A DNA stretch of 64,000 nt from positions 62,001 through 126,000 of the forward strand of contig CASFEZ010000001.1 in NCBI GenBank assembly GCA_949293815.1, in the 5' to 3' direction. Position 1 is the stretch's first letter. Every line of letters starts with the position of its first letter. Both the position numbers and the translations under genes were made by a program. Below are positions 1 through 64,000 of this stretch, in pieces. This DNA comes from an uncultured Eubacteriales bacterium (lineage in GTDB: Bacteria; Bacillota; Clostridia; Oscillospirales; Acutalibacteraceae). The notes beneath the pieces are model-generated. The model was not told the origin of the DNA. It worked only from the letters and a program-made list of their open reading frames with translations, and did no database searches.

Positions 1-274
1 TCACTTCCAGCGGCACAATGCTGACCCGGCGCACCAATGCGTCCCGGTCGTTTAACTCTTTTACAAAGTGGGTGGGGATCCCCTCTTTTTCCAACAGTCC
101 CATTAAATAGTTGGACATTTTGTTATTCACAACGCCCTTGCCGCGAATGGTGCCTTTCTTCTCGCCGTTAAACGCGGTGGCGTCGTCCTTATAGGACACA
201 ATGCAGTACGCGGGGTCGTCGGTGGCAAAAACCTTTTTGGCCTTGCCCTCATACATCTGTTCTTTCTTCTCCAT
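1..274 (-). CDS. purC: PurC, SAICAR synthetase (partial, cut by window edge)
   Basis: Phosphoribosylaminoimidazole-succinocarboxamide synthase joins aspartate to CAIR in de novo purine synthesis. The first 91 residues are visible. They show the N-terminal YEGKAKKVF strand, which belongs to the ATP-grasp-like fold, and the KGTIRGKG / NNKMS segment typical of the family. The start is ATG at 274, preceded by a GGAGG at about 283-287. The gene lies 33 bases downstream of purE and is clearly in the same operon, so it should share the ZTP riboswitch at 873-940. The C-terminal part is outside the window. Confidence 0.95.
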
Positions 275-307
275 TATGAAAACCTCCATATCGTCAATCG
301 CAAAAAA

Positions 308-805
308 TTAACCGTTGTATTTTTCTTCAATCGCCTTGTTTTTGGCGAGCACCGTTTCTGTGCCCTTTTGGCGCAGCGCCCGAAGTTTTTGGTATAATTC
401 GGCGTCGCCTACTGCCAGAATTTCAGCCGCCAGCAGCGCGGCGTTGGCGCTGCCGTCAATGGCAACGGTCGCCACCGGAATGCCCGAGGGCATCTGCACG
501 GTGGAAAGCAGCGCGTCCAGCCCGTCGAGGGTAGAGGACTTCACCGGAATGCCAATCACCGGCAAAACCGTGCTCGCGGCAATGGCGCCAGCCAAATGGG
601 CGGCTTTTCCGGCGGCGGCAATGATAACGCCGAAGCCGTTGTCATAGGCGCTTTCGGTAAAGGCTTTGGCTTCCGCCGGGGTACGGTGGGCGGAAAACAC
701 GTGTACTTCCGTGGGGATTTCCAGCTCCTTCAGGGTGGTAATGGCTTTTTCAACCACAGGCAAATCGCTGTCGCTGCCCATAATGACGGCAACTTTTTTC
801 ATCAT
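308..805 (-). CDS. purE: PurE, N5-CAIR mutase
   Basis: This cytosolic enzyme converts N5-carboxyaminoimidazole ribonucleotide to CAIR, the step just before PurC. The protein has 165 residues, normal for class I PurE. It carries the GSDSDLP substrate loop near the N-terminus, the SAHRTP motif and an alanine-rich [12 protein letters not shown] segment. A longer frame begins at 826, but AAGGAG at 815-820 sits 9 bases before the ATG at 805, so I chose 805; 802 is also possible. The gene is the first of the purE-purC operon and follows a ZTP riboswitch and intrinsic terminator. Confidence 0.96.
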
Positions 806-837
806 GCAAACGCTCTCCTTTTCCAAGACTTCCGTTC

Positions 838-877
838 AAAAAGGGCAGTCCGCTTCCGTATTTGAAGTAGACTGCCC
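838..877 (-). terminator. Riboswitch-controlled intrinsic terminator before purE
   Basis: On the minus strand GGGCAGTC (870-877) pairs with GACTGCCC (843-850), with a 19-base loop between, and is followed by TTTTT at 838-842. The upstream arm includes the CTGGGCA end of the ZTP aptamer, so aptamer folding and terminator formation exclude each other. This predicts that ligand binding allows read-through into purE. Confidence 0.85.
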
Positions 878-940
878 AGACGGTCGGCTTGTATTTTTTT
901 CGCTCCCCTGCGGTAACTCCGCTTGTCCGTCAGTCGCGAA
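873..940 (-). ncRNA. ZTP (pfl) riboswitch
   Basis: Reading the minus strand, the segment contains CGCGACTGACGG, a short GCGGAGTTACCGC hairpin, GGGGAGCG, an A-rich linker, and then GCCGACCGTCTGGGCA. These are the two conserved halves of the pfl/ZTP aptamer in the right order. The class senses ZTP/ZMP, which builds up when 10-formyl-THF is short, and usually controls folate and purine genes. It lies directly before purE, which is the expected context. The aptamer's 3' end overlaps the terminator at 838-877. Confidence 0.9.
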
Positions 941-959
941 AAAATAAGTCTTGTTTTTC

Positions 960-1531
960 TATTAAATTATACTAAACTCCCGAAAGGAAGTCAAGAAAAA
1001 AACCCGCCCGCCCCGTAAAAAAAGACAGAGCCACAGCAGGGTTTTTCGTCAGTATTTACCGAGCAGCAGGGGAATCGCCCCACCGCCATGCCGATGGATA
1101 CCTGTCCTCTCCGCCACGCCGATGGATACCAATCCCGTAGGGGCGGGTCTTGTGCCCGCCCGGGGAAGAGGCAGAGAATGTGGTGCCCCGCATACCAGGG
1201 AAGACGCACAAAGATACCGGTTCCCGGTCAAACCCACCAAACAAAAACCGGTATTTATTCACGCCCGTGCTGCAATGATATTGAATATTATCATCCGCGC
1301 CCCTACGCTGTGGGAAAAGGAAGATAACAAAAAAACTGCCCGCCCCGTAAAAAAAGAAAGAGCAGCAGGGTTTTTCGTCAGTATTTACCGAGCAGCAGGG
1401 GAATCGCCCCACCGCCACGCCGATGGATACCCGTCCCTACGATGTGGGAAAGGAAGATAGCCGCCTTTCCTGTAAAAAACAGGAAAGGCGGTAGGATTTT
1501 TCTTCAATATTTACCGAGCGACAGATAGCTT
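960..1531. repeat. Repeat-rich intergenic region without a credible gene
   Basis: Two similar direct copies lie at about 1003-1101 and 1336-1432; both run through CAGGGTTTTTCGTCAGTATT and end near CGATGGATACC. Between them sits a palindromic GTAGGGGCGGG element (1137-1320). A 13-bp perfect hairpin lies at 1461-1491 (CCGCCTTTCCTGT with its complement), and a third partial copy of the ATTTACCGAGC core follows at about 1510. Open frames here are short and repeat-derived, so I call none of them. Confidence 0.75.
1137..1320 (+). repeat. MITE-like palindromic element, copy 1
   Basis: The left end is GTAGGGGCGGGTCTTGTGCC followed by CGCCCGGGGAAG. GAAGACGCACAAA occurs inside at about 1200. The right end reads CGCCCCTACGCTGTGG. 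The same left end, inner word and a closely similar right end occur at 3039-3254, so both look like copies of one small non-autonomous element. The right boundary is approximate. Confidence 0.55.
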
Positions 1532-2050
1532 TTATCCGGAATTGCAGCGAACCGAATAAACCGCATGCGGCATATCCATGCCGTAATAATGCTTGACAAT
1601 GGTTTTGCGATAGGTCATGCCCAGCCGCTCGGCAACGCGAATAGAGGCGGTATTTTCCGGGCGGATAATGGAATAGACCTCCTGCTCACCCAGAACGGAA
1701 AACGCATAGTCCTTACAGGCCAATGCGCCTTCTGTGGCGTAGCCGTTGTGCCAATGGTCGCGCTGCAACAGGTAGCCAATTTCGGTCACCTGCGTGTTAT
1801 CAACCGGCTGCTTTGTCAGCCCGCATTGACCGATAAAATCGCCGGTTTCCTTTAAGATAACCGCCCACAGCCCGAAGCCGTCCTCGCGGTAGCGGCGCAT
1901 CTGGCGCGCGAGCCATTGGTGAACCTCCTCGTCAGAAAAGGCGTGCTCATATGCGTACATGGCGTCCTTGTCCTGCAAGGTACGGCAAAGCGCTGCAAAA
2001 TCCGTTTCCTCTAATTTTCGCAAAAGCAGTCGTTGGGTTTCCAATAGCAT
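1532..2050 (-). CDS. GNAT-family N-acetyltransferase (RimJ/RimL type)
   Basis: The protein (172 residues) begins MLLETQRLLLRKLEETD, the usual opening strand of RimJ/RimL-like acetyltransferases. It carries a VTEIGYLLQRDHWHNGYATE segment, which is motif A for acetyl-CoA binding, and NTASIRVAERLGM near the end. It should transfer acetyl from acetyl-CoA to an amine on a small molecule or protein terminus; the substrate cannot be read from sequence. The frame stays open upstream to 2257, but similarity to the family starts at the ATG at 2050. The ribosome site is weak. The gene stands alone between repeat-containing spacers. Confidence 0.85.
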   Translation of the reverse strand: MLLETQRLLLRKLEETDFAALCRTLQDKDAMYAYEHAFSDEEVHQWLARQMRRYREDGFGLWAVILKETGDFIGQCGLTKQPVDNTQVTEIGYLLQRDHWHNGYATEGALACKDYAFSVLGEQEVYSIIRPENTASIRVAERLGMTYRKTIVKHYYGMDMPHAVYSVRCNSG

Positions 2051-2312
2051 CAGTACCCACCCCGGTGTTTGGTGTTCGGCAAAAGAAAGGCGGTTCACCG
2101 CGCTTTTGTGCCGCAAATTTATGTATCTGAAATCAGAAAGCGCCTGCCGTATCTTTGCCGGATGGACGAAAAAATTCCCTGCGGCGCGCGCCGGTCGTTT
2201 GCGCCGGACAGCGCGCCATACAGTCCCCGCAGACCGGCAAAAGGCGAAAAACCACATTTACCGGCTGCCCGTACCGCCGAAAAACCAACCGCTGCCTTTG
2301 CGGGGCAAACGG

Positions 2313-2948
2313 TTACTTTTTCCGGCGGTTTTGGTCTTCTTCTACCGCGCTTTTCCAGTCCTGCGGCAGCGGCATCTGCGCCCGCATGGCAGAGACGGCA
2401 TAGGTGACGGACTCGTAGTTGGCGCGTACCCCGGCGCTGTCGTTGGTATAGGTGACCGCGTGGGTCGGCGCAATGCCCATGCGCCCGGCTTCTCTCGCCG
2501 CATCAATGTTTGCGCCCAAAAACAGAAATTCCCAGCCGTACTTTTTCTGCTGCCGCGCAATCATCTGTTTGACTTTTTCGTAGGAATACCGGCGGCTGGC
2601 GTTTTCCATCCCATCGGTGGTAATCACGAAAATCGTCTTTTCGGGCACATCCTCCCGGCGGGCGTATTTATGGATATTGCCGATATGGTGAATCGCGCCG
2701 CCCACCGCGTCCAACAGGGCGGTACAGCCGCGCACGGTATAGGTTCTATCGGTCAACAGCGGCACCCGATCAAGGGGCACCCGGTCGTGCAAAACCTCGG
2801 TTACGCCATCAAACAGCACCGTAGAAACCAGCGCCTCGCCGTCCTGGCGGCGCTGCTTTTCAAGCATCGCGTTAAACCCGCCAATGGTGTCCGCCTCCAG
2901 CCCCGCCATCGAGCCGCTTCTGTCCAAAATAAATACCAATTCTGTCAT
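2313..2948 (-). CDS. VWA-domain protein
   Basis: A 211-residue cytosolic protein that is essentially one von Willebrand factor A domain. The MIDAS metal site is visible as D9-R-S11-G-S13, with a conserved TVRGCTAL threonine loop and the ITTDGMEN aspartate. No signal peptide or membrane segment is seen. Relatives serve in metal-dependent protein binding, often beside AAA+ chaperones or tellurite-type genes, but no such partner is adjacent here. The start at 2948 has an excellent AAGGAGG, which lies inside a 15-bp inverted repeat (2954-3002). The frame extends upstream to 3098 without support. Confidence 0.85.
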   Translation of the reverse strand: MTELVFILDRSGSMAGLEADTIGGFNAMLEKQRRQDGEALVSTVLFDGVTEVLHDRVPLDRVPLLTDRTYTVRGCTALLDAVGGAIHHIGNIHKYARREDVPEKTIFVITTDGMENASRRYSYEKVKQMIARQQKKYGWEFLFLGANIDAAREAGRMGIAPTHAVTYTNDSAGVRANYESVTYAVSAMRAQMPLPQDWKSAVEEDQNRRKK

Positions 2949-2953
2949 TGTTT

Positions 2954-3002
2954 TGTCCTCCTTTGTTGTTTTGACAGGGATATGATACAACAAAGGAGGA
3001 CA
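2954..3002 (-). promoter_or_regulatory. Inverted repeat able to hide the VWA gene's ribosome site
   Basis: CAACAAAGGAGGACA at 2988-3002 (plus strand) is the exact inverse of 2954-2968, with a 19-base loop between. In the minus-strand mRNA the distal arm contains the AAGGAGG of the gene starting at 2948, so the 15-bp stem would bury the Shine-Dalgarno. This suggests translational control or a stem-forming leader; no ligand or protein is known. Confidence 0.55.
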
Positions 3003-3038
3003 CCTGTGGTCGCTTGAAAAGCGACATTTTTGTAGATT

Positions 3039-3254
3039 GTAGGGGCGGGTCTTGTGCCCGCCCGGGGAAGGGGCAGGGAAATCCGTTTTATCGAGCACTC
3101 ATGAAGACGCACAAATGAATTGATTTTCAAGAAAAAATAAATCGGATACCATCCATCGCAAAAACAAGTTCCAGCCACGTCCGCCCTGCACCGGCATGGG
3201 GTCATTTCATCCACGCCCCTGGGCGGGCACAAGACCCGCCCCTACGGTGTGGTT
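3039..3254 (+). repeat. MITE-like palindromic element, copy 2
   Basis: The left end (3039-3068) and right end (3216-3245) are long inverted repeats of each other, built on GTAGGGGCGGG and CCCGCCCCTAC. GAAGACGCACAAA is present inside at about 3103, as in copy 1. No transposase is encoded within. The 2949-3262 spacer holds nothing else except the leader hairpin of the VWA gene. Confidence 0.6.
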
Positions 3255-3262
3255 GCGGCTCT

Positions 3263-3676
3263 TTAGTCCAACGGAATTTCCTCATAGGCAAACGGCAGCA
3301 GGTCGCGGATGCCGACCTTGACCAGCTCGCCCTCGTCGTTGTTGACAATGACGCGCACTTCCGGGTCATAGGTGAACAGCATCTGCCGGCAGTTGCCGCA
3401 GGGACTGACCACGCCGTTCGGCGCTTTCAGGTGGGTGGCAACAATGGTGTCAAAAGCGCGGTACCCGGCGTTGACCGCCGCTCCCACCGCCACATATTCC
3501 GCGCAGGAGCCGTGGATGCCGTCGCAGTTCACGCCGGTAAACACTGCCCCGTCCCGGCAGCGCACCGCCGCGCCGACAATGTGAAAATGATTGACCGCAT
3601 CAAAATTCCTCTGAAGCGTTGCCATCGCTTCCCCAATCAATTCCCGATCCGCCGCGGTGATTTCGTAAAATGTCAT
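3263..3676 (-). CDS. Cytidine deaminase-family protein
   Basis: A 137-residue member of the zinc-dependent cytidine deaminase fold. It has the tetrameric-type metal site, with C58-A-E60 as ligand plus catalytic glutamate and P-C93-G-N-C96 for the other two ligands. It probably deaminates cytidine or deoxycytidine for pyrimidine salvage; blasticidin S deaminase-like activity cannot be excluded. An ATG at 3682 lies only one base after GGAGGA, so the ATG at 3676 (7 bases after it) is preferred. That ATG overlaps the stop of the upstream recombinase as ATGA, so the gene may now depend on the island's transcript. Confidence 0.88.
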   Translation of the reverse strand: MTFYEITAADRELIGEAMATLQRNFDAVNHFHIVGAAVRCRDGAVFTGVNCDGIHGSCAEYVAVGAAVNAGYRAFDTIVATHLKAPNGVVSPCGNCRQMLFTYDPEVRVIVNNDEGELVKVGIRDLLPFAYEEIPLD

Positions 3677-4869
3677 AACCATTCCTCCGCTTTTCTTTTA
3701 TTTAACAAAAAAGCCGAAAGCTTATGTTCTTTCTCAAGTGCCTGCCAGAGGTTTTCAATGGCGGCGTCCGCTTCTTGGATAGCGCTCTTGATGCGCTTGA
3801 CGGCAGAGCTGTCAAACTCGCTCTTGAATACCGCTTCGATAGCTTCAGCGATTCGCTGGATATTGCTGTCCGTCAGCATCTGCCGACAGGCCGCAACCAC
3901 CATGTCTTCGATTCGCTTCTTATCAACGACCTTCTTCTGGCACAGGTGCTTCTTGGCATTCTTGCAGGCGTAGTAGTGGTACGCCTTACCGGACTTACCG
4001 GTGTCGCCATGGCCGGTCATCATCTCGTGGCAGTAACCGCAGAACAGCTTGGTGGTCAGTAGATATTCTTCCTTGCCTCGGCTTCTGGCCGGGGCAGCCT
4101 TGTTTTTGTCCAGAATGTTCTGTACTCGTTCGAACACCTCATCACTGACGATGCGAGGCATTCCTCCCGGCGTTTCTTCGCCTTTGTAGAGATAAGTACC
4201 GATATAGCGTTTGTTTCGCAGCAGGCGATGCAGACTGTTCTTGTTGAAGTCGCGACCAAGGGAAGTTTTGATCTGTCTTGCGTTCAAATCCTTGATGATA
4301 TCAGCGACAGTTTCGCCCTTGCCATACCGCTCAAAGATTTCACGAACGATGACTGCTTCATCTTCATCAACATAGAAGGTGTGGTCCGGAGTGACCTTGA
4401 AGCCAAGACCGGGATTGCTGCCGTTGGATAGGCACTTCTGCGCATTGAGCGACATGCCACGGTGGATTTTCTGAGACAGCTCGGCGGAGTAGTATTCTGC
4501 CATACTTTCCAACACGCCTTCCACAAGGATGCCGGATGCATCATCGGTGATGTTTTCTCTTGCGGAGATCACGCGGACACCATTCTTTTTGAGCTTGGCC
4601 TTGTTGATAGCGCTGTCATAGCGGTTGCGGGCAAAGCGATCAAGCTGATAGACAAGGACAGCATTGAAGGTGTGCTTGTCGCTGTCTGCGATCATCCGCT
4701 GGAACTCAGCGCGGTTGTCGTTGGTACCGCTCTGTGCTCGGTCAATGCACTCACCTATGACGGTGTAGCCGTTGTCTGCGGCGAATTTGTAGCAGGTCTT
4801 GAGCTGACCTTCGATAGACTGCTCACGCTGGCTGTGGCTTGAAAAACGGGCGTAGATGACTGCGTTCAT
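3673..4869 (-). CDS. Large serine recombinase, probably truncated at the C-terminus
   Basis: This site-specific recombinase of the resolvase/invertase superfamily probably moves the surrounding island. The catalytic domain begins MNAVIYARFSSHSQRE with the serine at residue 10. A recombinase domain follows at about 160-270, then a zinc ribbon with CGYC and further cysteines at about 280-320, then a coiled coil. Relatives that I recall run to about 500 residues; this one ends at 398, just past the start of the coiled coil. Its last residues, KRKAEEWL, are encoded by the leader of the cytidine deaminase gene, so the tail looks lost by deletion or at an integration junction. The start overlaps the XRE gene by ATGA. 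Confidence 0.85.
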   Translation of the reverse strand: MNAVIYARFSSHSQREQSIEGQLKTCYKFAADNGYTVIGECIDRAQSGTNDNRAEFQRMIADSDKHTFNAVLVYQLDRFARNRYDSAINKAKLKKNGVRVISARENITDDASGILVEGVLESMAEYYSAELSQKIHRGMSLNAQKCLSNGSNPGLGFKVTPDHTFYVDEDEAVIVREIFERYGKGETVADIIKDLNARQIKTSLGRDFNKNSLHRLLRNKRYIGTYLYKGEETPGGMPRIVSDEVFERVQNILDKNKAAPARSRGKEEYLLTTKLFCGYCHEMMTGHGDTGKSGKAYHYYACKNAKKHLCQKKVVDKKRIEDMVVAACRQMLTDSNIQRIAEAIEAVFKSEFDSSAVKRIKSAIQEADAAIENLWQALEKEHKLSAFLLNKRKAEEWL

Positions 4870-5222
4870 TCTTCATCCACCTCCCTCAACATCTGCACGA
4901 GTGTCTGCTTCAATTTTGCATTCATGGGAGATTTGGGATCGAAGCACATTTCTACGAAGTTTGCCATGTCGGCAGGATAACCGTTCTTCGGTTTGTACTC
5001 GTATAGCTTGCCCTGCGGATTATCGGTGCGACCAAAGATGTAATCGAGAGAAACATCGAAGTAATCCGCAATCCGCACAAGCAGGTCAAGCGGCGGTGAT
5101 GCCTCGCCCTTTTCGTAGCGGACAACGCTGGACTGACCCAGATCGAATATCTGAGCAAATTTCATTTGCGAGTAATTCATGCTCTCACGCAGAGCACGAA
5201 TCCGCTCTCCGCATATATTCAT
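4866..5222 (-). CDS. XRE-family regulator cotranscribed with recombinase
   Basis: A 118-residue DNA-binding protein. Residues 7-65 form an XRE helix-turn-helix (MNYSQMKFAQIFDLGQSSVV as the helix pair), ending in the usual DYFDVSLDYIFGRTDNP. A roughly 40-residue C-terminal tail may mediate dimer or partner contacts. The start at 5222 has AAGGAGGTG. It heads a two-gene operon with the recombinase (ATGA overlap), and a palindromic site lies in its own promoter. It probably represses the recombinase and may respond to excision signals. Confidence 0.88.
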   Translation of the reverse strand: MNICGERIRALRESMNYSQMKFAQIFDLGQSSVVRYEKGEASPPLDLLVRIADYFDVSLDYIFGRTDNPQGKLYEYKPKNGYPADMANFVEMCFDPKSPMNAKLKQTLVQMLREVDEE

Positions 5223-5245
5223 GGCAACACCTCCTTGTACAAAGC

Positions 5246-5274
5246 ATTATACACCGATATACGGATAATTTCAA
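5246..5274 (-). promoter_or_regulatory. Sigma-A promoter with internal operator for XRE-recombinase operon
   Basis: On the minus strand TTGAAA (5269-5274) and TATAAT (5246-5251) are 17 bases apart. The spacer contains the palindrome CCGTATATCGG, a plausible autoregulatory operator for the XRE protein. Confidence 0.75.
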
Positions 5275-5316
5275 TCCATAATTAACATAACGAGAGACGG
5301 AATTTGTATTTGAATA

Positions 5317-8300
5317 TTAGGTCATTGCTTTTTTCATATCTTCGAGAAATAGCTTCGTTTCGAGGAGCGTTGCGGGCACATCAAGTTGAGATTTTCTTGC
5401 GTGCTCAATTTCCTCTATTGTGTAATTGCAATACCTGTAGTTTCCTTCGTGAATATCCGCAGATGGGCGGCACCTCGTTATGGCATCAATAGTCTTTTCA
5501 TATGCCACCGTTCCACAGTTGACAAAGGCCTTAGTTAACGAGTTTCGAAGACCATGCCAAGTATTATCCTCGAACTCTGGGTCAAATGTGGTTGCGAGAA
5601 GTGCTTCAAGCTCTGGCAAAAACTCGGGATTACGAATAGAACTTATTGCCGCTGTCGGGCCATCGATATGGATACCTTTGCCTTCAGGCGTTTTTTTACC
5701 ACTCGTAACTTTCTTGACGTAATCACCGAGGGCAAGACTGCTACCATAAGTAATCAAATGTGCCTGCAATTGAATCGATGGTGTTTTCTCATATTCTCTT
5801 TCCATAGATTTACGCAGCTTTTCCTTTGGAATATCCTTGCAAGCGCCACTGATTTCAAGTAAGAGCTCCTCATCGGCGACAGGCAAAATTTCACTGGCAA
5901 CATACTCTGCACCTAAAGTGTTATAAAGATACCGCCATGCAATTGAGCGCAGGTACATATCGCTCGAATCTTTACACATTTCAAGAGCATGTTCTGCAAT
6001 CGAAGCATCCTTGCATTTGTCAAAATAGTCGATGTGATCTTTTAACACCATACCCTTTACGCGTTGTTCGGCAACATTCTGGCTCAGGCGAAGATTCAGC
6101 TTGTCCGCAGGGAGTTTCTGCCGTAAATATACATACTTTGTTCCATCATTGTTTTTGTCAAAGATATATGCCGGCAACTCGGTCAGATCCAAAAAAGTTG
6201 CTTCATCAAGCGGATAATCCAAATACTGAATAACAGACAACAATTCTGCAGTAAGCTGCTTTAGTGAGAAACCATCAGGATAATATATTACACTATTTTC
6301 AAAGCTCCAATCTTTCAGTATCTTGGCAGTTATTTCTGTCAGTCTTTCTTTTTCTGTCAGGGTTGGAACTACTGTCGATTTCTCAGACAAAAAACGCGAC
6401 GCGGACCAAATTACAAACCTATCCATGTCAATCCGATCAAAGAATTCAGATACTTTCACATTGTAGCCAGAGTGATACATTGCAGTCTGAAGTCGGCGGA
6501 TTGCAGAGTGATGATCTGCCTGAATATCCACTTTCAAGAGCTGCCTTGTTGTCACATCAGGATTATCGATTGCATTAAGTAACCGAGTAGTTAATGCGCT
6601 TCTTTTTTCTTCATCGAAGAGGATTTCAAAATACTCCTGTGCAGCCTCTCGTTTCAATGCATCATAGTCAATAGGCGCCTTGTACTCCGGAAGATCAACA
6701 CCGTCAATGGCTTTAATTAATTCGGCGCATTCCGCGTATTTCAGTTCATCCCTAACATACCAGAGAACAATCTCATAAAATGCGCGGTGTGACTTTAGAC
6801 TTCCATCCTGATATGCATTTTTCAGATATTCAATTATAGTTGGATCAGCATACACCAAATCAGATATACGATGGGGTTCAGACTCGAACTGTTCAGTAGC
6901 CGATAGCGCCGCAGACTGTTGAGTGCCTGTTTCCACAAAGAACTTAACCATTGCATTGGATGCTGTTGTGTTCCAAGCTTTTGCAGACTCGAGATAAAAC
7001 GATAGGACAGAGGTAAACAGTTCCGTATGACCGTCCCGATATAGGGCAACTGCAGATGCAATAGCAGCTGCAAGCACCTTATTCGCATCGTGGAAGTCGG
7101 GATGCTTCTCTTGAGAAAACCATTTGAGAACACATGTAACGCTTTCAGTGGTAGACATCTGTTTCAGACAGTTTACCAACTCAAAAGATTCATTCCCGAT
7201 TCTGCGCTCATCATCTTCACCTAACCTATATGCGATAAAACTAATTCCAGACAAGCAGTATTCAACATGGGAATTATGCTCCTCGGTTTCAAGTAAGTAC
7301 TCATACATTCCTAAACGAATATAATCTTCATCCACACCACCGAACTTCTCCATCAATCGTCGTGTTGTTTCAGGAGTCTGAAGCTTATGTTGACAGAGTG
7401 CCAACATCGCCAACCTGCAAACTGTTTTATGTGTTGCGGGATATTGCTCGCAACAATCCAGAAGGATCTCGCGCACAGCATTTTTCTTGTCAAACAAAGA
7501 AGGATAGTTTCTCAAAAGATTAACCGCTGTGTACTGGGACACATAGTGTCGAGGTGTACTTATTCTGTCAAGCAAAAGCGAAAGGATTTCATTGCTCTTA
7601 ACAAAATGGGCTAACTCAGAAGCGTCGAATAGATCGTCGTTAAGATGAAGCCGCAATGTTTCGAACTTATCGAATATCCGCTTGAATACTTCAATACGCA
7701 AGTCCTCATTCAATCGATCTGGCTCAAATTTCACAAGGGCTGATGGACTATTTTCTGCCAGCCAATCAATCAGATTCCACCCGAGATCGAATCCAGTTAA
7801 GTAGCCAAGTGTATTTACCCAATGCGGCTTGATGTTCGTCCCGTCATAGAAAATTGGGGTCACAAAATCTTTTGGCAAGCGAGACAAGCACTTTGCGGCA
7901 AGATATTCACGGAAATTATTATGTGAAAATTTCCATCCCGTACTCTCTCGTTTAAGCAGTCCGCTTTTCTTAATTAGTTCTCTCCCAGAGGCGGAAACCA
8001 AGGTTTGATATTCAGTTCTATCATCCAAAGATTGTTGATGCATCAGTTGCATGGCAACAGCTAATGATTCTAACGATGCAAATACTTCAGCATATCGCTC
8101 GTCCAATTCTCCGGAAAATTTTTGATCATCTACATCAAATGTTTCGGTAATCAGCCTATCCATCAGTTGGTTCTTTGGCGGAAGATCAGTATCTTTTGCG
8201 TAGATGCTTGCCAGTCTGACTAAATAAAACGGATTGAATAAAAGGTCGGTAACACCTTTCACATAGGCACAGTTCCAAAACGAAGTTACATCAATACCCG

Positions 8301-9672
8301 TAGATTTCAAATATTGTCGCAGGTCTTCTTTATCCAATTTTTCCAAAACATAAACATAGAAACCCGAAAATGTTCGAGATTCATTACGGCTCTCATTACC
8401 ACAGAAATTGCTACGGGAGGAGATGACGATGTTTATCGCAGATGCGTCTTGTGCATACAGCTTAATCTTATTCCTAAATGTTTTAGCGAGCTCGCTGTTC
8501 AACTCATCATATCCATCTAAAAGCAAAGCGATTCGGTTAGCGGGAAGCTGTTGGTAGGACTCTGGTAATATCTCCTGAATATCTTGCCCAGTATAGTTTT
8601 CGAGTGAGTAGAGAAACGTATGAAACCGACCAGACAGTTCATGGGCTAAGTTCTTGAGTTCAATGCTCTTTCCCATTCCTGCGTCACACAGCATTAGAAT
8701 TTTTTTATGTTTTTGCACAGCGGTGCGCAGAGAAAGTCTTTTCTCTTGCGCCATTAGTCGCGCGAGAGGACTTTGGACTGCATCTTCATAAAGGGACACC
8801 CATCGTGGAATATAGTCGGTGACAGGCGCATATGGAATTCTGCCAATCTTATTAGGATCGGAAAATTTTTTCGGTTTTGGATATAGTTCATTTAACGCAA
8901 AATCCCCATGTCCATCTTTGGCATCAAGCCAACGTTCAATTCGAACGACTCTTCCATCTTGTATATATCCGACAAGGAATTGATGAAAGACCGAGTCCAA
9001 CCAATCAATTCCACCAGATAGGCTTCCGCATCCGATTTCAACCAAACCTGTTTCATGGATTGTTACATTGGCATCGTGGACATGCCCATGGAAAAAATAT
9101 GAGATACTAACAGAGTTCAAATAGGCAATGACTGTTGCACTGTCTTCAACCACGTCATGTGGGTCACCATGACCATGAGAAAGTGCATGATGACAAAAGA
9201 GAATGTTCGTTAAACCACGCTTAACGTTAGCACGAATGGCAGCAAGATCCAGCCTGCCTGGCGCGGCGTAATCTCTCGAAAGAGTCGAGTCTGCAAAAAT
9301 AAAGTTCACATTATCATGAACCGTAGAAAATACCGAAGCGGATTCAAAAGTGTGCTTACTTCCATACAACGAAGTCAATTGGTCAAACAGGGAAAGTGAA
9401 CCGTTTTCAAGATCATGATTGCCGGGGACAAATTCAAATTCAACGACGTAATCTTCTAGTTCTTCTTGTATCAAAGACAGGCTGTCGCGAGCGGTAGCGA
9501 AAGAGAGTTCTTTGCCTTTGTCCGCGATATCCCCAAGAATAACGAACAGAATGTTTTCTCCAAAATCAGCCGCTTGTCTGATTTTAGAGCACAGCCGTTT
9601 AATGCGTTCACTTGTTTTATACGCTTCCACTTCTGCTCTCAAATGTAAGTCAGAGAGAATATAAAAACGCAT
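5317..9672 (-). CDS. Metallophosphoesterase-NACHT (STAND NTPase) defence protein
   Basis: A 1451-residue multidomain protein. Residues 1-250 form a calcineurin-like/CpdA-type metallophosphoesterase with all metal motifs: D8-x-H10, G47-D48, GNHD 84-87, H161-H162 and HGHVH 195-199. Residues 320-560 form a NACHT-type STAND NTPase with Walker A CDAGMGKS (329-336), Walker B LLLDGYDE (383-390) and the SSRSNF sensor strand (418-423). The remaining ~850 residues are helical and HEAT/TPR-like, the usual place for a target sensor. By analogy with Avs and bNACHT proteins, sensing a phage product would trigger oligomerisation and activate the phosphoesterase, which might cut nucleotides or nucleic acid. 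The analogy is established for other effectors; this effector is inferred. The start has ACAGGAGG. The gene is single and sits between McrBC and the recombinase operon. Confidence 0.85.
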   Translation of the reverse strand: MRFYILSDLHLRAEVEAYKTSERIKRLCSKIRQAADFGENILFVILGDIADKGKELSFATARDSLSLIQEELEDYVVEFEFVPGNHDLENGSLSLFDQLTSLYGSKHTFESASVFSTVHDNVNFIFADSTLSRDYAAPGRLDLAAIRANVKRGLTNILFCHHALSHGHGDPHDVVEDSATVIAYLNSVSISYFFHGHVHDANVTIHETGLVEIGCGSLSGGIDWLDSVFHQFLVGYIQDGRVVRIERWLDAKDGHGDFALNELYPKPKKFSDPNKIGRIPYAPVTDYIPRWVSLYEDAVQSPLARLMAQEKRLSLRTAVQKHKKILMLCDAGMGKSIELKNLAHELSGRFHTFLYSLENYTGQDIQEILPESYQQLPANRIALLLDGYDELNSELAKTFRNKIKLYAQDASAINIVISSRSNFCGNESRNESRTFSGFYVYVLEKLDKEDLRQYLKSTGIDVTSFWNCAYVKGVTDLLFNPFYLVRLASIYAKDTDLPPKNQLMDRLITETFDVDDQKFSGELDERYAEVFASLESLAVAMQLMHQQSLDDRTEYQTLVSASGRELIKKSGLLKRESTGWKFSHNNFREYLAAKCLSRLPKDFVTPIFYDGTNIKPHWVNTLGYLTGFDLGWNLIDWLAENSPSALVKFEPDRLNEDLRIEVFKRIFDKFETLRLHLNDDLFDASELAHFVKSNEILSLLLDRISTPRHYVSQYTAVNLLRNYPSLFDKKNAVREILLDCCEQYPATHKTVCRLAMLALCQHKLQTPETTRRLMEKFGGVDEDYIRLGMYEYLLETEEHNSHVEYCLSGISFIAYRLGEDDERRIGNESFELVNCLKQMSTTESVTCVLKWFSQEKHPDFHDANKVLAAAIASAVALYRDGHTELFTSVLSFYLESAKAWNTTASNAMVKFFVETGTQQSAALSATEQFESEPHRISDLVYADPTIIEYLKNAYQDGSLKSHRAFYEIVLWYVRDELKYAECAELIKAIDGVDLPEYKAPIDYDALKREAAQEYFEILFDEEKRSALTTRLLNAIDNPDVTTRQLLKVDIQADHHSAIRRLQTAMYHSGYNVKVSEFFDRIDMDRFVIWSASRFLSEKSTVVPTLTEKERLTEITAKILKDWSFENSVIYYPDGFSLKQLTAELLSVIQYLDYPLDEATFLDLTELPAYIFDKNNDGTKYVYLRQKLPADKLNLRLSQNVAEQRVKGMVLKDHIDYFDKCKDASIAEHALEMCKDSSDMYLRSIAWRYLYNTLGAEYVASEILPVADEELLLEISGACKDIPKEKLRKSMEREYEKTPSIQLQAHLITYGSSLALGDYVKKVTSGKKTPEGKGIHIDGPTAAISSIRNPEFLPELEALLATTFDPEFEDNTWHGLRNSLTKAFVNCGTVAYEKTIDAITRCRPSADIHEGNYRYCNYTIEEIEHARKSQLDVPATLLETKLFLEDMKKAMT

Positions 9673-9990
9673 AGTAACCTCCTGTATACACTCAACGTTG
9701 AATGGTGAAACATACTTGGCAAACAGTGCACGGCGATAGCCATTTCGATTTTTACCGAAAATGACTGCATCATGTTTAGGGGCAAAATTTCGAAATTCGC
9801 GTGCAGCTTGCTAACTCACAGTTGGAGTTAGCAAGCAGTGCACGACGGTACCCACTCGTGCATTTTGTGAAATTCCCGCTTCGTTGTCATTTCACAAAAC
9901 CTTGCTGGGCAACATCCCAGACCCTTTAACAATTTCGAAGAAATTGGCTGCACTTCAAAGAAGTTAACGATCAGTTTTCGCAATTACTTA
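9673..9990. other. Hairpin-dense non-coding region upstream of the NACHT gene
   Basis: No convincing reading frame is present. Perfect or near-perfect inverted repeats include an 11-bp pair around 9807-9836 (CTTGCTAACTC with its complement), an 11-bp pair around 9862-9898 (TTTTGTGAAAT with its complement) and CAATTTC/GAAATTG at 9930-9946. Two related words, CAGTGCACGGCGATAGCC and CAGTGCACGACGGTACCC, lie at about 9724 and 9836. It could be a leader, a structured RNA or a relic of an oriT-like mobilisation region; sequence alone cannot decide. Confidence 0.5.
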
Positions 9991-10191
9991 AGAGAGTGAT
10001 TCTCTCAGTTTTGAAATAATCCGATTCTCCACATCACTCTCGTTTGTTCTGATCCGCAACAAAGGTAAACCGTATTTCTCCATGACACTGTTCTTCAGCA
10101 AATCTCGTTCAGCTTGGCGGCTACCTTCTGCATGATACCGAGTGCCATCTGTTTCGATGAATCCATTAAAATTCCCTCCCCATGTATCTCG
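9991..10191 (-). pseudogene. Nuclease-like C-terminal fragment (DUF2726/Vsr-like), in frame after McrC
   Basis: Directly after the McrC stop, and in the same frame, 66 codons stay open. They encode a recognisable fragment with ETDGTRYH, then QAERD, then GLPLLRIRTNES. This spacing resembles the C-terminal half of PD-(D/E)xK-like DUF2726/DUF559 domains (DG-x-x-H, RD, LR). There is no start codon or ribosome site. It is most simply the remnant of a deleted nuclease gene, although a read-through extension of McrC across its TAG is formally possible. Confidence 0.6.
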
Positions 10192-11478
10192 CTAGGAATT
10201 TTCCTTAATTTCCGTGATTAGCATATTCAAAGAGTTTTTTAAATCAAACAAATCGATAAATCTGATCTTGATTTCGGTTCCATCATGTGAGAGGAATCTG
10301 ATATCTTTGTCTTGTTCCACCTTCTCGGTGAGAGGATAGAGCAAGGTAACATTCTCAGATGTGTATTTCTTTTGGTAAGCATACATTTGGTACATATCCG
10401 CTTGGGATATACCGTAGTTCGCTTTGACATCGGAAAGGACTTTCCATTTCGTGTCCATAACGAAAACTTGTCCCAACGCCTTATTCTTAATAACAATATC
10501 GGGCTTCATCAAGAACTTTCTCGGCTCATCGAACAGATGGTATGTTTTGTCCTGCGCGGAAAGAGTGTAGCCCGAATTACCAAGCATCTTTTTAAGCTGC
10601 GCTGCTATGTAGCTTTCAAACAGCGTTTCCATCGGGAACAGCAACGCAAAGGCAACCTCCGAACCGGAGAACGATGTGAAGCTCTTGCCCATCAAAAAGA
10701 CCTTGCTCCAGAGCAGAGCCGTCTGATAGTCGGCGGTCTTTCTGTCGGGAACAACCTTTGAGAAATCTGCTTGATAGTCTTTGGATTCATCCACATCAGA
10801 AAACGCATTGCGGAGCGTTTTTATATCGGACTTATTCTTGGGCGAAGTAGTGTTTTTGTAAAGATAGCTGAGAGTGGATTTTAGGATTTTGTTCTCAGCT
10901 CGGTTCGTGTTGAACTCATCGTATTCCACGAAGTTGCGTTCCTTGTGAGCGTAATTATGCTTGATTTGACCTGCGAAAACCATCTTGCCCTTAAACACAC
11001 TTTCGTTAGATTGAATGGTCTCGTAGTCGCACTTCAAGCCTCGCTTGACAATGTAAAACATTTCATCGACAAACATACGGATAAAGATTTCAAAGATGTT
11101 CAGCTTGTCGATATTCACATTGGTAGATTGCAAGGACTTGAACGGCTCGTTGCGGAGTGTCTTCAACATATCCACAAGCAGCTTCTTGACCTTGCCCTCT
11201 GTAATGGTTTCGTGGGAGAAAATCTTGGGAAGGATTTCTATGGTCGTGCCATCATCCATTGTGATCACACCGACATAGTTTTTTGCGGTGATGATTTTGC
11301 CAACACCTTTACGGGCAGAAATTCCCATCAGCTCCAAGGCATCTGCATCATCTGAACTGTTGGATAGCACGAAGTTTTCTAAGGCATCAAAGGTGTCCGG
11401 GGGCAAAGAGATACTTCCCAATACCTCTTTGTCCCTCACAAATGAGCCATATTCAGTTATTTGATATGTTTTCCTCAT
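10192..11478 (-). CDS. mcrC: McrC, nuclease subunit of McrBC restriction system
   Basis: A 428-residue McrC-family protein. The N-terminal half (about 1-200) is the beta-rich domain that docks onto McrB. The C-terminal half is a PD-(D/E)xK nuclease, with KPDIVIKN (D at about 326) followed by VMDTKWK (D341, K343). With McrB it cleaves DNA carrying modified cytosines, a defence against phages with modified genomes. The start at 11478 has GAGGTG five bases upstream. The gene follows McrB by 20 bases in one operon and ends in TAG, after which the frame continues (see 9991-10191). Confidence 0.93.
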   Translation of the reverse strand: MRKTYQITEYGSFVRDKEVLGSISLPPDTFDALENFVLSNSSDDADALELMGISARKGVGKIITAKNYVGVITMDDGTTIEILPKIFSHETITEGKVKKLLVDMLKTLRNEPFKSLQSTNVNIDKLNIFEIFIRMFVDEMFYIVKRGLKCDYETIQSNESVFKGKMVFAGQIKHNYAHKERNFVEYDEFNTNRAENKILKSTLSYLYKNTTSPKNKSDIKTLRNAFSDVDESKDYQADFSKVVPDRKTADYQTALLWSKVFLMGKSFTSFSGSEVAFALLFPMETLFESYIAAQLKKMLGNSGYTLSAQDKTYHLFDEPRKFLMKPDIVIKNKALGQVFVMDTKWKVLSDVKANYGISQADMYQMYAYQKKYTSENVTLLYPLTEKVEQDKDIRFLSHDGTEIKIRFIDLFDLKNSLNMLITEIKENS

Positions 11479-11498
11479 TCTAACACCTCAAAGAATCA

Positions 11499-14400
11499 TT
11501 AGATCGAACGGTATGCCTCGATGTTGTCAAAGGCTGCACGATTGATTTCGTATGTAACAGAGTCATCGAAACCAATGTCTGCACTTCCGAACAATTCGTT
11601 GTAGTCGTTTTCAACCACAACAATGAACTGCTCTTCTTTGTTGTCCTTATTGTTGTCACCCAGGACAAGGCGGATCTTTTCGTAATCCTCGTAGAAGTAT
11701 TCCTGCAACAGAGGAACGATGGCGTTCTCAAAGATTTCAGCCAACTGCTCAATCGTAGGATTATCTCTCAGCGGAATGAAATAGGCATGTCCAATAGTGT
11801 GTTCTCTGTCATAGAGAACAGAAATGCGCTTGTTCATCCGCGCAAGCATTTCCGACACAGAAATATCCTCAACGCTGATACCCTTCAGCACATTGGCATC
11901 GGGCATCATTTCCTTGAAACGGAAACGACGTCTCAAAGCGGTATCAATGGTCGCGATAGAACGGTCTGCGGTGTTCATCGTTCCGATGATATAAACATTG
12001 TCGGGCACACCGAACAACTGCTGAGAATAAGGCAATTTAGCTCTCATGCCCTCCGGTTGACCGATACGCTTAGAAGATTCTATCAGCGTAATCAGTTCAC
12101 CAAAGATCTTGCTGATATTACCTCTGTTGATCTCATCGATGATAAATACATGGTTTTTCTTTTCGTCCATCTGCACCGTGGCGGGCAGGTGTTTCTGAAT
12201 AAGAGCCATTGCATCCGCAAGAGAAACCTTCAGTTTGTAGACGGTGGAAAGGGTCATGGTGGAACCGCCGTTTATCTCAACAATATCTTCGTTGATTCCC
12301 TTAACGATCCAGTTCACCTTTCTCATGCGGTTCAGACCGTCATTGAACTGATTGTCGCACCACTCATAATCTCCGGTTACAACACCGATTGCATCAATGG
12401 TTGTGCTTGAATAACAGGAGAAAACAATGTCTCCAACTTTCATTTTGTAGATGAAGCTGTTCAATACGTTCTTACCGCCGTTTTCGGTAAAGTCTGTATC
12501 GTCGGTAATGTCGGGGCCATAATCATCCCATCCAATTCGGATGTGTCCGTTGTTAAGGCACTCAGTTCGGGTGGGATTGTCGCCGGTTGACCACAGAGAG
12601 ACTTTCCAAATGGTAGGAGTCTTATTGAGGCATAAATCCAGATTGGATTTTTTCGCAGCAGGCATAGCAGATTTGTTGCAGAAAGCCTTGAACAAACCAT
12701 CTTCAATGGAATACTGGATGTCGCTGCGATCTTCATCCGTGTTGTCCATGACAGGCTTGATACCCTCAATAAACTCCTCATAGCCATAAGACTGATGGAA
12801 GGTAGTAAACTCGATCAGCCCCTCGGCTCTATATGCGTTGTATCTTTCCAACACATCGGAATAGCTTTCACGCTTCACATCAGCGAGCAGCTTGTTCTCT
12901 ATGATTGCAACCGCATAGACAACGGTGTTGTAAGTTTTGCCCGTACCAGGAGGGCCGTAAAGAATCGTATTCTTATTTACATCCGTCTTTTGCGTGCTTT
13001 CAGACACTTCTTCATCCTCCTCGTACTTTGCAGAAATATGAGACAAATCTATCTCTTGCAGAGCTTCGTAAAGCTCCGGTCTGATTTTATAGCAATAGTT
13101 TTTAACGCCATCCTCAATCATGTTCTTGCCCAAGAACGGATTGGGGAAATATCTTTCTTGGTCGCCGTCCATGCAGGCAGTCAAATCGAAATACTTTTTA
13201 ACTCGCTTTCCAAGGTTGACCGCACAACCAACATAAGCAGATACAGTTCCACCATAGAGCTGAGACAGGCGTTTACAAGATGCCTCGCCGTTAAGCTCCA
13301 TCATGGCTTTCAGCATTTGCATAGGAGAAGGATGATCGGGCAGTTCGATTTCAAGTATGTACTTCTTCCAATCCGCTTTGGAGAGATTCGGGTTGTATTC
13401 ATCAAGCGAAGGCCACCAATCGTCGGCTATCGCATCGTCCGTCAAGGCATTCTTGCTGCCAAAATAAACAATATCGTGAGTAAGCAGATGCAATCCGTCA
13501 TCTGCGTAGCAACCTTCATCCAGACGAGCAGAGCTAATTCCCTGCAGCTCTGTATCTTTTTTCACTTCATCCAGAACCAACTCGCACACATCAAAGAATG
13601 CTTCAAGTTTATAGACTTCGGATTGGAACTTGGAACGGTCAGTTACATAGCCAATGTTGCTGCTGAAATCCTTAAAGACCTTGTACTTGTAGATGTAGTA
13701 TTTATCGGGATATTCAAAAGAAAGGTACACGGAGATAGCGTGTAAATCCTGATAGTGGTTGAGCTTCTGCGGCTTATAGAACTCGTCAAAGGCTGCACGG
13801 AAGTCAACGTATCTCTGAGCGAGAGGGATTTCTTCGTTATAGAGCATCTTGAAAAGCTCACGCACCTTGTCGGGTTCCTGCTCGGCAAATGTGATGACCA
13901 TCTTATAGGGCCAATACATGTTTGAAGAAAGCAGATTGCTGGCTTCCTTAAACGCTTCGGCGTACATTTGCGCGAAGTTTTCTGCTTCAATCTCCCAGTT
14001 GCGCTGATAGCAGCCAACGGCTTCCCATTTGTAGCGTTCTTCTTGGTTTACACGCTCAAAGTCAGCCTTATACGCATCTATGATGAGTTTGATTCTTTCT
14101 TTCATAGGGCTTGTCGGTATAATGTTAGTGTTGTTCTGCTTATTGAGAAATTGCATATAGAAATCCAGACCGTTTCTAAAATCACGATGTCCTTGCTTTT
14201 TATCGGACTCCTCGACCTTTGTATAGCAGGCTTTATGGAGTTCAGCAAAATACTCTGGATCTGTGATCGTAAAGCAATTGACCTCCTCATACTTGGACAC
14301 ACCAAGCTTTTTCAAGCCTGATTGCAGTTTATCTGCGGCACCATTGATAGTCTCAACTGAGTATTTCTTTGTCGGATTATCTCTGCGAGGTTGATCCTGC

Positions 14401-14690
14401 ATCCAGGAAACAAAGAGCTTGCGTTGTCCCATAGCGGTAGTGTTTTCGCGGTATTCAACGTATTTTTTGAGATGCGAAGTCATATCACTTCGTCTTTTAA
14501 GTTCCGTTTTATTAAGTTCTGTACTTCTTTTATCTTGCTCAAGTTTCTGGAACAAATTGCGGCATTTATCTCCTGCATATTCGACATCAATATCTACGCC
14601 GTATATACTTTCAATGGCTTTCAAGCCAACGGCATAACTGTCGCCGCTGGCGCTGCCTACATAAGACATAAACTCATCTCTGCTAAACAT
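11499..14690 (-). CDS. mcrB: McrB-like AAA+ NTPase with EVE/PUA-like insertion
   Basis: A 1063-residue GTPase/ATPase motor of the McrBC system. About 570 N-terminal residues are helical and poorly recognisable and should hold the target-recognition part. Walker A GPPGTGKT lies at 579-586, the Walker B IIDEINRG segment near 849-856, and the McrB signature MNTADRS plus LRRRF beyond. Between Walker A and B, at about 688-830, is an insert with IWKVSLW, HIRIGWDDYG, MKVGDIVF and VVTGDYEW, which read as an EVE/PUA-like modified-base-binding fold. The motor therefore may have a second reader of modified DNA. The ATG follows the upstream gene's stop directly; GAGGTGG is the ribosome site. Confidence 0.9.
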   Translation of the reverse strand: MFSRDEFMSYVGSASGDSYAVGLKAIESIYGVDIDVEYAGDKCRNLFQKLEQDKRSTELNKTELKRRSDMTSHLKKYVEYRENTTAMGQRKLFVSWMQDQPRRDNPTKKYSVETINGAADKLQSGLKKLGVSKYEEVNCFTITDPEYFAELHKACYTKVEESDKKQGHRDFRNGLDFYMQFLNKQNNTNIIPTSPMKERIKLIIDAYKADFERVNQEERYKWEAVGCYQRNWEIEAENFAQMYAEAFKEASNLLSSNMYWPYKMVITFAEQEPDKVRELFKMLYNEEIPLAQRYVDFRAAFDEFYKPQKLNHYQDLHAISVYLSFEYPDKYYIYKYKVFKDFSSNIGYVTDRSKFQSEVYKLEAFFDVCELVLDEVKKDTELQGISSARLDEGCYADDGLHLLTHDIVYFGSKNALTDDAIADDWWPSLDEYNPNLSKADWKKYILEIELPDHPSPMQMLKAMMELNGEASCKRLSQLYGGTVSAYVGCAVNLGKRVKKYFDLTACMDGDQERYFPNPFLGKNMIEDGVKNYCYKIRPELYEALQEIDLSHISAKYEEDEEVSESTQKTDVNKNTILYGPPGTGKTYNTVVYAVAIIENKLLADVKRESYSDVLERYNAYRAEGLIEFTTFHQSYGYEEFIEGIKPVMDNTDEDRSDIQYSIEDGLFKAFCNKSAMPAAKKSNLDLCLNKTPTIWKVSLWSTGDNPTRTECLNNGHIRIGWDDYGPDITDDTDFTENGGKNVLNSFIYKMKVGDIVFSCYSSTTIDAIGVVTGDYEWCDNQFNDGLNRMRKVNWIVKGINEDIVEINGGSTMTLSTVYKLKVSLADAMALIQKHLPATVQMDEKKNHVFIIDEINRGNISKIFGELITLIESSKRIGQPEGMRAKLPYSQQLFGVPDNVYIIGTMNTADRSIATIDTALRRRFRFKEMMPDANVLKGISVEDISVSEMLARMNKRISVLYDREHTIGHAYFIPLRDNPTIEQLAEIFENAIVPLLQEYFYEDYEKIRLVLGDNNKDNKEEQFIVVVENDYNELFGSADIGFDDSVTYEINRAAFDNIEAYRSI

Positions 14691-15101
14691 TTATACCACC
14701 TCTTTCAATCTCTCTAACCATGTTCGAATACTGCCGTCTTTGAAAAAGCCGAGCAACGCGCCATCACAGAAGCGCTCTGCCCGAACGGCACCCATAATCA
14801 ATGCCATAACACATTGAGCGTCCAAGGAAGAAACATCTGCCTCGCGCATGGATTTGGAACACCATTCAAGGCCATTTCTTTCCAAGATTTCACCATATCG
14901 AGTGAGTTCAAAATCCTTGTTGTTATCGCTGAAAGCGTACACATCATCAATGAAGCGATGCACCATTTCCGAGTAATTAACAAAAGGAATCTGAATCGGG
15001 TGCTCCGGTGTACCATCATTTTCACGGTCAATGATCCATGTTCCGAAGTTGTCTTCATCAAGGATATCTATGTATTTTGTTAGTTGCTCAAACTTGCTCA
15101 T
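14691..15101 (-). CDS. DUF6508-like protein of the McrBC operon
   Basis: A 136-residue soluble protein of unknown function, acidic and helical, with LDAQCVMALIMGAVRAERFC as its most conserved-looking block. From memory it matches the DUF6508 family, which is often found just upstream of McrB-like genes in Clostridia. AAGGAG lies 7 bases before the ATG at 15101; the ATG at 15107 is too close. Its stop abuts the McrB start, so the two are translationally coupled. A role as an accessory or inhibitor of the restriction complex is a guess from position. Confidence 0.75.
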   Translation of the reverse strand: MSKFEQLTKYIDILDEDNFGTWIIDRENDGTPEHPIQIPFVNYSEMVHRFIDDVYAFSDNNKDFELTRYGEILERNGLEWCSKSMREADVSSLDAQCVMALIMGAVRAERFCDGALLGFFKDGSIRTWLERLKEVV

Positions 15102-15170
15102 GCTCATTCTCCTTGTGCTTATTTTACACCGTTAAGCATTGTAACAAATATGCTGTCCTAAATAACGGAC

Positions 15171-15401
15171 TCATTCCGCTTCCTCTTGTGCAGATAGATC
15201 TTCTTTAATAAAATCCATCATGTCTCCGGCATTGCAATCCAGTACATCGGCAATTTTCAAGATAACAGAAAGATTGACTTCCTCATTCTTTCTAAGACGC
15301 GTAAAAGTCGCGGAGGACAGACCTGCTTTTTTGCGCAGTTCGGCTTTGCTCATTTCTTTCTCAGCACACAGCACCCACAGCTTCTTGAAACTAACTTTCA
15401 T
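15171..15401 (-). CDS. Small XRE-family regulator heading the McrBC operon
   Basis: A 76-residue protein that is nearly all helix-turn-helix: MSKAELRKKAGLSSATFTRL is the HTH pair and DVLDCNAGDMMDF the closing helix. AAGGAG lies 8 bases before ATG 15401. It is the first gene in the minus-strand run that continues with the DUF6508-like gene, McrB and McrC. Control of the restriction genes is likely because its promoter and leader carry palindromes at 15431-15442 and between the -35 and -10 boxes. Confidence 0.85.
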   Translation of the reverse strand: MKVSFKKLWVLCAEKEMSKAELRKKAGLSSATFTRLRKNEEVNLSVILKIADVLDCNAGDMMDFIKEDLSAQEEAE

Positions 15402-15430
15402 GCGAACACTCCTTATATCAGCCGTTGTAA

Positions 15431-15495
15431 ATTTCGCGAAATCCACAGTTAAATGTCATTGCTTATATTATAGTGTCGAAGTATCGATTTTTCAA
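15431..15495 (-). promoter_or_regulatory. Promoter and palindromic operators for McrBC operon
   Basis: TTGAAA (15490-15495) and TATAAT (15467-15472) are 17 bases apart on the minus strand. The spacer contains TCGATACTTCGA, and a perfect 12-base palindrome ATTTCGCGAAAT lies downstream at 15431-15442. Both are plausible binding sites for the small XRE protein encoded next. Confidence 0.7.
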
Positions 15496-15577
15496 GACAT
15501 TCTAATGCGTTCTATTTGCTTTTTTTGCAAAAATAGGGAAAGTTGTTGAGAAAATGAACTCCTGCATAGACCGTTGA

Positions 15578-16051
15578 CTATAAAGCACCTCGATGCATCG
15601 GTGCAAGATTTGTAACTTGGATGCCCCCTTTTTCCATCTTCTTTTCTGTATACTCCACCAGCTCTCGTGCGTTACTTGCAGGATGCCAAGCGTAGGCGAT
15701 CAGAAAGTCCACATGATCTATCATATGCCTATTTGCCCGAACAATGGCAAGCTTGCGGGGTACATCTTCCATTCCGGGCGGATAATATGTATTGTCAAAA
15801 CCCTTTGGCTTCTTTATTGGCCGTTCAGCGGGATGGTAAGGTATGAGCAGAGAAAGAATGATCTCCGGATGCAATTGCTTTGCTGCGATGACTGCCTTTG
15901 CCGCCAGATAGTCAAAATTTCCGTAATGGCCTACGACAAACTCTGTTACCCCATAACACTCGATGTGTCTGTTGACCGCCTCCTGCAATAATGGCAGTAC
16001 AGCATCGGGCGTTTCACGGTGCCCGATAAAGAAACAGCTTTTTCCGTTTAT
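15578..16051 (-). pseudogene. SLOG/DUF1273-like protein with ATG replaced by ATA
   Basis: The frame encodes a 157-residue SLOG (Rossmann-like nucleotide-binding) protein: the CFFIGHRETPD opening, VTEFVVGHYGNFD, PYHPAERP, YYPPGME and AYAWHPASNAREL. It resembles small SLOG proteins common on clostridial mobile elements. The codon where the family begins reads ATA (16049-16051), a TGA lies four codons upstream, and no ATG, GTG or TTG precedes the nucleotide-binding motif. A TTG at 15988 would delete that motif. Either an ATA start is used or the gene is silenced by a single G-to-A change. Confidence 0.7.
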
Positions 16052-16061
16052 ATTACATCAC

Positions 16062-16093
16062 CAACCCTTTTGCGTTATTTTAACTCAAAAGGG
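16062..16093. promoter_or_regulatory. 10-bp inverted repeat between divergent genes
   Basis: AACCCTTTTG and CAAAAGGGTT flank a 13-base spacer in the gap between the SLOG-like gene (minus) and the XRE gene at 16147 (plus). It could be an operator of that regulator or a bidirectional hairpin. Confidence 0.45.
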
Positions 16094-16146
16094 TTAATCT
16101 TTTCAGGCAGTAGTGGATATCATTTACCTAAAGAGAGATGATACCC

Positions 16147-16389
16147 ATGAACATCGGAGAAGCCGTCAAGGAACGGATTTTGGAGCTGTGCCGTGAGCAC
16201 GATATCTCCGTCAACAAGTTAAGCAGCATGAGTGGTGTCACCCAATCTACGGTCAACAACATCGTCAGTGGCCGTAATAACAGCGCAACGGTTTCTACCA
16301 TCAAAAAGCTTTGCGACGGATTGGGCATTACCATCGAGGAGTTCTTCAATTCCGAGCTGTTCCGTGGTCTGGAACAGGAAATCAAATAA
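16147..16389 (+). CDS. XRE-family regulator
   Basis: An 80-residue DNA-binding protein with one helix-turn-helix (INKL-type SVNKLSSMSGVTQSTVNNIV) and the closing GLGITIEEFFNSELF helix. It is a common type of small orphan regulator on clostridial elements. An ATG at 16138 falls directly on the AAAGAGAG ribosome site, so ATG 16147 is preferred. It points away from the defence genes and ends in a strong terminator. Its target may be the inverted repeat just upstream. Confidence 0.85.
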   Translation: MNIGEAVKERILELCREHDISVNKLSSMSGVTQSTVNNIVSGRNNSATVSTIKKLCDGLGITIEEFFNSELFRGLEQEIK

Positions 16390-16391
16390 GC

Positions 16392-16436
16392 AACGCCGCC
16401 AACAGCGAGCTTATGCTCTCCATTGGCGGCGTTTTC
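16392..16436 (+). terminator. Intrinsic terminator after XRE gene
   Basis: AACGCCGCCAA pairs with TTGGCGGCGTT and is followed by TTTC. It can also serve the opposing gene at 16444-16689. Confidence 0.85.
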
Positions 16437-16443
16437 ATTTATG

Positions 16444-16689
16444 TCAGGCTAAAGGCTTATACTCCGTCACAGTTTTCAAATACACCTCCGGATCGCCGTT
16501 GAGGATCAAATCCGCATAGGCCAGAGGGTCATTGTAGATCAGGTAATCCAGTTCTGACCGCTCGTACATATTACGAGCGATTTCGTTCTCCACGGCGATG
16601 GTATCAATGGAGCAAATGCTCTCATCTGAGAAGCGAAGTTCCACGCAGGCGGTATCCATATTGAACGCACAGCTGATGAGTTTTTCCAT
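16444..16689 (-). CDS. DUF6061-like small protein
   Basis: An 81-residue acidic protein with no membrane segment. The middle, MYERSELDYLIYNDPLAYAD, and the NGDPEVYL motif match my memory of the DUF6061 family, found on clostridial mobile elements. The function is unknown. AGGAGGAAC lies 7 bases upstream of the ATG at 16689. It is transcribed towards the XRE gene and divergently from 16837-16998. Confidence 0.7.
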   Translation of the reverse strand: MEKLISCAFNMDTACVELRFSDESICSIDTIAVENEIARNMYERSELDYLIYNDPLAYADLILNGDPEVYLKTVTEYKPLA

Positions 16690-16728
16690 GATCAGTTCCT
16701 CCTAAAATGTAGTGTAGTGGGGTAATTC

Positions 16729-16757
16729 TTGAAAAAACTTGACATACCCCATATAAT
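16729..16757 (+). promoter_or_regulatory. Promoter of the small gene at 16837
   Basis: TTGAAA (16729-16734) and TATAAT (16752-16757) are 17 bases apart. GGGGTA and TACCCC form an inverted pair across the -35/-10 region, a possible operator. The leader then folds TAAGAGATC against GATTTCTTA. Confidence 0.7.
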
Positions 16758-16836
16758 AAAAGTGCCTAAGAGATCGCAAGATTTCTTAACTCACGCCGGA
16801 CACCCTCGGCAAACCAAATTTCGAAGGAGGGGTCCG

Positions 16837-16998
16837 ATGTCCAAACGGAATAAGTTTGACATTGAGCTGCCGCAGTCGATCATCGATTCCTTTGCAAGAC
16901 ATTTGGTTTCGGAAATCCGAGCCTACTACGACAGTGAGGAAGGCCAGGCGGCATTCGAAGAGTGGCTAAAGCAGCGTAACGACACCGAAGACGCCTAA
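16837..16998 (+). CDS. Small mobile-element-associated protein
   Basis: A 53-residue protein beginning MSKRNKFDIELPQSI, predicted helical and soluble, acidic at the C-terminus. Similar short proteins occur on clostridial integrative elements, but no function is known to me. AAGGAGGGG lies just upstream of the ATG at 16837; a longer frame from 16729 would start inside the promoter and is rejected. A strong terminator follows, marking the end of the island-like gene set. Confidence 0.65.
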   Translation: MSKRNKFDIELPQSIIDSFARHLVSEIRAYYDSEEGQAAFEEWLKQRNDTEDA

Positions 16999-17007
16999 GA
17001 CAAAAAA

Positions 17008-17046
17008 GTGAGGGCCAAGGTTTTTACAACCTTGACCCTCATTTTC
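17008..17046 (+). terminator. Intrinsic terminator
   Basis: GAGGGCCAAGGTT pairs with AACCTTGACCCTC (one mismatch) over a TTTAC loop and is followed by ATTTTC. It ends the transcript of the small gene at 16837. Confidence 0.8.
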
Positions 17047-17119
17047 TGTTTTGACATCAGAACCGAACCTCTACGGCGAAACCGCCTTTGAAAAAATAGA
17101 TGTTTGTCCAATGTCCATT

Positions 17120-17195
17120 TGGTGGAGACGAAGAGGATCGAACTCTCGACCTTACGGATGCGAACCGTACGCTCTCCCAGCTGAGCTACGCCCCC
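17120..17195 (-). tRNA. tRNA-Ala(CGC)
   Basis: A 76-base cloverleaf with CCA encoded. The acceptor stem is GGGGGCG/CGTCTCC, with the G3-U70 wobble that marks tRNA-Ala. The anticodon loop TTCGCAT gives CGC, and the TTCGATC T-loop is standard. It marks the return to backbone sequence after the island. Confidence 0.93.
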
Positions 17196-17206
17196 GACGG
17201 ATAAAT

Positions 17207-17235
17207 ATTATATCATCTTTTTTTGTGTTTGTCTA
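17207..17235 (-). promoter_or_regulatory. Promoter of tRNA-Ala
   Basis: TAGACA (17230-17235) and TATAAT (17207-17212) on the minus strand are 17 bases apart, just upstream of the tRNA. Confidence 0.75.
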
Positions 17236-17450
17236 TACCAAATTTGGACTTTTCCCGAAAAATTTCTTGCTCCCAAAAGAAACACAGCGGCTGTATGGGC
17301 TTTCGTTTGTCCGGAACAGCAAAAATACCAAGTATACAAGCATCGGTTGGTTTATCTGATTTTGCGCAAAATCATGTTTAATTGCATTGTATTGTTTCAA
17401 TCGGCGGTTGAAAACCTTGCAAAATTTGCGTAAATTCCGGTAAAAATGCC
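17236..17450. other. Intergenic region with no recognised feature
   Basis: The 310-base gap between tRNA-Ala and the HAD gene holds the tRNA promoter at one end and the HAD promoter at the other. I see no gene, repeat or stable hairpin in the AT-rich middle. Confidence 0.6.
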
Positions 17451-17479
17451 TTGTTCTTTTCGCCGTCCTTTGTTATACT
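17451..17479 (+). promoter_or_regulatory. Promoter of the HAD/MBL gene pair
   Basis: TTGTTC (17451-17456) and TATACT (17474-17479) have a 17-base spacer, 27 bases upstream of the start codon. Confidence 0.65.
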
Positions 17480-17505
17480 AAGCGAGGCGAGGGGAGGAAT
17501 CCGAT

Positions 17506-18351
17506 TTGACCCGAAAAATGATTGCGCTGGATGTAGATGGTACTTTGTTGCATTCGGACGGAAGTTTATCGCGAAAGAATCTGACTGCGATAAAAAACGG
17601 AGATGCCGACGGTCTATATCTGGTTATCAACTCCGGTCGTACCTTTTATGAGTTGCCCGAGCAGGTGCGCGGCTGCGGCTGTTTTTCCTATTTTATTTAT
17701 TCCAACGGCGCGGGTATTGCGGATCGCAGCGGCCAGATCCTTTCCGCGACCTATATTGACCGGGAAGTATCGGAGAAAATTTTGCAGCTGCTGTTTACCT
17801 GCGATGTCATGGTGGAAATTTACCGCCATGGGCGCCCCTATACCGATAGAAAGAATCTAAACGAACAGGTTTGGACTGATTTCGGCGTGGAATCGACCTA
17901 TCGCCCTGTGCTGCGGGAAACGCGGCGGGGTGTGGCCGATCTCCGCGCCTTTTATTTGGAAGAACCGGAGTCTGTGGAAATGATTCACGTGTTTTTCCGC
18001 GACCCGACCGAGCGGCTCGCCTGTTTTGATAGGATTGGAAAGCTGCCCGGCGTAAAAATAACCACCTCCATGAAAAACAATATGGAAATTTTTTCCGCCC
18101 ACGCCGACAAGGGCGAGGCGCTCAGCCGCCTGGCGCTGCTTTTAGGCGTTCGCCGGGAAGAAATCATCGCTGTTGGCGACAGCCGCAACGATATCCCCAT
18201 GATTCGCTTTGCTGGCGACGGCGTTGCGGTCGGGAATGCCTGTGACGAGCTCAGGCAGACGGCAGACCGTATTGTTTGTACCAATGACGAAGACGCCGCA
18301 GCCTCGGTTATTATGCAGGCGCTGGCGGAAAACCATTTGTCGCAGCCTTAA
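17506..18351 (+). CDS. Cof-type HAD phosphatase
   Basis: A 281-residue cytosolic HAD IIB (Cof/YidA) phosphatase, probably acting on sugar phosphates or similar metabolites. Motif I is D9-V-D11-G-T; motif II lies in VINSGRT; motif IV is GDSRNDIPM near residue 225. The cap domain lies between II and III. The start is TTG at 17506, 9 bases after GGGGAGG; an ATG four codons later has no proper ribosome site. It is followed by the MBL gene after 17 bases, so the two form an operon. Confidence 0.88.
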   Translation: MTRKMIALDVDGTLLHSDGSLSRKNLTAIKNGDADGLYLVINSGRTFYELPEQVRGCGCFSYFIYSNGAGIADRSGQILSATYIDREVSEKILQLLFTCDVMVEIYRHGRPYTDRKNLNEQVWTDFGVESTYRPVLRETRRGVADLRAFYLEEPESVEMIHVFFRDPTERLACFDRIGKLPGVKITTSMKNNMEIFSAHADKGEALSRLALLLGVRREEIIAVGDSRNDIPMIRFAGDGVAVGNACDELRQTADRIVCTNDEDAAASVIMQALAENHLSQP

Positions 18352-18368
18352 AGAAAGAGGATACTGTA

Positions 18369-19223
18369 TTGGACGCGATTCATATTTTAAACACCGGAAA
18401 ATCCGACTGCATCATTCTGGAAAGCGAAGGGCAGTTCGCAATGATTGACGCCGCAGAGGACAACGACAACCCCCGGGGGTTCCGTTCGCTGGCGTTCCGC
18501 GGGTATGAACAGGAGATTACGAACTGGGTGCTGTCCCATTGCCGGGGGCAGGACGGCAAGGCGACTTTTGCTTTTCTTTTGGGTACGCACGCCCATTCCG
18601 ACCATCTCGGCGGCTTTGATACGCTGCTTGCGAACCCGGATATTGTTTTTCAAAAAGCCTATCTCAAGCCCTATACGGCAAAGGGCATTTTCCCCATGGA
18701 AGTGCATTTTTGGGATAACCGGGAGGTTTATGAACAGACCGTTCAGGCGCTGCGGGAAAGAGAAGTACCCATTGTGGAACAGTTTGACGGCGAGCAGGTG
18801 CGGCTGGGGAATTTCCGGCTTACTTTTTTGAACGCGGAAGACCGGCGCTACCGGCTGCGGCACGGTGAGAACTGCCACAGCGTAGTAACCCTTGTGGAAA
18901 AAGACGGCACCCGGGCGCTGCTGGTGGGCGATTTGAATTACAAAAGCGGCGGCGAAAAACGAATCATGCAAAAGGTCGGCAAGGTGAACCTGTTAAAGGT
19001 CGGTCATCACGGCACGGTCGGCTCCACTTCCGCTGCCTTTGCAAAGGCGATGTCGCCGGAAATCGCTGTTGTTACCAATACCAGATCCGGTGCGTTCCCC
19101 GATGTGAAACAGAAGCTGAAGCGCGTGGGCGCTAAAATCTATTATACCGCCGACTGCGGCGGCGTTACCGTATTGGTGGACGGCGGCGGAAAGCTGACCG
19201 TGAAAACCGGTATTATGCCGTAA
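18369..19223 (+). CDS. ComEC-like MBL-fold hydrolase (soluble)
   Basis: A 284-residue metallo-beta-lactamase-fold enzyme with THAHSDHLGG as the metal motif, LVGDLN and the later KVGHHGT histidines. The pattern resembles the MBL domain of the competence protein ComEC, but there are no membrane segments, so this is a free-standing cytosolic version, possibly a nuclease or phosphodiesterase. The start is TTG 18369, preceded by AAAGAGGA. It is second in an operon with the HAD gene. Confidence 0.8.
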   Translation: MDAIHILNTGKSDCIILESEGQFAMIDAAEDNDNPRGFRSLAFRGYEQEITNWVLSHCRGQDGKATFAFLLGTHAHSDHLGGFDTLLANPDIVFQKAYLKPYTAKGIFPMEVHFWDNREVYEQTVQALREREVPIVEQFDGEQVRLGNFRLTFLNAEDRRYRLRHGENCHSVVTLVEKDGTRALLVGDLNYKSGGEKRIMQKVGKVNLLKVGHHGTVGSTSAAFAKAMSPEIAVVTNTRSGAFPDVKQKLKRVGAKIYYTADCGGVTVLVDGGGKLTVKTGIMP

Positions 19224-19345
19224 AATGGCCGAAAACCCCGGTTTGTCTGCCGTTTTTCGGCAAGGCAGCCGTTTATCATAGCCTTTTGGCAGATAGAAAA
19301 CAGATGTTTTGCATGTGGTTATGTGTGCAAATGCGGAGGTGCAGT

Positions 19346-19888
19346 ATGAAAGAAAAATGGAAAGCCTTTATTGAAAAACATAAGGAAATTTGGAAGTTTA
19401 TCAAATTTGCCTTTACCGGGGTGAGCACCTCGGTTTTACAGCTGCTGGTGGATTTATTCTGCCTGTATGTGGTGTTTGCCTCGATGGAAGATACGGTTGT
19501 AGAGAACAAATTTCTGCTGTGGCTGGGGGTCGGCGACCAGATGGCGGCGGCGTATTCCTACTTTATTTCCGCCGTGGTCGGGTATGCGGCCGCGTTTATT
19601 ATGAACCGGAAAATGACCTTCAAGGCGGATTCCAATCCGGTTCTGTCCATGATTTTGTATATTATTATGGTGGTCTTTACCATTCTGGTCACCACCTGGA
19701 TGAAGCCGTTCCTGCGCGGTCTGATTGCCGACGCCGGTTATGAGAGCGCCTGGATCGATTTGCTTTTGGATGTGGTTGTGATGACCATTCCCACCGCCTG
19801 GACTTACCCGCTGCAGCGGTTTGTCATTCACCGCAAAAAGAAAACCCCTGCCAAGGACGAAGCCGCGAAGGCTTCCAGCGAAGGCTGA
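19346..19888 (+). CDS. GtrA-like membrane protein
   Basis: A 180-residue integral membrane protein with four predicted segments (about 25-48, 70-95, 108-128 and 140-158) and the FAFTGVSTSVLQLLVDL opening typical of GtrA-like proteins. The family is thought to move undecaprenyl-linked sugars across the membrane in surface-glycan synthesis. The C-terminal tail is basic and cytosolic. CGGAGGTG precedes the ATG at 19346. No glycosyltransferase is adjacent, so its glycan is unknown. Confidence 0.82.
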   Translation: MKEKWKAFIEKHKEIWKFIKFAFTGVSTSVLQLLVDLFCLYVVFASMEDTVVENKFLLWLGVGDQMAAAYSYFISAVVGYAAAFIMNRKMTFKADSNPVLSMILYIIMVVFTILVTTWMKPFLRGLIADAGYESAWIDLLLDVVVMTIPTAWTYPLQRFVIHRKKKTPAKDEAAKASSEG

Positions 19889-19910
19889 ATATCTGGAAAT
19901 GGCATACACG

Positions 19911-19958
19911 CCATCCGGCGCGGCAGATGTGCTGTCTGCCGCGCCGGATGTTTTTTAT
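19911..19958 (+). terminator. Strong intrinsic terminator after GtrA-like gene
   Basis: A stem of about 15 bp, ATCCGGCGCGGCAGA with its complement, is followed by TTTTTT. Confidence 0.9.
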
Positions 19959-20008
19959 GAAATACTCCGCCGCGCGGATAAACGAATCGTTTCCTTTTGT
20001 GCAAATGA

Positions 20009-20056
20009 AAGAACCGAGGCTCGACCTTTCCGGCGAACCTCGGTTCTTGTTCTTTT
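20009..20056. terminator. Second hairpin, possible bidirectional terminator
   Basis: AGAACCGAGG and CCTCGGTTCT form a 10-bp stem followed by a T-rich run. It lies between converging genes and may end the oxidoreductase transcript from the other side. Confidence 0.65.
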
Positions 20057-20141
20057 GTGGGGCGCAAACAAAGGGTTACGCTTTCTTTCCGTCCTTGTTG
20101 CCGCCCTGCCGGGCAGCAATTTTTTGTTTTAAGTAAAATTA

Positions 20142-21215
20142 TCAGTCGGCAAACTTCACCTGTTTGCCGTCGTTGGCTGCGGATTCATAAATGGCGGCAA
20201 TGATCTGCATCATGGCAATGCCCTGCTGCGGGGTGTAAAGGGGCTCTGCTTTGCCCTGAATGACGTCGATAAAGTTCATCAGGTTCAGCGCGTGGTCGCC
20301 GATGATGTCGTTTTCGTTGACAATGTGGGTGCACTGTTTTCCTTTGGGGTTTTCGTAGTAAATTTCGTTTTTGCTGCCATCCCAGTGGGCGCCGGCTTTT
20401 GTTCCGTACAAATCAACAAAGCGTTCCTCTTTGCCTATATTGGACGCCCAGCTGGTTTCAAACTGCAAAACCGCGCCGTTTTTGAACCGAATGGTGCCGA
20501 TTGCCAGATCCTCCACATCCATGGTGCCGTTTTCGACGCGGTCGCCGAATTTGGCGTGGACGGAATCGCTGGCGTTATTGTCGGCAAATTTGCAATAAGT
20601 ATTGCCCGAAACCGTATCGACTGCCGGGCAACCCATGAGCCACCAGGTCAAATCAATCATATGTACGCCCAAATCAATCAGCGGACCGCCGCCGGAAAGC
20701 TCTTTGGTGGTGAACCAGCCGCCTTTGCCGGGAATGCCTCTTCTTCTTTTCCATGCGGTTTTGGCAACATAGATTTCGCCCATACGGCCTTTGTCGATGA
20801 ATTTTTTCAGGTACTTTGAATTTTCATTAAAGCGGTTGTTGCGCATGACCATCAGCACCTTTTCCGCTTCCAGGCTTGCGGCGTACATTTTTTCCGCGTC
20901 TTCTACGCTGATGGCGTCCGGCTTTTCGCAAAATACATGCTTGCCCGCGCGGAAGGCTTCAATGGCAATTTCCGCGTGCAGATAGTTGGGGGTGCAGATA
21001 TCCACAGCCTCCACTGCTTCGTTCGCCAAAAGCTCCATATAGTCTTCGTAAACGGCGGCGTTTTTAAAATACTTTCTTCTGGCGGTGTCCGCGCGCTTTC
21101 TGTCGATATCACAGAGCGCGACCACTTCTGTTCTTTTATCCTGAAGATAAGCGGGAATATGGGCGGCGTTTGCAATGCCGCCAATGCCGATAATACCAAT
21201 TTTTACCGTATCCAT
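20142..21215 (-). CDS. Gfo/Idh/MocA-family oxidoreductase
   Basis: A 357-residue NAD(P)-dependent sugar or inositol dehydrogenase. The N-terminal Rossmann domain shows GIGGIANAAHIPAY, ALCDID and the hallmark HVFCEKP. The C-terminal alpha/beta domain contains GGGPLIDLGVHMIDLTWW, with the histidine-bearing motif typical of the family. It probably oxidises or epimerises a monosaccharide derivative. It lies convergent to GtrA and near a GH35 enzyme on the same strand, fitting glycan degradation. AAAGGAAA precedes the ATG at 21215. Confidence 0.88.
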   Translation of the reverse strand: MDTVKIGIIGIGGIANAAHIPAYLQDKRTEVVALCDIDRKRADTARRKYFKNAAVYEDYMELLANEAVEAVDICTPNYLHAEIAIEAFRAGKHVFCEKPDAISVEDAEKMYAASLEAEKVLMVMRNNRFNENSKYLKKFIDKGRMGEIYVAKTAWKRRRGIPGKGGWFTTKELSGGGPLIDLGVHMIDLTWWLMGCPAVDTVSGNTYCKFADNNASDSVHAKFGDRVENGTMDVEDLAIGTIRFKNGAVLQFETSWASNIGKEERFVDLYGTKAGAHWDGSKNEIYYENPKGKQCTHIVNENDIIGDHALNLMNFIDVIQGKAEPLYTPQQGIAMMQIIAAIYESAANDGKQVKFAD

Positions 21216-21308
21216 AAGCCATTTCCTTTCACTATGGTTTATACAGAAAAATTATAGCATACATTTTTGAAAATGTAAACAAAAAATGGAGCAAAAAGGG
21301 CAGGAATT

Positions 21309-21366
21309 TAAAAAAATAGCGGTGTTCCCGGGACAGTCTGCCGCAGAAACACCGCTGTTTGATTCA
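21309..21366 (-). terminator. Intrinsic terminator after the GH35 gene
   Basis: On the minus strand AGCGGTGTT pairs with AACACCGCT across a long loop and is followed by ATTTTTTT. Confidence 0.8.
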
Positions 21367-21390
21367 AAAACTGAGATGAATTTTTTGCTT

Positions 21391-23148
21391 TTAAGACAGT
21401 ATTGGCGCGTCTTTCAGTGTCACCGAAAAGTCCTTGACCTGTTCGTATTCCAATACGATGATTTCATTTTCACCTTTTTTCAGCAGTGCGCCGGGTAAAT
21501 ACAGGCTCTGCTGCGGTCCGGCTTCGGTCCAGTAGCGCCCCAGATTAAAGCCGTTGACCCAGACCTGACCAAAGGAGAGGTTTGTCGTGTCAATAAAGCT
21601 GTCCTTCGGCTCGTCTACGGTAAAGCTGCCTTTCAAAAAGCCGTGTACCTGTTCTTTTTCCGGTATCGTATCACACAGAATTGCCGTCTCGGGCGCATCC
21701 AGCTCCAGGCAGAAAATATCCCAGCCCATGACAATCTTTGCACCGATGGTCACATCCTCGGTAATGCCCTTGCGGTCGTGCAGGAAGCGTCCGTAGTTGA
21801 CGCGCCCCATATTGACCACGAGTATTTCAACGGTATTTTCTCCCTTTTCCAAAGATACCTTGATTTTTTTGCTCGCATCGTTGCGGTAGATTCTGCCCGC
21901 ATAGGCGTGGTTGATATAGACATACGCCATGTCGTGGGGGTTGGTAATCCCCAAATCCGCCTCGCCGTAGCAGGGGACGGTGGTGCGGTACAAGATTGCA
22001 CCGTAGTTCTGTCCCAGTGCTTCCATGGTGCGCACCGGCACGCTGCGGTGGCGGGAAGCCATGGCGGACAGCTGTTCGAAAAGCGAGCCGTAAGCAGAAA
22101 GCGTTACCTTGCCGTAGGCAACAGGCTTGTTTGCGGGGATATCCATTTTCGGCGCCGGTTTGCCGGTGTATTTTTCCAAAATTTCACGAACAATCGTATA
22201 TTTCTCGGTGGGCTCGCCCTGTTCGGTCAGCATGCAGTCATAGTCATAGCTGGTTACGTCCGGCTGGAATTTGTCGTCCGTATGGTTCGCGCCGTTCATA
22301 AAGCCGAAGTTCGTGCCGCCGTGGAACATATACAAATTGAAGCTCGCCCCCGACTTGACCAGCGCTTCAAAGGCCTCGCGGAACTCCTCGGGCGAACGGC
22401 CGTTATGCGCCTCTCCCCAATGGTCATACCAGCCGCCCCAGAATTCGCCGACCATCAGCGGCAGGTCGGGCTGTTTTTTGCGAATGTCATGAAAAGAGTA
22501 TGCCATGTCGGAATTGAAAAAATTGACGGTTTTATACACCTCGGGAAGCGTCCCCGAGTGCAGGAAATAGTCTGTCTCGCCGTCCGAGGTGAACAGCGGC
22601 ACTTCGATGCCGTGCTTCAGATATTCATCTTTCAAAAAGCGCAGATAGTCCGCATCGTTGCCGTAGCTGCCGTATTCGTTTTCAATCTGCATCATAATAA
22701 TCGGTCCGCCGTTGGTGCATTGGTATTTTGCCAGACGGGGCAGAAGCTCGTCGTAATAAGCGGATATTTTTGAAAAATAGTCCGCATCGGTGCAGCGCAG
22801 GGCAATGGTTGGATTCTTTAGCAACCATGCCGGAAAGCCGCCGAATTCCCATTCCGCGCAAATATAGGGGCTGGGGCGTACAATCACCTGAAGCCCCTTT
22901 TCGCCAGCCAGACGAATAAACCGCTCAATATCGCAAATGCCCTCAAAGCAGAATTCGCCCTCCCGCGGCTCGTGCATATTCCACGCCACATAGGTTTCCA
23001 CAGTGTTTAAGCCCGCAGCCTTCAGTTTGTCGAGCCGGTCGCTCCAATCGGCGGGAAGCGTGCGGAAATAATGGATGGCGCCGCTCATAACGCGAAACGG
23101 TTTGCCGTCCAAATAAAAACTGTCTTTTCGGATTTCAAATACACTCAT
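21391..23148 (-). CDS. GH35 beta-galactosidase
   Basis: A 585-residue glycoside hydrolase family 35 enzyme. The TIM barrel begins with FRVMSGAIHYFR. The acid/base lies in IENEYG (E158) and the nucleophile in GEFWGGW (E235), both present. The later region is beta-sandwich (about 390-585), ending in FGQVWVNGFNLGRYW. There is no signal peptide, so it acts on imported galactosides. It should release terminal beta-galactose from oligosaccharides. The ribosome site is weak. It is transcribed alone towards the terminator at 21309-21366; the dehydrogenase lies beyond it. Confidence 0.92.
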   Translation of the reverse strand: MSVFEIRKDSFYLDGKPFRVMSGAIHYFRTLPADWSDRLDKLKAAGLNTVETYVAWNMHEPREGEFCFEGICDIERFIRLAGEKGLQVIVRPSPYICAEWEFGGFPAWLLKNPTIALRCTDADYFSKISAYYDELLPRLAKYQCTNGGPIIMMQIENEYGSYGNDADYLRFLKDEYLKHGIEVPLFTSDGETDYFLHSGTLPEVYKTVNFFNSDMAYSFHDIRKKQPDLPLMVGEFWGGWYDHWGEAHNGRSPEEFREAFEALVKSGASFNLYMFHGGTNFGFMNGANHTDDKFQPDVTSYDYDCMLTEQGEPTEKYTIVREILEKYTGKPAPKMDIPANKPVAYGKVTLSAYGSLFEQLSAMASRHRSVPVRTMEALGQNYGAILYRTTVPCYGEADLGITNPHDMAYVYINHAYAGRIYRNDASKKIKVSLEKGENTVEILVVNMGRVNYGRFLHDRKGITEDVTIGAKIVMGWDIFCLELDAPETAILCDTIPEKEQVHGFLKGSFTVDEPKDSFIDTTNLSFGQVWVNGFNLGRYWTEAGPQQSLYLPGALLKKGENEIIVLEYEQVKDFSVTLKDAPILS

Positions 23149-23327
23149 TTTTTCTCAGCCCTTCCGCTGTTTTTCGCCGCTTCCGTCACCGGTTATTCCC
23201 CGCTTTCCGAAACGGCGGATTCAGTCCGATTATATGGGAAAATTCGCCGCAAGTCAAGAAAAAAGCCGCCGGTTTGTAAAAAAACGGATAAATATAAAAA
23301 GCCGCCCGCCATGTAAGGCGGCGCAGC

Positions 23328-23531
23328 TCATTCATCCTCGCAGTATTCAGCAATATCCTCCAGCCTGCAATCCAAAATGCGGCATAGTTCGTTGAGCGTA
23401 TAGGTGCTGACATTGCTGTTTTTCCGCAGCCTGTCCAATTGCCCAGAGCTGACGCCGTATTTTTTCAGCAGCGCGTATTGCGAAATATTTTTTTGTTTCA
23501 TGGTTTCCCACAAACGGTCAAATTTAATCAT
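23328..23531 (-). CDS. Small XRE-family regulator
   Basis: A 67-residue helix-turn-helix protein: ISQYALLKKYGVSSGQLDRL is the HTH and LNELCRILDCRLEDI the closing helices. It is a one-domain repressor type common in Clostridia. The frame continues 6 codons upstream, but family members begin MI(K/S), so I chose ATG 23531; no clear ribosome site is seen. It is divergent from the lipoprotein gene, whose promoter carries a TAGCCC/GGGCTA palindrome that this protein might bind. Confidence 0.8.
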   Translation of the reverse strand: MIKFDRLWETMKQKNISQYALLKKYGVSSGQLDRLRKNSNVSTYTLNELCRILDCRLEDIAEYCEDE

Positions 23532-23586
23532 AAGCATACCAGGGTTCATATTTTGATAATCTCATTATAAAAGTATTGCCAATATC

Positions 23587-23615
23587 TTGACAATAGCCCA
23601 TATTCGGGCTATAAT
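23587..23615 (+). promoter_or_regulatory. Consensus promoter with operator for the lipoprotein gene
   Basis: TTGACA (23587-23592) and TATAAT (23610-23615) are 17 bases apart. The spacer contains the palindrome TAGCCC-atattc-GGGCTA (23594-23611), placed so that a bound repressor would block polymerase. Confidence 0.8.
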
Positions 23616-23655
23616 AAGCCCAATGCTTTTATTTTTTGTCAACCGAAGTGAGAAT

Positions 23656-24027
23656 ATGTTGAAAAAAATTGCCATTGTTCTGCTGCTTTTGCTGCTTGCC
23701 GGTCTGCCTGCCTGCGCATCGCCTGCCCTATCCGGCGGGATATGGCGCAATACCGATTTCCACCGGCAGGACGGCGAGCTGCTGAGCGTTTGTTTTTCTG
23801 CGGATGGCAGCGCGGAGCTGACCGTTTGGGACGGTCTAACCGGCGAAGCTGTGGAAAAACGAGCCCATTGGCGCAGGGAGCAGGCGGATACCGTTATCCT
23901 GTTCGGCTATGCGCCCGCCGAGGACGCGGTGATCAAAGCCCGCCGCCGGGGTGAGAAGCTGGAAATTTTCGTCTATAACGCAAAACCGCTGGGTGATAAC
24001 CGTATCTGCCTGACCCGGCAGTTGTAG
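23656..24027 (+). CDS. Small lipoprotein of unknown function
   Basis: A 123-residue protein with a type II signal peptide: basic MLKK, a leucine-rich core and the lipobox L-P-A-C20. The mature part (about 103 residues) looks beta-rich, with alternating charge, and I recognise no family. It should be anchored to the outer face of the cytoplasmic membrane. The start at 23656 is the only one that keeps the signal peptide. A divergent XRE gene and an operator-bearing promoter suggest dedicated control. Confidence 0.75.
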   Translation: MLKKIAIVLLLLLLAGLPACASPALSGGIWRNTDFHRQDGELLSVCFSADGSAELTVWDGLTGEAVEKRAHWRREQADTVILFGYAPAEDAVIKARRRGEKLEIFVYNAKPLGDNRICLTRQL

Positions 24028-24109
24028 GCATTCTGTCTTTATCCTGCTTTATGCCGCGCGGGTTTAGGAGAACGGACGCGGAGAAACCGCAAGAAATTTA
24101 CAAAAACTA

Positions 24110-24138
24110 TAGACAAATAAAAAAAACGGTGGTATAAT
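24110..24138 (+). promoter_or_regulatory. Promoter of tRNA-Val
   Basis: TAGACA (24110-24115) and TATAAT (24133-24138) are 17 bases apart, 7 bases before the tRNA. Confidence 0.8.
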
Positions 24139-24145
24139 ACTTCGC

Positions 24146-24222
24146 GGAGACATAGCTCAGCTGGTTAGAGTGTTGCGTTCACATCGCAAAGGTCGAGGGT
24201 TCGAGTCCCTCTGTCTCTACCA
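24146..24222 (+). tRNA. tRNA-Val(CAC)
   Basis: A 77-base cloverleaf with CCA encoded. The anticodon loop TTCACAT gives CAC, read as valine. The D-arm (GCTC...GAGT) and T-loop TTCGAGT are regular. The acceptor stem GGAGACA/TGTCTCT contains a G-U at the first pair. Confidence 0.9.
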
Positions 24223-24262
24223 AAACAGCCCTTTTGCCAACGGCAAAAGGGCTGTTTTGGTT
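24221..24262 (+). terminator. Terminator after tRNA-Val
   Basis: A perfect 17-bp stem (AAAACAGCCCTTTTGCC with its complement) over a 3-base loop ends in a T-rich tract. The following ~170 bases before the next gene show nothing. Confidence 0.9.
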
Positions 24263-24428
24263 ATAAAAGCACACATCACTATTTTTTTATTTGCACCTGA
24301 TTTTTCAAATCTGTCAGCGCCTGTTTCAAATCCTCTTGCTGTTTTACTGCCTTAGGATTTTTTGGCTTTCCGCGATTATCTATCCATTTCAAAACACCGA
24401 AGAGCAAAAGCAGGACAAACAGCGCAGG

Positions 24429-25247
24429 TCACAGCGTAAACCCGCCGGAATCTTTACTGTTCACCGCGAAGCGGAACAGCAAGTCTTTATCCATGGCCGC
24501 AAAGTACCGGGATTGCTGCAGCTGCCGGGAATAGTCCTTCTCAATCTTTTTCACCAATTCATTTAATTGCAGCATTGCCGCAATCTCATGCTTGCAGCGC
24601 CCCACGCAGTAGCAGGAGCAGACCAGATGGGAGATTTGACCGTTCCGATAGCAAAATTCTATCTCATAGACCTCGCGCCCCTGCACCAGCGCATGACCCC
24701 GATCCCCGTCCACGCACAGGTAAACCACCCGGCCGTCCCGGAAATATTCCAGCCCCTGACGGGCAATGGTCGGCGAGGGCAGTTGGGTTTCCAGCTCACA
24801 GAGCGCAAAGCCATCGTCCGCCCCATCATCGGTGCCGCAAACCGTTTCTTCCGCATTGGGCGCCTGTAACCAGGACAGAGCCTTTTGGTAGGGCAGCGCA
24901 GTGGGCTCAAAGGTCAGGGCGTGGGAGCCCGCCATATAAAACCGCCCGTGTACTGTGGTATCGGCCACGGCAATCACCCGCTTGTAGTCAGAAAGGCGAA
25001 TCTTAAAGCTGTAGCTGACCTCAACCACCTGCCCCAAAAGACCCTCCAGCTTTCCGTCCACATAGACAAAATCCCCTGGGTGCAGGTCGAATTGGTCATT
25101 ATAATAGGCGGGCGTCAGATGGCGCTGGGGAAAATAAATCTTCGCCACACAAGGGCGGGGCGTTTGGGTGCTCGCCGGCGCGGTATATTCGTTCGCTTCC
25201 TGTGCTTCCGGTGATGGTTTTGCGGCAAAGCCAATGCGGTTAAACAT
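24429..25247 (-). CDS. SWIM zinc-finger protein
   Basis: A 272-residue soluble protein. The C-terminal quarter holds a SWIM motif, C-x-C-x(n)-C-x-H in CSCYCVGRCKH, a zinc finger used for DNA or protein contact. The N-terminal half (about 50-130) has a beta-rich PYYNDQFDLHPGDFVYVDGK region of unknown fold. The family is often linked to helicase or recombination genes, but none is adjacent. The frame opens further upstream to 25394, but GGAGGG precedes ATG 25247. Confidence 0.75.
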   Translation of the reverse strand: MFNRIGFAAKPSPEAQEANEYTAPASTQTPRPCVAKIYFPQRHLTPAYYNDQFDLHPGDFVYVDGKLEGLLGQVVEVSYSFKIRLSDYKRVIAVADTTVHGRFYMAGSHALTFEPTALPYQKALSWLQAPNAEETVCGTDDGADDGFALCELETQLPSPTIARQGLEYFRDGRVVYLCVDGDRGHALVQGREVYEIEFCYRNGQISHLVCSCYCVGRCKHEIAAMLQLNELVKKIEKDYSRQLQQSRYFAAMDKDLLFRFAVNSKDSGGFTL

Positions 25248-25436
25248 GGTAATTCCCTCCTGCGGTTTATCGCGCCCGATGCAAACCCACTTTTGTGCAC
25301 GGGCTTTCTGTAAGTCCATTGTAGCATATTTTCCAGCAAATGCCACAGGAAGTTTCCGTGTCCGGAAGCAGGTGTCGAAATTTTTCAACATCACACCTTA
25401 TAAAAAAACAAACCGACCAAAAGCGCAGCCATGTTT

Positions 25437-25935
25437 TGAAAGAAAACGCGCAGCGAGTTTCTTAAAAATAAAAAAACAATCAAAAGATGCGCAGCAGCTT
25501 TTGATTGAAGAGAAGGAGCAAAGCGGATATTCAAAAAACCAACAAAAAGTGCGCAGCAATTTTTGTTGGAAGCGGAGGAATAGCGAAGCGGGCGACTGTT
25601 TTTTGTGAAGCAAAAAACGGAGGTAGCGAAGCTCATTCCGACGCGCGGGTGACTGATTTTTTTGCGAAGCAAAAAAACGGAGGTAGCGGAGCTTGCCCAA
25701 CATCAACAAAAACCGATAAAAGGTGCGCAGCAGCTTTTATCGGAAGAGGAGGAGCAAGGGAGCGGGCGTAGCTTTTATTTTTATGTCAAAGACATAAAAA
25801 TAAAACGCAGCAAAGCGGACTTATAAAAAACCACCAAAAAGTGCGAAGCAATTTTTGGTGGAGAGGAGGAACAGCGTAGCGGGTGACTGATTTTTTTGTG
25901 AAACAAAAAAATCGGAACAAGCGAAGCTCGTTCCG
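25437..25935. repeat. Array of hairpins with conserved loops and covarying stems
   Basis: At least ten hairpins are packed between the SWIM gene and tRNA-Leu. Four share a loop G/A-TGCGCAGCA (or GTGCGAAGCA) but have different, fully paired stems: 25477-25507 (CAATCAAAAG), 25539-25569 (CCAACAAAAA), 25713-25743 (CCGATAAAAG) and 25831-25861 (CCACCAAAAA). A weaker one lies at 25438-25462. Between them are A/T stems with GAA loops (25596-25620, 25651-25680, 25889-25913), a 15-bp stem at 25773-25805 and CGGAAC stems at 25618-25640 and 25913-25935. Purine-rich linkers of the type GAGGAGGAnnAGCGnAGCGGG separate them. Short frames here are artefacts. Confidence 0.8.
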
Positions 25936-25941
25936 ACGTGG

Positions 25942-26028
25942 TGGTGCCGGTGGTGGGACTCGAACCCACACGCCATCGCTGACAACGGATTTTGAGTCCG
26001 TCTCGTCTGCCAATTCCAACACACCGGC
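25942..26028 (-). tRNA. tRNA-Leu(CAA)
   Basis: An 87-base class II tRNA with a long variable arm and encoded CCA. The acceptor stem is GCCGGTG/CACCGGC. The anticodon loop CTCAAAA gives CAA, decoding TTG. The T-loop is TTCGAGT. Confidence 0.92.
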
Positions 26029-26053
26029 TTGTATTTGGTTGGTTACCTATGTT

Positions 26054-26082
26054 ATTATACACAGGTCGAATGGTTTTTGCAA
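26054..26082 (-). promoter_or_regulatory. Promoter of tRNA-Leu
   Basis: TTGCAA (26077-26082) and TATAAT (26054-26059) on the minus strand are 17 bases apart. Confidence 0.8.
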
Positions 26083-26174
26083 GAGCAAAATGAAAAAAAT
26101 TTGTTTTGCCGCAGATTTTCCGTGAAATCACCTGTGCCGCCCGTGTTGGGGCGCGGGAAGAGGAGTGAAGCCCC

Positions 26175-27044
26175 ATGCCGAAGAGAAAACACCCTTTGGT
26201 GAAATCCAAGTGCCGACTGATCGCGCTTTTTTTGGTGCTGGCAGTTTTGCTGAGCGCTTTTTTGTATTGGCAGAACAACGATTTAACGGTCAGCGCATAT
26301 GAATATCAAAGCGAAAACCTGCCCGCCGCCTTTGACGGCTTTCGGATTGTGCAGATTTCCGATTTGCATAACCACACCTTCAGCGCCGGACAGACCCGGC
26401 TTTTGCGGCAGGTGGCGGCTTTGCGGCCGGATATGATTGTGGTGACCGGGGATTTGATTGACCGCAGACGGTATGATGCCCAGGCCGCCATGGCTTTTAT
26501 CGAAAGCGCGGTGGAGATTGCGCCGGTCTATTATGTAACCGGCAACCATGAGGCATGGAGCGGGCAATATGCCTCCCTTCGCGCATCGCTTGCGGCGGTC
26601 GGGGCGGCGATTGCCGATGATAAGGCGTATACCATTACCCGGGACGGGCAGCAGATGCGCCTGTTGGGTGTTGCCGACCCGGCGTTTTACTATACGGGCG
26701 TGTTTGACGATTCGGCACTGGCGCCGATGCGGCAGTTTTTGGCGGCACAGCGGTCGGAGGCGTTTACGATTCTGCTCGCGCACCGTCCCAATTTTTTGTC
26801 CCTTTATGCCGAAACGGGATGTGATTTGGTGTTCAGCGGCCATGCCCACGGCGGGCAGATTCGGCTGCCGTTTCTCGGCGGGCTGTATGTGCCGGATCAG
26901 GGCTTTTTGCCGCCCTATACCGCCGGGCTGTATACCGAAGGGGACACGACCATGGTGCTCAGCCGAGGGCTCGGGAACAGCGCGTTCCCGTTCCGCATTT
27001 TTAACCGGCCGGAGATTGTTTGTGTTCAGCTGTCAGCAGACTAA
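26175..27044 (+). CDS. Membrane-anchored metallophosphoesterase (YkuE-like)
   Basis: A 289-residue protein with an N-terminal membrane anchor (about 14-33) and an extracellular calcineurin-like phosphoesterase domain. Metal motifs are ISDLHNH, GDLIDRR, GNHEAW and GHAHGGQI. YkuE-like relatives act on phosphorylated lipids or envelope substrates; the substrate here is not known. GAAGAGGAG lies before the ATG. It is transcribed alone, ending in a bidirectional terminator shared with the symporter gene. It is unrelated in context to the phosphoesterase domain of the island protein. Confidence 0.88.
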   Translation: MPKRKHPLVKSKCRLIALFLVLAVLLSAFLYWQNNDLTVSAYEYQSENLPAAFDGFRIVQISDLHNHTFSAGQTRLLRQVAALRPDMIVVTGDLIDRRRYDAQAAMAFIESAVEIAPVYYVTGNHEAWSGQYASLRASLAAVGAAIADDKAYTITRDGQQMRLLGVADPAFYYTGVFDDSALAPMRQFLAAQRSEAFTILLAHRPNFLSLYAETGCDLVFSGHAHGGQIRLPFLGGLYVPDQGFLPPYTAGLYTEGDTTMVLSRGLGNSAFPFRIFNRPEIVCVQLSAD

Positions 27045-27054
27045 AGCAAAGAAA

Positions 27055-27100
27055 GAACCGCGTCCCTTCCCGTTTTTTTGGGAAAGGGCGCGGTTTTTGC
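27055..27100. terminator. Bidirectional terminator
   Basis: AACCGCG-t-CCCTTCCC and GGGAAAGGG-c-GCGGTT form a long stem with T runs on both sides, between converging genes. Confidence 0.88.
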
Positions 27101-27108
27101 ATGAATTG

Positions 27109-28671
27109 TTATTCCTCTTCTTCCGCCAGCTTGAACAGCTGCTCGTTTTGAATCTTCGTGTCATAGGAGAGCATCGGTTCGATGTCTTTTTTGCCTTTGA
27201 AATGGCGGTCGGTATAGTTTTTGGTAATTTTCCGCACCAGCCCGCTCAAAGAGATTACGCCGATGAGGTTCGGAATCATCATCATGCCGTTAAAGGTGTC
27301 GGAGATGTCCCAGGCGATGCTGGAGGTCAGCACCGCGCCGGAGATAATCATCAGCACAAACACCAGTTTATATACTTTTGTCGCTTTGGTGCCGAACAGG
27401 TATTCCACCGCTTTGGTGCCGTAATACGACCAGCCGACAATGGTGGTAAAGGAAAAGAGCAGAATGGTAACGGCAATAAATTTGCCGCCGAAGGAAACGC
27501 CGCCGATTTGGAACACCGTGTCGAAGGCGGAAGCGACCAGCGTAGCGTCCGTACCGGCGCCGGGAGCGATTTGCCCGGTCTGCAAGTCGATAACGCCGGA
27601 GGTTAAGATAACCAGCGCCGTCATGGTGCATACCAGCATCGTATCGGTAAATACCTCAAAAATGCCCCACATACCCTGGCGCACCGGCTCTATCACCTTG
27701 GCGTTGGCATGCACCATCACCGAAGAGCCCAGTCCCGCTTCGTTGGAAAATACGCCGCGCTTAAAGCCCCAGGTCATCACCGTTTTTATGGCTAAGCCGG
27801 TAATGCCGCCCCAGGCGGCTTTGGGGGAAAAGGCGGTGACAAAAATCGCCCGGAACGCATCGCCGATGGCGTCGTAGTTCACAGCGATGACGATCAAAGA
27901 ACCGGCGACAAACAGCACCACCATAAACGGCACAATCTTTTCCGCAAAGGAGGCAATCCGCTGCAAACCGCCCAGAATAACCAGCGCGCCCAGCACCACC
28001 AGAATGACGCCCAGCACCACCGCGTACAGGGTCACTTTGCCGCCGCCGCTTTCGTACAGCACCCGGGAGGACAGCGCGTCAATGGGAAAGGCGGATTCGA
28101 TATTGGCAACAATTTTATTAACCTGCCCCATATTGCCGATGCCAAAGGAAGCCAGCAGGCAGCAGACCGCAAAAACTGCCGCAAGAATTTTGCCGAGTGT
28201 TTTACAGCCCGGCAGCGCGCCGAAGCCGTCCCGCAGGTAATACATCGCGCCGCCGGACCATTCGCCCGCATCGTTTTTGCGGCGGAAGTAAATGCCCAGC
28301 ACTTTTTCGGAATAGCCGGTCATCATCCCTAAAAAGGCGGCGACCCACATCCAAAAAACCGCGCCCGCGCCGCCGGAACAGATGGCGGCGGCGACGCCGG
28401 CGATATTGCCCACGCCAACGGTAGCGGCCAGGGCGGTGCAAAGCGCCTGGAACTGGGAGATGGAATTGCCCTCGGTATGGGCGGTTACTTTTTTGCTGCG
28501 CATACTGCCGACAGTCATTTTCAGCCAGTGGGGCAGATGGCGGATTTGGAAAAAACCGGTCATAACGGTCATTAAAACGCCGGTGCCCAATAGCAGGAAC
28601 AGCCCGATTTTGACCCAGACAAAATCATTGATAACCCCATTGACTCGGGTCAGCGCATCTAAAAAATCCAT
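27109..28671 (-). CDS. Sodium:alanine/glycine symporter (AGCS family)
   Basis: A 520-residue integral membrane transporter with about ten membrane segments. Family marks include GNIAGVAAAICSGGAGAVFW, FRRKND, SGGAMYYLRDG and the GVFSNEAGLGSS motif. It imports alanine or glycine with Na+. The glycine riboswitch upstream favours glycine as a substrate and predicts that expression changes with intracellular glycine. ATG 28671 has AAGGAGAA 8 bases upstream; the ATG at 28704 would fall on the terminator's T run and is rejected. Confidence 0.93.
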   Translation of the reverse strand: MDFLDALTRVNGVINDFVWVKIGLFLLLGTGVLMTVMTGFFQIRHLPHWLKMTVGSMRSKKVTAHTEGNSISQFQALCTALAATVGVGNIAGVAAAICSGGAGAVFWMWVAAFLGMMTGYSEKVLGIYFRRKNDAGEWSGGAMYYLRDGFGALPGCKTLGKILAAVFAVCCLLASFGIGNMGQVNKIVANIESAFPIDALSSRVLYESGGGKVTLYAVVLGVILVVLGALVILGGLQRIASFAEKIVPFMVVLFVAGSLIVIAVNYDAIGDAFRAIFVTAFSPKAAWGGITGLAIKTVMTWGFKRGVFSNEAGLGSSVMVHANAKVIEPVRQGMWGIFEVFTDTMLVCTMTALVILTSGVIDLQTGQIAPGAGTDATLVASAFDTVFQIGGVSFGGKFIAVTILLFSFTTIVGWSYYGTKAVEYLFGTKATKVYKLVFVLMIISGAVLTSSIAWDISDTFNGMMMIPNLIGVISLSGLVRKITKNYTDRHFKGKKDIEPMLSYDTKIQNEQLFKLAEEEE

Positions 28672-28705
28672 GGGTTTGTTCTCCTTTTTTATGTTTGAAT
28701 CCATA

Positions 28706-28737
28706 ATAAAAAGCGCGTCCGTAAGAGGCGGACGCGC
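28706..28737 (-). terminator. Terminator between glycine riboswitch and symporter
   Basis: GCGCGTCC pairs with GGACGCGC and is followed by TTTTTAT on the minus strand. A second stem (28746-28771, CGGCAGCC/GGCTGCC) lies just upstream and may act as the antiterminator partner. Confidence 0.85.
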
Positions 28738-28783
28738 ACCAAAACCGGCAGCCCGGGAAATATGGCTGCCCGTTGTTTCTACA

Positions 28784-28958
28784 AACCGTCCTTTTGCCTG
28801 AGAGATTGGCGAGACGCTGTGCGTTCGCTTTGCCCCTTCGGCCTTCGCGTTCTGCCGCGAACTTCTCCGGAATGGCCGTCCGCCCGCAGTCCTCTCCCTT
28901 TTTGGGGAACCTGAGAGTGCTGCTCCTTCGGAAAGACCGTGGTCTTGTCTCCTGCGGG
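28784..28958 (-). ncRNA. Tandem glycine riboswitch
   Basis: On the minus strand the first aptamer shows GCAGGAGA, CCGAAGGAGCAGC and ACTCTCAGG; the linker follows; the second shows GGAGA, GCCGAAGGGGCAA and ATCTCTCAGGCAAAAGGACGG. Two full glycine aptamers in tandem are the classic arrangement. The expression platform is the hairpin pair at 28706-28771. Confidence 0.92.
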
Positions 28959-29209
28959 TTTCATTCGGCGCAATATGAAATGAACGGAATGTATTTTACA
29001 ACGAAAATGCGTCCGATTGCAATACGGGGGCAAAAAATCGGAATCTTGCTGAAAATATCCTATGATTTTGCCGCCGCTTTTATCCCTCTTTCACAAGGAC
29101 AATCCAACAGATGGGACATATAAGTGTTGTTTTGTCAATTTAATGGCGCCGCTTTCTTCATTTTTGAGTTATATATTTATAAAAAATGAGTTTTCAGGGA
29201 AAAGCCGTG
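28959..29209. other. Intergenic region, mostly featureless
   Basis: This stretch between the riboswitch and the exporter promoter is AT-rich. A short frame at 29062 has no ribosome site or recognisable product. I see nothing functional apart from the presumed promoter of the riboswitch. Confidence 0.5.
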
Positions 29210-29238
29210 TTGACAATATTTTTATTTTGTTGTACAAT
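29210..29238 (+). promoter_or_regulatory. Promoter of the first ABC exporter pair
   Basis: TTGACA (29210-29215) and TACAAT (29233-29238) have a 17-base spacer. The ~115-base leader carries GAGTGGCACCGCG at 29291-29303, like the T-box antiterminator core, folding with CGCGGCGCC into a hairpin, but no Stem I is present. Confidence 0.7.
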
Positions 29239-29354
29239 TCTTCATGCTCTGTAATGGGTATAAACATTATATATAGTAAAAGATTGGATACGAGTGGCAC
29301 CGCGTTTTTTCGCGGCGCCGGTCGTTATTTTTAACGGAGGAGAGATGATTCCGA

Positions 29355-31115
29355 ATGATAAAAACATTGGCAAAAAGTATTCGGGAATACAAAAAATCGT
29401 CCGCCGCAACGCCGATTCTGGTATCGCTCGAGGTGGTTATGGAGTGTATCATCCCCTTTGTCATTGCCGAGCTGGTCAATAAAATTAAGGCCGGATGCGA
29501 GCTTGTGGTGATTGTGCGCTACGGCGCGGTGCTTACGGTCATGGCGGGGCTTTCGCTTGTCTTCGGCGCGTGGGCGGGGTCAACCTGCGCTACGGCGTCC
29601 TGCGGGCTTGCCAAAAATCTGCGCAAGGATATGTTTTCCAGTATTCAGGGATTTGCTTTTGAGAATATCGATAAGTTTTCCACTTCTTCGCTGGTAACGC
29701 GCCTGACGACGGATGTTACCAATGTGCAGATGGCGTATATGATGATTATCCGCCTTGCCATCCGCTGCCCGCTGATGCTGGTATTCGCCTTTGTGATGGC
29801 GTTTGTCATGGGCGGCAATATGGCGGTCATTTTTCTGTTTGTGGCGCCGCTTCTGGCTTTTTGCCTGATTCTGATTATTCGTAAGGTCACCCCGATGTTC
29901 AAGCGGGTTTTCAAAAAATATGACAACCTGAATAATTCTGTTCAGGAAAATGTAAAGGGCATGCGGGTTGTAAAATCCTATGTGCGCGAGGATTTTGAAA
30001 AGCAGAAATTCGGTAAGGCCTCGGCGGATGTGTGCTTTGACTTTACCAAAGCCGAGCGGATTCTGGCATTTAATGGTCCGCTTATGCAGTTCTGCCTGTA
30101 TGCGGTCATGGTCTTTGTGCTTTCTTTCGGGTCTTATACCATTATTACCACCCGCGGGCTGGATTTGGATGTGGGGCAGTTTTCCGCCCTTTTGACCTAC
30201 AGCTTTATGATTCTCAACAGCCTGATGATGTTTTCCATGGTCTTTGTGATGATTACCATGTCCACCGAGTCCGCCAAGCGTATCGTTGAGGTGCTGACCG
30301 AAAAAAGTTCGCTGACCGACCCCGAAAACCCGGTCTATGAAGTGAAAAACGGTTCCATCGATTTTGACCATGTCAGCTTTAAGTATTCCGCAAAGGCGAA
30401 AAAGTTCGCGCTGGCGGATATCGATTTACATATTCACTCAGGCGAGACGATCGGTATTATCGGCGGTACCGGTTCGTCCAAATCCACGCTGATTCAGCTG
30501 ATTTCCCGGCTGTATGACGCCACGGAAGGCGTTGTGAAAGTCGGCGGGCTGGATGTGCGCACCTATGATATTGAGGCGCTGCGCAACCAGGTCGCGGTGG
30601 TATTGCAGAAAAATATTCTGTTTTCGGGCACCATTAAAGAGAACCTGCGCTGGGGCAACAAAGAAGCGACAGACGAGGAAATGCAGCACGCCTGCCGCCT
30701 GGCATGCGCCGACGAGTTTATTGAGCGGTTCCCGGATAAATACGATACCTATATCGAGCAGGGCGGCGCCAATGTTTCCGGCGGGCAGAAGCAGCGGCTG
30801 TGCATTGCCCGGGCGCTGCTGAAAAAACCGAAAATTCTTATCCTGGACGATTCCACCAGCGCCGTGGACACCAAAACGGACGCGCTGATCCGCAAGGCCA
30901 TGCGCGAATACATCCCCGAAACGACCAAGATTATCATTGCCCAGCGTATTTCCTCGGTGCAGGATGCCGACCGGATTATTGTTATGGAAAACGGCAGAAT
31001 CAACGCGATAGGCACACACGAACAGCTTTTGAAAACCAATAAAATCTACAGTGAGGTTTATTATTCTCAGAATAAGGCAGGTGACGACGATGAAAGCGAA
31101 AACACAGCCCGCTAA
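29355..31115 (+). CDS. ABC exporter subunit with degenerate nucleotide site
   Basis: A 586-residue half-transporter: six membrane segments in 1-320 and an ATPase domain in 345-575. The Walker A reads GGTGSSKST (S where G normally precedes K), Walker B ends LILDD (Asp instead of the catalytic Glu) and the H-loop is IIIAQRIS (Gln instead of His). These changes mark the non-catalytic partner of a heterodimeric exporter. The signature VSGGQKQR is intact. Substrates of the family are drugs, lipids or peptides. The next gene overlaps it by 26 bases and supplies the canonical site. Confidence 0.9.
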   Translation: MIKTLAKSIREYKKSSAATPILVSLEVVMECIIPFVIAELVNKIKAGCELVVIVRYGAVLTVMAGLSLVFGAWAGSTCATASCGLAKNLRKDMFSSIQGFAFENIDKFSTSSLVTRLTTDVTNVQMAYMMIIRLAIRCPLMLVFAFVMAFVMGGNMAVIFLFVAPLLAFCLILIIRKVTPMFKRVFKKYDNLNNSVQENVKGMRVVKSYVREDFEKQKFGKASADVCFDFTKAERILAFNGPLMQFCLYAVMVFVLSFGSYTIITTRGLDLDVGQFSALLTYSFMILNSLMMFSMVFVMITMSTESAKRIVEVLTEKSSLTDPENPVYEVKNGSIDFDHVSFKYSAKAKKFALADIDLHIHSGETIGIIGGTGSSKSTLIQLISRLYDATEGVVKVGGLDVRTYDIEALRNQVAVVLQKNILFSGTIKENLRWGNKEATDEEMQHACRLACADEFIERFPDKYDTYIEQGGANVSGGQKQRLCIARALLKKPKILILDDSTSAVDTKTDALIRKAMREYIPETTKIIIAQRISSVQDADRIIVMENGRINAIGTHEQLLKTNKIYSEVYYSQNKAGDDDESENTAR

Positions 31116-32988
31116 AAAAGGCACCATGAAGCGGGTATTCAAAACCATTTTCGGCTTTTATCCGGTTATGATGCCCCTGACGGTGGTCTGCATTATTTTC
31201 AGCGCCGTGGTCAGCTCGATTCCCGCCGTTTTTCAGCAGAATGTCATTGCGCTGGTGGAGCAGAGCTGGGCGAGCGGCGACTGGTCCTCGGTGCGCGACA
31301 ATATTTTTTCCGATGTGCTGCTTTTGGCGGTCTTCTATATTTTGTCGCTGATTTCCGGCGTTGCCTTTAACCAGATGATGGCAATCATGACCCAGGGGAT
31401 ACTGAAAAAGCTGCGTGAGCAGATGTTCAACGGCATGCAGAATCTGCCGATTAAATACTTTGATACGCACAACCACGGCGATATTATGAGCTATTATACC
31501 AACGATATTGACGCGCTGCGGCAAATGATTTCTCAGAGCTTCCCGCAGCTTCTGATGTCCGTAGTCGTTGTGATAACGGTATTTTCCCTGATGCTCTATT
31601 ACAGCATATGGCTGACGCTGGTCGTTTTGGTCGGTGTGGTTGTGATGGTGCTGATTACCAAAAAAATCGGCGGCGGCTCCGCGCGGCACTTTTTCCGCCA
31701 GCAGGCAGCTATCGGTAAGGAAGAGGGCTTTGTGGAGGAAATGATGAACGGGCAGAAGGTCATTAAGGTTTTCTGCCACGAGGAAGAAAGCATCAAAGAT
31801 TTCGACCGCATCAACAACGCCCTGTTTGAAGAGTCCCGCAAGGCCAACCGCTACGCCAATATGCTCGGTCCCATTCTGAATAATATCGGCAATGTTTTGT
31901 ATGTGGTCATTGCTTTTGCCGGCGGCGTGCTGCTTTTGGCAAAAACACCGAATTTCAGCATTTCGGGGCTGGCGCTGAGCATCAGTGTGGTGGTGCCGTT
32001 TTTGAATATGACGAAGCAGTTTGCCGGCAATATCGGGCAGGTCTCCCATCAGGTCAACTCGGTTGTGATGGGACTCGCCGGCGCGAACCGGGTGTTTGAG
32101 CTGATTGACGAGCAGCCGGAGGTGGACGACGGCTATGTTACGCTGGTTAACGCAGAAGAGAAGGACGGCAAACTGGTAGAGGCCGACCACCGTACCGGCG
32201 TTTGGGCGTGGAAGCACCCCCATCAGGCGGACGGCAGCGTGACCTATACCAAGCTTACCGGCGATGTACGCCTGTTTGATGTGGATTTCAGCTACGACGG
32301 CAAAAAGACCGTGCTGCACAACATCACCCTGTACGCCAAGCCGGGTCAAAAGGTTGCCTTTGTGGGCGCCACCGGTGCAGGCAAGACGACGATTACAAAC
32401 CTGATCAACCGCTTTTACGATATTGCCGACGGCAAGGTGCGCTACGACGGCATCAATATCAACAAAATTAAAAAAGCAGATTTGCGCCGAAGCCTCGGCA
32501 TGGTGCTGCAGGATACGAATCTGTTTACCGGTACAGTGATGGACAATATCCGTTACGGCCGTCTGGACGCCACCGATGAAGAATGCATCGACGCGGCAAA
32601 GCTGGCGGGCGCGGATGATTTTATTACCCGGCTGCCCGACGGATACGATACCTTTATCACCGGCAACGGCGCGAACCTCTCTCAGGGGCAGCGGCAGCTT
32701 TTGTCCATTGCCCGCGCCGCCGTGGCTGACCCGCCGGTGATGATTCTGGACGAAGCGACCTCCTCCATCGATACCCGCACCGAAGCGATTGTGCAGCGGG
32801 GTATGGACGCGCTGATGAAAGGCAGAACGGTTTTCGTCATTGCCCACCGGCTGTCCACGGTAAAGAACTCCGATGTCATCATGGTTCTGGAGCAGGGACG
32901 CATCATCGAGCGCGGCACCCACGAGCAGCTTCTGGAACAGAAAGACAAGTATTATCAGCTGTATACCGGCGCGTTCGAGCTGGAATAA
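31090..32988 (+). CDS. ABC exporter subunit with canonical ATPase
   Basis: A 632-residue partner of the preceding half-transporter. Six membrane segments lie in about 15-340, and a 50-residue linker follows at about 350-400. The ATPase has Walker A GATGAGKTT, signature LSQGQRQ, Walker B MILDEATSS and H-loop VIAHRLS, all canonical. GGCAGGTGACGACG before ATG 31090 places the start inside the preceding gene, implying coupled translation. The pair should form one heterodimeric multidrug-type exporter in the cytoplasmic membrane. Confidence 0.92.
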   Translation: MKAKTQPAKKGTMKRVFKTIFGFYPVMMPLTVVCIIFSAVVSSIPAVFQQNVIALVEQSWASGDWSSVRDNIFSDVLLLAVFYILSLISGVAFNQMMAIMTQGILKKLREQMFNGMQNLPIKYFDTHNHGDIMSYYTNDIDALRQMISQSFPQLLMSVVVVITVFSLMLYYSIWLTLVVLVGVVVMVLITKKIGGGSARHFFRQQAAIGKEEGFVEEMMNGQKVIKVFCHEEESIKDFDRINNALFEESRKANRYANMLGPILNNIGNVLYVVIAFAGGVLLLAKTPNFSISGLALSISVVVPFLNMTKQFAGNIGQVSHQVNSVVMGLAGANRVFELIDEQPEVDDGYVTLVNAEEKDGKLVEADHRTGVWAWKHPHQADGSVTYTKLTGDVRLFDVDFSYDGKKTVLHNITLYAKPGQKVAFVGATGAGKTTITNLINRFYDIADGKVRYDGININKIKKADLRRSLGMVLQDTNLFTGTVMDNIRYGRLDATDEECIDAAKLAGADDFITRLPDGYDTFITGNGANLSQGQRQLLSIARAAVADPPVMILDEATSSIDTRTEAIVQRGMDALMKGRTVFVIAHRLSTVKNSDVIMVLEQGRIIERGTHEQLLEQKDKYYQLYTGAFELE

Positions 32989-33021
32989 CATAAACATCGC
33001 GCATATATACGAAATCAATAC

Positions 33022-33073
33022 AGTGCAGCGGCACCGGTTGGCAAAACACCGGTCGCCGCTGCACTGTTTTTGT
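33022..33073 (+). terminator. Intrinsic terminator after exporter pair
   Basis: GTGCAGCGGC-CCGGT pairs with ACCGG-CGCCGCTGCAC and is followed by TGTTTTTG. The 32989-33439 gap otherwise holds a very AT-rich tract and the next promoter. Confidence 0.88.
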
Positions 33074-33300
33074 GCTGATTGTTTTTAACGCCGGACGGCT
33101 GAATTTTTGATAGTACTTCTTTGCATAATCTATGTTTATTTTTCTAAAATATCCGTATATTTTGTTTGGTTTGTAAAAATACTAAAAATCTGCTGTTTGA
33201 GTTTATAAAATTTGGGTTTTCTTCTTTAATAGTTTAATTGCTTGTTTAAAATTGTTGATCTAATTGTTGCTCATTGGTTGATTTTTATTGGTTTTGATAA

Positions 33301-33329
33301 TTGTTTTTTTAATTAGTCTGTTATATAAT
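33301..33329 (+). promoter_or_regulatory. Promoter of the zinc-ribbon membrane protein
   Basis: TTGTTT (33301-33306) and TATAAT (33324-33329) are 17 bases apart in a strongly AT-rich upstream region. Confidence 0.6.
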
Positions 33330-33439
33330 AAGAATGGTTTTGTGTGCTAAAGCATTGCGGACAGAAATGGCACACAGATTGCATTGTTGGCTGAAATTGA
33401 TTTGATGTGTTTACAATAAAATAAATGGAGGGCAATCGG

Positions 33440-34933
33440 ATGGGGTTTTGCGAACATTGTAAAAACGACAACCAAACGACCAATGCCTGCGCTTATTGCG
33501 GGTCGTATGTGCTGTCCGGCAACGGCAGCTTTGTTTTTGGCAACAATATGCAGGCTTCGGTGCCTTGTACATATTATTTTACCAACCGGTATTTGATAAT
33601 CGGGGCCTATTCCGCCAAAGAGCAACAGAAAAAGGCGATCGCCGGCGTGGCGTTCGGCGCAATTGGTATGCTGGCTTCAGAAGCGGTCGGAGCGAGGAAG
33701 ACCGAGCCCTATGGATTTTATGATTTGCGTGAATGTGCGCAGGTAATTTTCCCCTGTTGTGTGAAAGGAGCAGAAAAGGTGCTCGCCGTTCGTTTTATCA
33801 ATCGGGACGGTACCGATTTTGCGCTTGCTTTTACCGATCGGCAGCCAAAAAAGCAAGGACTGGATTTGCTGTTGCAAACCTTTCAGCAGACAGGCATGCA
33901 AGTTGTTTCCGAACCGGTTGTGTATAACTCTTTTTGTGTTAATCCTTTGGTTGACAGTAATACCTATAATCGGCGTATTTGTTATTCCGCCGGCGGATTT
34001 GTTCGGCGGCTACCGGAGCAATTTATTGCGCCGCAAATCGATACCGGGGCGCAGGTATCATATTCCCAAAGCCCGCCTTCTTATGGCATCGCCAACGCAT
34101 CGGAACAGCCGGACGCTTATGCAAATCGCAGGCTTTGCGGTGAACAGAGCGCCGATGAAAACGAAGCCACCAGACTGCTTATCAATCAGCCGTCGGTTAC
34201 CGATCCGCAGGTCGGTACGATGCTCGACGAGCAGACCATAAAGAAGAGAAAGAACCGGCGGCTATTCTTTTCCCTCGGCGGCATCGCAATTTGCCTGGTG
34301 ATTCTTGTGGTGACCTTTGCGCTCAAAGGGGCGTTTATGGAAGAGGAAGAGCCGGTTGATCTTTCTGCCCTTGCTTCCCTTGCCGAGCAATACACCTCCT
34401 CATCTTCCCGACAGGATGATACCTCAGCGGCGAATTCTACCGACACGCCAGAGACAATGCCCTTTTCTTACGGTTCCATAGAAAACAATGTCTATAGCAA
34501 CCAATGGGCAAATCTGCGCTTTGATATGGGAGAGAATTGGGTGGAAGCGCCCCAGGAGGCCTATGATACATATTATACCGATACGACAAGCTGCGATTTT
34601 TATTGTGTGAATGCCAAGAGCCATTTAATTGCGGTTGTTTTTACGGATATATCTTCTATGTGGGAGATCGATTTATATTCTGATGCAGATTTAATGCAAG
34701 ATTATATAGAAGTATTTATTGAGCAGCTTGGTGAACCGGTTTCGCAAAATACAGAAGAAACGGTGTTCGCAGGGCAGACCTATCAGCATAGCGACTTGTT
34801 ATTTTCAAATAATGTCTGCTTCTCCATTTATCTGCGCAGACAGGATGACTATATCATCACTTGTCTGATTACCGGTGAGGATGCCCGGGAAAATGTGCAG
34901 TATGCGACCGGATTCCAACCCCTTGCCGAATAA
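33440..34933 (+). CDS. Zinc-ribbon membrane protein of unknown function
   Basis: A 497-residue protein. The N-terminus has a zinc ribbon (CEHC and CAYC, residues 4-20), a basic-flanked single membrane segment lies at about 275-295, and a serine/threonine-rich linker leads to a C-terminal extracellular domain (about 340-497) of mixed alpha/beta character. The cytosolic region 30-160 may be a PH-like fold (SVPCTYYFTNRYLII), but this is a guess. GGAGGG 7 bases upstream selects ATG 33440 over 33425. It is monocistronic. Confidence 0.72.
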   Translation: MGFCEHCKNDNQTTNACAYCGSYVLSGNGSFVFGNNMQASVPCTYYFTNRYLIIGAYSAKEQQKKAIAGVAFGAIGMLASEAVGARKTEPYGFYDLRECAQVIFPCCVKGAEKVLAVRFINRDGTDFALAFTDRQPKKQGLDLLLQTFQQTGMQVVSEPVVYNSFCVNPLVDSNTYNRRICYSAGGFVRRLPEQFIAPQIDTGAQVSYSQSPPSYGIANASEQPDAYANRRLCGEQSADENEATRLLINQPSVTDPQVGTMLDEQTIKKRKNRRLFFSLGGIAICLVILVVTFALKGAFMEEEEPVDLSALASLAEQYTSSSSRQDDTSAANSTDTPETMPFSYGSIENNVYSNQWANLRFDMGENWVEAPQEAYDTYYTDTTSCDFYCVNAKSHLIAVVFTDISSMWEIDLYSDADLMQDYIEVFIEQLGEPVSQNTEETVFAGQTYQHSDLLFSNNVCFSIYLRRQDDYIITCLITGEDARENVQYATGFQPLAE

Positions 34934-34982
34934 GAATGGCGTACTTTTGTCCATGCTGCGTCAAAGGCGCGAACAGCAATTT

Positions 34983-35034
34983 TCAGGGAAACGATATGGC
35001 TTGGTGCATGTCGTTTCCCTGTTGTTTTGTTTTA
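34983..35034 (+). terminator. Intrinsic terminator
   Basis: CAGGGAAACGA and TCGTTTCCCTG form an 11-bp stem followed by TTGTTTTG. Confidence 0.82.
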
Positions 35035-35077
35035 TCAGCGCAACAGCGATTGTTGCCGTGTCATTTACAGGTATTGC

Positions 35078-35106
35078 TTGACCTTTAACTGCATTTTTTG
35101 TATAAT
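35078..35106 (+). promoter_or_regulatory. Promoter of the sulfatase operon
   Basis: TTGACC (35078-35083) and TATAAT (35101-35106) are 17 bases apart. Confidence 0.8.
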
Positions 35107-35140
35107 TTATTATAGTATATATGAGATCGGGGAAGGTTGT

Positions 35141-37252
35141 ATGAAAAGAAAAATTGAACTCGACAGAGGAAAAAAGAAAGTTCCGCTGATTTTGATGGCG
35201 ATTGGCGTTGCATTGGCGCTGGCGCTGTTGATTGTGCGGCTGAATATTGTGGCTATTCTCTGCGTTTTGTACTGCTGCATCCTGTCGGCGGTGTTCATCA
35301 TTGCCCTGATTGCCAAACAGAAGGTTTATGCGCCCATGGTTTACGGCTTTGCCGCCGCGCTGGCGGGCGTGGCTGCCTACTATATCATCTGGGGCGCGGA
35401 TGCGGGCTTCGGCGCGTTTTCCTCCGGGCTTGCGGGCTATTCCTCGGCGGAAAACAGCCTGTTCACCGGCGAGGGCAATTTCGGAACGCGGCTTTTGGGC
35501 AATATTTTGCTGGCATTGCCCTGCTCGCTCTGCCTGTGGGGACTGTTCTTTGTTGCGCGTAAATCCTTTAAAAAAGAAGGCGCAAAGAAAGCGCTGTCCG
35601 GTCTGCTGAGCGTGCTGCTGACCGGTTGCTGCGTTTTTTATGTATTTACCATGAACCTGCGTTCCAAACCCAATACCGAGCGTCTGTGGGAGGGGCATGA
35701 CGATTATCTGAGCAATGTGGATAAAACCGCCACCGCCGACAGCCCGAATGTGCTCTTTATTTTAATGGACGATTTGGGCTGGGGGGACGTATCCTTAAAC
35801 GGCGCGATTTACGACACGCCGAATATTGACAGCATTGGCGAAAACGGTCTGAATTTTGAGAACTTTTATTCCTCCTATTCCGTCTGTTCCCCCGCCCGTT
35901 TTGCCGCCATGACCGGTCGGTATCCGTACCGCGGCTATGCGGATAATGTGATGTATCCGACCATCAATACCCTTTCCCCCTTCGCGTCTACCCGTGTGTT
36001 CAATGCCATCGAAATGGGCGCAAATGCGGACGGTATGCTCGGCGATGAAGTGACCGTTGCCGAAACCTTTCAGGCGGCGGGCTACAGCACCGGTCTGTTC
36101 GGCAAATGGCACCTGGGCGATTACGGCGAATACCTGCCCACCAACCAGGGCTTTGATTATTTCTACGGCAGCCACCATGTCAACGATATGACCCCCTTCT
36201 ACCATGTGCGGGAGGAGAACGGGGAATATACGATTGTTCACGGTACCGATGCGCTGAAGGATCAGTCCAACGCAACCAAATGGATTCACGAGGAGCTGAG
36301 CGCGTGGATTACCGAACAGGCGCAGTCCGACCAGCCCTTCTTCGCCTGCTATACCTCCCCCTGGCCCCATGCGCCGGTTTATGCGGGCGATGACTTCGAC
36401 GGGGTCAGCGGCATGGGCACCTATGTGGACTGTATGACGGAATTCGATACCTATCTGGGCGAGCTGTTTGACACGATGGACGAGCTGGGCGTTTTGGATA
36501 ATACGATTATCGTCTTTACCAGCGACAACGGTCCCGCGCTGGAGGGCTCCGTTGCCGAGCTGCGGGGCGGAAAATATCTGGCGTATGAGGGCGGACAGAA
36601 GGTGCCCTTTATGATTCGCTGGGACAATGCCGGCGGCGCGCTCGGTCAGGCGGGCGATACGAGAGAGCAGGCGGCAACCTTAGTGGATCTGTACCCGACG
36701 CTGGTTGAGCTTTGCGGCATTACCGGTCAGGGCGGCACGGTGGATAACTACCTGCCCGCGGACAGAATGATCGACGGCAAATCCATGGCACCGCTCCTGC
36801 GTGACGATACGGTGATTCATACCGAGGATTCCCCCATCCTGCATATGAAGCGCGAGGATATCAAAGCCATTCAGTATACCGTTTCCGCCGATTCGGTGAA
36901 GGAGCAGTATCCGGATTATGACTATGCTATTCTTCAGGATAATGCGTTCATTACCTTCAAATACTTCGACCGTATTCAGAACGATAACTCCGCCTTTTTC
37001 GACAAGTACCGCAGCAACTGGCTGCATATTCTCACCGATGACAGCGGCGAGAATTACAACCGTACAACGGTTTACCCGGAAATTGCCGGTGAAATGCACG
37101 ACAAGCTGGACGAGATACAAAGAGACTTCCGAGAAAACCGCCGGGGCGTTCTGACCGGTGAGCAGCTCTCCGGTCAGGCGGAGGAGATGGCGGATACGAC
37201 CGCCGGTACCGCGTCAGAGAGCGGCACGGAAGCGGGAACGGAGGCGCAGTAG
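35141..37252 (+). CDS. Membrane-bound arylsulfatase-type enzyme (Cys-type)
   Basis: A 703-residue protein. The first ~175 residues form about five membrane segments, and the rest is an extracellular sulfatase domain. D210-D211 (ILMDDLGWGD) are metal ligands. The active-site signature is C249-S-P-A-R, whose cysteine must be converted to formylglycine; GKWHLG and TSDNGP follow. The polytopic anchor recalls phosphoglycerol transferases, but CSPAR points to a true sulfatase, probably acting on sulfated glycans. GGGGAAGG precedes ATG 35141. The maturase gene follows after one base. Confidence 0.88.
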   Translation: MKRKIELDRGKKKVPLILMAIGVALALALLIVRLNIVAILCVLYCCILSAVFIIALIAKQKVYAPMVYGFAAALAGVAAYYIIWGADAGFGAFSSGLAGYSSAENSLFTGEGNFGTRLLGNILLALPCSLCLWGLFFVARKSFKKEGAKKALSGLLSVLLTGCCVFYVFTMNLRSKPNTERLWEGHDDYLSNVDKTATADSPNVLFILMDDLGWGDVSLNGAIYDTPNIDSIGENGLNFENFYSSYSVCSPARFAAMTGRYPYRGYADNVMYPTINTLSPFASTRVFNAIEMGANADGMLGDEVTVAETFQAAGYSTGLFGKWHLGDYGEYLPTNQGFDYFYGSHHVNDMTPFYHVREENGEYTIVHGTDALKDQSNATKWIHEELSAWITEQAQSDQPFFACYTSPWPHAPVYAGDDFDGVSGMGTYVDCMTEFDTYLGELFDTMDELGVLDNTIIVFTSDNGPALEGSVAELRGGKYLAYEGGQKVPFMIRWDNAGGALGQAGDTREQAATLVDLYPTLVELCGITGQGGTVDNYLPADRMIDGKSMAPLLRDDTVIHTEDSPILHMKREDIKAIQYTVSADSVKEQYPDYDYAILQDNAFITFKYFDRIQNDNSAFFDKYRSNWLHILTDDSGENYNRTTVYPEIAGEMHDKLDEIQRDFRENRRGVLTGEQLSGQAEEMADTTAGTASESGTEAGTEAQ

Positions 37253-37253
37253 G

Positions 37254-38348
37254 ATGCCGCCGGTATCGCTGATGATAAAGCCCGCTTCGTCCCTGTGTAA
37301 TTTGTCCTGCCGGTATTGCTTTTACCGGGATGTTTCCGCGCACCGGGAGCATCTCGGTTTTGGACAAATGCGCGAGGAAACCGCCGCCGTGCTGATTCGC
37401 AAAGCCTTTGCTTTTGCTGACGGCGCACCGGTGGCGTTCGCCTTCCAGGGCGGCGAGCCGACGCTGCGGGGGCTGGATTTTTTCCGGTTCTTTGTGAAAA
37501 CCGCCCGGGCGGAAAATCAAAAAAACAGCCCGGTGTTTTATTCCATACAGACCAACGGAACAATAATCAACGAGGAATGGGCCGCTTTTTTTACCGAAAA
37601 CCACTTCCTTGTGGGGCTGAGTCTGGACGGCAGCCTGAAGAACAACCGGTTCCGCCTGAAGCCCGACGGACAGAACGCCTTTTACCAAATCATCACCGCC
37701 GCCGAGATTTTCAAAAAGCATAAAACGGATTTTAATATCCTGACCGTGCTCACCGGCTACGCGGCGGAGCACGGGGAGGAGATTTACCGCTATTTCCGCT
37801 CCAAGGGCTTCCGGTATCTGCAATTTATTCCCTGCCTGCGCCCCTTTGATTCCGAAGAGCAGAGCGAATTGTATATGACCGCCGAGCAGTATGCCGATTT
37901 TCTGATTCGGGTGTTTAACCTGTATGTCAAAGACTATGTGCGCGGGCAATATGTGAGCGTGCGGCAGTTCGACAACTGGGTGCGCCTGTATCTGCGCCAG
38001 CCGACCGAGCAATGCGGCATGGCGGGGCACTGCGCCCACCAGTTTGTAGCGGAGGCGGGCGGCAATATCTACCCCTGTGACTTCTACTGTACCGATGCAT
38101 ACCTTTTGGGCAATATTTGGGAAGCGGATTTCAAGACCATGGCGGAGTCGAAAACCGCCGCGGACTTTATCAAAGAGAGCCTGCCCGTGCCCGCGCAGTG
38201 CAAAACCTGTCGGGTCTATCCCCTCTGCCGGGCAGGGGGCTGCAAACGCACCCGCCAAAGCGCCGATTACTGTAAAGCCTACCGCGCCTTTTTTGAGACC
38301 TGCCTGCCGCTGTTCCGGGTGTTTATCGGCGAAAAGCCCCGCGCCTGA
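37254..38348 (+). CDS. Anaerobic sulfatase-maturating enzyme (radical SAM, anSME)
   Basis: A 364-residue radical SAM enzyme that oxidises the active-site Cys or Ser of sulfatases to formylglycine without oxygen. The radical SAM cluster is C15-x3-C19-x2-C22, followed by FQGGEPTLRG. The SPASM region with further cysteines lies beyond 250 (CGMAGHC, YPCDFYC, CKTCRVYPLCRAGGC). The ATG at 37254 begins one base after the sulfatase stop and is served by GGAGG within the sulfatase gene. It should act on C249 of its neighbour and perhaps on the sulfatase at 60913. Confidence 0.93.
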   Translation: MPPVSLMIKPASSLCNLSCRYCFYRDVSAHREHLGFGQMREETAAVLIRKAFAFADGAPVAFAFQGGEPTLRGLDFFRFFVKTARAENQKNSPVFYSIQTNGTIINEEWAAFFTENHFLVGLSLDGSLKNNRFRLKPDGQNAFYQIITAAEIFKKHKTDFNILTVLTGYAAEHGEEIYRYFRSKGFRYLQFIPCLRPFDSEEQSELYMTAEQYADFLIRVFNLYVKDYVRGQYVSVRQFDNWVRLYLRQPTEQCGMAGHCAHQFVAEAGGNIYPCDFYCTDAYLLGNIWEADFKTMAESKTAADFIKESLPVPAQCKTCRVYPLCRAGGCKRTRQSADYCKAYRAFFETCLPLFRVFIGEKPRA

Positions 38349-38381
38349 GGGCGCGAATCCATGAGAAAGGGAGAGAAAACC

Positions 38382-39047
38382 ATGAAGTACTATACCGCCG
38401 CCATTTTTGATTTTGACGGCACGCTGGCGGACTCCGGCGAAGGGATTATCAATTGCGTTTTATACGCGCTGCACAAATTCGGTATTCCGGAAGAGGACCG
38501 ACAGAAGCTGACCTATTTTATCGGGCCGCCGCTGTTTGATTCTTTCCGGGATTTATACGGCGTGTCCGATGCGGACGCCGACCGGCTGGTTGCCCTCTAT
38601 CGGGAGCGCTACCATACCAAAGGCGTGCTGGAAAGCCGCCTGTACGAGGGGATCCCTTCGCTGCTGAAACACCTGCGGCAAAGCGGGATTCCCACCGCCG
38701 TCTGTTCCAGCAAACCGGAAAAATTTGTGCGGGAAATTTCGCAAAATCTCGGGATTCTTGAGGATTTGGACGCGATTTCCGCCGTATCGTTTGCGGATAA
38801 AAACGCCGACAAAGCGCCGCTTTTGCAGAAAGCCCTGGATTTGTTAGGCGTAAAAGCGTCAGAAAAAATCGCCATGGTCGGCGACCGGCATTTTGATATG
38901 GAGGCCGCCGCTACTCTGGGCGTGAGCGCCATTGGCGTGGGCTACGGCTTCGGCAGCCGCGAAGAGCTGCGCCAATCCGGCGCGGACAAAATCGCCGATA
39001 CGGTGGAGGAACTGGAAACCATACTTTTGGAGGAGGAAAGCAAATGA
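38382..39047 (+). CDS. HAD-family phosphatase (Gph/PGMB-like)
   Basis: A 221-residue HAD subfamily IA hydrolase. Motif I is D10-F-D12-G-T, motif II lies in VCSSKP, and motif IV is GDRHFDME. The four-helix cap sits at about 18-85. Candidate substrates are phosphoglycolate or sugar phosphates. AAAGGGAG lies 7 bases before ATG 38382; an ATG seven codons earlier overlaps that site. Its stop overlaps the next gene's start as ATGA, so it belongs to the sulfatase-maturase transcript or a sub-operon. Confidence 0.87.
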   Translation: MKYYTAAIFDFDGTLADSGEGIINCVLYALHKFGIPEEDRQKLTYFIGPPLFDSFRDLYGVSDADADRLVALYRERYHTKGVLESRLYEGIPSLLKHLRQSGIPTAVCSSKPEKFVREISQNLGILEDLDAISAVSFADKNADKAPLLQKALDLLGVKASEKIAMVGDRHFDMEAAATLGVSAIGVGYGFGSREELRQSGADKIADTVEELETILLEEESK

Positions 39048-39568
39048 AAAAAGGAATCGCACTGCTGCTTCTGCTGACCCTTTGCCTCTCTGTTTTTACC
39101 GCTTGCGGAAAGGACAGCGACGCCGACGGCACAACCGACCCCGGCGTCACCGTGAACCGGGAGAACCCCTCGGTCAGCCGGGGCGAAGTGGATATTGCGG
39201 GGGCAAACGGGGAGAATACCGGCGCGGACGCCCCCATCGCCACCGACGCCGCCGGACAGGCGGTTTACCAGAAACCGGTGGACAAAGAGGCGCTGGATTT
39301 GGATACCGACGAGGACATTTCCACCGAGGATTTAAGCTTCACCTATGACGAGCTGGGGCGCATAGCTACCTGCACCTATCTGTTGGACGGAAAGGAAATG
39401 CAGCTGGAATACGGCTATGGCGAGGACGGCGGCATCTCCCTGTTCGGCCTCTATGACGGCACCATGATTGTAGACACCGTCTACTACCCCACCCGCGGCT
39501 TCGACCCCGCCTTGGGCTACACCGCCTACGACGGTTATTACTTCTACGGCTACAGCTTTGCTTCCTGA
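39044..39568 (+). CDS. Lipoprotein of unknown function
   Basis: A 174-residue protein with a type II signal peptide ending at the lipobox F-T-A-C21. The mature part is acidic, with a disordered stretch to about residue 90 and then a small beta-rich domain with repeated aromatic G-Y motifs (LEYGYGEDGG, ALGYTAYDGYYFYGY). It should be anchored at the outer membrane face. GGAGGAGG precedes the ATG, which overlaps the HAD stop. No family is recognised. Confidence 0.75.
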   Translation: MKKGIALLLLLTLCLSVFTACGKDSDADGTTDPGVTVNRENPSVSRGEVDIAGANGENTGADAPIATDAAGQAVYQKPVDKEALDLDTDEDISTEDLSFTYDELGRIATCTYLLDGKEMQLEYGYGEDGGISLFGLYDGTMIVDTVYYPTRGFDPALGYTAYDGYYFYGYSFAS

Positions 39569-39582
39569 AAGGGGAGGGCAGG

Positions 39583-40275
39583 ATGAATATTGCCGTTGTA
39601 GAGGATGACAGCGCCTAGAACCGGGCGCTCTGCCGAATGGCAGGGGAGCTTTCCGGCGAGGGTTCGCAGATTTTTCCCTTTCTTTCCGGCGGGGATTTTT
39701 TATTCCGTTACCGTCCCGGTTTTTTTGATTTGCTGTTATTGGATGTCCAAATGCCCGGCGATGACGGTCTGCGCGTGGCGCGCGAGGTGCGCCGTTCGGA
39801 CGATGGGGTCATGCTCGTTTTTGTTACCGCGCTCTCGGATTATGTATTCGAGGGCTATGATGTGGGCGCGGCGCAGTATCTGTTAAAACCCGTTGACCGC
39901 CGGAAGCTGAAAGATTGTATCGACCGCGCAAAACGCCGCACGGAAGAAACCGAAAAGCTGTATTTCCCCACGCCGGATGGCGTTCGCGGCTTCGGCGCGC
40001 GGGAGATCCTGTATCTGGAAGCGAGCGCCCACCAGACCGAGGTGGTGACGGGAACCGGGCGCTTTGTTTGCAGGGAAGCCTTTGGCGAGGCGGTAAAGCA
40101 CCTGCCCCGGGATTTTGCCTGTCCGCACCGCTGCTATTGTGTCAACCTTCTTCATGTATGGCAGCTGCAAAAACAGGAGCTGGTTTTGGTAAGCGGCGCG
40201 CGTATTCCCATCAGCCGCCGCCGGTACGCCGCCTTTGCCGAAGCGTTTTTACAATATGCGCGGAGGGAGCTATGA
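39583..40275 (+). pseudogene. LytTR response regulator with in-frame amber codon
   Basis: The frame starts MNIAVVEDDSA with a good GGGAGGGCAGG ribosome site, then reads TAG at 39616-39618 (codon 12), then continues open to the normal end. The rest is a full AgrA/LytTR-type regulator: phospho-acceptor in FDLLLLDVQMPGDDG, switch region TALS, LKP, and a C-terminal LytTR DNA-binding domain (about 130-230). The amber is best explained as CAG (Gln) to TAG. An internal ATG at 39637 would make a product lacking the first strand and the acidic pocket. The kinase gene follows with an ATGA overlap. Confidence 0.8.
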
Positions 40276-41030
40276 AAACTTTTTTCATCATCGCGCTGTG
40301 CGCCGTCTTCGTCATGGCCGCAGCGCTTGCGGTGTTTTTCGCTTTGCGCCGGTACGAGGAAAAACGGCTGGAGCGCTACCAAAACGATTTGCTCGAGCGC
40401 CATTACCACGAGGTGGAAACCATGTACCGCCAAATGCGCGGCTGGCGGCACGATTTGAAAAATCACCTGACTACCATGCAGATTCATCTGCAAAACGGGG
40501 ATATGACAAGGCTCAAGAGCTATTTGGAGCAGCTGAACCAGGAGCTGCTGACCGTAGATACGGTGCTGAAAACCGGCAATGTGATGATGGACGCGATTTT
40601 GAACAGCAAGCTGACTTTGGCGCGGGAAAAACAGATTCGCCTGGACGCGACGGCGCGGGTGCCAAAGGAGCTGCCCTTTGCCGATACGGATATCTGCGTG
40701 GTGGTGGGCAATTTGATGGACAACGCCATTGAATCCTGCGCGCAGATTCCCGCGGCGGAAAGACGGTTCATTCGGGTCTATATCGGTATGCTGAAAGGGC
40801 AGCTGTATATCAGCGTTACCAACGCGGTCGGCGGCGCGCTGCGGCGGTCGGGCAAGACCTATCTTTCCACCAAATCCTCCGCCCACGGCTTCGGGCTGTG
40901 GCGCATTGACCGTATTGCCGAAAAATACGGCGGCTATGTCAACCGGCAGGACGAAACCGATGTGTTCGCCACCGAGGTGCTGCTGCCGCTGCCAGAGAAC
41001 AAGAACGAACCACTCACGCACGAAAACTGA
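40272..41030 (+). CDS. AgrC-like sensor histidine kinase
   Basis: A 252-residue kinase with one N-terminal membrane segment (about 5-25), a helical dimerisation region with the H-box WRHDLKNHL (H60), and a GHKL ATPase with NLMDNAIESC as N-box and HGFGLWRI as G-box. It lacks the multi-span sensor of classic AgrC, so the signal is probably sensed in the membrane or by a partner. It is coupled to the upstream regulator by ATGA. The two would control the downstream exporter genes, but the regulator carries an amber codon. Confidence 0.87.
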   Translation: MKTFFIIALCAVFVMAAALAVFFALRRYEEKRLERYQNDLLERHYHEVETMYRQMRGWRHDLKNHLTTMQIHLQNGDMTRLKSYLEQLNQELLTVDTVLKTGNVMMDAILNSKLTLAREKQIRLDATARVPKELPFADTDICVVVGNLMDNAIESCAQIPAAERRFIRVYIGMLKGQLYISVTNAVGGALRRSGKTYLSTKSSAHGFGLWRIDRIAEKYGGYVNRQDETDVFATEVLLPLPENKNEPLTHEN

Positions 41031-41050
41031 CCTCTCGTGCGTGATTTCTG
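41012..41050 (+). terminator. Terminator after the kinase gene
   Basis: TCACGCACGA pairs with TCGTGCGTGA and is followed by TTTCTGTTT. It overlaps the 3' end of the kinase frame and separates the kinase from the exporters. Confidence 0.75.
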
Positions 41051-41097
41051 TTTCTATCGGGGAAAAAGTGTATACTGGGTGCCAAGGAGATGAGGGT

Positions 41098-42915
41098 ATG
41101 AAGAAACGGCAGAAAAAGACAGCGCAAACATTCCGTTCATCGGCGGCCGCGTATCTTTTGGCTATGCTGCCGCCTGCGGGTCGAGTGCGCCTGCTGCTGT
41201 CGGCGGCGGTCAATCTGCTGCTGCCGCTGTTCCCTGCGGCGGTGCTGGGGCTGGTCATTGGAATGATTGAAGACGGCGGGGAAAGCCGCGATTTGGTGCT
41301 GCCTGTTTTGCTGTGCAGCTTGGGCAGCGCGTTTAGTCTTACGCTGAAAAACATACTGGAAGGGTTCCTTGCGCTGGACGGTGCCGAGCTGCGCGCGGCG
41401 GGTATGCGCCGTATTTTATCGGCAAGTATGGGGATTCCCTATCAGAATATGGAATCCCGCAAAGCGCGCAAAGCACTGGATCGTGCCAATGAATTTGTCG
41501 GCGGTGGCGGCGGGGATATGCCCGGCATGGCGTCCGCCCCCCAGAGCATGGCGGCGCTTTTGTGCTGTCTTTTCGGCATGAGTGCCGTGCCCGCCATGCT
41601 TTGGGGGGTCAGCCCCTGGCTTTCGGCGCTGATGCTGTTTTGCGGCGGCAGCAGCTTCGCTGTTGAATTGCACATCGCAAAAAAGAATAATTCTTTTCAT
41701 TACCAGCAGATGCTGCCCCTTACCATGAAAATCCGTTACCTTTCCCACGGAAAGCCCACCGAAATCGCCGCCGCCAAGGATATTCGCATTTTTGACCTGT
41801 CCGCCTGGTTCTCGCCGCTGATTACCGCGCTGACCGGCGACCGGATGAACAGGATGCGCGGCTTTTTTCAGCGGTTTTCCGCCTGGCAGCTGCTGCTTTT
41901 GCTGCTGTCGCTGTTGCGGGATGGGGGAATGCTCGCCTTTCTGCTGCGCGGTGTTTTCAGCGGTACGATAACGGCGGGGGCGTTTGCTTTCTATTTCGGG
42001 CTGGTCAATGCCTTTACCGCCTGGGTGGGGCAAATGGCGCAGCTTTGCGCCATTTGGCGGCAAACCGCCTTACAGTGCGCCGATTACCGCGCCTTTACCG
42101 AGCAGCCTCAGCCCTTCGGCGGCGACAGGGAACCTGCGGCGCTTTCGGAAGCGGACTGCGGGGTCGTCTTTGACCGGGTTTGTTTTTCCTATGATGCGCA
42201 AAGCGAGGCGCTGTCGGATGTTTCCTTTACCGTTCGTCCCGGCGAAAAGATTGCCATTGTCGGCGCAAACGGCGCGGGCAAGACCACCTGTATGAAGCTG
42301 CTCTGCGGTCTGTATCAGCCGGATGCGGGCAGCATTGTCATCGGCGGAAAAGATACGCGAAATTGGGAAAAACCGGCGCTGATTTCCCTGTTTTCCGCCG
42401 TATTTCAGGACGCCTTCCTTTTGGCGGGAACGGTGGCGCAGAATGTAACGCTTTGCACCGCGCCCGACCGGCAGCGGGTCAGGCAGACGCTGGAAAAGGC
42501 GGGGCTTTGGGAAAAAATTGCCGCCCTGCCAAAGGGGATGGATACGCCGCTGAACAAAGAGCTGTTCGCGGACGGCGTTGCCCTGTCCGGCGGCGAGCTG
42601 CAAAAGCTCTTTTTTGCCCGGGCGCTGTATAAAGATGCGCCTGTCATGATATTGGACGAACCGACGGCATCGCTCGACCCGATTGCCGAAAACGAGCTGT
42701 ATCGCCGTTTTCACGCCCTGACGCAGGATAAAACCGTGTTTTATATCTCCCACCGCCTGTCCTCCACCCGTTTTTGCGACCGGATTCTGTTTTTTTCGGA
42801 CGGGCGCATTGCCGAAACCGGCACCCACGAAGAGCTGATGGCAAAACGGGGCGGCTATTACCGGATGTTCACCATGCAGAGCTATTATTACAGAAAAGGG
42901 GAGATGCAGCCGTGA
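41098..42915 (+). CDS. ABC exporter half-transporter
   Basis: A 605-residue protein with a membrane domain of five or six segments (about 15-330) and an ATPase (365-600). Walker A is GANGAGKTT, signature LSGGELQK, Walker B MILDEPTAS and H-loop YISHRLSS, all intact. This subfamily is often next to peptide or bacteriocin genes and Agr-like regulators; its substrate here is unknown. AAGGAGATG lies upstream of ATG 41098. It overlaps the next exporter gene. Confidence 0.88.
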   Translation: MKKRQKKTAQTFRSSAAAYLLAMLPPAGRVRLLLSAAVNLLLPLFPAAVLGLVIGMIEDGGESRDLVLPVLLCSLGSAFSLTLKNILEGFLALDGAELRAAGMRRILSASMGIPYQNMESRKARKALDRANEFVGGGGGDMPGMASAPQSMAALLCCLFGMSAVPAMLWGVSPWLSALMLFCGGSSFAVELHIAKKNNSFHYQQMLPLTMKIRYLSHGKPTEIAAAKDIRIFDLSAWFSPLITALTGDRMNRMRGFFQRFSAWQLLLLLLSLLRDGGMLAFLLRGVFSGTITAGAFAFYFGLVNAFTAWVGQMAQLCAIWRQTALQCADYRAFTEQPQPFGGDREPAALSEADCGVVFDRVCFSYDAQSEALSDVSFTVRPGEKIAIVGANGAGKTTCMKLLCGLYQPDAGSIVIGGKDTRNWEKPALISLFSAVFQDAFLLAGTVAQNVTLCTAPDRQRVRQTLEKAGLWEKIAALPKGMDTPLNKELFADGVALSGGELQKLFFARALYKDAPVMILDEPTASLDPIAENELYRRFHALTQDKTVFYISHRLSSTRFCDRILFFSDGRIAETGTHEELMAKRGGYYRMFTMQSYYYRKGEMQP

Positions 42916-44750
42916 CGATGAAGCAGAGATGGGGCTGTATTCGCTTTGCTTTCCGCCTGTGTCGGAACCATTCGCGCAAAATTTTTGTGTATACCGTTTT
43001 GCGGGCGCTGTTTGCGGCGGCGCTGGGGCTGATTCCCACGGTGTTTTCCGCCCTGCTGATTCAGGAGTTGACCGGCGCGCAGGAAAAAGCAACGCTGCTG
43101 TTATATGCCGTACTTCTGGCAGGTCTTACGGCACTTGTCGGCTTTCTGAGCCGGCTTTGTGAAAAAGCGTTTCATGACCAGGTGCGCCTTTTGCGCGATG
43201 AGGAGGCGCGGTTGTTTGAGGAATATATGGCAGGGGCGGATTATGAGCTGCTGGAGGATAAGGACTTTTGCACCGCCGTCAATGCCTATTCGGTGATTTA
43301 TAACAACAACGGCGGTATCTTCAACAATCTGTGGCTTTTTTTCTATGATTTTTTATACGGCTGCCTTTCGCTGGCCTTTTCGCTGGGTATTCTGGCTCGA
43401 CCGGTATATCTTTGCCTGTTCGCGCTGGACGGCAAGCGCTTTATCACTTCGCCCGCCTCCACCGTTTTGCTTTTGGCGGCGGTTCTGCTTTTTGGCGGCG
43501 TCATGCTCTGGCTTGGCGGCCGTTCGGCGAAGGTCAATAACGGTATGATGCAGGCGTATAACAATATCTACGGCATTTTCGCCTACTGGTTCTATTTCTC
43601 CGGAAACTATCAAAACGGAAAGGAAATTCGTCTTTACGCCGCGCAGCCTCTGATTGGCGATATGCAGCGCCAATGGACAGAGGACTGGCTTGCCATGAGC
43701 AGGCGTCTGACCGCCCGTACAAACCGCTACAGCAGTGCGCTGCTGTTTATGCAGGGGCTTTTGATGGGCGTTTTGTATCTGTATGTCGCCCTGAAAGCGG
43801 GGGCGGGGGTGTTCGATGTCAGCTCCTTTGCGCTGTTCTTGGGCGGCGCGTCCATGCTGGCGAGCGGCGTCGGCGGTATCGGCAGCGTAACCATGCTGCT
43901 GGGCACCTCGGCGGTGCAGATCGGTACGTTTAAGCAGATTGTCGAAACGCCCCAGCGCATTGCCAAAGGCACCCTGCCGGTGGAAAAGCGCGATGACAAC
44001 CGGTATGATATTGCATTCCGAAATGTCTCGTTCCGCTATCCGGGCAGCGATACCGAGGTTTTGCATAATATCAGCGTCCGGCTGCGGATCGGCAGCCATG
44101 TGGCGGTGGTGGGCGAGAACGGCTCGGGCAAAACCACCTTTATCAAGCTGCTCTGCCGCCTGTACGATGTCAGCGAGGGCAGCATTACCTTAAATGATAT
44201 TGATATCAAAAAATATGACCCGCAGGAGTACCGCAGTCTGTTCTCGGTGGTTTTTCAGGATTACCAGCTGTTCGCCGTACCGCTTGCCCAGAATGTTGCA
44301 TCCAGTCTTGCAATAGAGGACGCAAAGCTTTGGGACTGCCTCGAAAAAGCGGGTATTGCCGAGCGGGTGCGCCGGCTGCCGCAAAAAGAGCAGAGCGCCC
44401 TGTATCAGGATTTGGATGAAAACGGCGTGGAAATCTCCGGCGGCGAAGCGCAGAAGCTGGCGCTGGCGCGCGCGTTGTATAAGGACGCCCCCTTTGTGAT
44501 TCTGGATGAGCCGACCGCCGCTCTGGATCCGATTGCCGAATTTGAGGTGTACCGGCGCTTTTCCGCTCTGGTCGGCGATAAAACCGCCGTCTACATCTCC
44601 CACCGCCTGTCCTCCTGCCGCTTCTGCGATACGATTCTGGTATTTGATAAAGGCCGAATCGTCCAAGCCGGCAGCCACGAAGAGCTGCTTGCCGCCGAGG
44701 GCAAATACCGCGACCTCTGGCAGGCACAGGCGGGCTACTACGGCGGATAG
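42912..44750 (+). CDS. Partner ABC exporter half-transporter
   Basis: A 612-residue half-transporter, likely forming a heterodimer with the preceding product. The ATPase shows Walker A GENGSGKTT, signature ISGGEAQK, Walker B VILDEPTAA and H-loop YISHRLSS. Both nucleotide sites of this pair are therefore canonical, unlike the pair at 29355-32988. The start is GTG 42912, sharing four bases with the preceding stop and placed 8 bases after GGGGAG; ATG 42918 is second best. Confidence 0.87.
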   Translation: MTMKQRWGCIRFAFRLCRNHSRKIFVYTVLRALFAAALGLIPTVFSALLIQELTGAQEKATLLLYAVLLAGLTALVGFLSRLCEKAFHDQVRLLRDEEARLFEEYMAGADYELLEDKDFCTAVNAYSVIYNNNGGIFNNLWLFFYDFLYGCLSLAFSLGILARPVYLCLFALDGKRFITSPASTVLLLAAVLLFGGVMLWLGGRSAKVNNGMMQAYNNIYGIFAYWFYFSGNYQNGKEIRLYAAQPLIGDMQRQWTEDWLAMSRRLTARTNRYSSALLFMQGLLMGVLYLYVALKAGAGVFDVSSFALFLGGASMLASGVGGIGSVTMLLGTSAVQIGTFKQIVETPQRIAKGTLPVEKRDDNRYDIAFRNVSFRYPGSDTEVLHNISVRLRIGSHVAVVGENGSGKTTFIKLLCRLYDVSEGSITLNDIDIKKYDPQEYRSLFSVVFQDYQLFAVPLAQNVASSLAIEDAKLWDCLEKAGIAERVRRLPQKEQSALYQDLDENGVEISGGEAQKLALARALYKDAPFVILDEPTAALDPIAEFEVYRRFSALVGDKTAVYISHRLSSCRFCDTILVFDKGRIVQAGSHEELLAAEGKYRDLWQAQAGYYGG

Positions 44751-44775
44751 ACCGGCAAATTTTCCCGCCCATCCC

Positions 44776-44804
44776 TTGACAGCGGGGGCGGGATGTGATA
44801 GTAT
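44776..44804 (+). promoter_or_regulatory. Promoter of the thiamine uptake operon
   Basis: TTGACA (44776-44781) and TAGTAT (44799-44804) are 17 bases apart, directly before the TPP aptamer. Confidence 0.8.
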
Positions 44805-44819
44805 GGTTGTTGCAGTAAA

Positions 44820-44898
44820 AAGGGGTGCCGGTTTTCGGCTGAGATCGCCTTTTAGGCGGGACCCTCGAACCTGATGCGGGTCATGCCGCCGTAGGAAT
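44820..44898 (+). ncRNA. TPP riboswitch (THI element)
   Basis: The aptamer shows AGGGGTGCC, GGCTGAGAT, the ACCCTCGAACCTGATGCGG core and CCGTAGGAA. It binds thiamine pyrophosphate and, with the terminator at 44933-44968, should switch off the uptake genes when the vitamin is plentiful. Confidence 0.95.
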
Positions 44899-44932
44899 TT
44901 TATCTTTGCAGCCATTGCCAATAAGATGTATT

Positions 44933-44968
44933 CTCCCACGGGGCTGCCCGTGGGAGTTTTTATTTTTG
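44933..44968 (+). terminator. Riboswitch-linked terminator
   Basis: CTCCCACGGG pairs with CCCGTGGGAG over a GCTG loop and is followed by TTTTTATTTTT, between the TPP aptamer and the first gene. Confidence 0.9.
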
Positions 44969-44986
44969 TTTTTTGGAGGAATTGTT

Positions 44987-45289
44987 ATGAAAGCAAGTGT
45001 AGCCATTCAAGTTCTGCCCGCCACATTGGACGACAAGGAAACCTGCCGCATTGTGGACGAGGTGATTGATTACATCAAAAGCACAGGCTTGAACTGCTAT
45101 GTGGGACCCTTTGAAACCACCATTGAGGGCGACAACTATGACCAGCTGATGGACATTGTCAAGGAGTGCCAGCATGTGGCGCTGCGCGCAGGCTGCCCGG
45201 GGGTTTCCGCCTATATCAAGGTTTCCTACAAGCCCGAGGCAGGTGTTTTGACCATTGACGAAAAAGTCACCAAGCACCATCAGGACTGA
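44987..45289 (+). CDS. Thiamine-binding protein (DUF77/YkoF-like)
   Basis: A 100-residue small ferredoxin-fold protein of the MTH1187/YkoF superfamily: MKASVAIQVLP opens the fold and YIKSTGLNCYVGPFETTIEG is the conserved binding strand. It has no signal peptide, so it binds thiamine or its hydroxymethylpyrimidine precursor in the cytosol and may assist uptake. GGAGGAATT precedes ATG 44987. It is the first gene under the TPP riboswitch. Confidence 0.88.
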   Translation: MKASVAIQVLPATLDDKETCRIVDEVIDYIKSTGLNCYVGPFETTIEGDNYDQLMDIVKECQHVALRAGCPGVSAYIKVSYKPEAGVLTIDEKVTKHHQD

Positions 45290-45299
45290 TCCGGCGGCT

Positions 45300-46115
45300 A
45301 TGGAAGAAAAACAGTTCCCAACCGCAAAACGCGCTGCCGCCGAGAAAAAACGGCGCGCCGTGACCGATAAGCTCTCGCCCATCATCGCCCTTGTGCTGTT
45401 GGTGGCCGTTTGGGCGGCGGTTTGCGGCTTCGGCTCGATTCCCTCGTATATGCTGCCCTCGCCCGGGGCGGTCATTCGGGCGTTTGTGGGCGACTTTCCG
45501 CTTTTAATGGAGCACGCCGCCGTCACATTGACCGAGGCGTTCGCCGGTCTTGGCATCGGCATCGCGCTGGCGTTTGTTACCGCATCGCTGATGGACAGGT
45601 TCCGCGGTCTTTATCAGGCGCTGTACCCGCTTCTGGTGGTGTCGCAGACCATTCCCACCGTGGCCATTGCGCCGCTTTTGATTTCCTGGATGGGCTTTGA
45701 TATGGCGCCCAAAATTACCCTTGTGGTGCTGACCACCTTTTTCCCCATTACCGTGGGGCTTTTGGATGGGTACAAAAGCGTTGATGCGGACGCGATTTCG
45801 CTGTTTCGCAGCATGGGCGCGGGAAACGGCATTATCTTCCGGCGCATCAAGCTGCCCTCCGCCATGAGCCACTTTTTTTCGGGGCTGAAAATTTCCGCGT
45901 CCTATGCCATTGTCGGCGCGGTGATTGCCGAATGGCTCGGCGGCTTTGAGGGATTGGGCGTGTATATGACAAGAGTCAGAAAAGCCTATTCCTTCGACAA
46001 AATGTTTGCTGTTATACTATTGATTATTATTATCAGCCTGCTCTTAATGGGACTGGTGACGCTGCTGAAAAAAGCCGCCATGCCCTGGGAGCGGAAAGGA
46101 GTACAAAACGTATGA
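45300..46115 (+). CDS. ABC permease for thiamine/HMP uptake
   Basis: A 271-residue inner-membrane permease (ThiX/SsuC type) with about six segments and the EAA-loop region DADAISLFRSMGAGNGIIF near residues 160-180. Together with the binding protein and ATPase it would import a thiamine precursor such as formylaminopyrimidine. ATG 45300 follows the preceding stop by 10 bases and has a weak ribosome site, so translational coupling is likely. Its stop overlaps the next start. Confidence 0.88.
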   Translation: MEEKQFPTAKRAAAEKKRRAVTDKLSPIIALVLLVAVWAAVCGFGSIPSYMLPSPGAVIRAFVGDFPLLMEHAAVTLTEAFAGLGIGIALAFVTASLMDRFRGLYQALYPLLVVSQTIPTVAIAPLLISWMGFDMAPKITLVVLTTFFPITVGLLDGYKSVDADAISLFRSMGAGNGIIFRRIKLPSAMSHFFSGLKISASYAIVGAVIAEWLGGFEGLGVYMTRVRKAYSFDKMFAVILLIIIISLLLMGLVTLLKKAAMPWERKGVQNV

Positions 46116-47161
46116 AAAAATGTATCGCCATCCTTTTGGCACTTTCCATGCTGTTTGCGCTGGCTGCCTGTTCCGGCGAGCCTGCTGCTACTGATGACGA
46201 GGTGGGCACAACCGAAACCGCCAGCGCCGAGGCGGGCAATGAAAACCTGACCGAAATCACCTTTGCGCTGGACTGGACGCCCAACACCAACCATACCGGT
46301 CTGTATGTGGCAAAGGCATTGGGCTATTTTGAGGAGGCGGGTCTGGATGTGGACATCGTCTTTGTGGACGGCAGCAGCTCTGCCCAGCTTTGCGCGGCAG
46401 GCACCGCCCAGTTCGCCATTGAGGCGCAGGACACCATGGCAGCAGCCCTGACCGGCGATGAGCCTTTGGGCATTACCGCCGTTGCCGCCGTATTGCAGCA
46501 CAACACCTCCGGCATCATCTCCCGCGCCGGCGAGGGGCTGGATACCCCCTTAGGGCTGGTGGGCAAAACCTATTCCACCTGGGACTCCCCGATTGAACTT
46601 GCCATGCTCCGTTCTCTTGTGGAGCAGGCGGGCGGTGATTTTGACCAGGTGAACCTGATTCCCAATGTCATTGTGGATGAGCCGGGCGCCCTGGCTGCCG
46701 GAGATACCGACGCCATCTGGGTGTTCTATGGCTGGGGCTGCATCAATGCCGAGGTACAGGGCTTTGACTTCGACTATTTCGCCTTCAGCGATTTGGACCC
46801 GGTATTCGATTACTATACCCCCGTTATTATCGGAAACAATGACTATATGCAGGCGAACCCGGAAGTGACCCGCGCGTTCCTGGCGGCTGCCAGACAGGGC
46901 TATGAATACGCGGCACAGCACCCGGAGGAGGCTGCGCAAATTCTGATTGACAGCGACAATACCGGTTCCCTGCAAGGCTCCGAAGAACTGGTACGCAGAA
47001 GCCAGGAATGGATTTCCGCCCAGTATATTGACGATGCCGCAAGCTGGGGCGTATTTGATGCCGAGAGATGGGATGCGTTCTATGCCTGGCTGTGGGAGAA
47101 CGAGCTGATTGAAACCGAGCTGCCCGCCGGTACGGGATTTACCAATGAATACCTCAGCTGA
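46112..47161 (+). CDS. Thiamine-precursor binding lipoprotein (ThiY/NMT1-like)
   Basis: A 349-residue solute-binding protein with a lipobox ending A-A-C20. The mature domain belongs to the NMT1/THI5-like fold: FALDWTPNTNHTGLYVAKALGYF opens it, then CAAGTAQFAIEAQDT and a central DAIWVFYGWG. It is anchored outside the membrane and passes ligand to the permease. GGAAAGGAG precedes the ATG, which overlaps the permease stop (ATGA). The riboswitch and neighbours support a thiamine-related ligand. Confidence 0.9.
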   Translation: MKKCIAILLALSMLFALAACSGEPAATDDEVGTTETASAEAGNENLTEITFALDWTPNTNHTGLYVAKALGYFEEAGLDVDIVFVDGSSSAQLCAAGTAQFAIEAQDTMAAALTGDEPLGITAVAAVLQHNTSGIISRAGEGLDTPLGLVGKTYSTWDSPIELAMLRSLVEQAGGDFDQVNLIPNVIVDEPGALAAGDTDAIWVFYGWGCINAEVQGFDFDYFAFSDLDPVFDYYTPVIIGNNDYMQANPEVTRAFLAAARQGYEYAAQHPEEAAQILIDSDNTGSLQGSEELVRRSQEWISAQYIDDAASWGVFDAERWDAFYAWLWENELIETELPAGTGFTNEYLS

Positions 47162-47897
47162 ACGGGATGTGCTGGTCGCCGAGGGCATTACCAAAGCCTT
47201 TGACGGCAAAACCATCATCGAAAACATTTCCATCCATGTGCAAAAAGGGGAGCTGGTCTGCCTGCTGGGGCAGAGCGGCGCGGGCAAAACCACCCTGTTC
47301 AATGTCCTTTCGGGGCTTTACCGCCCCGAGCAGGGACGGGTGCTGCTTGGCGGCGAGGATATTACCGGAAAACCCGGTCATATCAGCTATATGCTGCAAA
47401 AGGATTTGCTTCTGCCCTATATGAGTGTTCTGGATAATACCGCCATGCCGCTTATCATTCGCGGAATGAAGAAAAAAGAGGCGCGCGAAAAGGCTTCGGC
47501 GCTGTTTCACCAATTCGGGCTGGACGGCTGTCAAAAGCAGTATCCCGCCCAGCTTTCCGGCGGTATGCGCCAGCGGGCGGCGCTTTTGCGCACCTATTTG
47601 TCCTCCCAGGGGGTCGCGCTGCTGGATGAGCCGTTTTCCGCGCTGGATACCCTGACCAAAAGCGCCATGCACCAGTGGTATTTGCGCGTTATGGAAGAAA
47701 TCCAGCTGACCACGGTTTTTATTACCCATGATATTGACGAGGCAATTCTGCTTTCTGACCGTATCTATATCATGGGCGGCAAGCCCGGCGTGATTAGCGA
47801 TGAAATTGCCATCGAAGTGCAAAAGCCCCGGGATACGGATTTTACACTGAGTGAAGCATTCTTGAACTATAAACGCCTTTTGGTCGAGAAACTGTAA
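47145..47897 (+). CDS. ABC ATPase for thiamine/HMP uptake (ThiZ-like)
   Basis: A 250-residue ATP-binding subunit of the nitrate/taurine-type importer group. Walker A is GQSGAGKTT, signature LSGGMRQR, Walker B ALLDEPFSALD and H-loop FITHDIDEA. It powers the permease at 45300. ATG 47145 lies inside the end of the binding-protein gene; no strong ribosome site is seen, so re-initiation after the overlap is likely. It is the last gene of the TPP operon and ends before a terminator at 47963. Confidence 0.9.
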   Translation: MNTSAERDVLVAEGITKAFDGKTIIENISIHVQKGELVCLLGQSGAGKTTLFNVLSGLYRPEQGRVLLGGEDITGKPGHISYMLQKDLLLPYMSVLDNTAMPLIIRGMKKKEAREKASALFHQFGLDGCQKQYPAQLSGGMRQRAALLRTYLSSQGVALLDEPFSALDTLTKSAMHQWYLRVMEEIQLTTVFITHDIDEAILLSDRIYIMGGKPGVISDEIAIEVQKPRDTDFTLSEAFLNYKRLLVEKL

Positions 47898-47962
47898 GCC
47901 TCACGCGGCTGTGCATGGTTGTTTGAAAAGAGATAATACAACCGGTATCATATCGTTTTCCA

Positions 47963-47993
47963 AAAATCCCTGCCGCATGGCGGGGGTTTTTGT
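47963..47993 (+). terminator. Terminator of the thiamine operon
   Basis: CCCTGCC pairs with GGCGGGG over a GCAT loop and is followed by TTTTTGTTG. The rest of the 47898-48361 gap is AT-rich, with the next promoter and no gene. Confidence 0.8.
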
Positions 47994-48276
47994 TGTTAAT
48001 ATGTCGAATAGACGGTATATATCCCTGATAGAAATATGTATTTTCTATGAACAGCTGAGTAAAATAGAACAAATTTTGAAAAACTGTCTTGTTTAAAAAG
48101 TCAAATCTATTTTGCCGATTTCGTTGCTGGCTGCTGTTTTTCAGATAAAATCATCCATTTTTTCTAAAATTAAAGTAAAAACAGCTGGAAATTATTCTCA
48201 AATTGCTTAAAGTATGAATAATATGTGAATGAATAGGATGCCAAAAATGAATGGCAATTTTTGTGTATTTTTCTAA

Positions 48277-48306
48277 TTGCTTGTTTTCATGGTTTTGTAA
48301 TAAAAT
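48277..48306 (+). promoter_or_regulatory. Probable promoter of the secreted protein gene
   Basis: TTGCTT (48277-48282) and TAAAAT (48301-48306) have an 18-base spacer. Confidence 0.55.
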
Positions 48307-48361
48307 GATAAAGGTAAGTTTAGATACCTTTCACAAATTATTATGAAAGAAGGTCAACCAA

Positions 48362-50062
48362 ATGAAAAAAATGACAAAGAAGCTTCTTGCCGTCCTGCTG
48401 GCTGCCCTGCTGACCTGCTCGGTATTGCCGGTTGCGGTCTTTGCGGCCGAGGAAGAGGTCGATGATGTTTCCGTTGCCGCCTCCGAACGGGTCAACGCCT
48501 GGGATGAGCATTTTCAGTTTATTCTGACCGAGCTGTTTGACGACACCCAGTATACCCACTGGAAATATGTGGCGCAGAACACCGAGAGCATTGCCCAGGA
48601 TATGCAGATTTATACCGCCTTTGGTCTGTATGACGAGGCGTGGCGCAATGCGTTTGACGGTTCCGTTTCCGTTGCCACCGCCGAAAAGATTCTGGTTGGC
48701 CTGATTGAGCGCGCGCAGGTTGAGGTGGATACCTCGGTGACCGACGGTATTATCGAAACATTGCAAACCGCGAAGGATATCGCCGACTTTATGGAAAAGG
48801 TCGAGGGCTATCTGAATAAGGATACCTTTATCGATTCCACCGAGTGGAGCCAGGCTCTGACCGGCGTGGGTGCCGTGATTCAGATTGGTCGCGCCTGGCA
48901 GGAGCAGAGAGCGGAACTGATTGATGCCTATGCCCGGGTGCTTTCCGTACAGGCTGCCAATGCGTATTATCTGGAAATGCTGGAATATGTCCGCGACAAT
49001 GCGGAGTATGACGTTTTGCGTCAGGCTGCTACCAATGTCATTGCCGATATTGAAACCAATTTGGAGGATTTGCTCGGCGGACTGTTTGCGGACGCTGCCG
49101 CCGGCATGGGTACCAACGCGGTTGAATATCTGCTGCGTCTGGCCGCTTCCACCAATGCTTACACCGCCGCCATTATGGGCGTTTACAACGGCGCCACCAG
49201 CATTGCCGATACGCTGTTTAACACCAGCGACCAGTATGTGCTGATGGATTCCATGATGACCCTTTTCTATTTTGAAAAAGCACTTTCCGATTGGTCCAGT
49301 GCGGTTTATGCGGACAAAGAAGCCGATTATGATAAAGCTGTATTTGCCGTCAGCGTGCTGCTTTCCGCCAGAAGCACCGGCGAGGAAACCCTTTACAGCT
49401 ACAAAGAGGCACAGGCGGGCGGTATCATCGGCAGAATCAAATCCAAGATTTATAAAGCCGTAACCGAAGAATATTCCGTCACCATTGAAAAACTCGCTCT
49501 GGCCAGAGAGCAGATGCTTCTCGCTGACCCGGCGGGCTATCAGACGGTTGTGAAATCCTATGCGGTTTATTGCCCGGTGAATGTACAGGTTGCTGACTTT
49601 GTGCTTGCGGACGGTGTGGAAGCCGAGGTTTATAACGATTACGGTATGTTCGGCACCATCTATAACGAATACAACGGCGAATATCTGAAGGTCGCTTATC
49701 TGTATGAGGATGTAGATGTTCAGCTGGTGGGCGTAGGCGACGGCGTTGTTACCTGCGTGGTATGGCAGATGGAAGACGGCGCACTCGAGGATTATTCCTT
49801 CACCGATGCGGCGGTTGCCCCCGGCTCTGTTATCACCATCCCCGGCGGCGTGGTCACCCCGGTTTATGTGGTTGACGGCGCGACGCTGGCGATGAACGAA
49901 GAGTATGTTCCCTCTCCCGAACCCGAAGTGGACGCCGGTACGGTTGTTGATGCAGTTGGTGAGGTCGCAGAAGAAGAAGTCAACAAAACATTGAATGCAA
50001 TTCGTGAATTCTTCCAGAAGATTCTTGATTTCTTCAGAAAGCTGTTCGGTATTTTAGACTGA
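48362..50062 (+). CDS. Secreted protein of unknown function with amphipathic C-terminal helix
   Basis: A 566-residue exported protein. The signal peptide ends VFA|AEE at about residue 29. The body (about 40-400) is mainly helical with many acidic residues, followed by a beta-rich region (about 400-510). The final segment IREFFQKILDFFRKLFGIL is a strongly amphipathic helix that could bind membranes, mediate assembly or act as a sorting tail. No LPxTG or dockerin is present. AAGAAGG precedes the ATG. I recognise no family. It is monocistronic, with a strong terminator. Confidence 0.75.
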   Translation: MKKMTKKLLAVLLAALLTCSVLPVAVFAAEEEVDDVSVAASERVNAWDEHFQFILTELFDDTQYTHWKYVAQNTESIAQDMQIYTAFGLYDEAWRNAFDGSVSVATAEKILVGLIERAQVEVDTSVTDGIIETLQTAKDIADFMEKVEGYLNKDTFIDSTEWSQALTGVGAVIQIGRAWQEQRAELIDAYARVLSVQAANAYYLEMLEYVRDNAEYDVLRQAATNVIADIETNLEDLLGGLFADAAAGMGTNAVEYLLRLAASTNAYTAAIMGVYNGATSIADTLFNTSDQYVLMDSMMTLFYFEKALSDWSSAVYADKEADYDKAVFAVSVLLSARSTGEETLYSYKEAQAGGIIGRIKSKIYKAVTEEYSVTIEKLALAREQMLLADPAGYQTVVKSYAVYCPVNVQVADFVLADGVEAEVYNDYGMFGTIYNEYNGEYLKVAYLYEDVDVQLVGVGDGVVTCVVWQMEDGALEDYSFTDAAVAPGSVITIPGGVVTPVYVVDGATLAMNEEYVPSPEPEVDAGTVVDAVGEVAEEEVNKTLNAIREFFQKILDFFRKLFGILD

Positions 50063-50102
50063 GCATCATGCGGTCTATGACGACAAAACAGTTGCAATAA
50101 AA

Positions 50103-50157
50103 TGCGCCCCGCGGAGGGGAAAGCAAGTTTCGCTTTCCCCTCCGCGGGGATTTTTGC
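50103..50157 (+). terminator. Strong intrinsic terminator
   Basis: A stem of about 18 bp (CCCCGCGGAGGGGAAAGC with its complement) is followed by ATTTTTG. Confidence 0.93.
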
Positions 50158-50263
50158 TGTACCGGTTGCCCGCTGTTTTGGCGCTTCTTTTCCTTTGACG
50201 CAGCGCCCGCGCTATGGTACAATGGATGGGAAACTGTAAACGGGCAGAAGGAGGGCATTGACC

Positions 50264-51316
50264 ATGGAAACACAGGAAATATTGCAAAGCGCCGCCGGGG
50301 CGGTGATAGCGTGGTTCGGCGAGCACCGCCGCGCCCTGCCCTGGCGGGAAGACCCCACGCCCTATCATATTTGGCTGTCGGAAATCATGCTTCAGCAGAC
50401 GCGGATTGAAGCGGTGATTCCCTATTATGAGCGCTTTTTGCAGCAGCTGCCCACCGTGCAGGCGCTGGCGGCGGTGGAGGATGATAAGCTGATGAAGCTG
50501 TGGGAGGGGCTGGGCTATTATAGCCGGGCGCGGAACCTGAAAAAAGCCGCCGTTTGCCTTACGGAAAACTTTGGCGGTGCGCTGCCCGCCGATTATGCCG
50601 CGTTAAAGAAATTGCCCGGCATCGGTCCCTATACCGCCGGAGCCATTGCCTCCATTGCCTTTGGGCTGCCTGAGGCAGCGGTGGACGGCAATGTATTGCG
50701 CATTCTGACAAGGCTATTGGCATGGGAGGCGGATATTACCCAGCAAAAAACCAAAGAGGAACTGACTGCTTTGCTGCGGGCGGTGTATCCGTCCGGGAAA
50801 GCCGCCGCCGACCTGACGCAGGGGCTGATGGAGCTGGGACAGACCATCTGCTTGCCGGTGGGCGCACCGAAATGCGAAGCCTGCCCAATCGGCGGACTAT
50901 GCAAAGCCTATTTGCGGCAGGAAACCGAGCGATACCCGGTGCGCAGTCCCAAAAAGGCGCGGCGAATAGAAGCGCGAACCGTCTTTCTCCTGCGCTGCGG
51001 CGATAAAATTGCCCTGTCCCGCCGCCCCAATACCGGTCTGTTGGCTGGGATGTGGGAATTTCCCAATACTGAAGGGCACCTGCACGCCGAACAGGCAGCA
51101 TCCTTTTTGACCGAACAGGGGATAAATATTCAGTCGCTGACCCCCTGCGGCGAGGCAAAGCATATTTTTACCCATGTGGAATGGCATATGACCGGCTTTT
51201 TTGCCCTTTGCGAAGGGGAAAACGAGAACTTTTTCTGGAAAAGCAAAGAGGAGATACAAAAGACCTGCGCCATCCCCTCCGCCTTTCGCTATTATTACCG
51301 GCAGCTTTTTTCCTGA
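50264..51316 (+). CDS. mutY: MutY, A/G-specific adenine glycosylase
   Basis: A 350-residue DNA-repair enzyme that removes adenine opposite 8-oxoguanine. The helix-hairpin-helix-GPD core has catalytic E40 in WLSEIMLQQT and LPGIGPYTAGAI...VDGNV. The Fe-S cluster ligands lie in TICLPVGAPKCEACPIGGLC. A C-terminal NUDIX-like domain (about 235-350) recognises oxoG. GAAGGAGGG lies 8 bases before ATG 50264; a TTG at 50258 is too close. It is monocistronic. Confidence 0.95.
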   Translation: METQEILQSAAGAVIAWFGEHRRALPWREDPTPYHIWLSEIMLQQTRIEAVIPYYERFLQQLPTVQALAAVEDDKLMKLWEGLGYYSRARNLKKAAVCLTENFGGALPADYAALKKLPGIGPYTAGAIASIAFGLPEAAVDGNVLRILTRLLAWEADITQQKTKEELTALLRAVYPSGKAAADLTQGLMELGQTICLPVGAPKCEACPIGGLCKAYLRQETERYPVRSPKKARRIEARTVFLLRCGDKIALSRRPNTGLLAGMWEFPNTEGHLHAEQAASFLTEQGINIQSLTPCGEAKHIFTHVEWHMTGFFALCEGENENFFWKSKEEIQKTCAIPSAFRYYYRQLFS

Positions 51317-51325
51317 TAAAACAAA

Positions 51326-51370
51326 ACCGCACCGCCAACGCGCAAAAATTGGCGGTGCGGTTGCTTTTAT
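51326..51370. terminator. Bidirectional terminator
   Basis: AACCGCACCGCCAA and TTGGCGGTGCGGTT form a 14-bp stem with T-rich flanks, between converging genes. Confidence 0.9.
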
Positions 51371-51374
51371 TGCT

Positions 51375-52364
51375 TTATGTCAGCGCAATGGCTTCCACCT
51401 GCGGATTCTCGGGGGAGAAGGTGTAAACCATCTCGCCGTCCGTTGTCCAGTAGGCGGCGCCGCATTCCGCCCGTGGGACGAGGGTGTTGTCCGCAATCTC
51501 ATAAATCATCCCATCGGCGGACTGTAAGAAAATACGCCCGTCGGCAAATTTGACGCTTAGGGGCGAAACCGCGCCGATTTCCTGCGCGTCCTGACCGTCC
51601 CAATCGGCGATGTAAAGCACCGTCTCGTTCGACCTAAGGGTATAGTAGAGCCGGTCGCCCGCAAGGAAAAAGTCGCCGACCGGTCCTTCCGACAGTAGGG
51701 TAAAGGTTCCCGGCTCCCAGTCATAACGGATAAGCTCGCTGAAATTGTTGATAAAGAAAATGCTTGTATCCGTTTCCGCCATTTTATACATTCCCTCGTA
51801 CACGCCGTACCCGTCTGTTTCGTCAAGCGTCATCAGCTCGGCGGTGCGATCCTGCGCGGTATGCAGACCGCTTTGGTTGAGCCAATAGGATTTTCCCACG
51901 GCATTGAGCAAATCGCTGGTTTGAATCACAAAGCCCAAAACCTCATCCAGCCCCAAAAAACCGGCGTCGTTGGTAACCGCGCTGCCGTAGTAGATCTGGT
52001 TTTTTTCATAGGTTGCAAGGTTTAGCGCATAGGCTGCCAGGGTGTTGCTCTCCGGCGCAAGGCAGGTATAGTAAACCGTGTCCCCCGCGCAGTCCAAAAG
52101 ACCGGGGAATAGCTTTGTCTGGTCAAAAACGGAGTCTGTGAGGGTTTGCGCGCTAAGGGTCTGCTTGTCAATCAGCAAGAGCCGGTCGCTTTGCCGGGCA
52201 ACCAGCGCGCTGTCCAAATTTTCGATAAAAGAACCCATGGTGCCGGCGGACAGGTAATTATAAACCCGCCCCTTAGGCCATTGGTGCATGGCGGTGTAGC
52301 CAGCCCCCAGCGCCAGAGAGACCAGCAAAGCCAGCGGCAATATCACGGCTAAAAATTTCTTCAT
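51375..52364 (-). CDS. Membrane-anchored beta-propeller-like protein (DUF5050-like)
   Basis: A 329-residue protein with an N-terminal hydrophobic segment (about 4-24) and an extracellular domain built of repeating four-stranded units with GDTVYYTC, DTSIFFINN and GDRLYYTLR-type strands, as in DUF5050 propellers. There is no lipobox. The function is unknown; such proteins often accompany ABC operons as extracellular partners. GGGAGGG precedes the start. It is the last gene of a five-gene minus-strand operon with two permeases, an ATPase and a lipoprotein. Confidence 0.72.
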   Translation of the reverse strand: MKKFLAVILPLALLVSLALGAGYTAMHQWPKGRVYNYLSAGTMGSFIENLDSALVARQSDRLLLIDKQTLSAQTLTDSVFDQTKLFPGLLDCAGDTVYYTCLAPESNTLAAYALNLATYEKNQIYYGSAVTNDAGFLGLDEVLGFVIQTSDLLNAVGKSYWLNQSGLHTAQDRTAELMTLDETDGYGVYEGMYKMAETDTSIFFINNFSELIRYDWEPGTFTLLSEGPVGDFFLAGDRLYYTLRSNETVLYIADWDGQDAQEIGAVSPLSVKFADGRIFLQSADGMIYEIADNTLVPRAECGAAYWTTDGEMVYTFSPENPQVEAIALT

Positions 52365-52403
52365 TGGGTTTCCCTCCCGTTTTGTATCGCCTGTTTTGGC
52401 TGG

Positions 52404-53513
52404 TTAAACGGCGGAGCGCCGCCGCGTCCAAAGCAGCACATTTGCCAAATACAGCAGCGCTATGACCAATAGAACAGCCGCAAAGAACAGCCAGAGCTGC
52501 CCTTCGGTAAAGGAGCGCACCAGAATTTCGCCGTTTTCCCCCGGATAGGCGCTGCTCAGATCCAGCGCGGAAAAATAGCCGTTGGCGGAAAGCAGCGAGG
52601 AGGGCAGCGGCAAATAGAACCGCCCGTACCAATCGGAGAACATATAGGCGGGAATATAGACCGCAATCAGGCTGATAAACGCGGTGTACAGCGTCGAGCG
52701 GCTCAGCCGTCCCACAAGCCCTATGAGCAGAACCAGTACCAGCGCGCCAGCGAGTTTTATCAGGCTTAAATAGAAATATCCTTCTCCCAAAGTCAGTTCC
52801 CAGGGCGTTTGTACAAAAATCTCCGCCGCCCGCAGCGGTAAATGGAACCCGGAAAGGTCAAAAAGAAGCACCGCGCACAAGAGCTTTCCGCCGTAGACCG
52901 CCGCCGAGAACAAAAACGACGTGCCCAGCGCAGTTGTCAGCTGGGCGGCAATCAGCGGCCGCTTGCCTTTGGGGGTGGAGAAAATCAGCCGGTTCACGCC
53001 GAGCTCTTCGTTGTTTACCGTCAGCGCCAGCTGCATATACATCAGCCCCAGCACCAGAAAAATATCAATTCCGCCGTTGCCGAACAGCACATCCCACCCG
53101 GTGCTGTCCGCCAAAATCGGCATATTTTCGTTGACCCCCTGATAGACCTCCAGAAACCGCTGGAAGCCTGCGTTGCCCTTTGTCAGCTCCCGCAGCCGGG
53201 TCATCTCGCTTCGGTATTCCTCCCGGCTGATTTCGCCGTCGGCGTAATTTTGGGTCAATACATTTTTTTCGACTTCCCATTCCTGCCGCTGGGCAATGTC
53301 CTGGGTAATTGCCAGCCGTTTTTCATTGGTCATCTCCCCGGCGTACCGGTTCATATAGTCCCAGTACACCGCAGCGGAATCCTCGTCCATATTATTTCGG
53401 GTATCCAAAGAATAGCAAAGGCTGCACAGCTCCACAGCCAATAGAACCAGCAGCACCCACAACAGCTTGCGCTTTAGGAACAAACGCCGCCACTCTTCCC
53501 GCCAGAGGTTCAT
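52404..53513 (-). CDS. ABC-2-type permease
   Basis: A 369-residue membrane protein. One segment lies near 15-35, then a long extracellular region (about 45-160) and then five more segments, the ABC-2/bacitracin-exporter pattern with a large first loop. Together with the neighbouring permease and ATPase it should form one transporter. AAGGAGG precedes ATG 53513; the open frame extends to 53759 but overlaps the next gene without support. Its start overlaps the upstream permease stop (ATGA). Confidence 0.8.
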   Translation of the reverse strand: MNLWREEWRRLFLKRKLLWVLLVLLAVELCSLCYSLDTRNNMDEDSAAVYWDYMNRYAGEMTNEKRLAITQDIAQRQEWEVEKNVLTQNYADGEISREEYRSEMTRLRELTKGNAGFQRFLEVYQGVNENMPILADSTGWDVLFGNGGIDIFLVLGLMYMQLALTVNNEELGVNRLIFSTPKGKRPLIAAQLTTALGTSFLFSAAVYGGKLLCAVLLFDLSGFHLPLRAAEIFVQTPWELTLGEGYFYLSLIKLAGALVLVLLIGLVGRLSRSTLYTAFISLIAVYIPAYMFSDWYGRFYLPLPSSLLSANGYFSALDLSSAYPGENGEILVRSFTEGQLWLFFAAVLLVIALLYLANVLLWTRRRSAV

Positions 53514-54730
53514 GCGCTTCGCCTCCTTCGCATCATTCCCGCGTTGTTCAGCGCCGCCGTCGCCCCCAAAAGCAGCAGCCATAGCCCTATGCAGCAGCCA
53601 AGGCAGACCGTATAGCGAAACACCGGCGTGCCGAACAGATTCACCACGCGGAAGGTATAGAACATCTCCCGCCCAATCAGCAGCTGCAGGGGATTGAATA
53701 GGTTCAGGCTTTCCAATATGCCGCCGCTGTAGGTGCTCATCAGCATCAGCGCAAAGCACAGCAGCAAATCGGCGGTAAAGACGAGAAAGCTTTTGTCAAA
53801 CAGGGAGGAGAACAGGCAGCCAATCTGCCCAAAGCAGAGGAAGCCCATCCATTTCAGCGCCGCCAGCAGCAGGGCAAACCCGCCGATGGACAGATGCAGC
53901 GGGGTTTCGGAAAAGGCGGCAATGCTGTAAAGGGGATTCCCGCCGCCCCGCAGGCGCACGCACCACAGGAACATCAAAAAATCACACACGAAAAACAGAA
54001 GGCAGATAACCGTAACGCTTACCGCCATGGCGCATTGCTTGGCAGCCACCAGCCGCAGCCGCCCGCCGGGGGTGCTGCGCAAAAGATAGCGCATGCCGCT
54101 CTCCGTCTCGCCCGCATACAGCGCGGCGGTCAGGAGGAAAACCAGCAGCAGGATTAGGAACGAGGAAAAGTCATAGGCAAAATAGCTGCCGTAGGTTTCC
54201 GTATCGTAATAGGCGGTAATGGCTCGCCCGCTGTAGCTTTCTGCAATCAATTCCGCCTGTTTGACAAGGGCGGTATTTCCTTTTCCGCGGTAAAGCGCCA
54301 GCAGCGCCTCGTTTTCCGTCAATAGCGCTTCCATATCCCGGCTGTAATAATAGGCGTCGGAGAGCTTGTCGAACAGATTGCGCGCAACGGTCAAATCCCA
54401 AAACGCGCTGTAGTAATAGCCGCTCTCGGTCTCGCCGGCATTGTCCCCGACCATGCTCGGATCCAAACCGGACCCGCTTTCGGCGTTGTCCGCCTCCAGC
54501 CGGGCAATCATCGCCGTAAGGGCGTTTACTTTTTCGGCGGTGATTTCTCCTTCCACGGTCTTATAAATCTCCCACTGGGCTTCCGAAGCATCCTTGTTAT
54601 ACGGGTCCCGGTAGGCGTCATAGGTCTTGTAAATATACAGCCCGTCAACAAACAGCAAAAAGAGCAGCAGGAAGAGAAAGAGCCGGTTTGAGAAGATTTT
54701 TTTCATTTCATGGGCGAATAGCTGTTTCAT
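53510..54730 (-). CDS. ABC-2-type permease
   Basis: A 406-residue membrane protein of the same plan: an N-terminal segment (about 16-34), an extracellular region rich in acidic and tyrosine residues (about 35-190), and then about five segments. The two permeases share topology but little sequence, so they probably form a heterodimer. The start overlaps the ATPase stop by ATGA, giving tight coupling in the operon. Confidence 0.8.
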   Translation of the reverse strand: MKQLFAHEMKKIFSNRLFLFLLLFLLFVDGLYIYKTYDAYRDPYNKDASEAQWEIYKTVEGEITAEKVNALTAMIARLEADNAESGSGLDPSMVGDNAGETESGYYYSAFWDLTVARNLFDKLSDAYYYSRDMEALLTENEALLALYRGKGNTALVKQAELIAESYSGRAITAYYDTETYGSYFAYDFSSFLILLLVFLLTAALYAGETESGMRYLLRSTPGGRLRLVAAKQCAMAVSVTVICLLFFVCDFLMFLWCVRLRGGGNPLYSIAAFSETPLHLSIGGFALLLAALKWMGFLCFGQIGCLFSSLFDKSFLVFTADLLLCFALMLMSTYSGGILESLNLFNPLQLLIGREMFYTFRVVNLFGTPVFRYTVCLGCCIGLWLLLLGATAALNNAGMMRRRRSA

Positions 54731-55593
54731 AGGCTCACTTCCCCCGCATGGTATAAAAAGACCTCCTCCAGCGTCGGCGTTACGGCAAGGGCGTTTGGGT
54801 GGGGCTTCTCCTCGCAGACCATGCGCACCCGGTAAATATTCCCCTCCCGGTGGATATTGCTGATTTTGTGCTGCGAAAGTAGCGGTTCCAAATCCCGTCC
54901 CGCGGCAATCACCACCCAGACCTTCCCGCCAATCTCCTTGCAGAGCGCGTCCGGGGTGTCGCTGCGGCAGACCTTGCCCTCGTGCAATAGAATAATGCGG
55001 TTGGCAATGTACTCAATGTCCTGTACAATATGGGTCGCCAGCAGCACCGTCCGGTTCTGGGAAACATCCGACACCAGATTGCGAAAGCGAATCCGCTCCC
55101 GGGGGTCAAGCCCGGCGGTCGGTTCGTCCAGGATTAGAATTTCCGGGTCGTTCAGCAGCGCCTGGGCAATGCCGAGCCGCTGGAGCATACCGCCGGAGAA
55201 CGCGCCGATTTTGGTTTTGCGGCTCTCGGTCAGGTTGACAAACGCCAGCAGCTCATCAATCTTCTGCTTGCCGGTGTGCTTCATGCCCTTCAGGGCGGCG
55301 ATATACCGCAAAAATTCCTCCGCCGTGTAATTTTTATAAAATTTCGGGCTTTGGGGCATATAACCCAATTTTTCCAAATACCCGCTGCGTCTGTCGCGGA
55401 TGTCCCGCCCATTGTACAAAACCTGCCCCCTGGTGGGCGCAAGGGCGGTCACCAGAATATGTATCAGGGTCGATTTGCCCGCACCGTTGGCGCCCAAAAG
55501 CCCAATCACCCCGTGCTCCAGCTGCAAACTCACATCATCCAGAGCCCGTTTTTTTCCATAATCCTTGGTAATATGCGCAATCTCAATGCTCAA
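54727..55593 (-). CDS. ABC transporter ATPase (CcmA/BcrA type)
   Basis: A 288-residue ATP-binding subunit. Walker A is GANGAGKST, signature FSGGMLQR, Walker B LILDEPTAG and H-loop LLATHIVQD. The C-terminal ~70 residues are the extension found in bacitracin/lantibiotic-resistance ATPases. It pairs with the two permeases downstream. The start is TTG 55593, 8 bases after GGAGG; a GTG at 55602 lies directly on that site. It follows the lipoprotein gene by 23 bases. Confidence 0.88.
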   Translation of the reverse strand: MSIEIAHITKDYGKKRALDDVSLQLEHGVIGLLGANGAGKSTLIHILVTALAPTRGQVLYNGRDIRDRRSGYLEKLGYMPQSPKFYKNYTAEEFLRYIAALKGMKHTGKQKIDELLAFVNLTESRKTKIGAFSGGMLQRLGIAQALLNDPEILILDEPTAGLDPRERIRFRNLVSDVSQNRTVLLATHIVQDIEYIANRIILLHEGKVCRSDTPDALCKEIGGKVWVVIAAGRDLEPLLSQHKISNIHREGNIYRVRMVCEEKPHPNALAVTPTLEEVFLYHAGEVSL

Positions 55594-55616
55594 TTCCCTC
55601 ACCTCCGAACGGTGTT

Positions 55617-56795
55617 TTACTGTACGCGCAGAATAAATCGACTGGATTGGTTCAGGTTCATCCCTTCATACCCTTCCTTGACATCCAGACCATAGGTGAT
55701 AACAAAAATATTGTTCCATTCTTCCATATTTGAGGTATCAAGATATACCGTTAAGGTGGTCTGCTTCCCCTTTTCAATGGGTACATCCGCGTAATATTTG
55801 CCATCAAATACCGGCATCTGCTGGGTATTGACATACAGGCTCACCCGCTGCCGGGTTGCCTCGCCGCCCCCCAACAAAATGGTTAGCGGCACTTGATTTG
55901 CACGCGGTACATCAATACTCGGTGTACCAACCAAAGCACCATCCCTCGAATTGTAATACAGCTCATCTTCCACGGAATAACAGATATAGCTGCGGCAGTA
56001 TTCATCTGTTTGATTGGAGACATAAAACCAATCCCTTACCACAGGAATATATTCTCCGACCGTAGCGCCGGAAAAAGAGGTATTGATTTCGGTTTGTGTT
56101 GGTGCGTCTTGCAGCATGGTAATTTCCGAAGGGGATGTTGTCATCAATTGAATATCCGATTGGCGATACCAGTCGTTTTCTTTGGTTACACGAGCCTCGG
56201 GATCCAGAATGGTTGCGTTTTGGAACTTGACCACTTCTCCCGCTTTTCCGATGGAGGGGCGCAGCCGCACCTTGTAGACCGGCGCCGTCTGCGGTTCAAT
56301 ATGTACAATATGCCGCGTGGCAAAATCGGTTGTTACGCCATTGCGTTCCAGTTGAAAAAACTGGTAGACCCCGTTCAGCGTAAATCCTACGCCGTAATCG
56401 ACCGCTTCAATGCCCGCGCCCATTTGATAGTAAAATTCCAAATCCGCACCGTTGTAATCCGGCAGTTCAAAAAGGTCGGTATTGGTCAAATCGGTAAACA
56501 TGACCGAACCGAGGGTTTGCATATTTTCCACAGATTTCATCAGCTCTTCCAGGGATTGGGTCACCTCTGCCGTTGTGTCCGGCAGGGTAGGCAAAGGAGT
56601 TGCAGACTGGGGTTCGGTGGACAGAATAGTCGTTTGTACAGCCGCAGTGGTGTTGTCGATTTGCTCAAATGCCGCGTCCAGCTCCGTTCCCCGCTCGGTG
56701 GTGCTGCCGGGTTCCTCGGCTTGCTTCGTTTCTTTTCCGCAGCCCGCCAGCAGCAGAAAAACAAGCAGCAGCGTCAATATACATTTCCATTTCAT
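55617..56795 (-). CDS. Lipoprotein heading the ABC operon
   Basis: A 392-residue protein with signal peptide and lipobox L-A-G-C19. A low-complexity Thr/Pro linker (about 25-85) leads to an extracellular, mostly beta domain of unknown family. GGGAGGTG lies 7 bases before ATG 56795; the frame continues to 56861 without support. As first gene of the operon it may present a ligand to the transporter or act in a sensing or immunity role. Transcription starts from 57026-57055, giving a ~225-base leader. Confidence 0.75.
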   Translation of the reverse strand: MKWKCILTLLLVFLLLAGCGKETKQAEEPGSTTERGTELDAAFEQIDNTTAAVQTTILSTEPQSATPLPTLPDTTAEVTQSLEELMKSVENMQTLGSVMFTDLTNTDLFELPDYNGADLEFYYQMGAGIEAVDYGVGFTLNGVYQFFQLERNGVTTDFATRHIVHIEPQTAPVYKVRLRPSIGKAGEVVKFQNATILDPEARVTKENDWYRQSDIQLMTTSPSEITMLQDAPTQTEINTSFSGATVGEYIPVVRDWFYVSNQTDEYCRSYICYSVEDELYYNSRDGALVGTPSIDVPRANQVPLTILLGGGEATRQRVSLYVNTQQMPVFDGKYYADVPIEKGKQTTLTVYLDTSNMEEWNNIFVITYGLDVKEGYEGMNLNQSSRFILRVQ

Positions 56796-57019
56796 CAGAT
56801 GGCACCTCCCCGGGTGTTGTCGTTTTGTGCAAAAATAGGCGATATGGCGATTGCCTTTCAAAACAGGGCATGGCCCACGGGAATCTCCTCCTTTTTATAA
56901 AAACAAGGCCGGATTTTCCGGTGTATAAAAACCGGAAAACAAAATATATGCGCTTCTTTGGCCGCAGGCAGCCGGTATAAAACATTTTTATCGTTGCGGG
57001 GCATGCCTAAAATTATTCT
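56796..57019 (-). other. Long leader of the lipoprotein/ABC operon
   Basis: No gene is seen. An 8-bp inverted pair (TTTTCCGG and CCGGAAAA, 56914-56939) lies in it. I recognise no known riboswitch. Confidence 0.5.
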
Positions 57020-57025
57020 ACTATA

Positions 57026-57055
57026 ATTATACAGTGGATAAAACGGAGTTGTCAA
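57026..57055 (-). promoter_or_regulatory. Promoter of the lipoprotein/ABC operon
   Basis: TTGACA (57050-57055) and TATAAT (57026-57031) on the minus strand have an 18-base spacer. Confidence 0.75.
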
Positions 57056-57133
57056 CAAAAAATTTAAAATGTATGAATATTTTTTAGCTAAATTATCAGC
57101 AAAAGAGACGGATACTCTTTATATGGGACAAGC

Positions 57134-57173
57134 AAAAAACGAGCCGTCCCGGTGGAAGGCTCGTTTTTTCGGT
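57134..57173. terminator. Terminator after the fucosidase gene
   Basis: AAAAACGAGCC and GGCTCGTTTTT form an 11-bp stem with T runs on both sides. Confidence 0.88.
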
Positions 57174-57221
57174 TGACTTTATTTTGTTTTTCGTTCTTTT
57201 ATGGAGAGGCGTGCGTTCTGA

Positions 57222-58664
57222 TTATTCATAGAGCTGGATGTTTTTCAGGTGCGGCGCGCCGCGGGACTGCATAATATTCAGAATCAGTTTTTCGCCTTGT
57301 GCAGAAAATTCGCAGAACTTGCCGCTGCCGATAACCGTTCCTTCATAGAGGCGTTCGGTCTTTTCGGCGGATTGGCTGTAAAGTTCAAATCGCTCCACCC
57401 GCTGGCTATGGCGCAGCTCTTCCTCGGCGGTCAGCAGGGAAACCTGCTGCCCCTCCGGCAAGGTCAGCACAACGGCATGATCTGTATCGCCGAACGCTTC
57501 GCCCGCGTCGGTCAACAGCCCGGGCGCCGGACGCAACGCGCCGTCTGTCGAAAGAATTTCAGCGCGTAAGGGCGTTACCGGTTTGGCGAATTTTTTATCG
57601 ATGATGGCCTTAAAGCCCGTCAGCAAAGCAATCTCCCGCTGACCAATCAGCCCCTGATCGTTGGGGGGCACATTCAAAAGCAGCAGGGCGTTGCCGCCGA
57701 CGGTGTTCATGTAAATACGGGCAATGTCCTCGCCGGTGCGCTGTTTCTTTCCCTGGTAATAAGCATCGTCGTGCCAGAACCAGGCGAGATTGACCGAGAC
57801 ATCGCATTCCGCCGGGCTGAACCGGAAAGAATCGAAATTCCGCAAAAAATCCCGGCTGCCCAGATCCTGCTGCTCGGAGCTGATCTGCTGAATGGCGGCG
57901 CCGCCGTCGTTGGTCTTCTGCGATTTGTCGGCAACCTCTTCGGCGCTGACCACCGGCGCGGGCACCACGCTCCATTCGCTTTCGCGTACGTGCCCGCCCT
58001 CGTTGCCGATCCAGCGAATATCCGGTCCGCAGATGGCAAGGCAGGCGTTGGGCTGTAACTTGCGCAGTACCGCGTAGTAACGCGGAAAATCATAGCGCTG
58101 TTTTTTTCCGTTTGGTCCTTCGCCGCATGCGCCGTCAAACCAGAAGGTGAAAAGTTCACCGTAATTGGTCGCCAGCTCCGTCAGCTGCCGTACATAAAAA
58201 TCGTTGTAGGCTTCCGAGCCGTAGGTTGGCTCATGGCGATCCCATGGGGAGATGTAAATACCCAGATCCAGCCCGTATTTTTGGCAGCTTTCCGACAGCA
58301 TTTTTACAATATCCCTGCCAAAGGGGCTGTTCATCACATTGTAGTCGGTGGTTTTGGTGTCCCACAGGCAGAAACCGTCGTGGTGCTTGGCGGTCAGAAT
58401 AATGCCGGTGCTGCCGGTTTTTTTCAGCACCTCGCACCATTGGTCGGTATCCAGCTGCTGCGGGTTGAAAGTGGACGGCGGCACGGTGCCGTCTCCCCAT
58501 TCCTTTCCGGTTACTGTGTTCATACCAAAATGGATAAAATTATAGTATTTCCGTTTCATATGGGCGTATTGCCTCTCGGAGGGCACAACGGCGGTGATTT
58601 TTTCCACAAATGCGCCGTCCTTTTCATACCCCATATTGTCCTCGCACCAAATATGCTCAAACAT
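57222..58664 (-). CDS. GH29 alpha-L-fucosidase
   Basis: A 480-residue retaining fucosidase without a signal peptide, so it acts on imported oligosaccharides. The TIM barrel carries YNFIHFGMNT, TAKHHDGFCLW (94 onwards) and the nucleophile in FTFWFDGACGE (D177). A C-terminal beta-sandwich (about 340-480) completes the fold. It should release alpha-linked L-fucose from host or plant glycans, fitting the GH35 and sulfatase genes. GAGAGGAAG precedes ATG 58664; the longer frame to 58823 has no support. Confidence 0.92.
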   Translation of the reverse strand: MFEHIWCEDNMGYEKDGAFVEKITAVVPSERQYAHMKRKYYNFIHFGMNTVTGKEWGDGTVPPSTFNPQQLDTDQWCEVLKKTGSTGIILTAKHHDGFCLWDTKTTDYNVMNSPFGRDIVKMLSESCQKYGLDLGIYISPWDRHEPTYGSEAYNDFYVRQLTELATNYGELFTFWFDGACGEGPNGKKQRYDFPRYYAVLRKLQPNACLAICGPDIRWIGNEGGHVRESEWSVVPAPVVSAEEVADKSQKTNDGGAAIQQISSEQQDLGSRDFLRNFDSFRFSPAECDVSVNLAWFWHDDAYYQGKKQRTGEDIARIYMNTVGGNALLLLNVPPNDQGLIGQREIALLTGFKAIIDKKFAKPVTPLRAEILSTDGALRPAPGLLTDAGEAFGDTDHAVVLTLPEGQQVSLLTAEEELRHSQRVERFELYSQSAEKTERLYEGTVIGSGKFCEFSAQGEKLILNIMQSRGAPHLKNIQLYE

Positions 58665-58683
58665 GGTTTTCTTCCTCTCTCTT

Positions 58684-59955
58684 TTATTTGCAAGTTGCGT
58701 CAATAAATTCAGGCAACTCTTTGGAATATAGAATTTTCTGCTGGCTGTACAGCCCAAAATAGCCGGAGAGCATATAGCTGACCGCCGCGCTGAGCAGATA
58801 CCAAAGTAACCCCTCTCCGCCAAACAGTTCCAAGCTTAAAAAAATGGAAGTAATGGGGCAGTTGGTTACGCCGCAGAACAGGGACATCAGCCCCAAAGCC
58901 GCCGAGAAAGAAGGAGGCAGCCCTAAAAATGGACCGGCAAAGCAGCCGAAGGTAGAGCCGATATAAAAGGTCGGTACAATTTCGCCGCCCTTAAAACCGG
59001 CTTCCAGCGTCAGGGCGGTAAATAGAATCTTCAAAAGGAACGCATAGCCGTCCGCCTGTCCGTCCAGCGCGGCGGCGACCACATCCATGCCCGCGCCGTT
59101 GAAGGCGAATTTGCCGGTCAGCGCGTACAGCAGCAGCGACAGCGCGGCGATGATAACCCCGCCCACCGCCGCTTTGATATAGGCGTTGGAAAACCATTTT
59201 GTGTATAATTTCCCGGTATACTTTAGCGTCACACAAAACAGAATGCTGACCAGTGCAGCCAAAGCCGCCAGTGCGCCCACCCGCAACGCGGTCAAAGGCG
59301 AAAAGGCTTCGGGAATGCCGGTAATGGCAAAGCGCTCCGGCGGAAGACCGCAAAGCGTTGCTACGGCATAGGCGGTAACCGAAGCGGTAGCGCAGGGCAC
59401 CAGCGCCGAATAATACATCGCGCCCACGCTGACCACTTCCATGGCAAAAACCGTTGCCGTCAGCGGCGTTCCGAACAGGGCGGTAAAACAGGCGCTCATG
59501 CCTGCCATGGTGACCACATGCAGCTCTTTTTTATTCATTTTCAGTAGTTTGCCGAGGTTTTGAGCAATGCTGCCGCCCAGCTGCAATGCCGCGCCCTCGC
59601 GTCCGGCGCTGCCGCCGAACAGATGCGTAAGCGCTGTGCCGATAAAAATCAGCGGCGCCATGCGCAGGGGAATGTCCTCTTCACTGCGCACCGATAAGAG
59701 CACCAAATTGGTGCCCCGACTGTTGCGTACCCCTGCCCGGTGGTAAAGAAACACAATCGCCGCGCCGCAAAGGGGCAGCCCCAGAACCAGCAGCGGCACC
59801 GCCGTGCGCGCTGCCGTGACCAGCTGCATGGCATAGGCAAAGCCCACGCCCGCAAGACCGACTATGCAGCCCACGCCAACGCCCACCGCAGCCCATTTGA
59901 GAAAGGATAGCAGGTAGGACGCCCCTGCCTTTCCCGCGTGTTTGACAGATGCCAT
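58684..59955 (-). CDS. ClC-family channel or antiporter, CLC-F-like
   Basis: A 423-residue membrane protein with 10-12 segments. The conserved GREGAA (gating glutamate E120 in FGGSAGREGAALQLGG) and GGEIVPTFYIGST motifs are present. The first selectivity motif GSGIP is missing. The combination of GGSAGREG and FKGGE(I/V)xP resembles my memory of the CLC-F fluoride/proton antiporter branch more than chloride ClCs. No fluoride riboswitch is seen. The start follows the zinc-ribbon gene's stop by three bases with no ribosome site, so translation is probably coupled. Confidence 0.82.
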   Translation of the reverse strand: MASVKHAGKAGASYLLSFLKWAAVGVGVGCIVGLAGVGFAYAMQLVTAARTAVPLLVLGLPLCGAAIVFLYHRAGVRNSRGTNLVLLSVRSEEDIPLRMAPLIFIGTALTHLFGGSAGREGAALQLGGSIAQNLGKLLKMNKKELHVVTMAGMSACFTALFGTPLTATVFAMEVVSVGAMYYSALVPCATASVTAYAVATLCGLPPERFAITGIPEAFSPLTALRVGALAALAALVSILFCVTLKYTGKLYTKWFSNAYIKAAVGGVIIAALSLLLYALTGKFAFNGAGMDVVAAALDGQADGYAFLLKILFTALTLEAGFKGGEIVPTFYIGSTFGCFAGPFLGLPPSFSAALGLMSLFCGVTNCPITSIFLSLELFGGEGLLWYLLSAAVSYMLSGYFGLYSQQKILYSKELPEFIDATCK

Positions 59956-59958
59956 CGG

Positions 59959-60690
59959 TCAGGAAATCACCGGCGCCAGGTATTGGGCGGAAACCCAGCC
60001 GGAAACATTATTATAGGTAACATATGCCCAATCGCCGTTGACTGCCGTTACCGTAACAACGGTATCCTTGGGAATGCGCCCCACAATGGAATAGGTTTCT
60101 CCCGCGCCGGAGCGGATATTCAAATCGTCCTGCCGGGTGTTGACCCGATAGGAACCGGGCGTTAAGGTGCTGATAACCGTGCTGGTATTCGGCACGGAAG
60201 CAGTCGGCACGGTAGCGGAAGGCGCTGTGTTGGATGTATCGGGCAGCGTTGCCTGGGTGGTGCCGAGCGGTAAAGTTGCCGTTTCAGACTCCGACTCCTG
60301 TTCGGACTGGGTTTCCACCGGCGATATATCATCGCCGGAACGGTCGGAAACCAGCAGCGCAATCAACACCACCAGCAAAATCAATATGACCGCGCCCATA
60401 CCGCAGATAACGCCAATCAGCACATTGCTCTTTTTGTTGGGGCTGCTGTTCGCCGGGGTCTGCGGTTGTTCATAATAGCCGTTATCCGGCGCATAGTCGT
60501 TTGTGTCTTGGTATGGCTGTTCATATCCGCTGTTGTAGGAATGGTATTCCGTTGGGGCGTAAGCGTCGTTGTCTGTATAAGAATCGTTGGTTTGATAAGG
60601 TGTTGATTGCCCGGTCGGCAGCCGGTTCCCACAGGAGGCGCAAAACACGGCGTCCTCCGGTAGCTGCGTACCACAATAGGGACATTGCAT
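59959..60690 (-). CDS. Zinc-ribbon membrane protein with SH3b domain
   Basis: A 243-residue protein. The N-terminal zinc ribbon is CPYC/CASC (3-21); a Tyr/Asn/Asp-rich linker follows (about 25-85); one membrane segment lies at about 90-113; a Ser/Thr-rich stretch leads to a C-terminal SH3b domain (about 180-240, LNIRSGAGETYSIVGRIPKG-like). The SH3b part should sit outside and bind wall or peptide ligands. AAAGAGG precedes the ATG. It may be coexpressed with the ClC gene. Confidence 0.8.
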   Translation of the reverse strand: MQCPYCGTQLPEDAVFCASCGNRLPTGQSTPYQTNDSYTDNDAYAPTEYHSYNSGYEQPYQDTNDYAPDNGYYEQPQTPANSSPNKKSNVLIGVICGMGAVILILLVVLIALLVSDRSGDDISPVETQSEQESESETATLPLGTTQATLPDTSNTAPSATVPTASVPNTSTVISTLTPGSYRVNTRQDDLNIRSGAGETYSIVGRIPKDTVVTVTAVNGDWAYVTYNNVSGWVSAQYLAPVIS

Positions 60691-60812
60691 GGAAAAAACC
60701 TCTTTTCATCAGGATATGGCTAAATTATAGGGCATAACCAGCGGCATGTCAACTTCTTTCGGCGTATCGTTAGAATTTTGTAGTTTTCTTAGAAAGAGAT
60801 GGACGGATGCTC

Positions 60813-60841
60813 TTGTCATAAGAAGCTGCATTTGTTATACT
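60813..60841 (+). promoter_or_regulatory. Promoter of the second sulfatase gene
   Basis: TTGTCA (60813-60818) and TATACT (60836-60841) are 17 bases apart. Confidence 0.7.
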
Positions 60842-60912
60842 GGATAAAGTAGGGCGGATGAATGCCGGACAGGGAAGGCATATCCGTCTTCTGCAAGGAA
60901 TGAGGGAATGCG

Positions 60913-62598
60913 ATGAAAAAACCAAATATTCTTCTTCTCACCTCCGATCAACAGCATTTTTCTATGTTAGGTGCCATGAATGCAAAAATAAAAACCCCTA
61001 ATTTAGATGCGCTGGCAGCGGATGGTATGCTGTTTGAGCGAGCCTATTGCCCGAATCCCACCTGCACCCCTTCCCGTTCAAGTATTTTAACCGGGCAATA
61101 TCCTTCGCAGCACGGCGCATGGTCGCTCGGCACTAAGCTTCCGGAAACCGTTCCGACCCTTTCGGGAACATTGACCGATGCCGGATATGTTACCGCTCTG
61201 GTTGGCAAAGCGCATTTTCAGCCGACACTTTCAACAGCGGAATATCCATCGCTGGAATCGCGCCAAAAACTATGGGATTTGGACTTTTGGAAAAATTTTC
61301 ACGACAGCTTTTATGGCTTTTCCGAAGTGCAGCTTCTTAGAAACCACACGGCGGAGCTCTGGGTCGGTCAGCATTATGCGCTCTGGATGCAGGAGCAGGG
61401 TTTTACGAATTGGCGGGATTATTTTTTCAAGCCTACCGGCAATCTTGATGAGTATGGCATGGGAACCTGGGCGATCCCGGAGGAATATCACTATAATACC
61501 TGGATTGCAGAAAAAAGCTGTGCGGTGATGGAGCAGGCGCAGCGGGAAGAAAAACCGTTTTTTCTCTGGGCGAGTTTCCCAGACCCGCATTATCCGCAGC
61601 TTGTGCCGGCGCCTTGGGATAAGATGTACCGACCGGAGGATATGTTCCTGCCGCCCTTTTCGTTTGAGGAGCATGAGAAAAACCCACCCTATTTCAAAGA
61701 GGTTTTCAAGGAGCATCCTGATTTTTCCGAATATCTGGAGACGGGTATCGGTGTGCATGGTCTGTATCGTCATATTTATGATGAAACAGAACTAAAACAG
61801 CAGTTGGCATATGCCTATGGCATGGTCAGTTTTATGGATAAATATATCGGCAAAATTCTTGATCGGCTGGATGAGCTGGGACAGCGGGAGAATACGCTGG
61901 TCATTTTTACGACCGATCACGGCGATTTATTCGGACAGCATGGACTGCGCCACAAATGTCTGTTCCATTATGAGGATATGTTAAAAATCCCGCTGATTGC
62001 CCGCTTTCCGCATCATATCCCTGCCGGAATGCGTACCGACAGCCTGCAATCTCTTGTCGATTTGGTGCCGACAATCTTGGATTATTGCGGTCTGCCCGCT
62101 CTTGCCTCTGCGCGAGGGGTCGATCAGCGCGCGGTCTGGGACGGTATAGAGAAAAAAGCGCGTGATTGGGTTGTGGTGGAAGACCGGCACGAGCCGCACA
62201 CCTTGCATATGGACAGCTATGTGGAAGATGGCTGCAAAATCACTGTCCATGAGGGAAAAAGCTACGGAGAACTGTACGATTTACAAAACGACCCGGAGGA
62301 GCACAATAACCTTTGGGCGGAACCGGAGGCAATGCCGTTGAAGGCGCGGCTGCTGACTGCTTTTTTACGGGCAGAGCGGCAGATGGCGCAGACTCCGGAT
62401 CTTCCGATTATATATAAAAAAGACGGTTATCGGCTTTTCCTGACGCAGACTGCTTCTGTTTTGCAAAAAGAGAACGAAGTGGAGAACCTCTGGAACGAGC
62501 CGCAGCTCCTGCCTGCAAAAATTGCCGTTCTTCACGCGGCGATGAGTGATTTGATGAAAAATCAGCCCATGCCCATGCCGCGTATCTGTCCATCGTAA
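60913..62598 (+). CDS. Cytosolic sulfatase (Cys-type)
   Basis: A 561-residue sulfatase-family protein without signal peptide or membrane segment. The signature is C51-T-P-S-R, requiring conversion to formylglycine, with LLTSDQQ as the metal strand and TTDHGDLFGQHG and KCLFHYEDM later. It probably removes sulfate from imported mono- or oligosaccharides, complementing the extracellular enzyme at 35141. The maturase at 37254 is the only one seen in the window and could serve both. The ribosome site is GAGGGAATG, moderate. It is monocistronic. Confidence 0.9.
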   Translation: MKKPNILLLTSDQQHFSMLGAMNAKIKTPNLDALAADGMLFERAYCPNPTCTPSRSSILTGQYPSQHGAWSLGTKLPETVPTLSGTLTDAGYVTALVGKAHFQPTLSTAEYPSLESRQKLWDLDFWKNFHDSFYGFSEVQLLRNHTAELWVGQHYALWMQEQGFTNWRDYFFKPTGNLDEYGMGTWAIPEEYHYNTWIAEKSCAVMEQAQREEKPFFLWASFPDPHYPQLVPAPWDKMYRPEDMFLPPFSFEEHEKNPPYFKEVFKEHPDFSEYLETGIGVHGLYRHIYDETELKQQLAYAYGMVSFMDKYIGKILDRLDELGQRENTLVIFTTDHGDLFGQHGLRHKCLFHYEDMLKIPLIARFPHHIPAGMRTDSLQSLVDLVPTILDYCGLPALASARGVDQRAVWDGIEKKARDWVVVEDRHEPHTLHMDSYVEDGCKITVHEGKSYGELYDLQNDPEEHNNLWAEPEAMPLKARLLTAFLRAERQMAQTPDLPIIYKKDGYRLFLTQTASVLQKENEVENLWNEPQLLPAKIAVLHAAMSDLMKNQPMPMPRICPS

Positions 62599-62662
62599 GG
62601 ATGCTTGTCTTTTTCCGAAGGCATACATCACGCCTCCAGAAGAAAAGAGCGGTAACAATAGC

Positions 62663-62711
62663 AAAAAAGCGCAGCATACCCAGTTTGGGCAGATGCTGCG
62701 CTTTTTGTAAT
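62663..62711. terminator. Bidirectional terminator
   Basis: AAAAAGCGCAGCAT and ATGCTGCGCTTTTT form a 14-bp stem between converging genes. Confidence 0.9.
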
Positions 62712-62715
62712 AATT

Positions 62716-63207
62716 TTAGAAATAGTAATAAAACTCTTCTGCCAACTCCGCAAAAAGCGGAAACAGAAGTGTGCCGGCAAGCAGACTGAGAATAAAGCTG
62801 CCGACAAGCTGAATCGCCAGAAGAATCAGCATTGCCCGAAAGAAGTTGGCGCGGGCAGGGTAGCTTTTGTCCACCGCCCAAACAATATCAACAATCAGTC
62901 CCACAATCGGAATGGCGGAGAGGATGAACCAGAGTACATAGGTCCCAATGGAGGGAATCTGGTTCTGATTCATGGGCGACGAATAAGGCATACCGCCGTA
63001 GGGCGGCATATTGCCCGCCGGCGCATGGTACGGGGGCGGCGTCTGATAGCCCGTTGGCGGTACATAAGAAGAATCACCCGCCGGCGCAGCAGCTGCTTGC
63101 GCACTCATATCTGCCGAAGCCGTCCGTTGTTCTGCGACCGGCGCACCGCAGTTGGTGCAAAAAGCCGTCCCTTCCGGCAAACTTTGCCCACAATGGTTAC
63201 AGGTCAT
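62716..63207 (-). CDS. Zinc-ribbon membrane protein
   Basis: A 163-residue protein with an N-terminal zinc ribbon (CNHC/CTNC, 3-20), a Pro/Tyr/Ala-rich linker (about 30-85) and two hydrophobic segments (about 90-115 and 125-155). It resembles small DUF4870-type or TM2-like proteins with a zinc ribbon in front. The function is unknown. AAAGGACTGG precedes ATG 63207; the ATG 10 codons earlier lies on weaker context. It belongs to the same architectural class as 33440 and 59959. Confidence 0.75.
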   Translation of the reverse strand: MTCNHCGQSLPEGTAFCTNCGAPVAEQRTASADMSAQAAAAPAGDSSYVPPTGYQTPPPYHAPAGNMPPYGGMPYSSPMNQNQIPSIGTYVLWFILSAIPIVGLIVDIVWAVDKSYPARANFFRAMLILLAIQLVGSFILSLLAGTLLFPLFAELAEEFYYYF

Positions 63208-63410
63208 ATCATCCAGTCCTTTCTCTGTTCTTATCATATGCAGTAAAAACAGTATGCTACACTTATCATACCATTTCGCCCCTCTGCCGTCAAGAGATTT
63301 GTAAAAAAGCCCTTATCTGACCGGTTTTGACCCTATTTTTGGATGGCATATGGAAGCAAGCAACCGCCTTCGTCTCCATAGGATGCGGCCATGCGCCGCA
63401 AGACCACCTC

Positions 63411-64000
63411 TTACGGATACAGCAGCAAATCGCTGAGAATAACGCTTCCGCCACCGATATAAGCAACAATTTTCAGGTAATCACATCCGGCAATATCCAG
63501 ATCCACGGTGAAGGGGTCGGTTTTTTGCTCAATGGTCGGGGAGGTATATACAACCTCCTCGTCGGCAAAGACCTGGAAATAGCAGCTGCCGTTTTCCGCC
63601 ATGCCTTCGAGGGGCGCGGCGGTAAAGGTCAGTCGGCTGTATTTTTGATAAATTCGGAATTCACCGGAGTTCACCGAGTCATCCCAACGACTCTTAAATA
63701 GACGAACATAGTTTTTTGCGGTGGAGTAATCCGTGCCGAAGGTATCCTTGGGTTCGCCGCTGTCCCAGTACCAATCATCGCTGTTGAGCAGAACCTCCTG
63801 TTTCAACGAGATGGGGTGAATGCTGGCAATGCTTGCCAGCTTGGTTTTCAGCGTCTGGCTGTCGGGCAAAAGGCTCAGCGCCTGGTTCAGCGCGGCGACC
63901 GCCTCCTCGCCCCGGTTGTCGGCAATGAGCTGGTCGGCGCTGCTGAGAACGGCGGTTTCATACTGCTCGCTGGTTTCGTTCAGCATACGGGTAATATCTG
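63411..64000 (-). CDS. NPCBM/carbohydrate-binding-like protein (partial)
   Basis: The C-terminal part of a protein that continues past the window. About 60 visible residues are TPR-like or coiled (DNRGEEAVAALNQALSLLPD), followed by a ~130-residue beta-sandwich with WDSGEPKDTFGTDYSTAK and FADEEVVYTSPTI, as in NPCBM/galactose-binding modules. The domain probably binds sugars or acts as an accessory extracellular module. The start codon is outside the window, and an internal ATG at 63986 is not the true start. The 63208-63410 gap shows no feature. Confidence 0.6.
   Translation of the reverse strand, partial: DITRMLNETSEQYETAVLSSADQLIADNRGEEAVAALNQALSLLPDSQTLKTKLASIASIHPISLKQEVLLNSDDWYWDSGEPKDTFGTDYSTAKNYVRLFKSRWDDSVNSGEFRIYQKYSRLTFTAAPLEGMAENGSCYFQVFADEEVVYTSPTIEQKTDPFTVDLDIAGCDYLKIVAYIGGGSVILSDLLLYP

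Follow-up and report, generated by a model that had tools for sequence, protein, structure and literature searches.

The window analysed here, a stretch of 64,000 nucleotides, encodes a 1451-residue protein that joins an N-terminal calcineurin-type metallophosphoesterase (MPE) to a NACHT NTPase and a C-terminal region. Judging from its sequence, this is probably a single-protein, STAND-type (NLR-like) phage-defence protein in which activation would trigger phosphodiester hydrolysis, a reading to which we give a probability of roughly 0.6. The novelty lies in a separate MPE-NACHT family, together with signs that its chassis exchanges effectors.

The gene is an intact ORF at 5317..9672 on the minus strand, with residue 1 at 9672, an ATG start and AGGAGG just upstream; the ORF call reproduces the position and length given in the first-pass annotation. 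Full-length homologues rule out a spurious ORF. The MPE occupies residues ~1–245 (8938..9672), the NACHT core residues ~312–484 (8221..8739), a FSHNNFREYLAA motif residues 582–593 (7894..7929) and the C-terminal region, a putative sensor, residues ~641–1451 (5320..7752), all on the minus strand. This domain order supports the earlier view of a STAND/NACHT protein with an enzyme in the N-terminal effector position.

The phosphoesterase had been described as complete, and it is. PF00149 (Metallophos) matches residues 1–200 (2.1e-12; 48.3 bits against a cut-off of 21.5), and the hallmarks of a calcineurin-like metallophosphoesterase (D-x-H, GD, GNH[D/E], H and GHxH in one domain) are all present as D8-x-H10, G47-D48, G84-N85-H86-D87, H161-H162 and G196-H197-x-H199. 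These motifs are invariant in all seven aligned family rows, and an eighth member (L017) conserves the nine metal positions apart from D8/H10, which its truncated record does not cover; loss of metal ligands in relatives, named earlier as a finding that would count against the proposal, is thus absent from every member as far as its sequence extends. Across 20 rows compared at the nine positions, the H197 site is Asp in two (L010 and L014), both outside the family. A close pair of members (L020/L021) gives dN/dS values of 0.137 for the MPE and 0.145 over the whole.

Structure-profile comparison bears on what the MPE might cleave. Its best match is lmo2642 (2xmo, 1.5e-8, over stretches 27–103 and 131–209), and the phosphohydrolases 2dxl/2zo9, which we take to be GpdQ, match over residues 3–214. 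Mre11/SbcD profiles also match (3qg5, 1.9e-6; 2q8u, 9.7e-6), and PADLOC, searched at E up to 1, matches the protein with a single model, PDLC00736, 'Effector, Endonuclease' (residues 2–90, 5e-5). Nucleases are common on Avs/NACHT proteins, and these points speak for an alternative in which the MPE would be an Mre11/SbcD-kind DNA or RNA nuclease that would cut phage or host nucleic acid upon NACHT assembly. We consider this unlikely, though it is the strongest of the alternatives: the Mre11/SbcD matches stop at residue ~112, whereas 2dxl/2zo9 match as far as residue 214 and 2xmo scores best, and the gap of ~65 residues between MPE and NACHT would be small for an SbcD-like capping domain.

NACHT-type STAND proteins are marked by a P-loop, a Walker B of the form hhhhDGxDE, a sensor Arg and an FxHxxFxEYLAA region, and the window protein has the corresponding elements at residues 330–336 (including K335), 383–390 (LLLDGYDE), 418–423 (SSRSNF) and 582–593. 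Walker A and B had been called intact, which holds for Walker B and for K335 and S336 of the P-loop; Walker A itself is slightly degenerate, its first residue being Cys here, Gly in six of the seven other members and Ser in L025. We counted this degeneracy against a role in defence. In the window protein PF05729 and PF25199 are below cut-off, the Pfam NACHT match scoring 14 of 26.7 bits. We rejected the possibility that the NACHT call is therefore wrong, since relatives pass the Pfam cut-off: PF05729 is above it in four of the five other members scanned (L002, 28.0; L017, 32.6; L022, 28.4; L020, 35.8 bits); in L025 the Pfam scan detected no NACHT up to an E of 0.05. Motifs like FSHNNFREYLAA are usual in NACHT proteins, and here the motif falls where the chassis is best conserved, with invariant columns in A1, A2 and A4. 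Averaged over the other MPE members, identity is 0.49 at residues 551–600 and is 0.16–0.30 per 50-residue window from residue 801 onward, marking the C-terminal region as less conserved; the Pfam scan placed no family there.

The search for homologues of the same domain order, proposed in the first-pass annotation, yielded seven further distinct members, making eight family proteins that share the MPE motifs, the NACHT and the C-terminus and come from Bacillota wherever the source is named. Their spread is patchy: among 394 genomes from the order, any match at 1e-5 is confined to 4, the source genome included, and 1 of 398 genomes of the phylum, the source genome itself, has a match at 1e-30. 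Single-sequence scans of genome contigs and of viral contigs found no relative, nor did the MPE alignment run against viral contigs.

The same NACHT/C-terminal chassis also occurs with other N-termini. L063 has a SMEK domain there (PF21941, 5.2e-19), L003, L018 and L024 have N-termini with no Pfam match, and by eye the N-terminus of L027 resembles that of L003 and that of L028 is HNH-like. In a second chassis tree the non-MPE proteins L003 and L027 nest among the MPE rows with support of 97/97, and the AU test rejects a single MPE clade (p 0.015), for a grouping that was named only after the first chassis tree had been seen. The long branches L028 and L018 were excluded from this tree and its AU test, the long rows L063 and L024 were kept and flagged, and L026 and L029, which match in two frames, were left out of all trees. 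Because L003 and L027 sit inside the MPE rows, the N-terminal slot of this conserved chassis is exchangeable, and the MPE is one of its occupants.

The architecture had been proposed as undescribed, and two precedents overturn that claim. DS-8 (DefensePredictor, Science 2026) is reported to combine MPE and NACHT in one protein and to protect against phages, a protection lost when either its MPE or its NACHT is mutated (PMC13092281). A 2021 comparative-genomic survey by Kaur et al. likewise places calcineurin-type domains N-terminal to STAND NTPases, calcineurin being among the effector domains that replace bDLD3 at that position; those proteins have an FGS part, and their likeness to the window protein lies in the N-terminal domain order (PMC8195603). 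In our literature search on metallophosphoesterase- or metallophosphatase-NACHT defence and on bacterial NLR effectors, the DS-8 paper was, judging by titles, the only relevant one.

Like DS-8, the window protein carries its MPE N-terminal to a NACHT-type NTPase in one polypeptide, and the two NACHT regions are alignable by profile (probability 96.8, E 2.7e-10, 355 columns, 13% identity), the reported alignment being confined to the NACHT and the region next to it. We rejected membership of DS-8 itself on this comparison and on the score against the DS-8 model NF053861, which has 994 positions against the 1451 residues of the window protein: 53.8 bits with a cut-off of 790, the best stretch (model positions 2–85) falling in the MPE. 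A true DS-8 member, L005, scores 1115.6 bits. nSTAND_NTPase4 is found in the DS-8-like L005, L006 and L074 and just below cut-off in L077, whereas scans of the window protein and of five other family members listed no such match. The chassis of the window-protein family thus differs from that of DS-8, which is also found with TIR.

The history of the MPE itself is less clear-cut. In the MPE tree L004, which has no NACHT, is closer to the window-protein family than DS-8 is. A clade of the family with DS-8 is rejected (AU p 0.002), as is one of the family with DS-8 and the DS-8-like rows (AU p 0.002), a test that also forced DS-8 together with the DS-8-like rows and excluded L004. Clades of the family and L004 with DS-8 (p 0.10) or with the DS-8-like rows (p 0.45) are not rejected, which weakens the case for clearly separate MPE origins. 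The position of L004 in the tree hints at separate MPE-NACHT fusions in the two groups, a separation that turns on that one row.

Other known systems lie further off. The NACHT antiphage proteins HyoA and EruA (NF058534, NF058535) resemble the family in the NACHT and the following region, as in the match of L019 residues 438–773 to the HyoA model (2.6e-14), and a literature search on them returned nothing relevant by title. The window protein scores 30.2 bits for HyoA (cut-off 1200) and 42.4 for EruA (cut-off 1000), and the best family scores, 51.9 and 42.8, are far below the same cut-offs. Avs/bNACHT proteins are broadly alike in build, with an effector, a STAND NTPase and a large C-terminus; the PADLOC Avs models do not match the window protein at E up to 1, and we know of no MPE among Avs effectors.

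Our proposal is that the window protein is kept in a resting state by its NACHT together with the C-terminal region, and that a phage component would be the trigger. By analogy with other NACHT and Avs proteins, the NACHT would then exchange nucleotide and assemble; assembly may switch on the N-terminal phosphoesterases, which would hydrolyse a phosphodiester of a nucleotide-type substrate and so stop growth of the infected cell. Alternatively, the MPE could be a regulator that removes a nucleotide signal, with the NACHT acting by other means. Calcineurin-type enzymes have been predicted as nucleotide phosphodiesterases in conflict systems (PMC7159879), and the DS-8 paper likens its MPE to the cGAMP-cleaving SMPDL3A (PMC13092281). 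We regard a regulatory role as improbable: the MPE sits in a slot that chassis relatives fill with SMEK or other N-termini, and a signal-making gene was recognised among none of the five typed neighbours.

Pfam confirmed the neighbours named earlier, all on the minus strand. Upstream lie a McrC-type protein (10192..11478; PF10117, 2.5e-89) and a McrB-type AAA protein (11499..14690; AAA_5, 1.8e-13; NCBIfam McrB model 2.8e-35, below cut-off), with a DUF6508 protein ahead of McrB (14691..15107; PF20118, 3.5e-14). Downstream are an HTH regulator (4866..5222; PF01381, 3.6e-13) and a 398-residue serine recombinase (3673..4869; PF00239, PF07508, PF13408), whose 3' end overlaps the start of an ORF at 3263-3682, by eye a cytidine deaminase that gave seven matches, its own included, when traced in 30 relatives. 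Stretch 9680-10010 has no other copy in the genome and only a weak inverted match within itself. G+C is 0.41–0.45 at 5–16 kb of the window vs 0.51–0.56 at 1–5 kb.

Among the relatives, whose neighbours were picked for typing by eye, L020 has HsdR, HsdS and HsdM directly upstream and L021 the same order, the type I restriction models each matching two members among the scanned neighbour ORFs; relaxase-like genes (by eye) also lie near this pair. L022, the homologue from Clostridium algoriphilum DSM 16153, neighbours a type IV-like restriction protein, L023 a DndB/DpdB-like protein and L025 a DUF4062 protein, neither of the two typed neighbours of L025 having a PADLOC match and the one typed for L019 having no match. 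Scoring these neighbourhoods, as had been suggested, thus places restriction genes beside several members; enrichment of defence genes is not proved, because 39 other window ORFs used as a control also gave six PADLOC matches at 1e-15 (mad3 five, nickase one) and the scan of 51 neighbour ORFs was pooled, its matches not assigned per locus. In favour of defence we counted the domain composition, the kept metal and P-loop residues, the dN/dS values of the L020/L021 pair, the exchangeable slot, the precedent of DS-8 and the nearby restriction genes. The adjoining recombinase, low G+C, relaxase-like genes and patchy spread would also suit a protein carried on a mobile island for some other conflict (exclusion of plasmids or integrative elements) or for a non-immune process, a long shot in our estimation, as defence genes are likewise mobile and patchy and several typed neighbours are restriction genes.

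A bolder proposal, which we advance only tentatively and with less confidence after the tests that let in L004, is that Bacillota evolved, independently of DS-8, a second phosphoesterase-armed NLR-like immune family with an effector-swapping chassis, whose MPE, once activated, would destroy a pool of nucleotides or a messenger novel as an immune target. Our comparison suggests that the pairing of a phosphoesterase with a NACHT switch is no one-off: two or more distinct STAND chassis carry it, and both known ones are also found with other N-terminal domains. If so, bacterial NLR-like proteins would repeatedly have phosphodiester hydrolysis as their output, and the window-protein family would offer a second system, only distantly related, for seeking the substrate of DS-8.

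We found the MPE-NACHT gene to be a single open frame of 1451 codons at window positions 5317–9672, as the first-pass annotation had it, on the minus strand, with an ATG start and an AGGAGG a short way ahead; the protein is real and intact. Residues 1–200 match the calcineurin-like phosphoesterases (Pfam, 2.1e-12). NACHT and nSTAND_NTPase5 fall below the Pfam cut-offs (E 0.044 and 0.0013, respectively); scans of five other members of the family put NACHT above its cut-off in four (L002, L017, L020 and L022) and listed none in the fifth, L025. The P-loop of the window protein reads LCDAGMGKS, including K335, and further motifs start at residues 383 (LLLDGYDE), 418 (SSRSNF) and 582 (FSHNNFREYLAA).

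Four of the 394 genomes of the order gave a match at 1e-5: the window's own, G078 (locus L002; 28% identity over residues 23–1444), G297 (L003; residue 277 onwards) and G275 (L004; residues 77–266, the MPE only). Using an alignment of the chassis, that is, the NACHT and C-terminal regions, the phylum search returned the window's own genome alone among 398 at 1e-30, and a scan of genome contigs found at least 44 loci (590 pattern matches), 11 at 5e-32 or better and the remaining 33 weaker. Among 50,697 phage records there was a single match, to a 5.3-kb faecal scaffold without annotation (L017; 34.6% identity over 97% of the query), and among 72,556 plasmid records there were two, covering 27% and 22% of the query. 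The search for homologues with the same domain order, proposed at first pass, yielded seven further MPE-NACHT members, making eight distinct proteins with the window's own (L002, L017, L020, L021, L022, L023 and L025); L002 and L019 are the same place (100% identity, on contigs of equal length) and were counted once. Members with a named source all come from Bacillota. L025 stops about 200 residues short, with no later match beyond its end.

The architecture had initially been put forward as a candidate undescribed one, an idea that does not hold: DS-8 is a one-protein system of the same plan, a metallophosphatase with a NACHT domain, in which mutating either domain is reported to abolish phage defence. 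A publication of 2026 thus described this general design and validated it (PMC13092281), so the architecture is already known and working. The window protein's family is separate from DS-8. Its score of 53.8 bits against the DS-8 model (NF053861; cut-off 790) rules out membership, while the L005 protein scores 1115.6. The NACHT regions of the two are alike by profile (probability 96.8, 355 columns, 13% identity, with a family profile, A4, that takes in three non-MPE rows), no alignment beyond them was reported in this comparison, and the MPE alignment spans 87 columns. Scans of six family proteins did not report nSTAND_NTPase4, the domain characteristic of DS-8-like proteins. A 20-row MPE tree sets the family plus L004 apart from all others (100/99). 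A single MPE clade of the family and DS-8 was rejected (p 0.002); clades of the family and L004 with DS-8 (p 0.10) or with DS-8-like rows (p 0.45) were not. Because the chassis differ, and given the placement of L004, separate fusions in the family and DS-8 are likely, but the MPE tree is not enough by itself to decide the point.

The L004 protein (1246–3162, 639 aa) carries the MPE nearest to the family's, and Pfam reports only an MPE in it, with no NTPase, leaving the remainder of the protein unassigned. L010 (1489–4239) and L011 (1–2412, minus strand) encode other MPE-NACHT kinds, whose MPEs the tree places with neither DS-8 nor the window protein's family. The L010 MPE pairs with that of L014 (393–2099), which also bears a GNAT acetyltransferase domain, and both have Asp at the H197 position. 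L007, L008, L009 and L012 form one group of related MPE proteins; L009, whose genome belongs to the same family as the window organism, weakly matches GAAD, a GTPase-associated adaptor domain (0.0016, under the cut-off).

The metal motifs, called intact at first pass, remain so across relatives, where ligand loss was looked for: they are invariant in all seven aligned MPE rows, and the first is missing from L017 because that record starts within the gene. Between L020 and L021, dN/dS is 0.137 for the MPE, 0.140 for NACHT and 0.145 overall. The family MPE thus looks active as an enzyme. As to its substrate, the main rival reading is that the MPE is a nuclease effector, and profile matches to Mre11/SbcD structures (1.9e-6 to 7.8e-4) are confined to residues 1–112. 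The nearest solved structure by profile is lmo2642 (2xmo, 1.5e-8), and the phosphohydrolases 2dxl/2zo9 match at 6.3e-5 over residues 3–214. These matches weakly favour a small phosphodiester over DNA.

The chassis also occurs with N-termini other than the MPE. In L063 it carries SMEK (PF21941, 5.2e-19); in L003, L018 and L024 it follows a stretch without a Pfam match; by eye, the L027 N-terminus resembles that of L003 and the L028 N-terminus is HNH-like, with none reported by Pfam. L003 and L027 are placed among the MPE rows in both a 14-row (99/98) and a 12-row (97/97) tree, in which L027 covers just 12% of the columns and some rows are long. Holding the eight MPE rows as one clade was rejected (AU p 0.015), in a test that left out L028 and L018 and used a grouping defined after the first chassis tree was seen. 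Together these comparisons are good evidence that the N-terminal domain is swappable, whether by gain or loss of the MPE. The N-terminal position that the MPE takes in DS-8 also seems open to exchange, because L076 (1–2622, a Vibrio parahaemolyticus plasmid), compared with L005, is a DS-8-type STAND protein bearing an N-terminal TIR on the nSTAND_NTPase4 chassis. The SMEK protein of L063 lies at 5401–9420 on a 52.7-kb IMG/VR contig.

The neighbours recognized at first pass were recovered: McrC (PF10117, 2.5e-89) and a McrB-type AAA protein lie upstream on the same strand, and downstream there is an HTH regulator, as well as a serine recombinase of 398 aa that overlaps the following ORF at its end. 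A DUF6508 protein also lies upstream on that strand. Since G+C is lower at 5–16 kb (0.41–0.45) than on either side (0.51–0.56 at 1–5 kb, 0.48–0.55 at 18–24 kb), this stretch fits horizontal gain. The intergenic stretch that separates the MPE-NACHT gene from McrC (9680–10010) holds a 27-base direct repeat (9716–9742 and 9828–9854, 81%) and an inverted match within its own length, and is otherwise single-copy in the genome. Elsewhere in the window are a ZMP/ZTP riboswitch (867–947, minus strand) ahead of an ORF at 308–826 that is PurE-like by eye, two adjoining glycine riboswitch aptamers (28776–28964, minus strand) and a TPP riboswitch (44811–44914, plus strand).

Flanking sequence was present for six family loci (L019, L020, L021, L022, L023 and L025). 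L020 is preceded by adjoining HsdR (split over two ORFs, of which the second was assigned by eye), HsdS and HsdM genes, about 30 bases before its start, and followed by an AlbA_2 protein; the upstream order at L021 is the same by eye. L022 has a NERD neighbour and, about 170 bases downstream, a NUDIX-PLD-ResIII-DUF3427 protein (type IV restriction model, 1.8e-236). A DndB/DpdB-like protein lies 0.7 kb upstream of L023, and 0.2 kb from L025, on the opposite strand, is a DUF4062 protein, of a family described in one report as antiphage NADases (PMC13174449). The single neighbour typed at L019 gave no match. When neighbourhoods were scored for defence genes, as initially suggested, control ORFs matched PADLOC too, so the argument rests on gene identities and not on counts. 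Within 6 kb of the six genes lie 51 ORFs of 100 aa or more, which matched 72 PADLOC families at 1e-15, pooled over loci; 39 other window ORFs matched two, mad3 (five ORFs) and a type II nicking enzyme (one), at 18.3–64 kb. The window protein is probably immune.

By analogy with DS-8 and other NACHT proteins, we favour, at a probability of roughly 0.6, a STAND-effector model whose component parts are supported by sequence. The C-terminal region would sense a trigger, upon which NACHT would assemble; the MPE would then hydrolyse a nucleotide-type phosphodiester, and the infected cell would stop growing.
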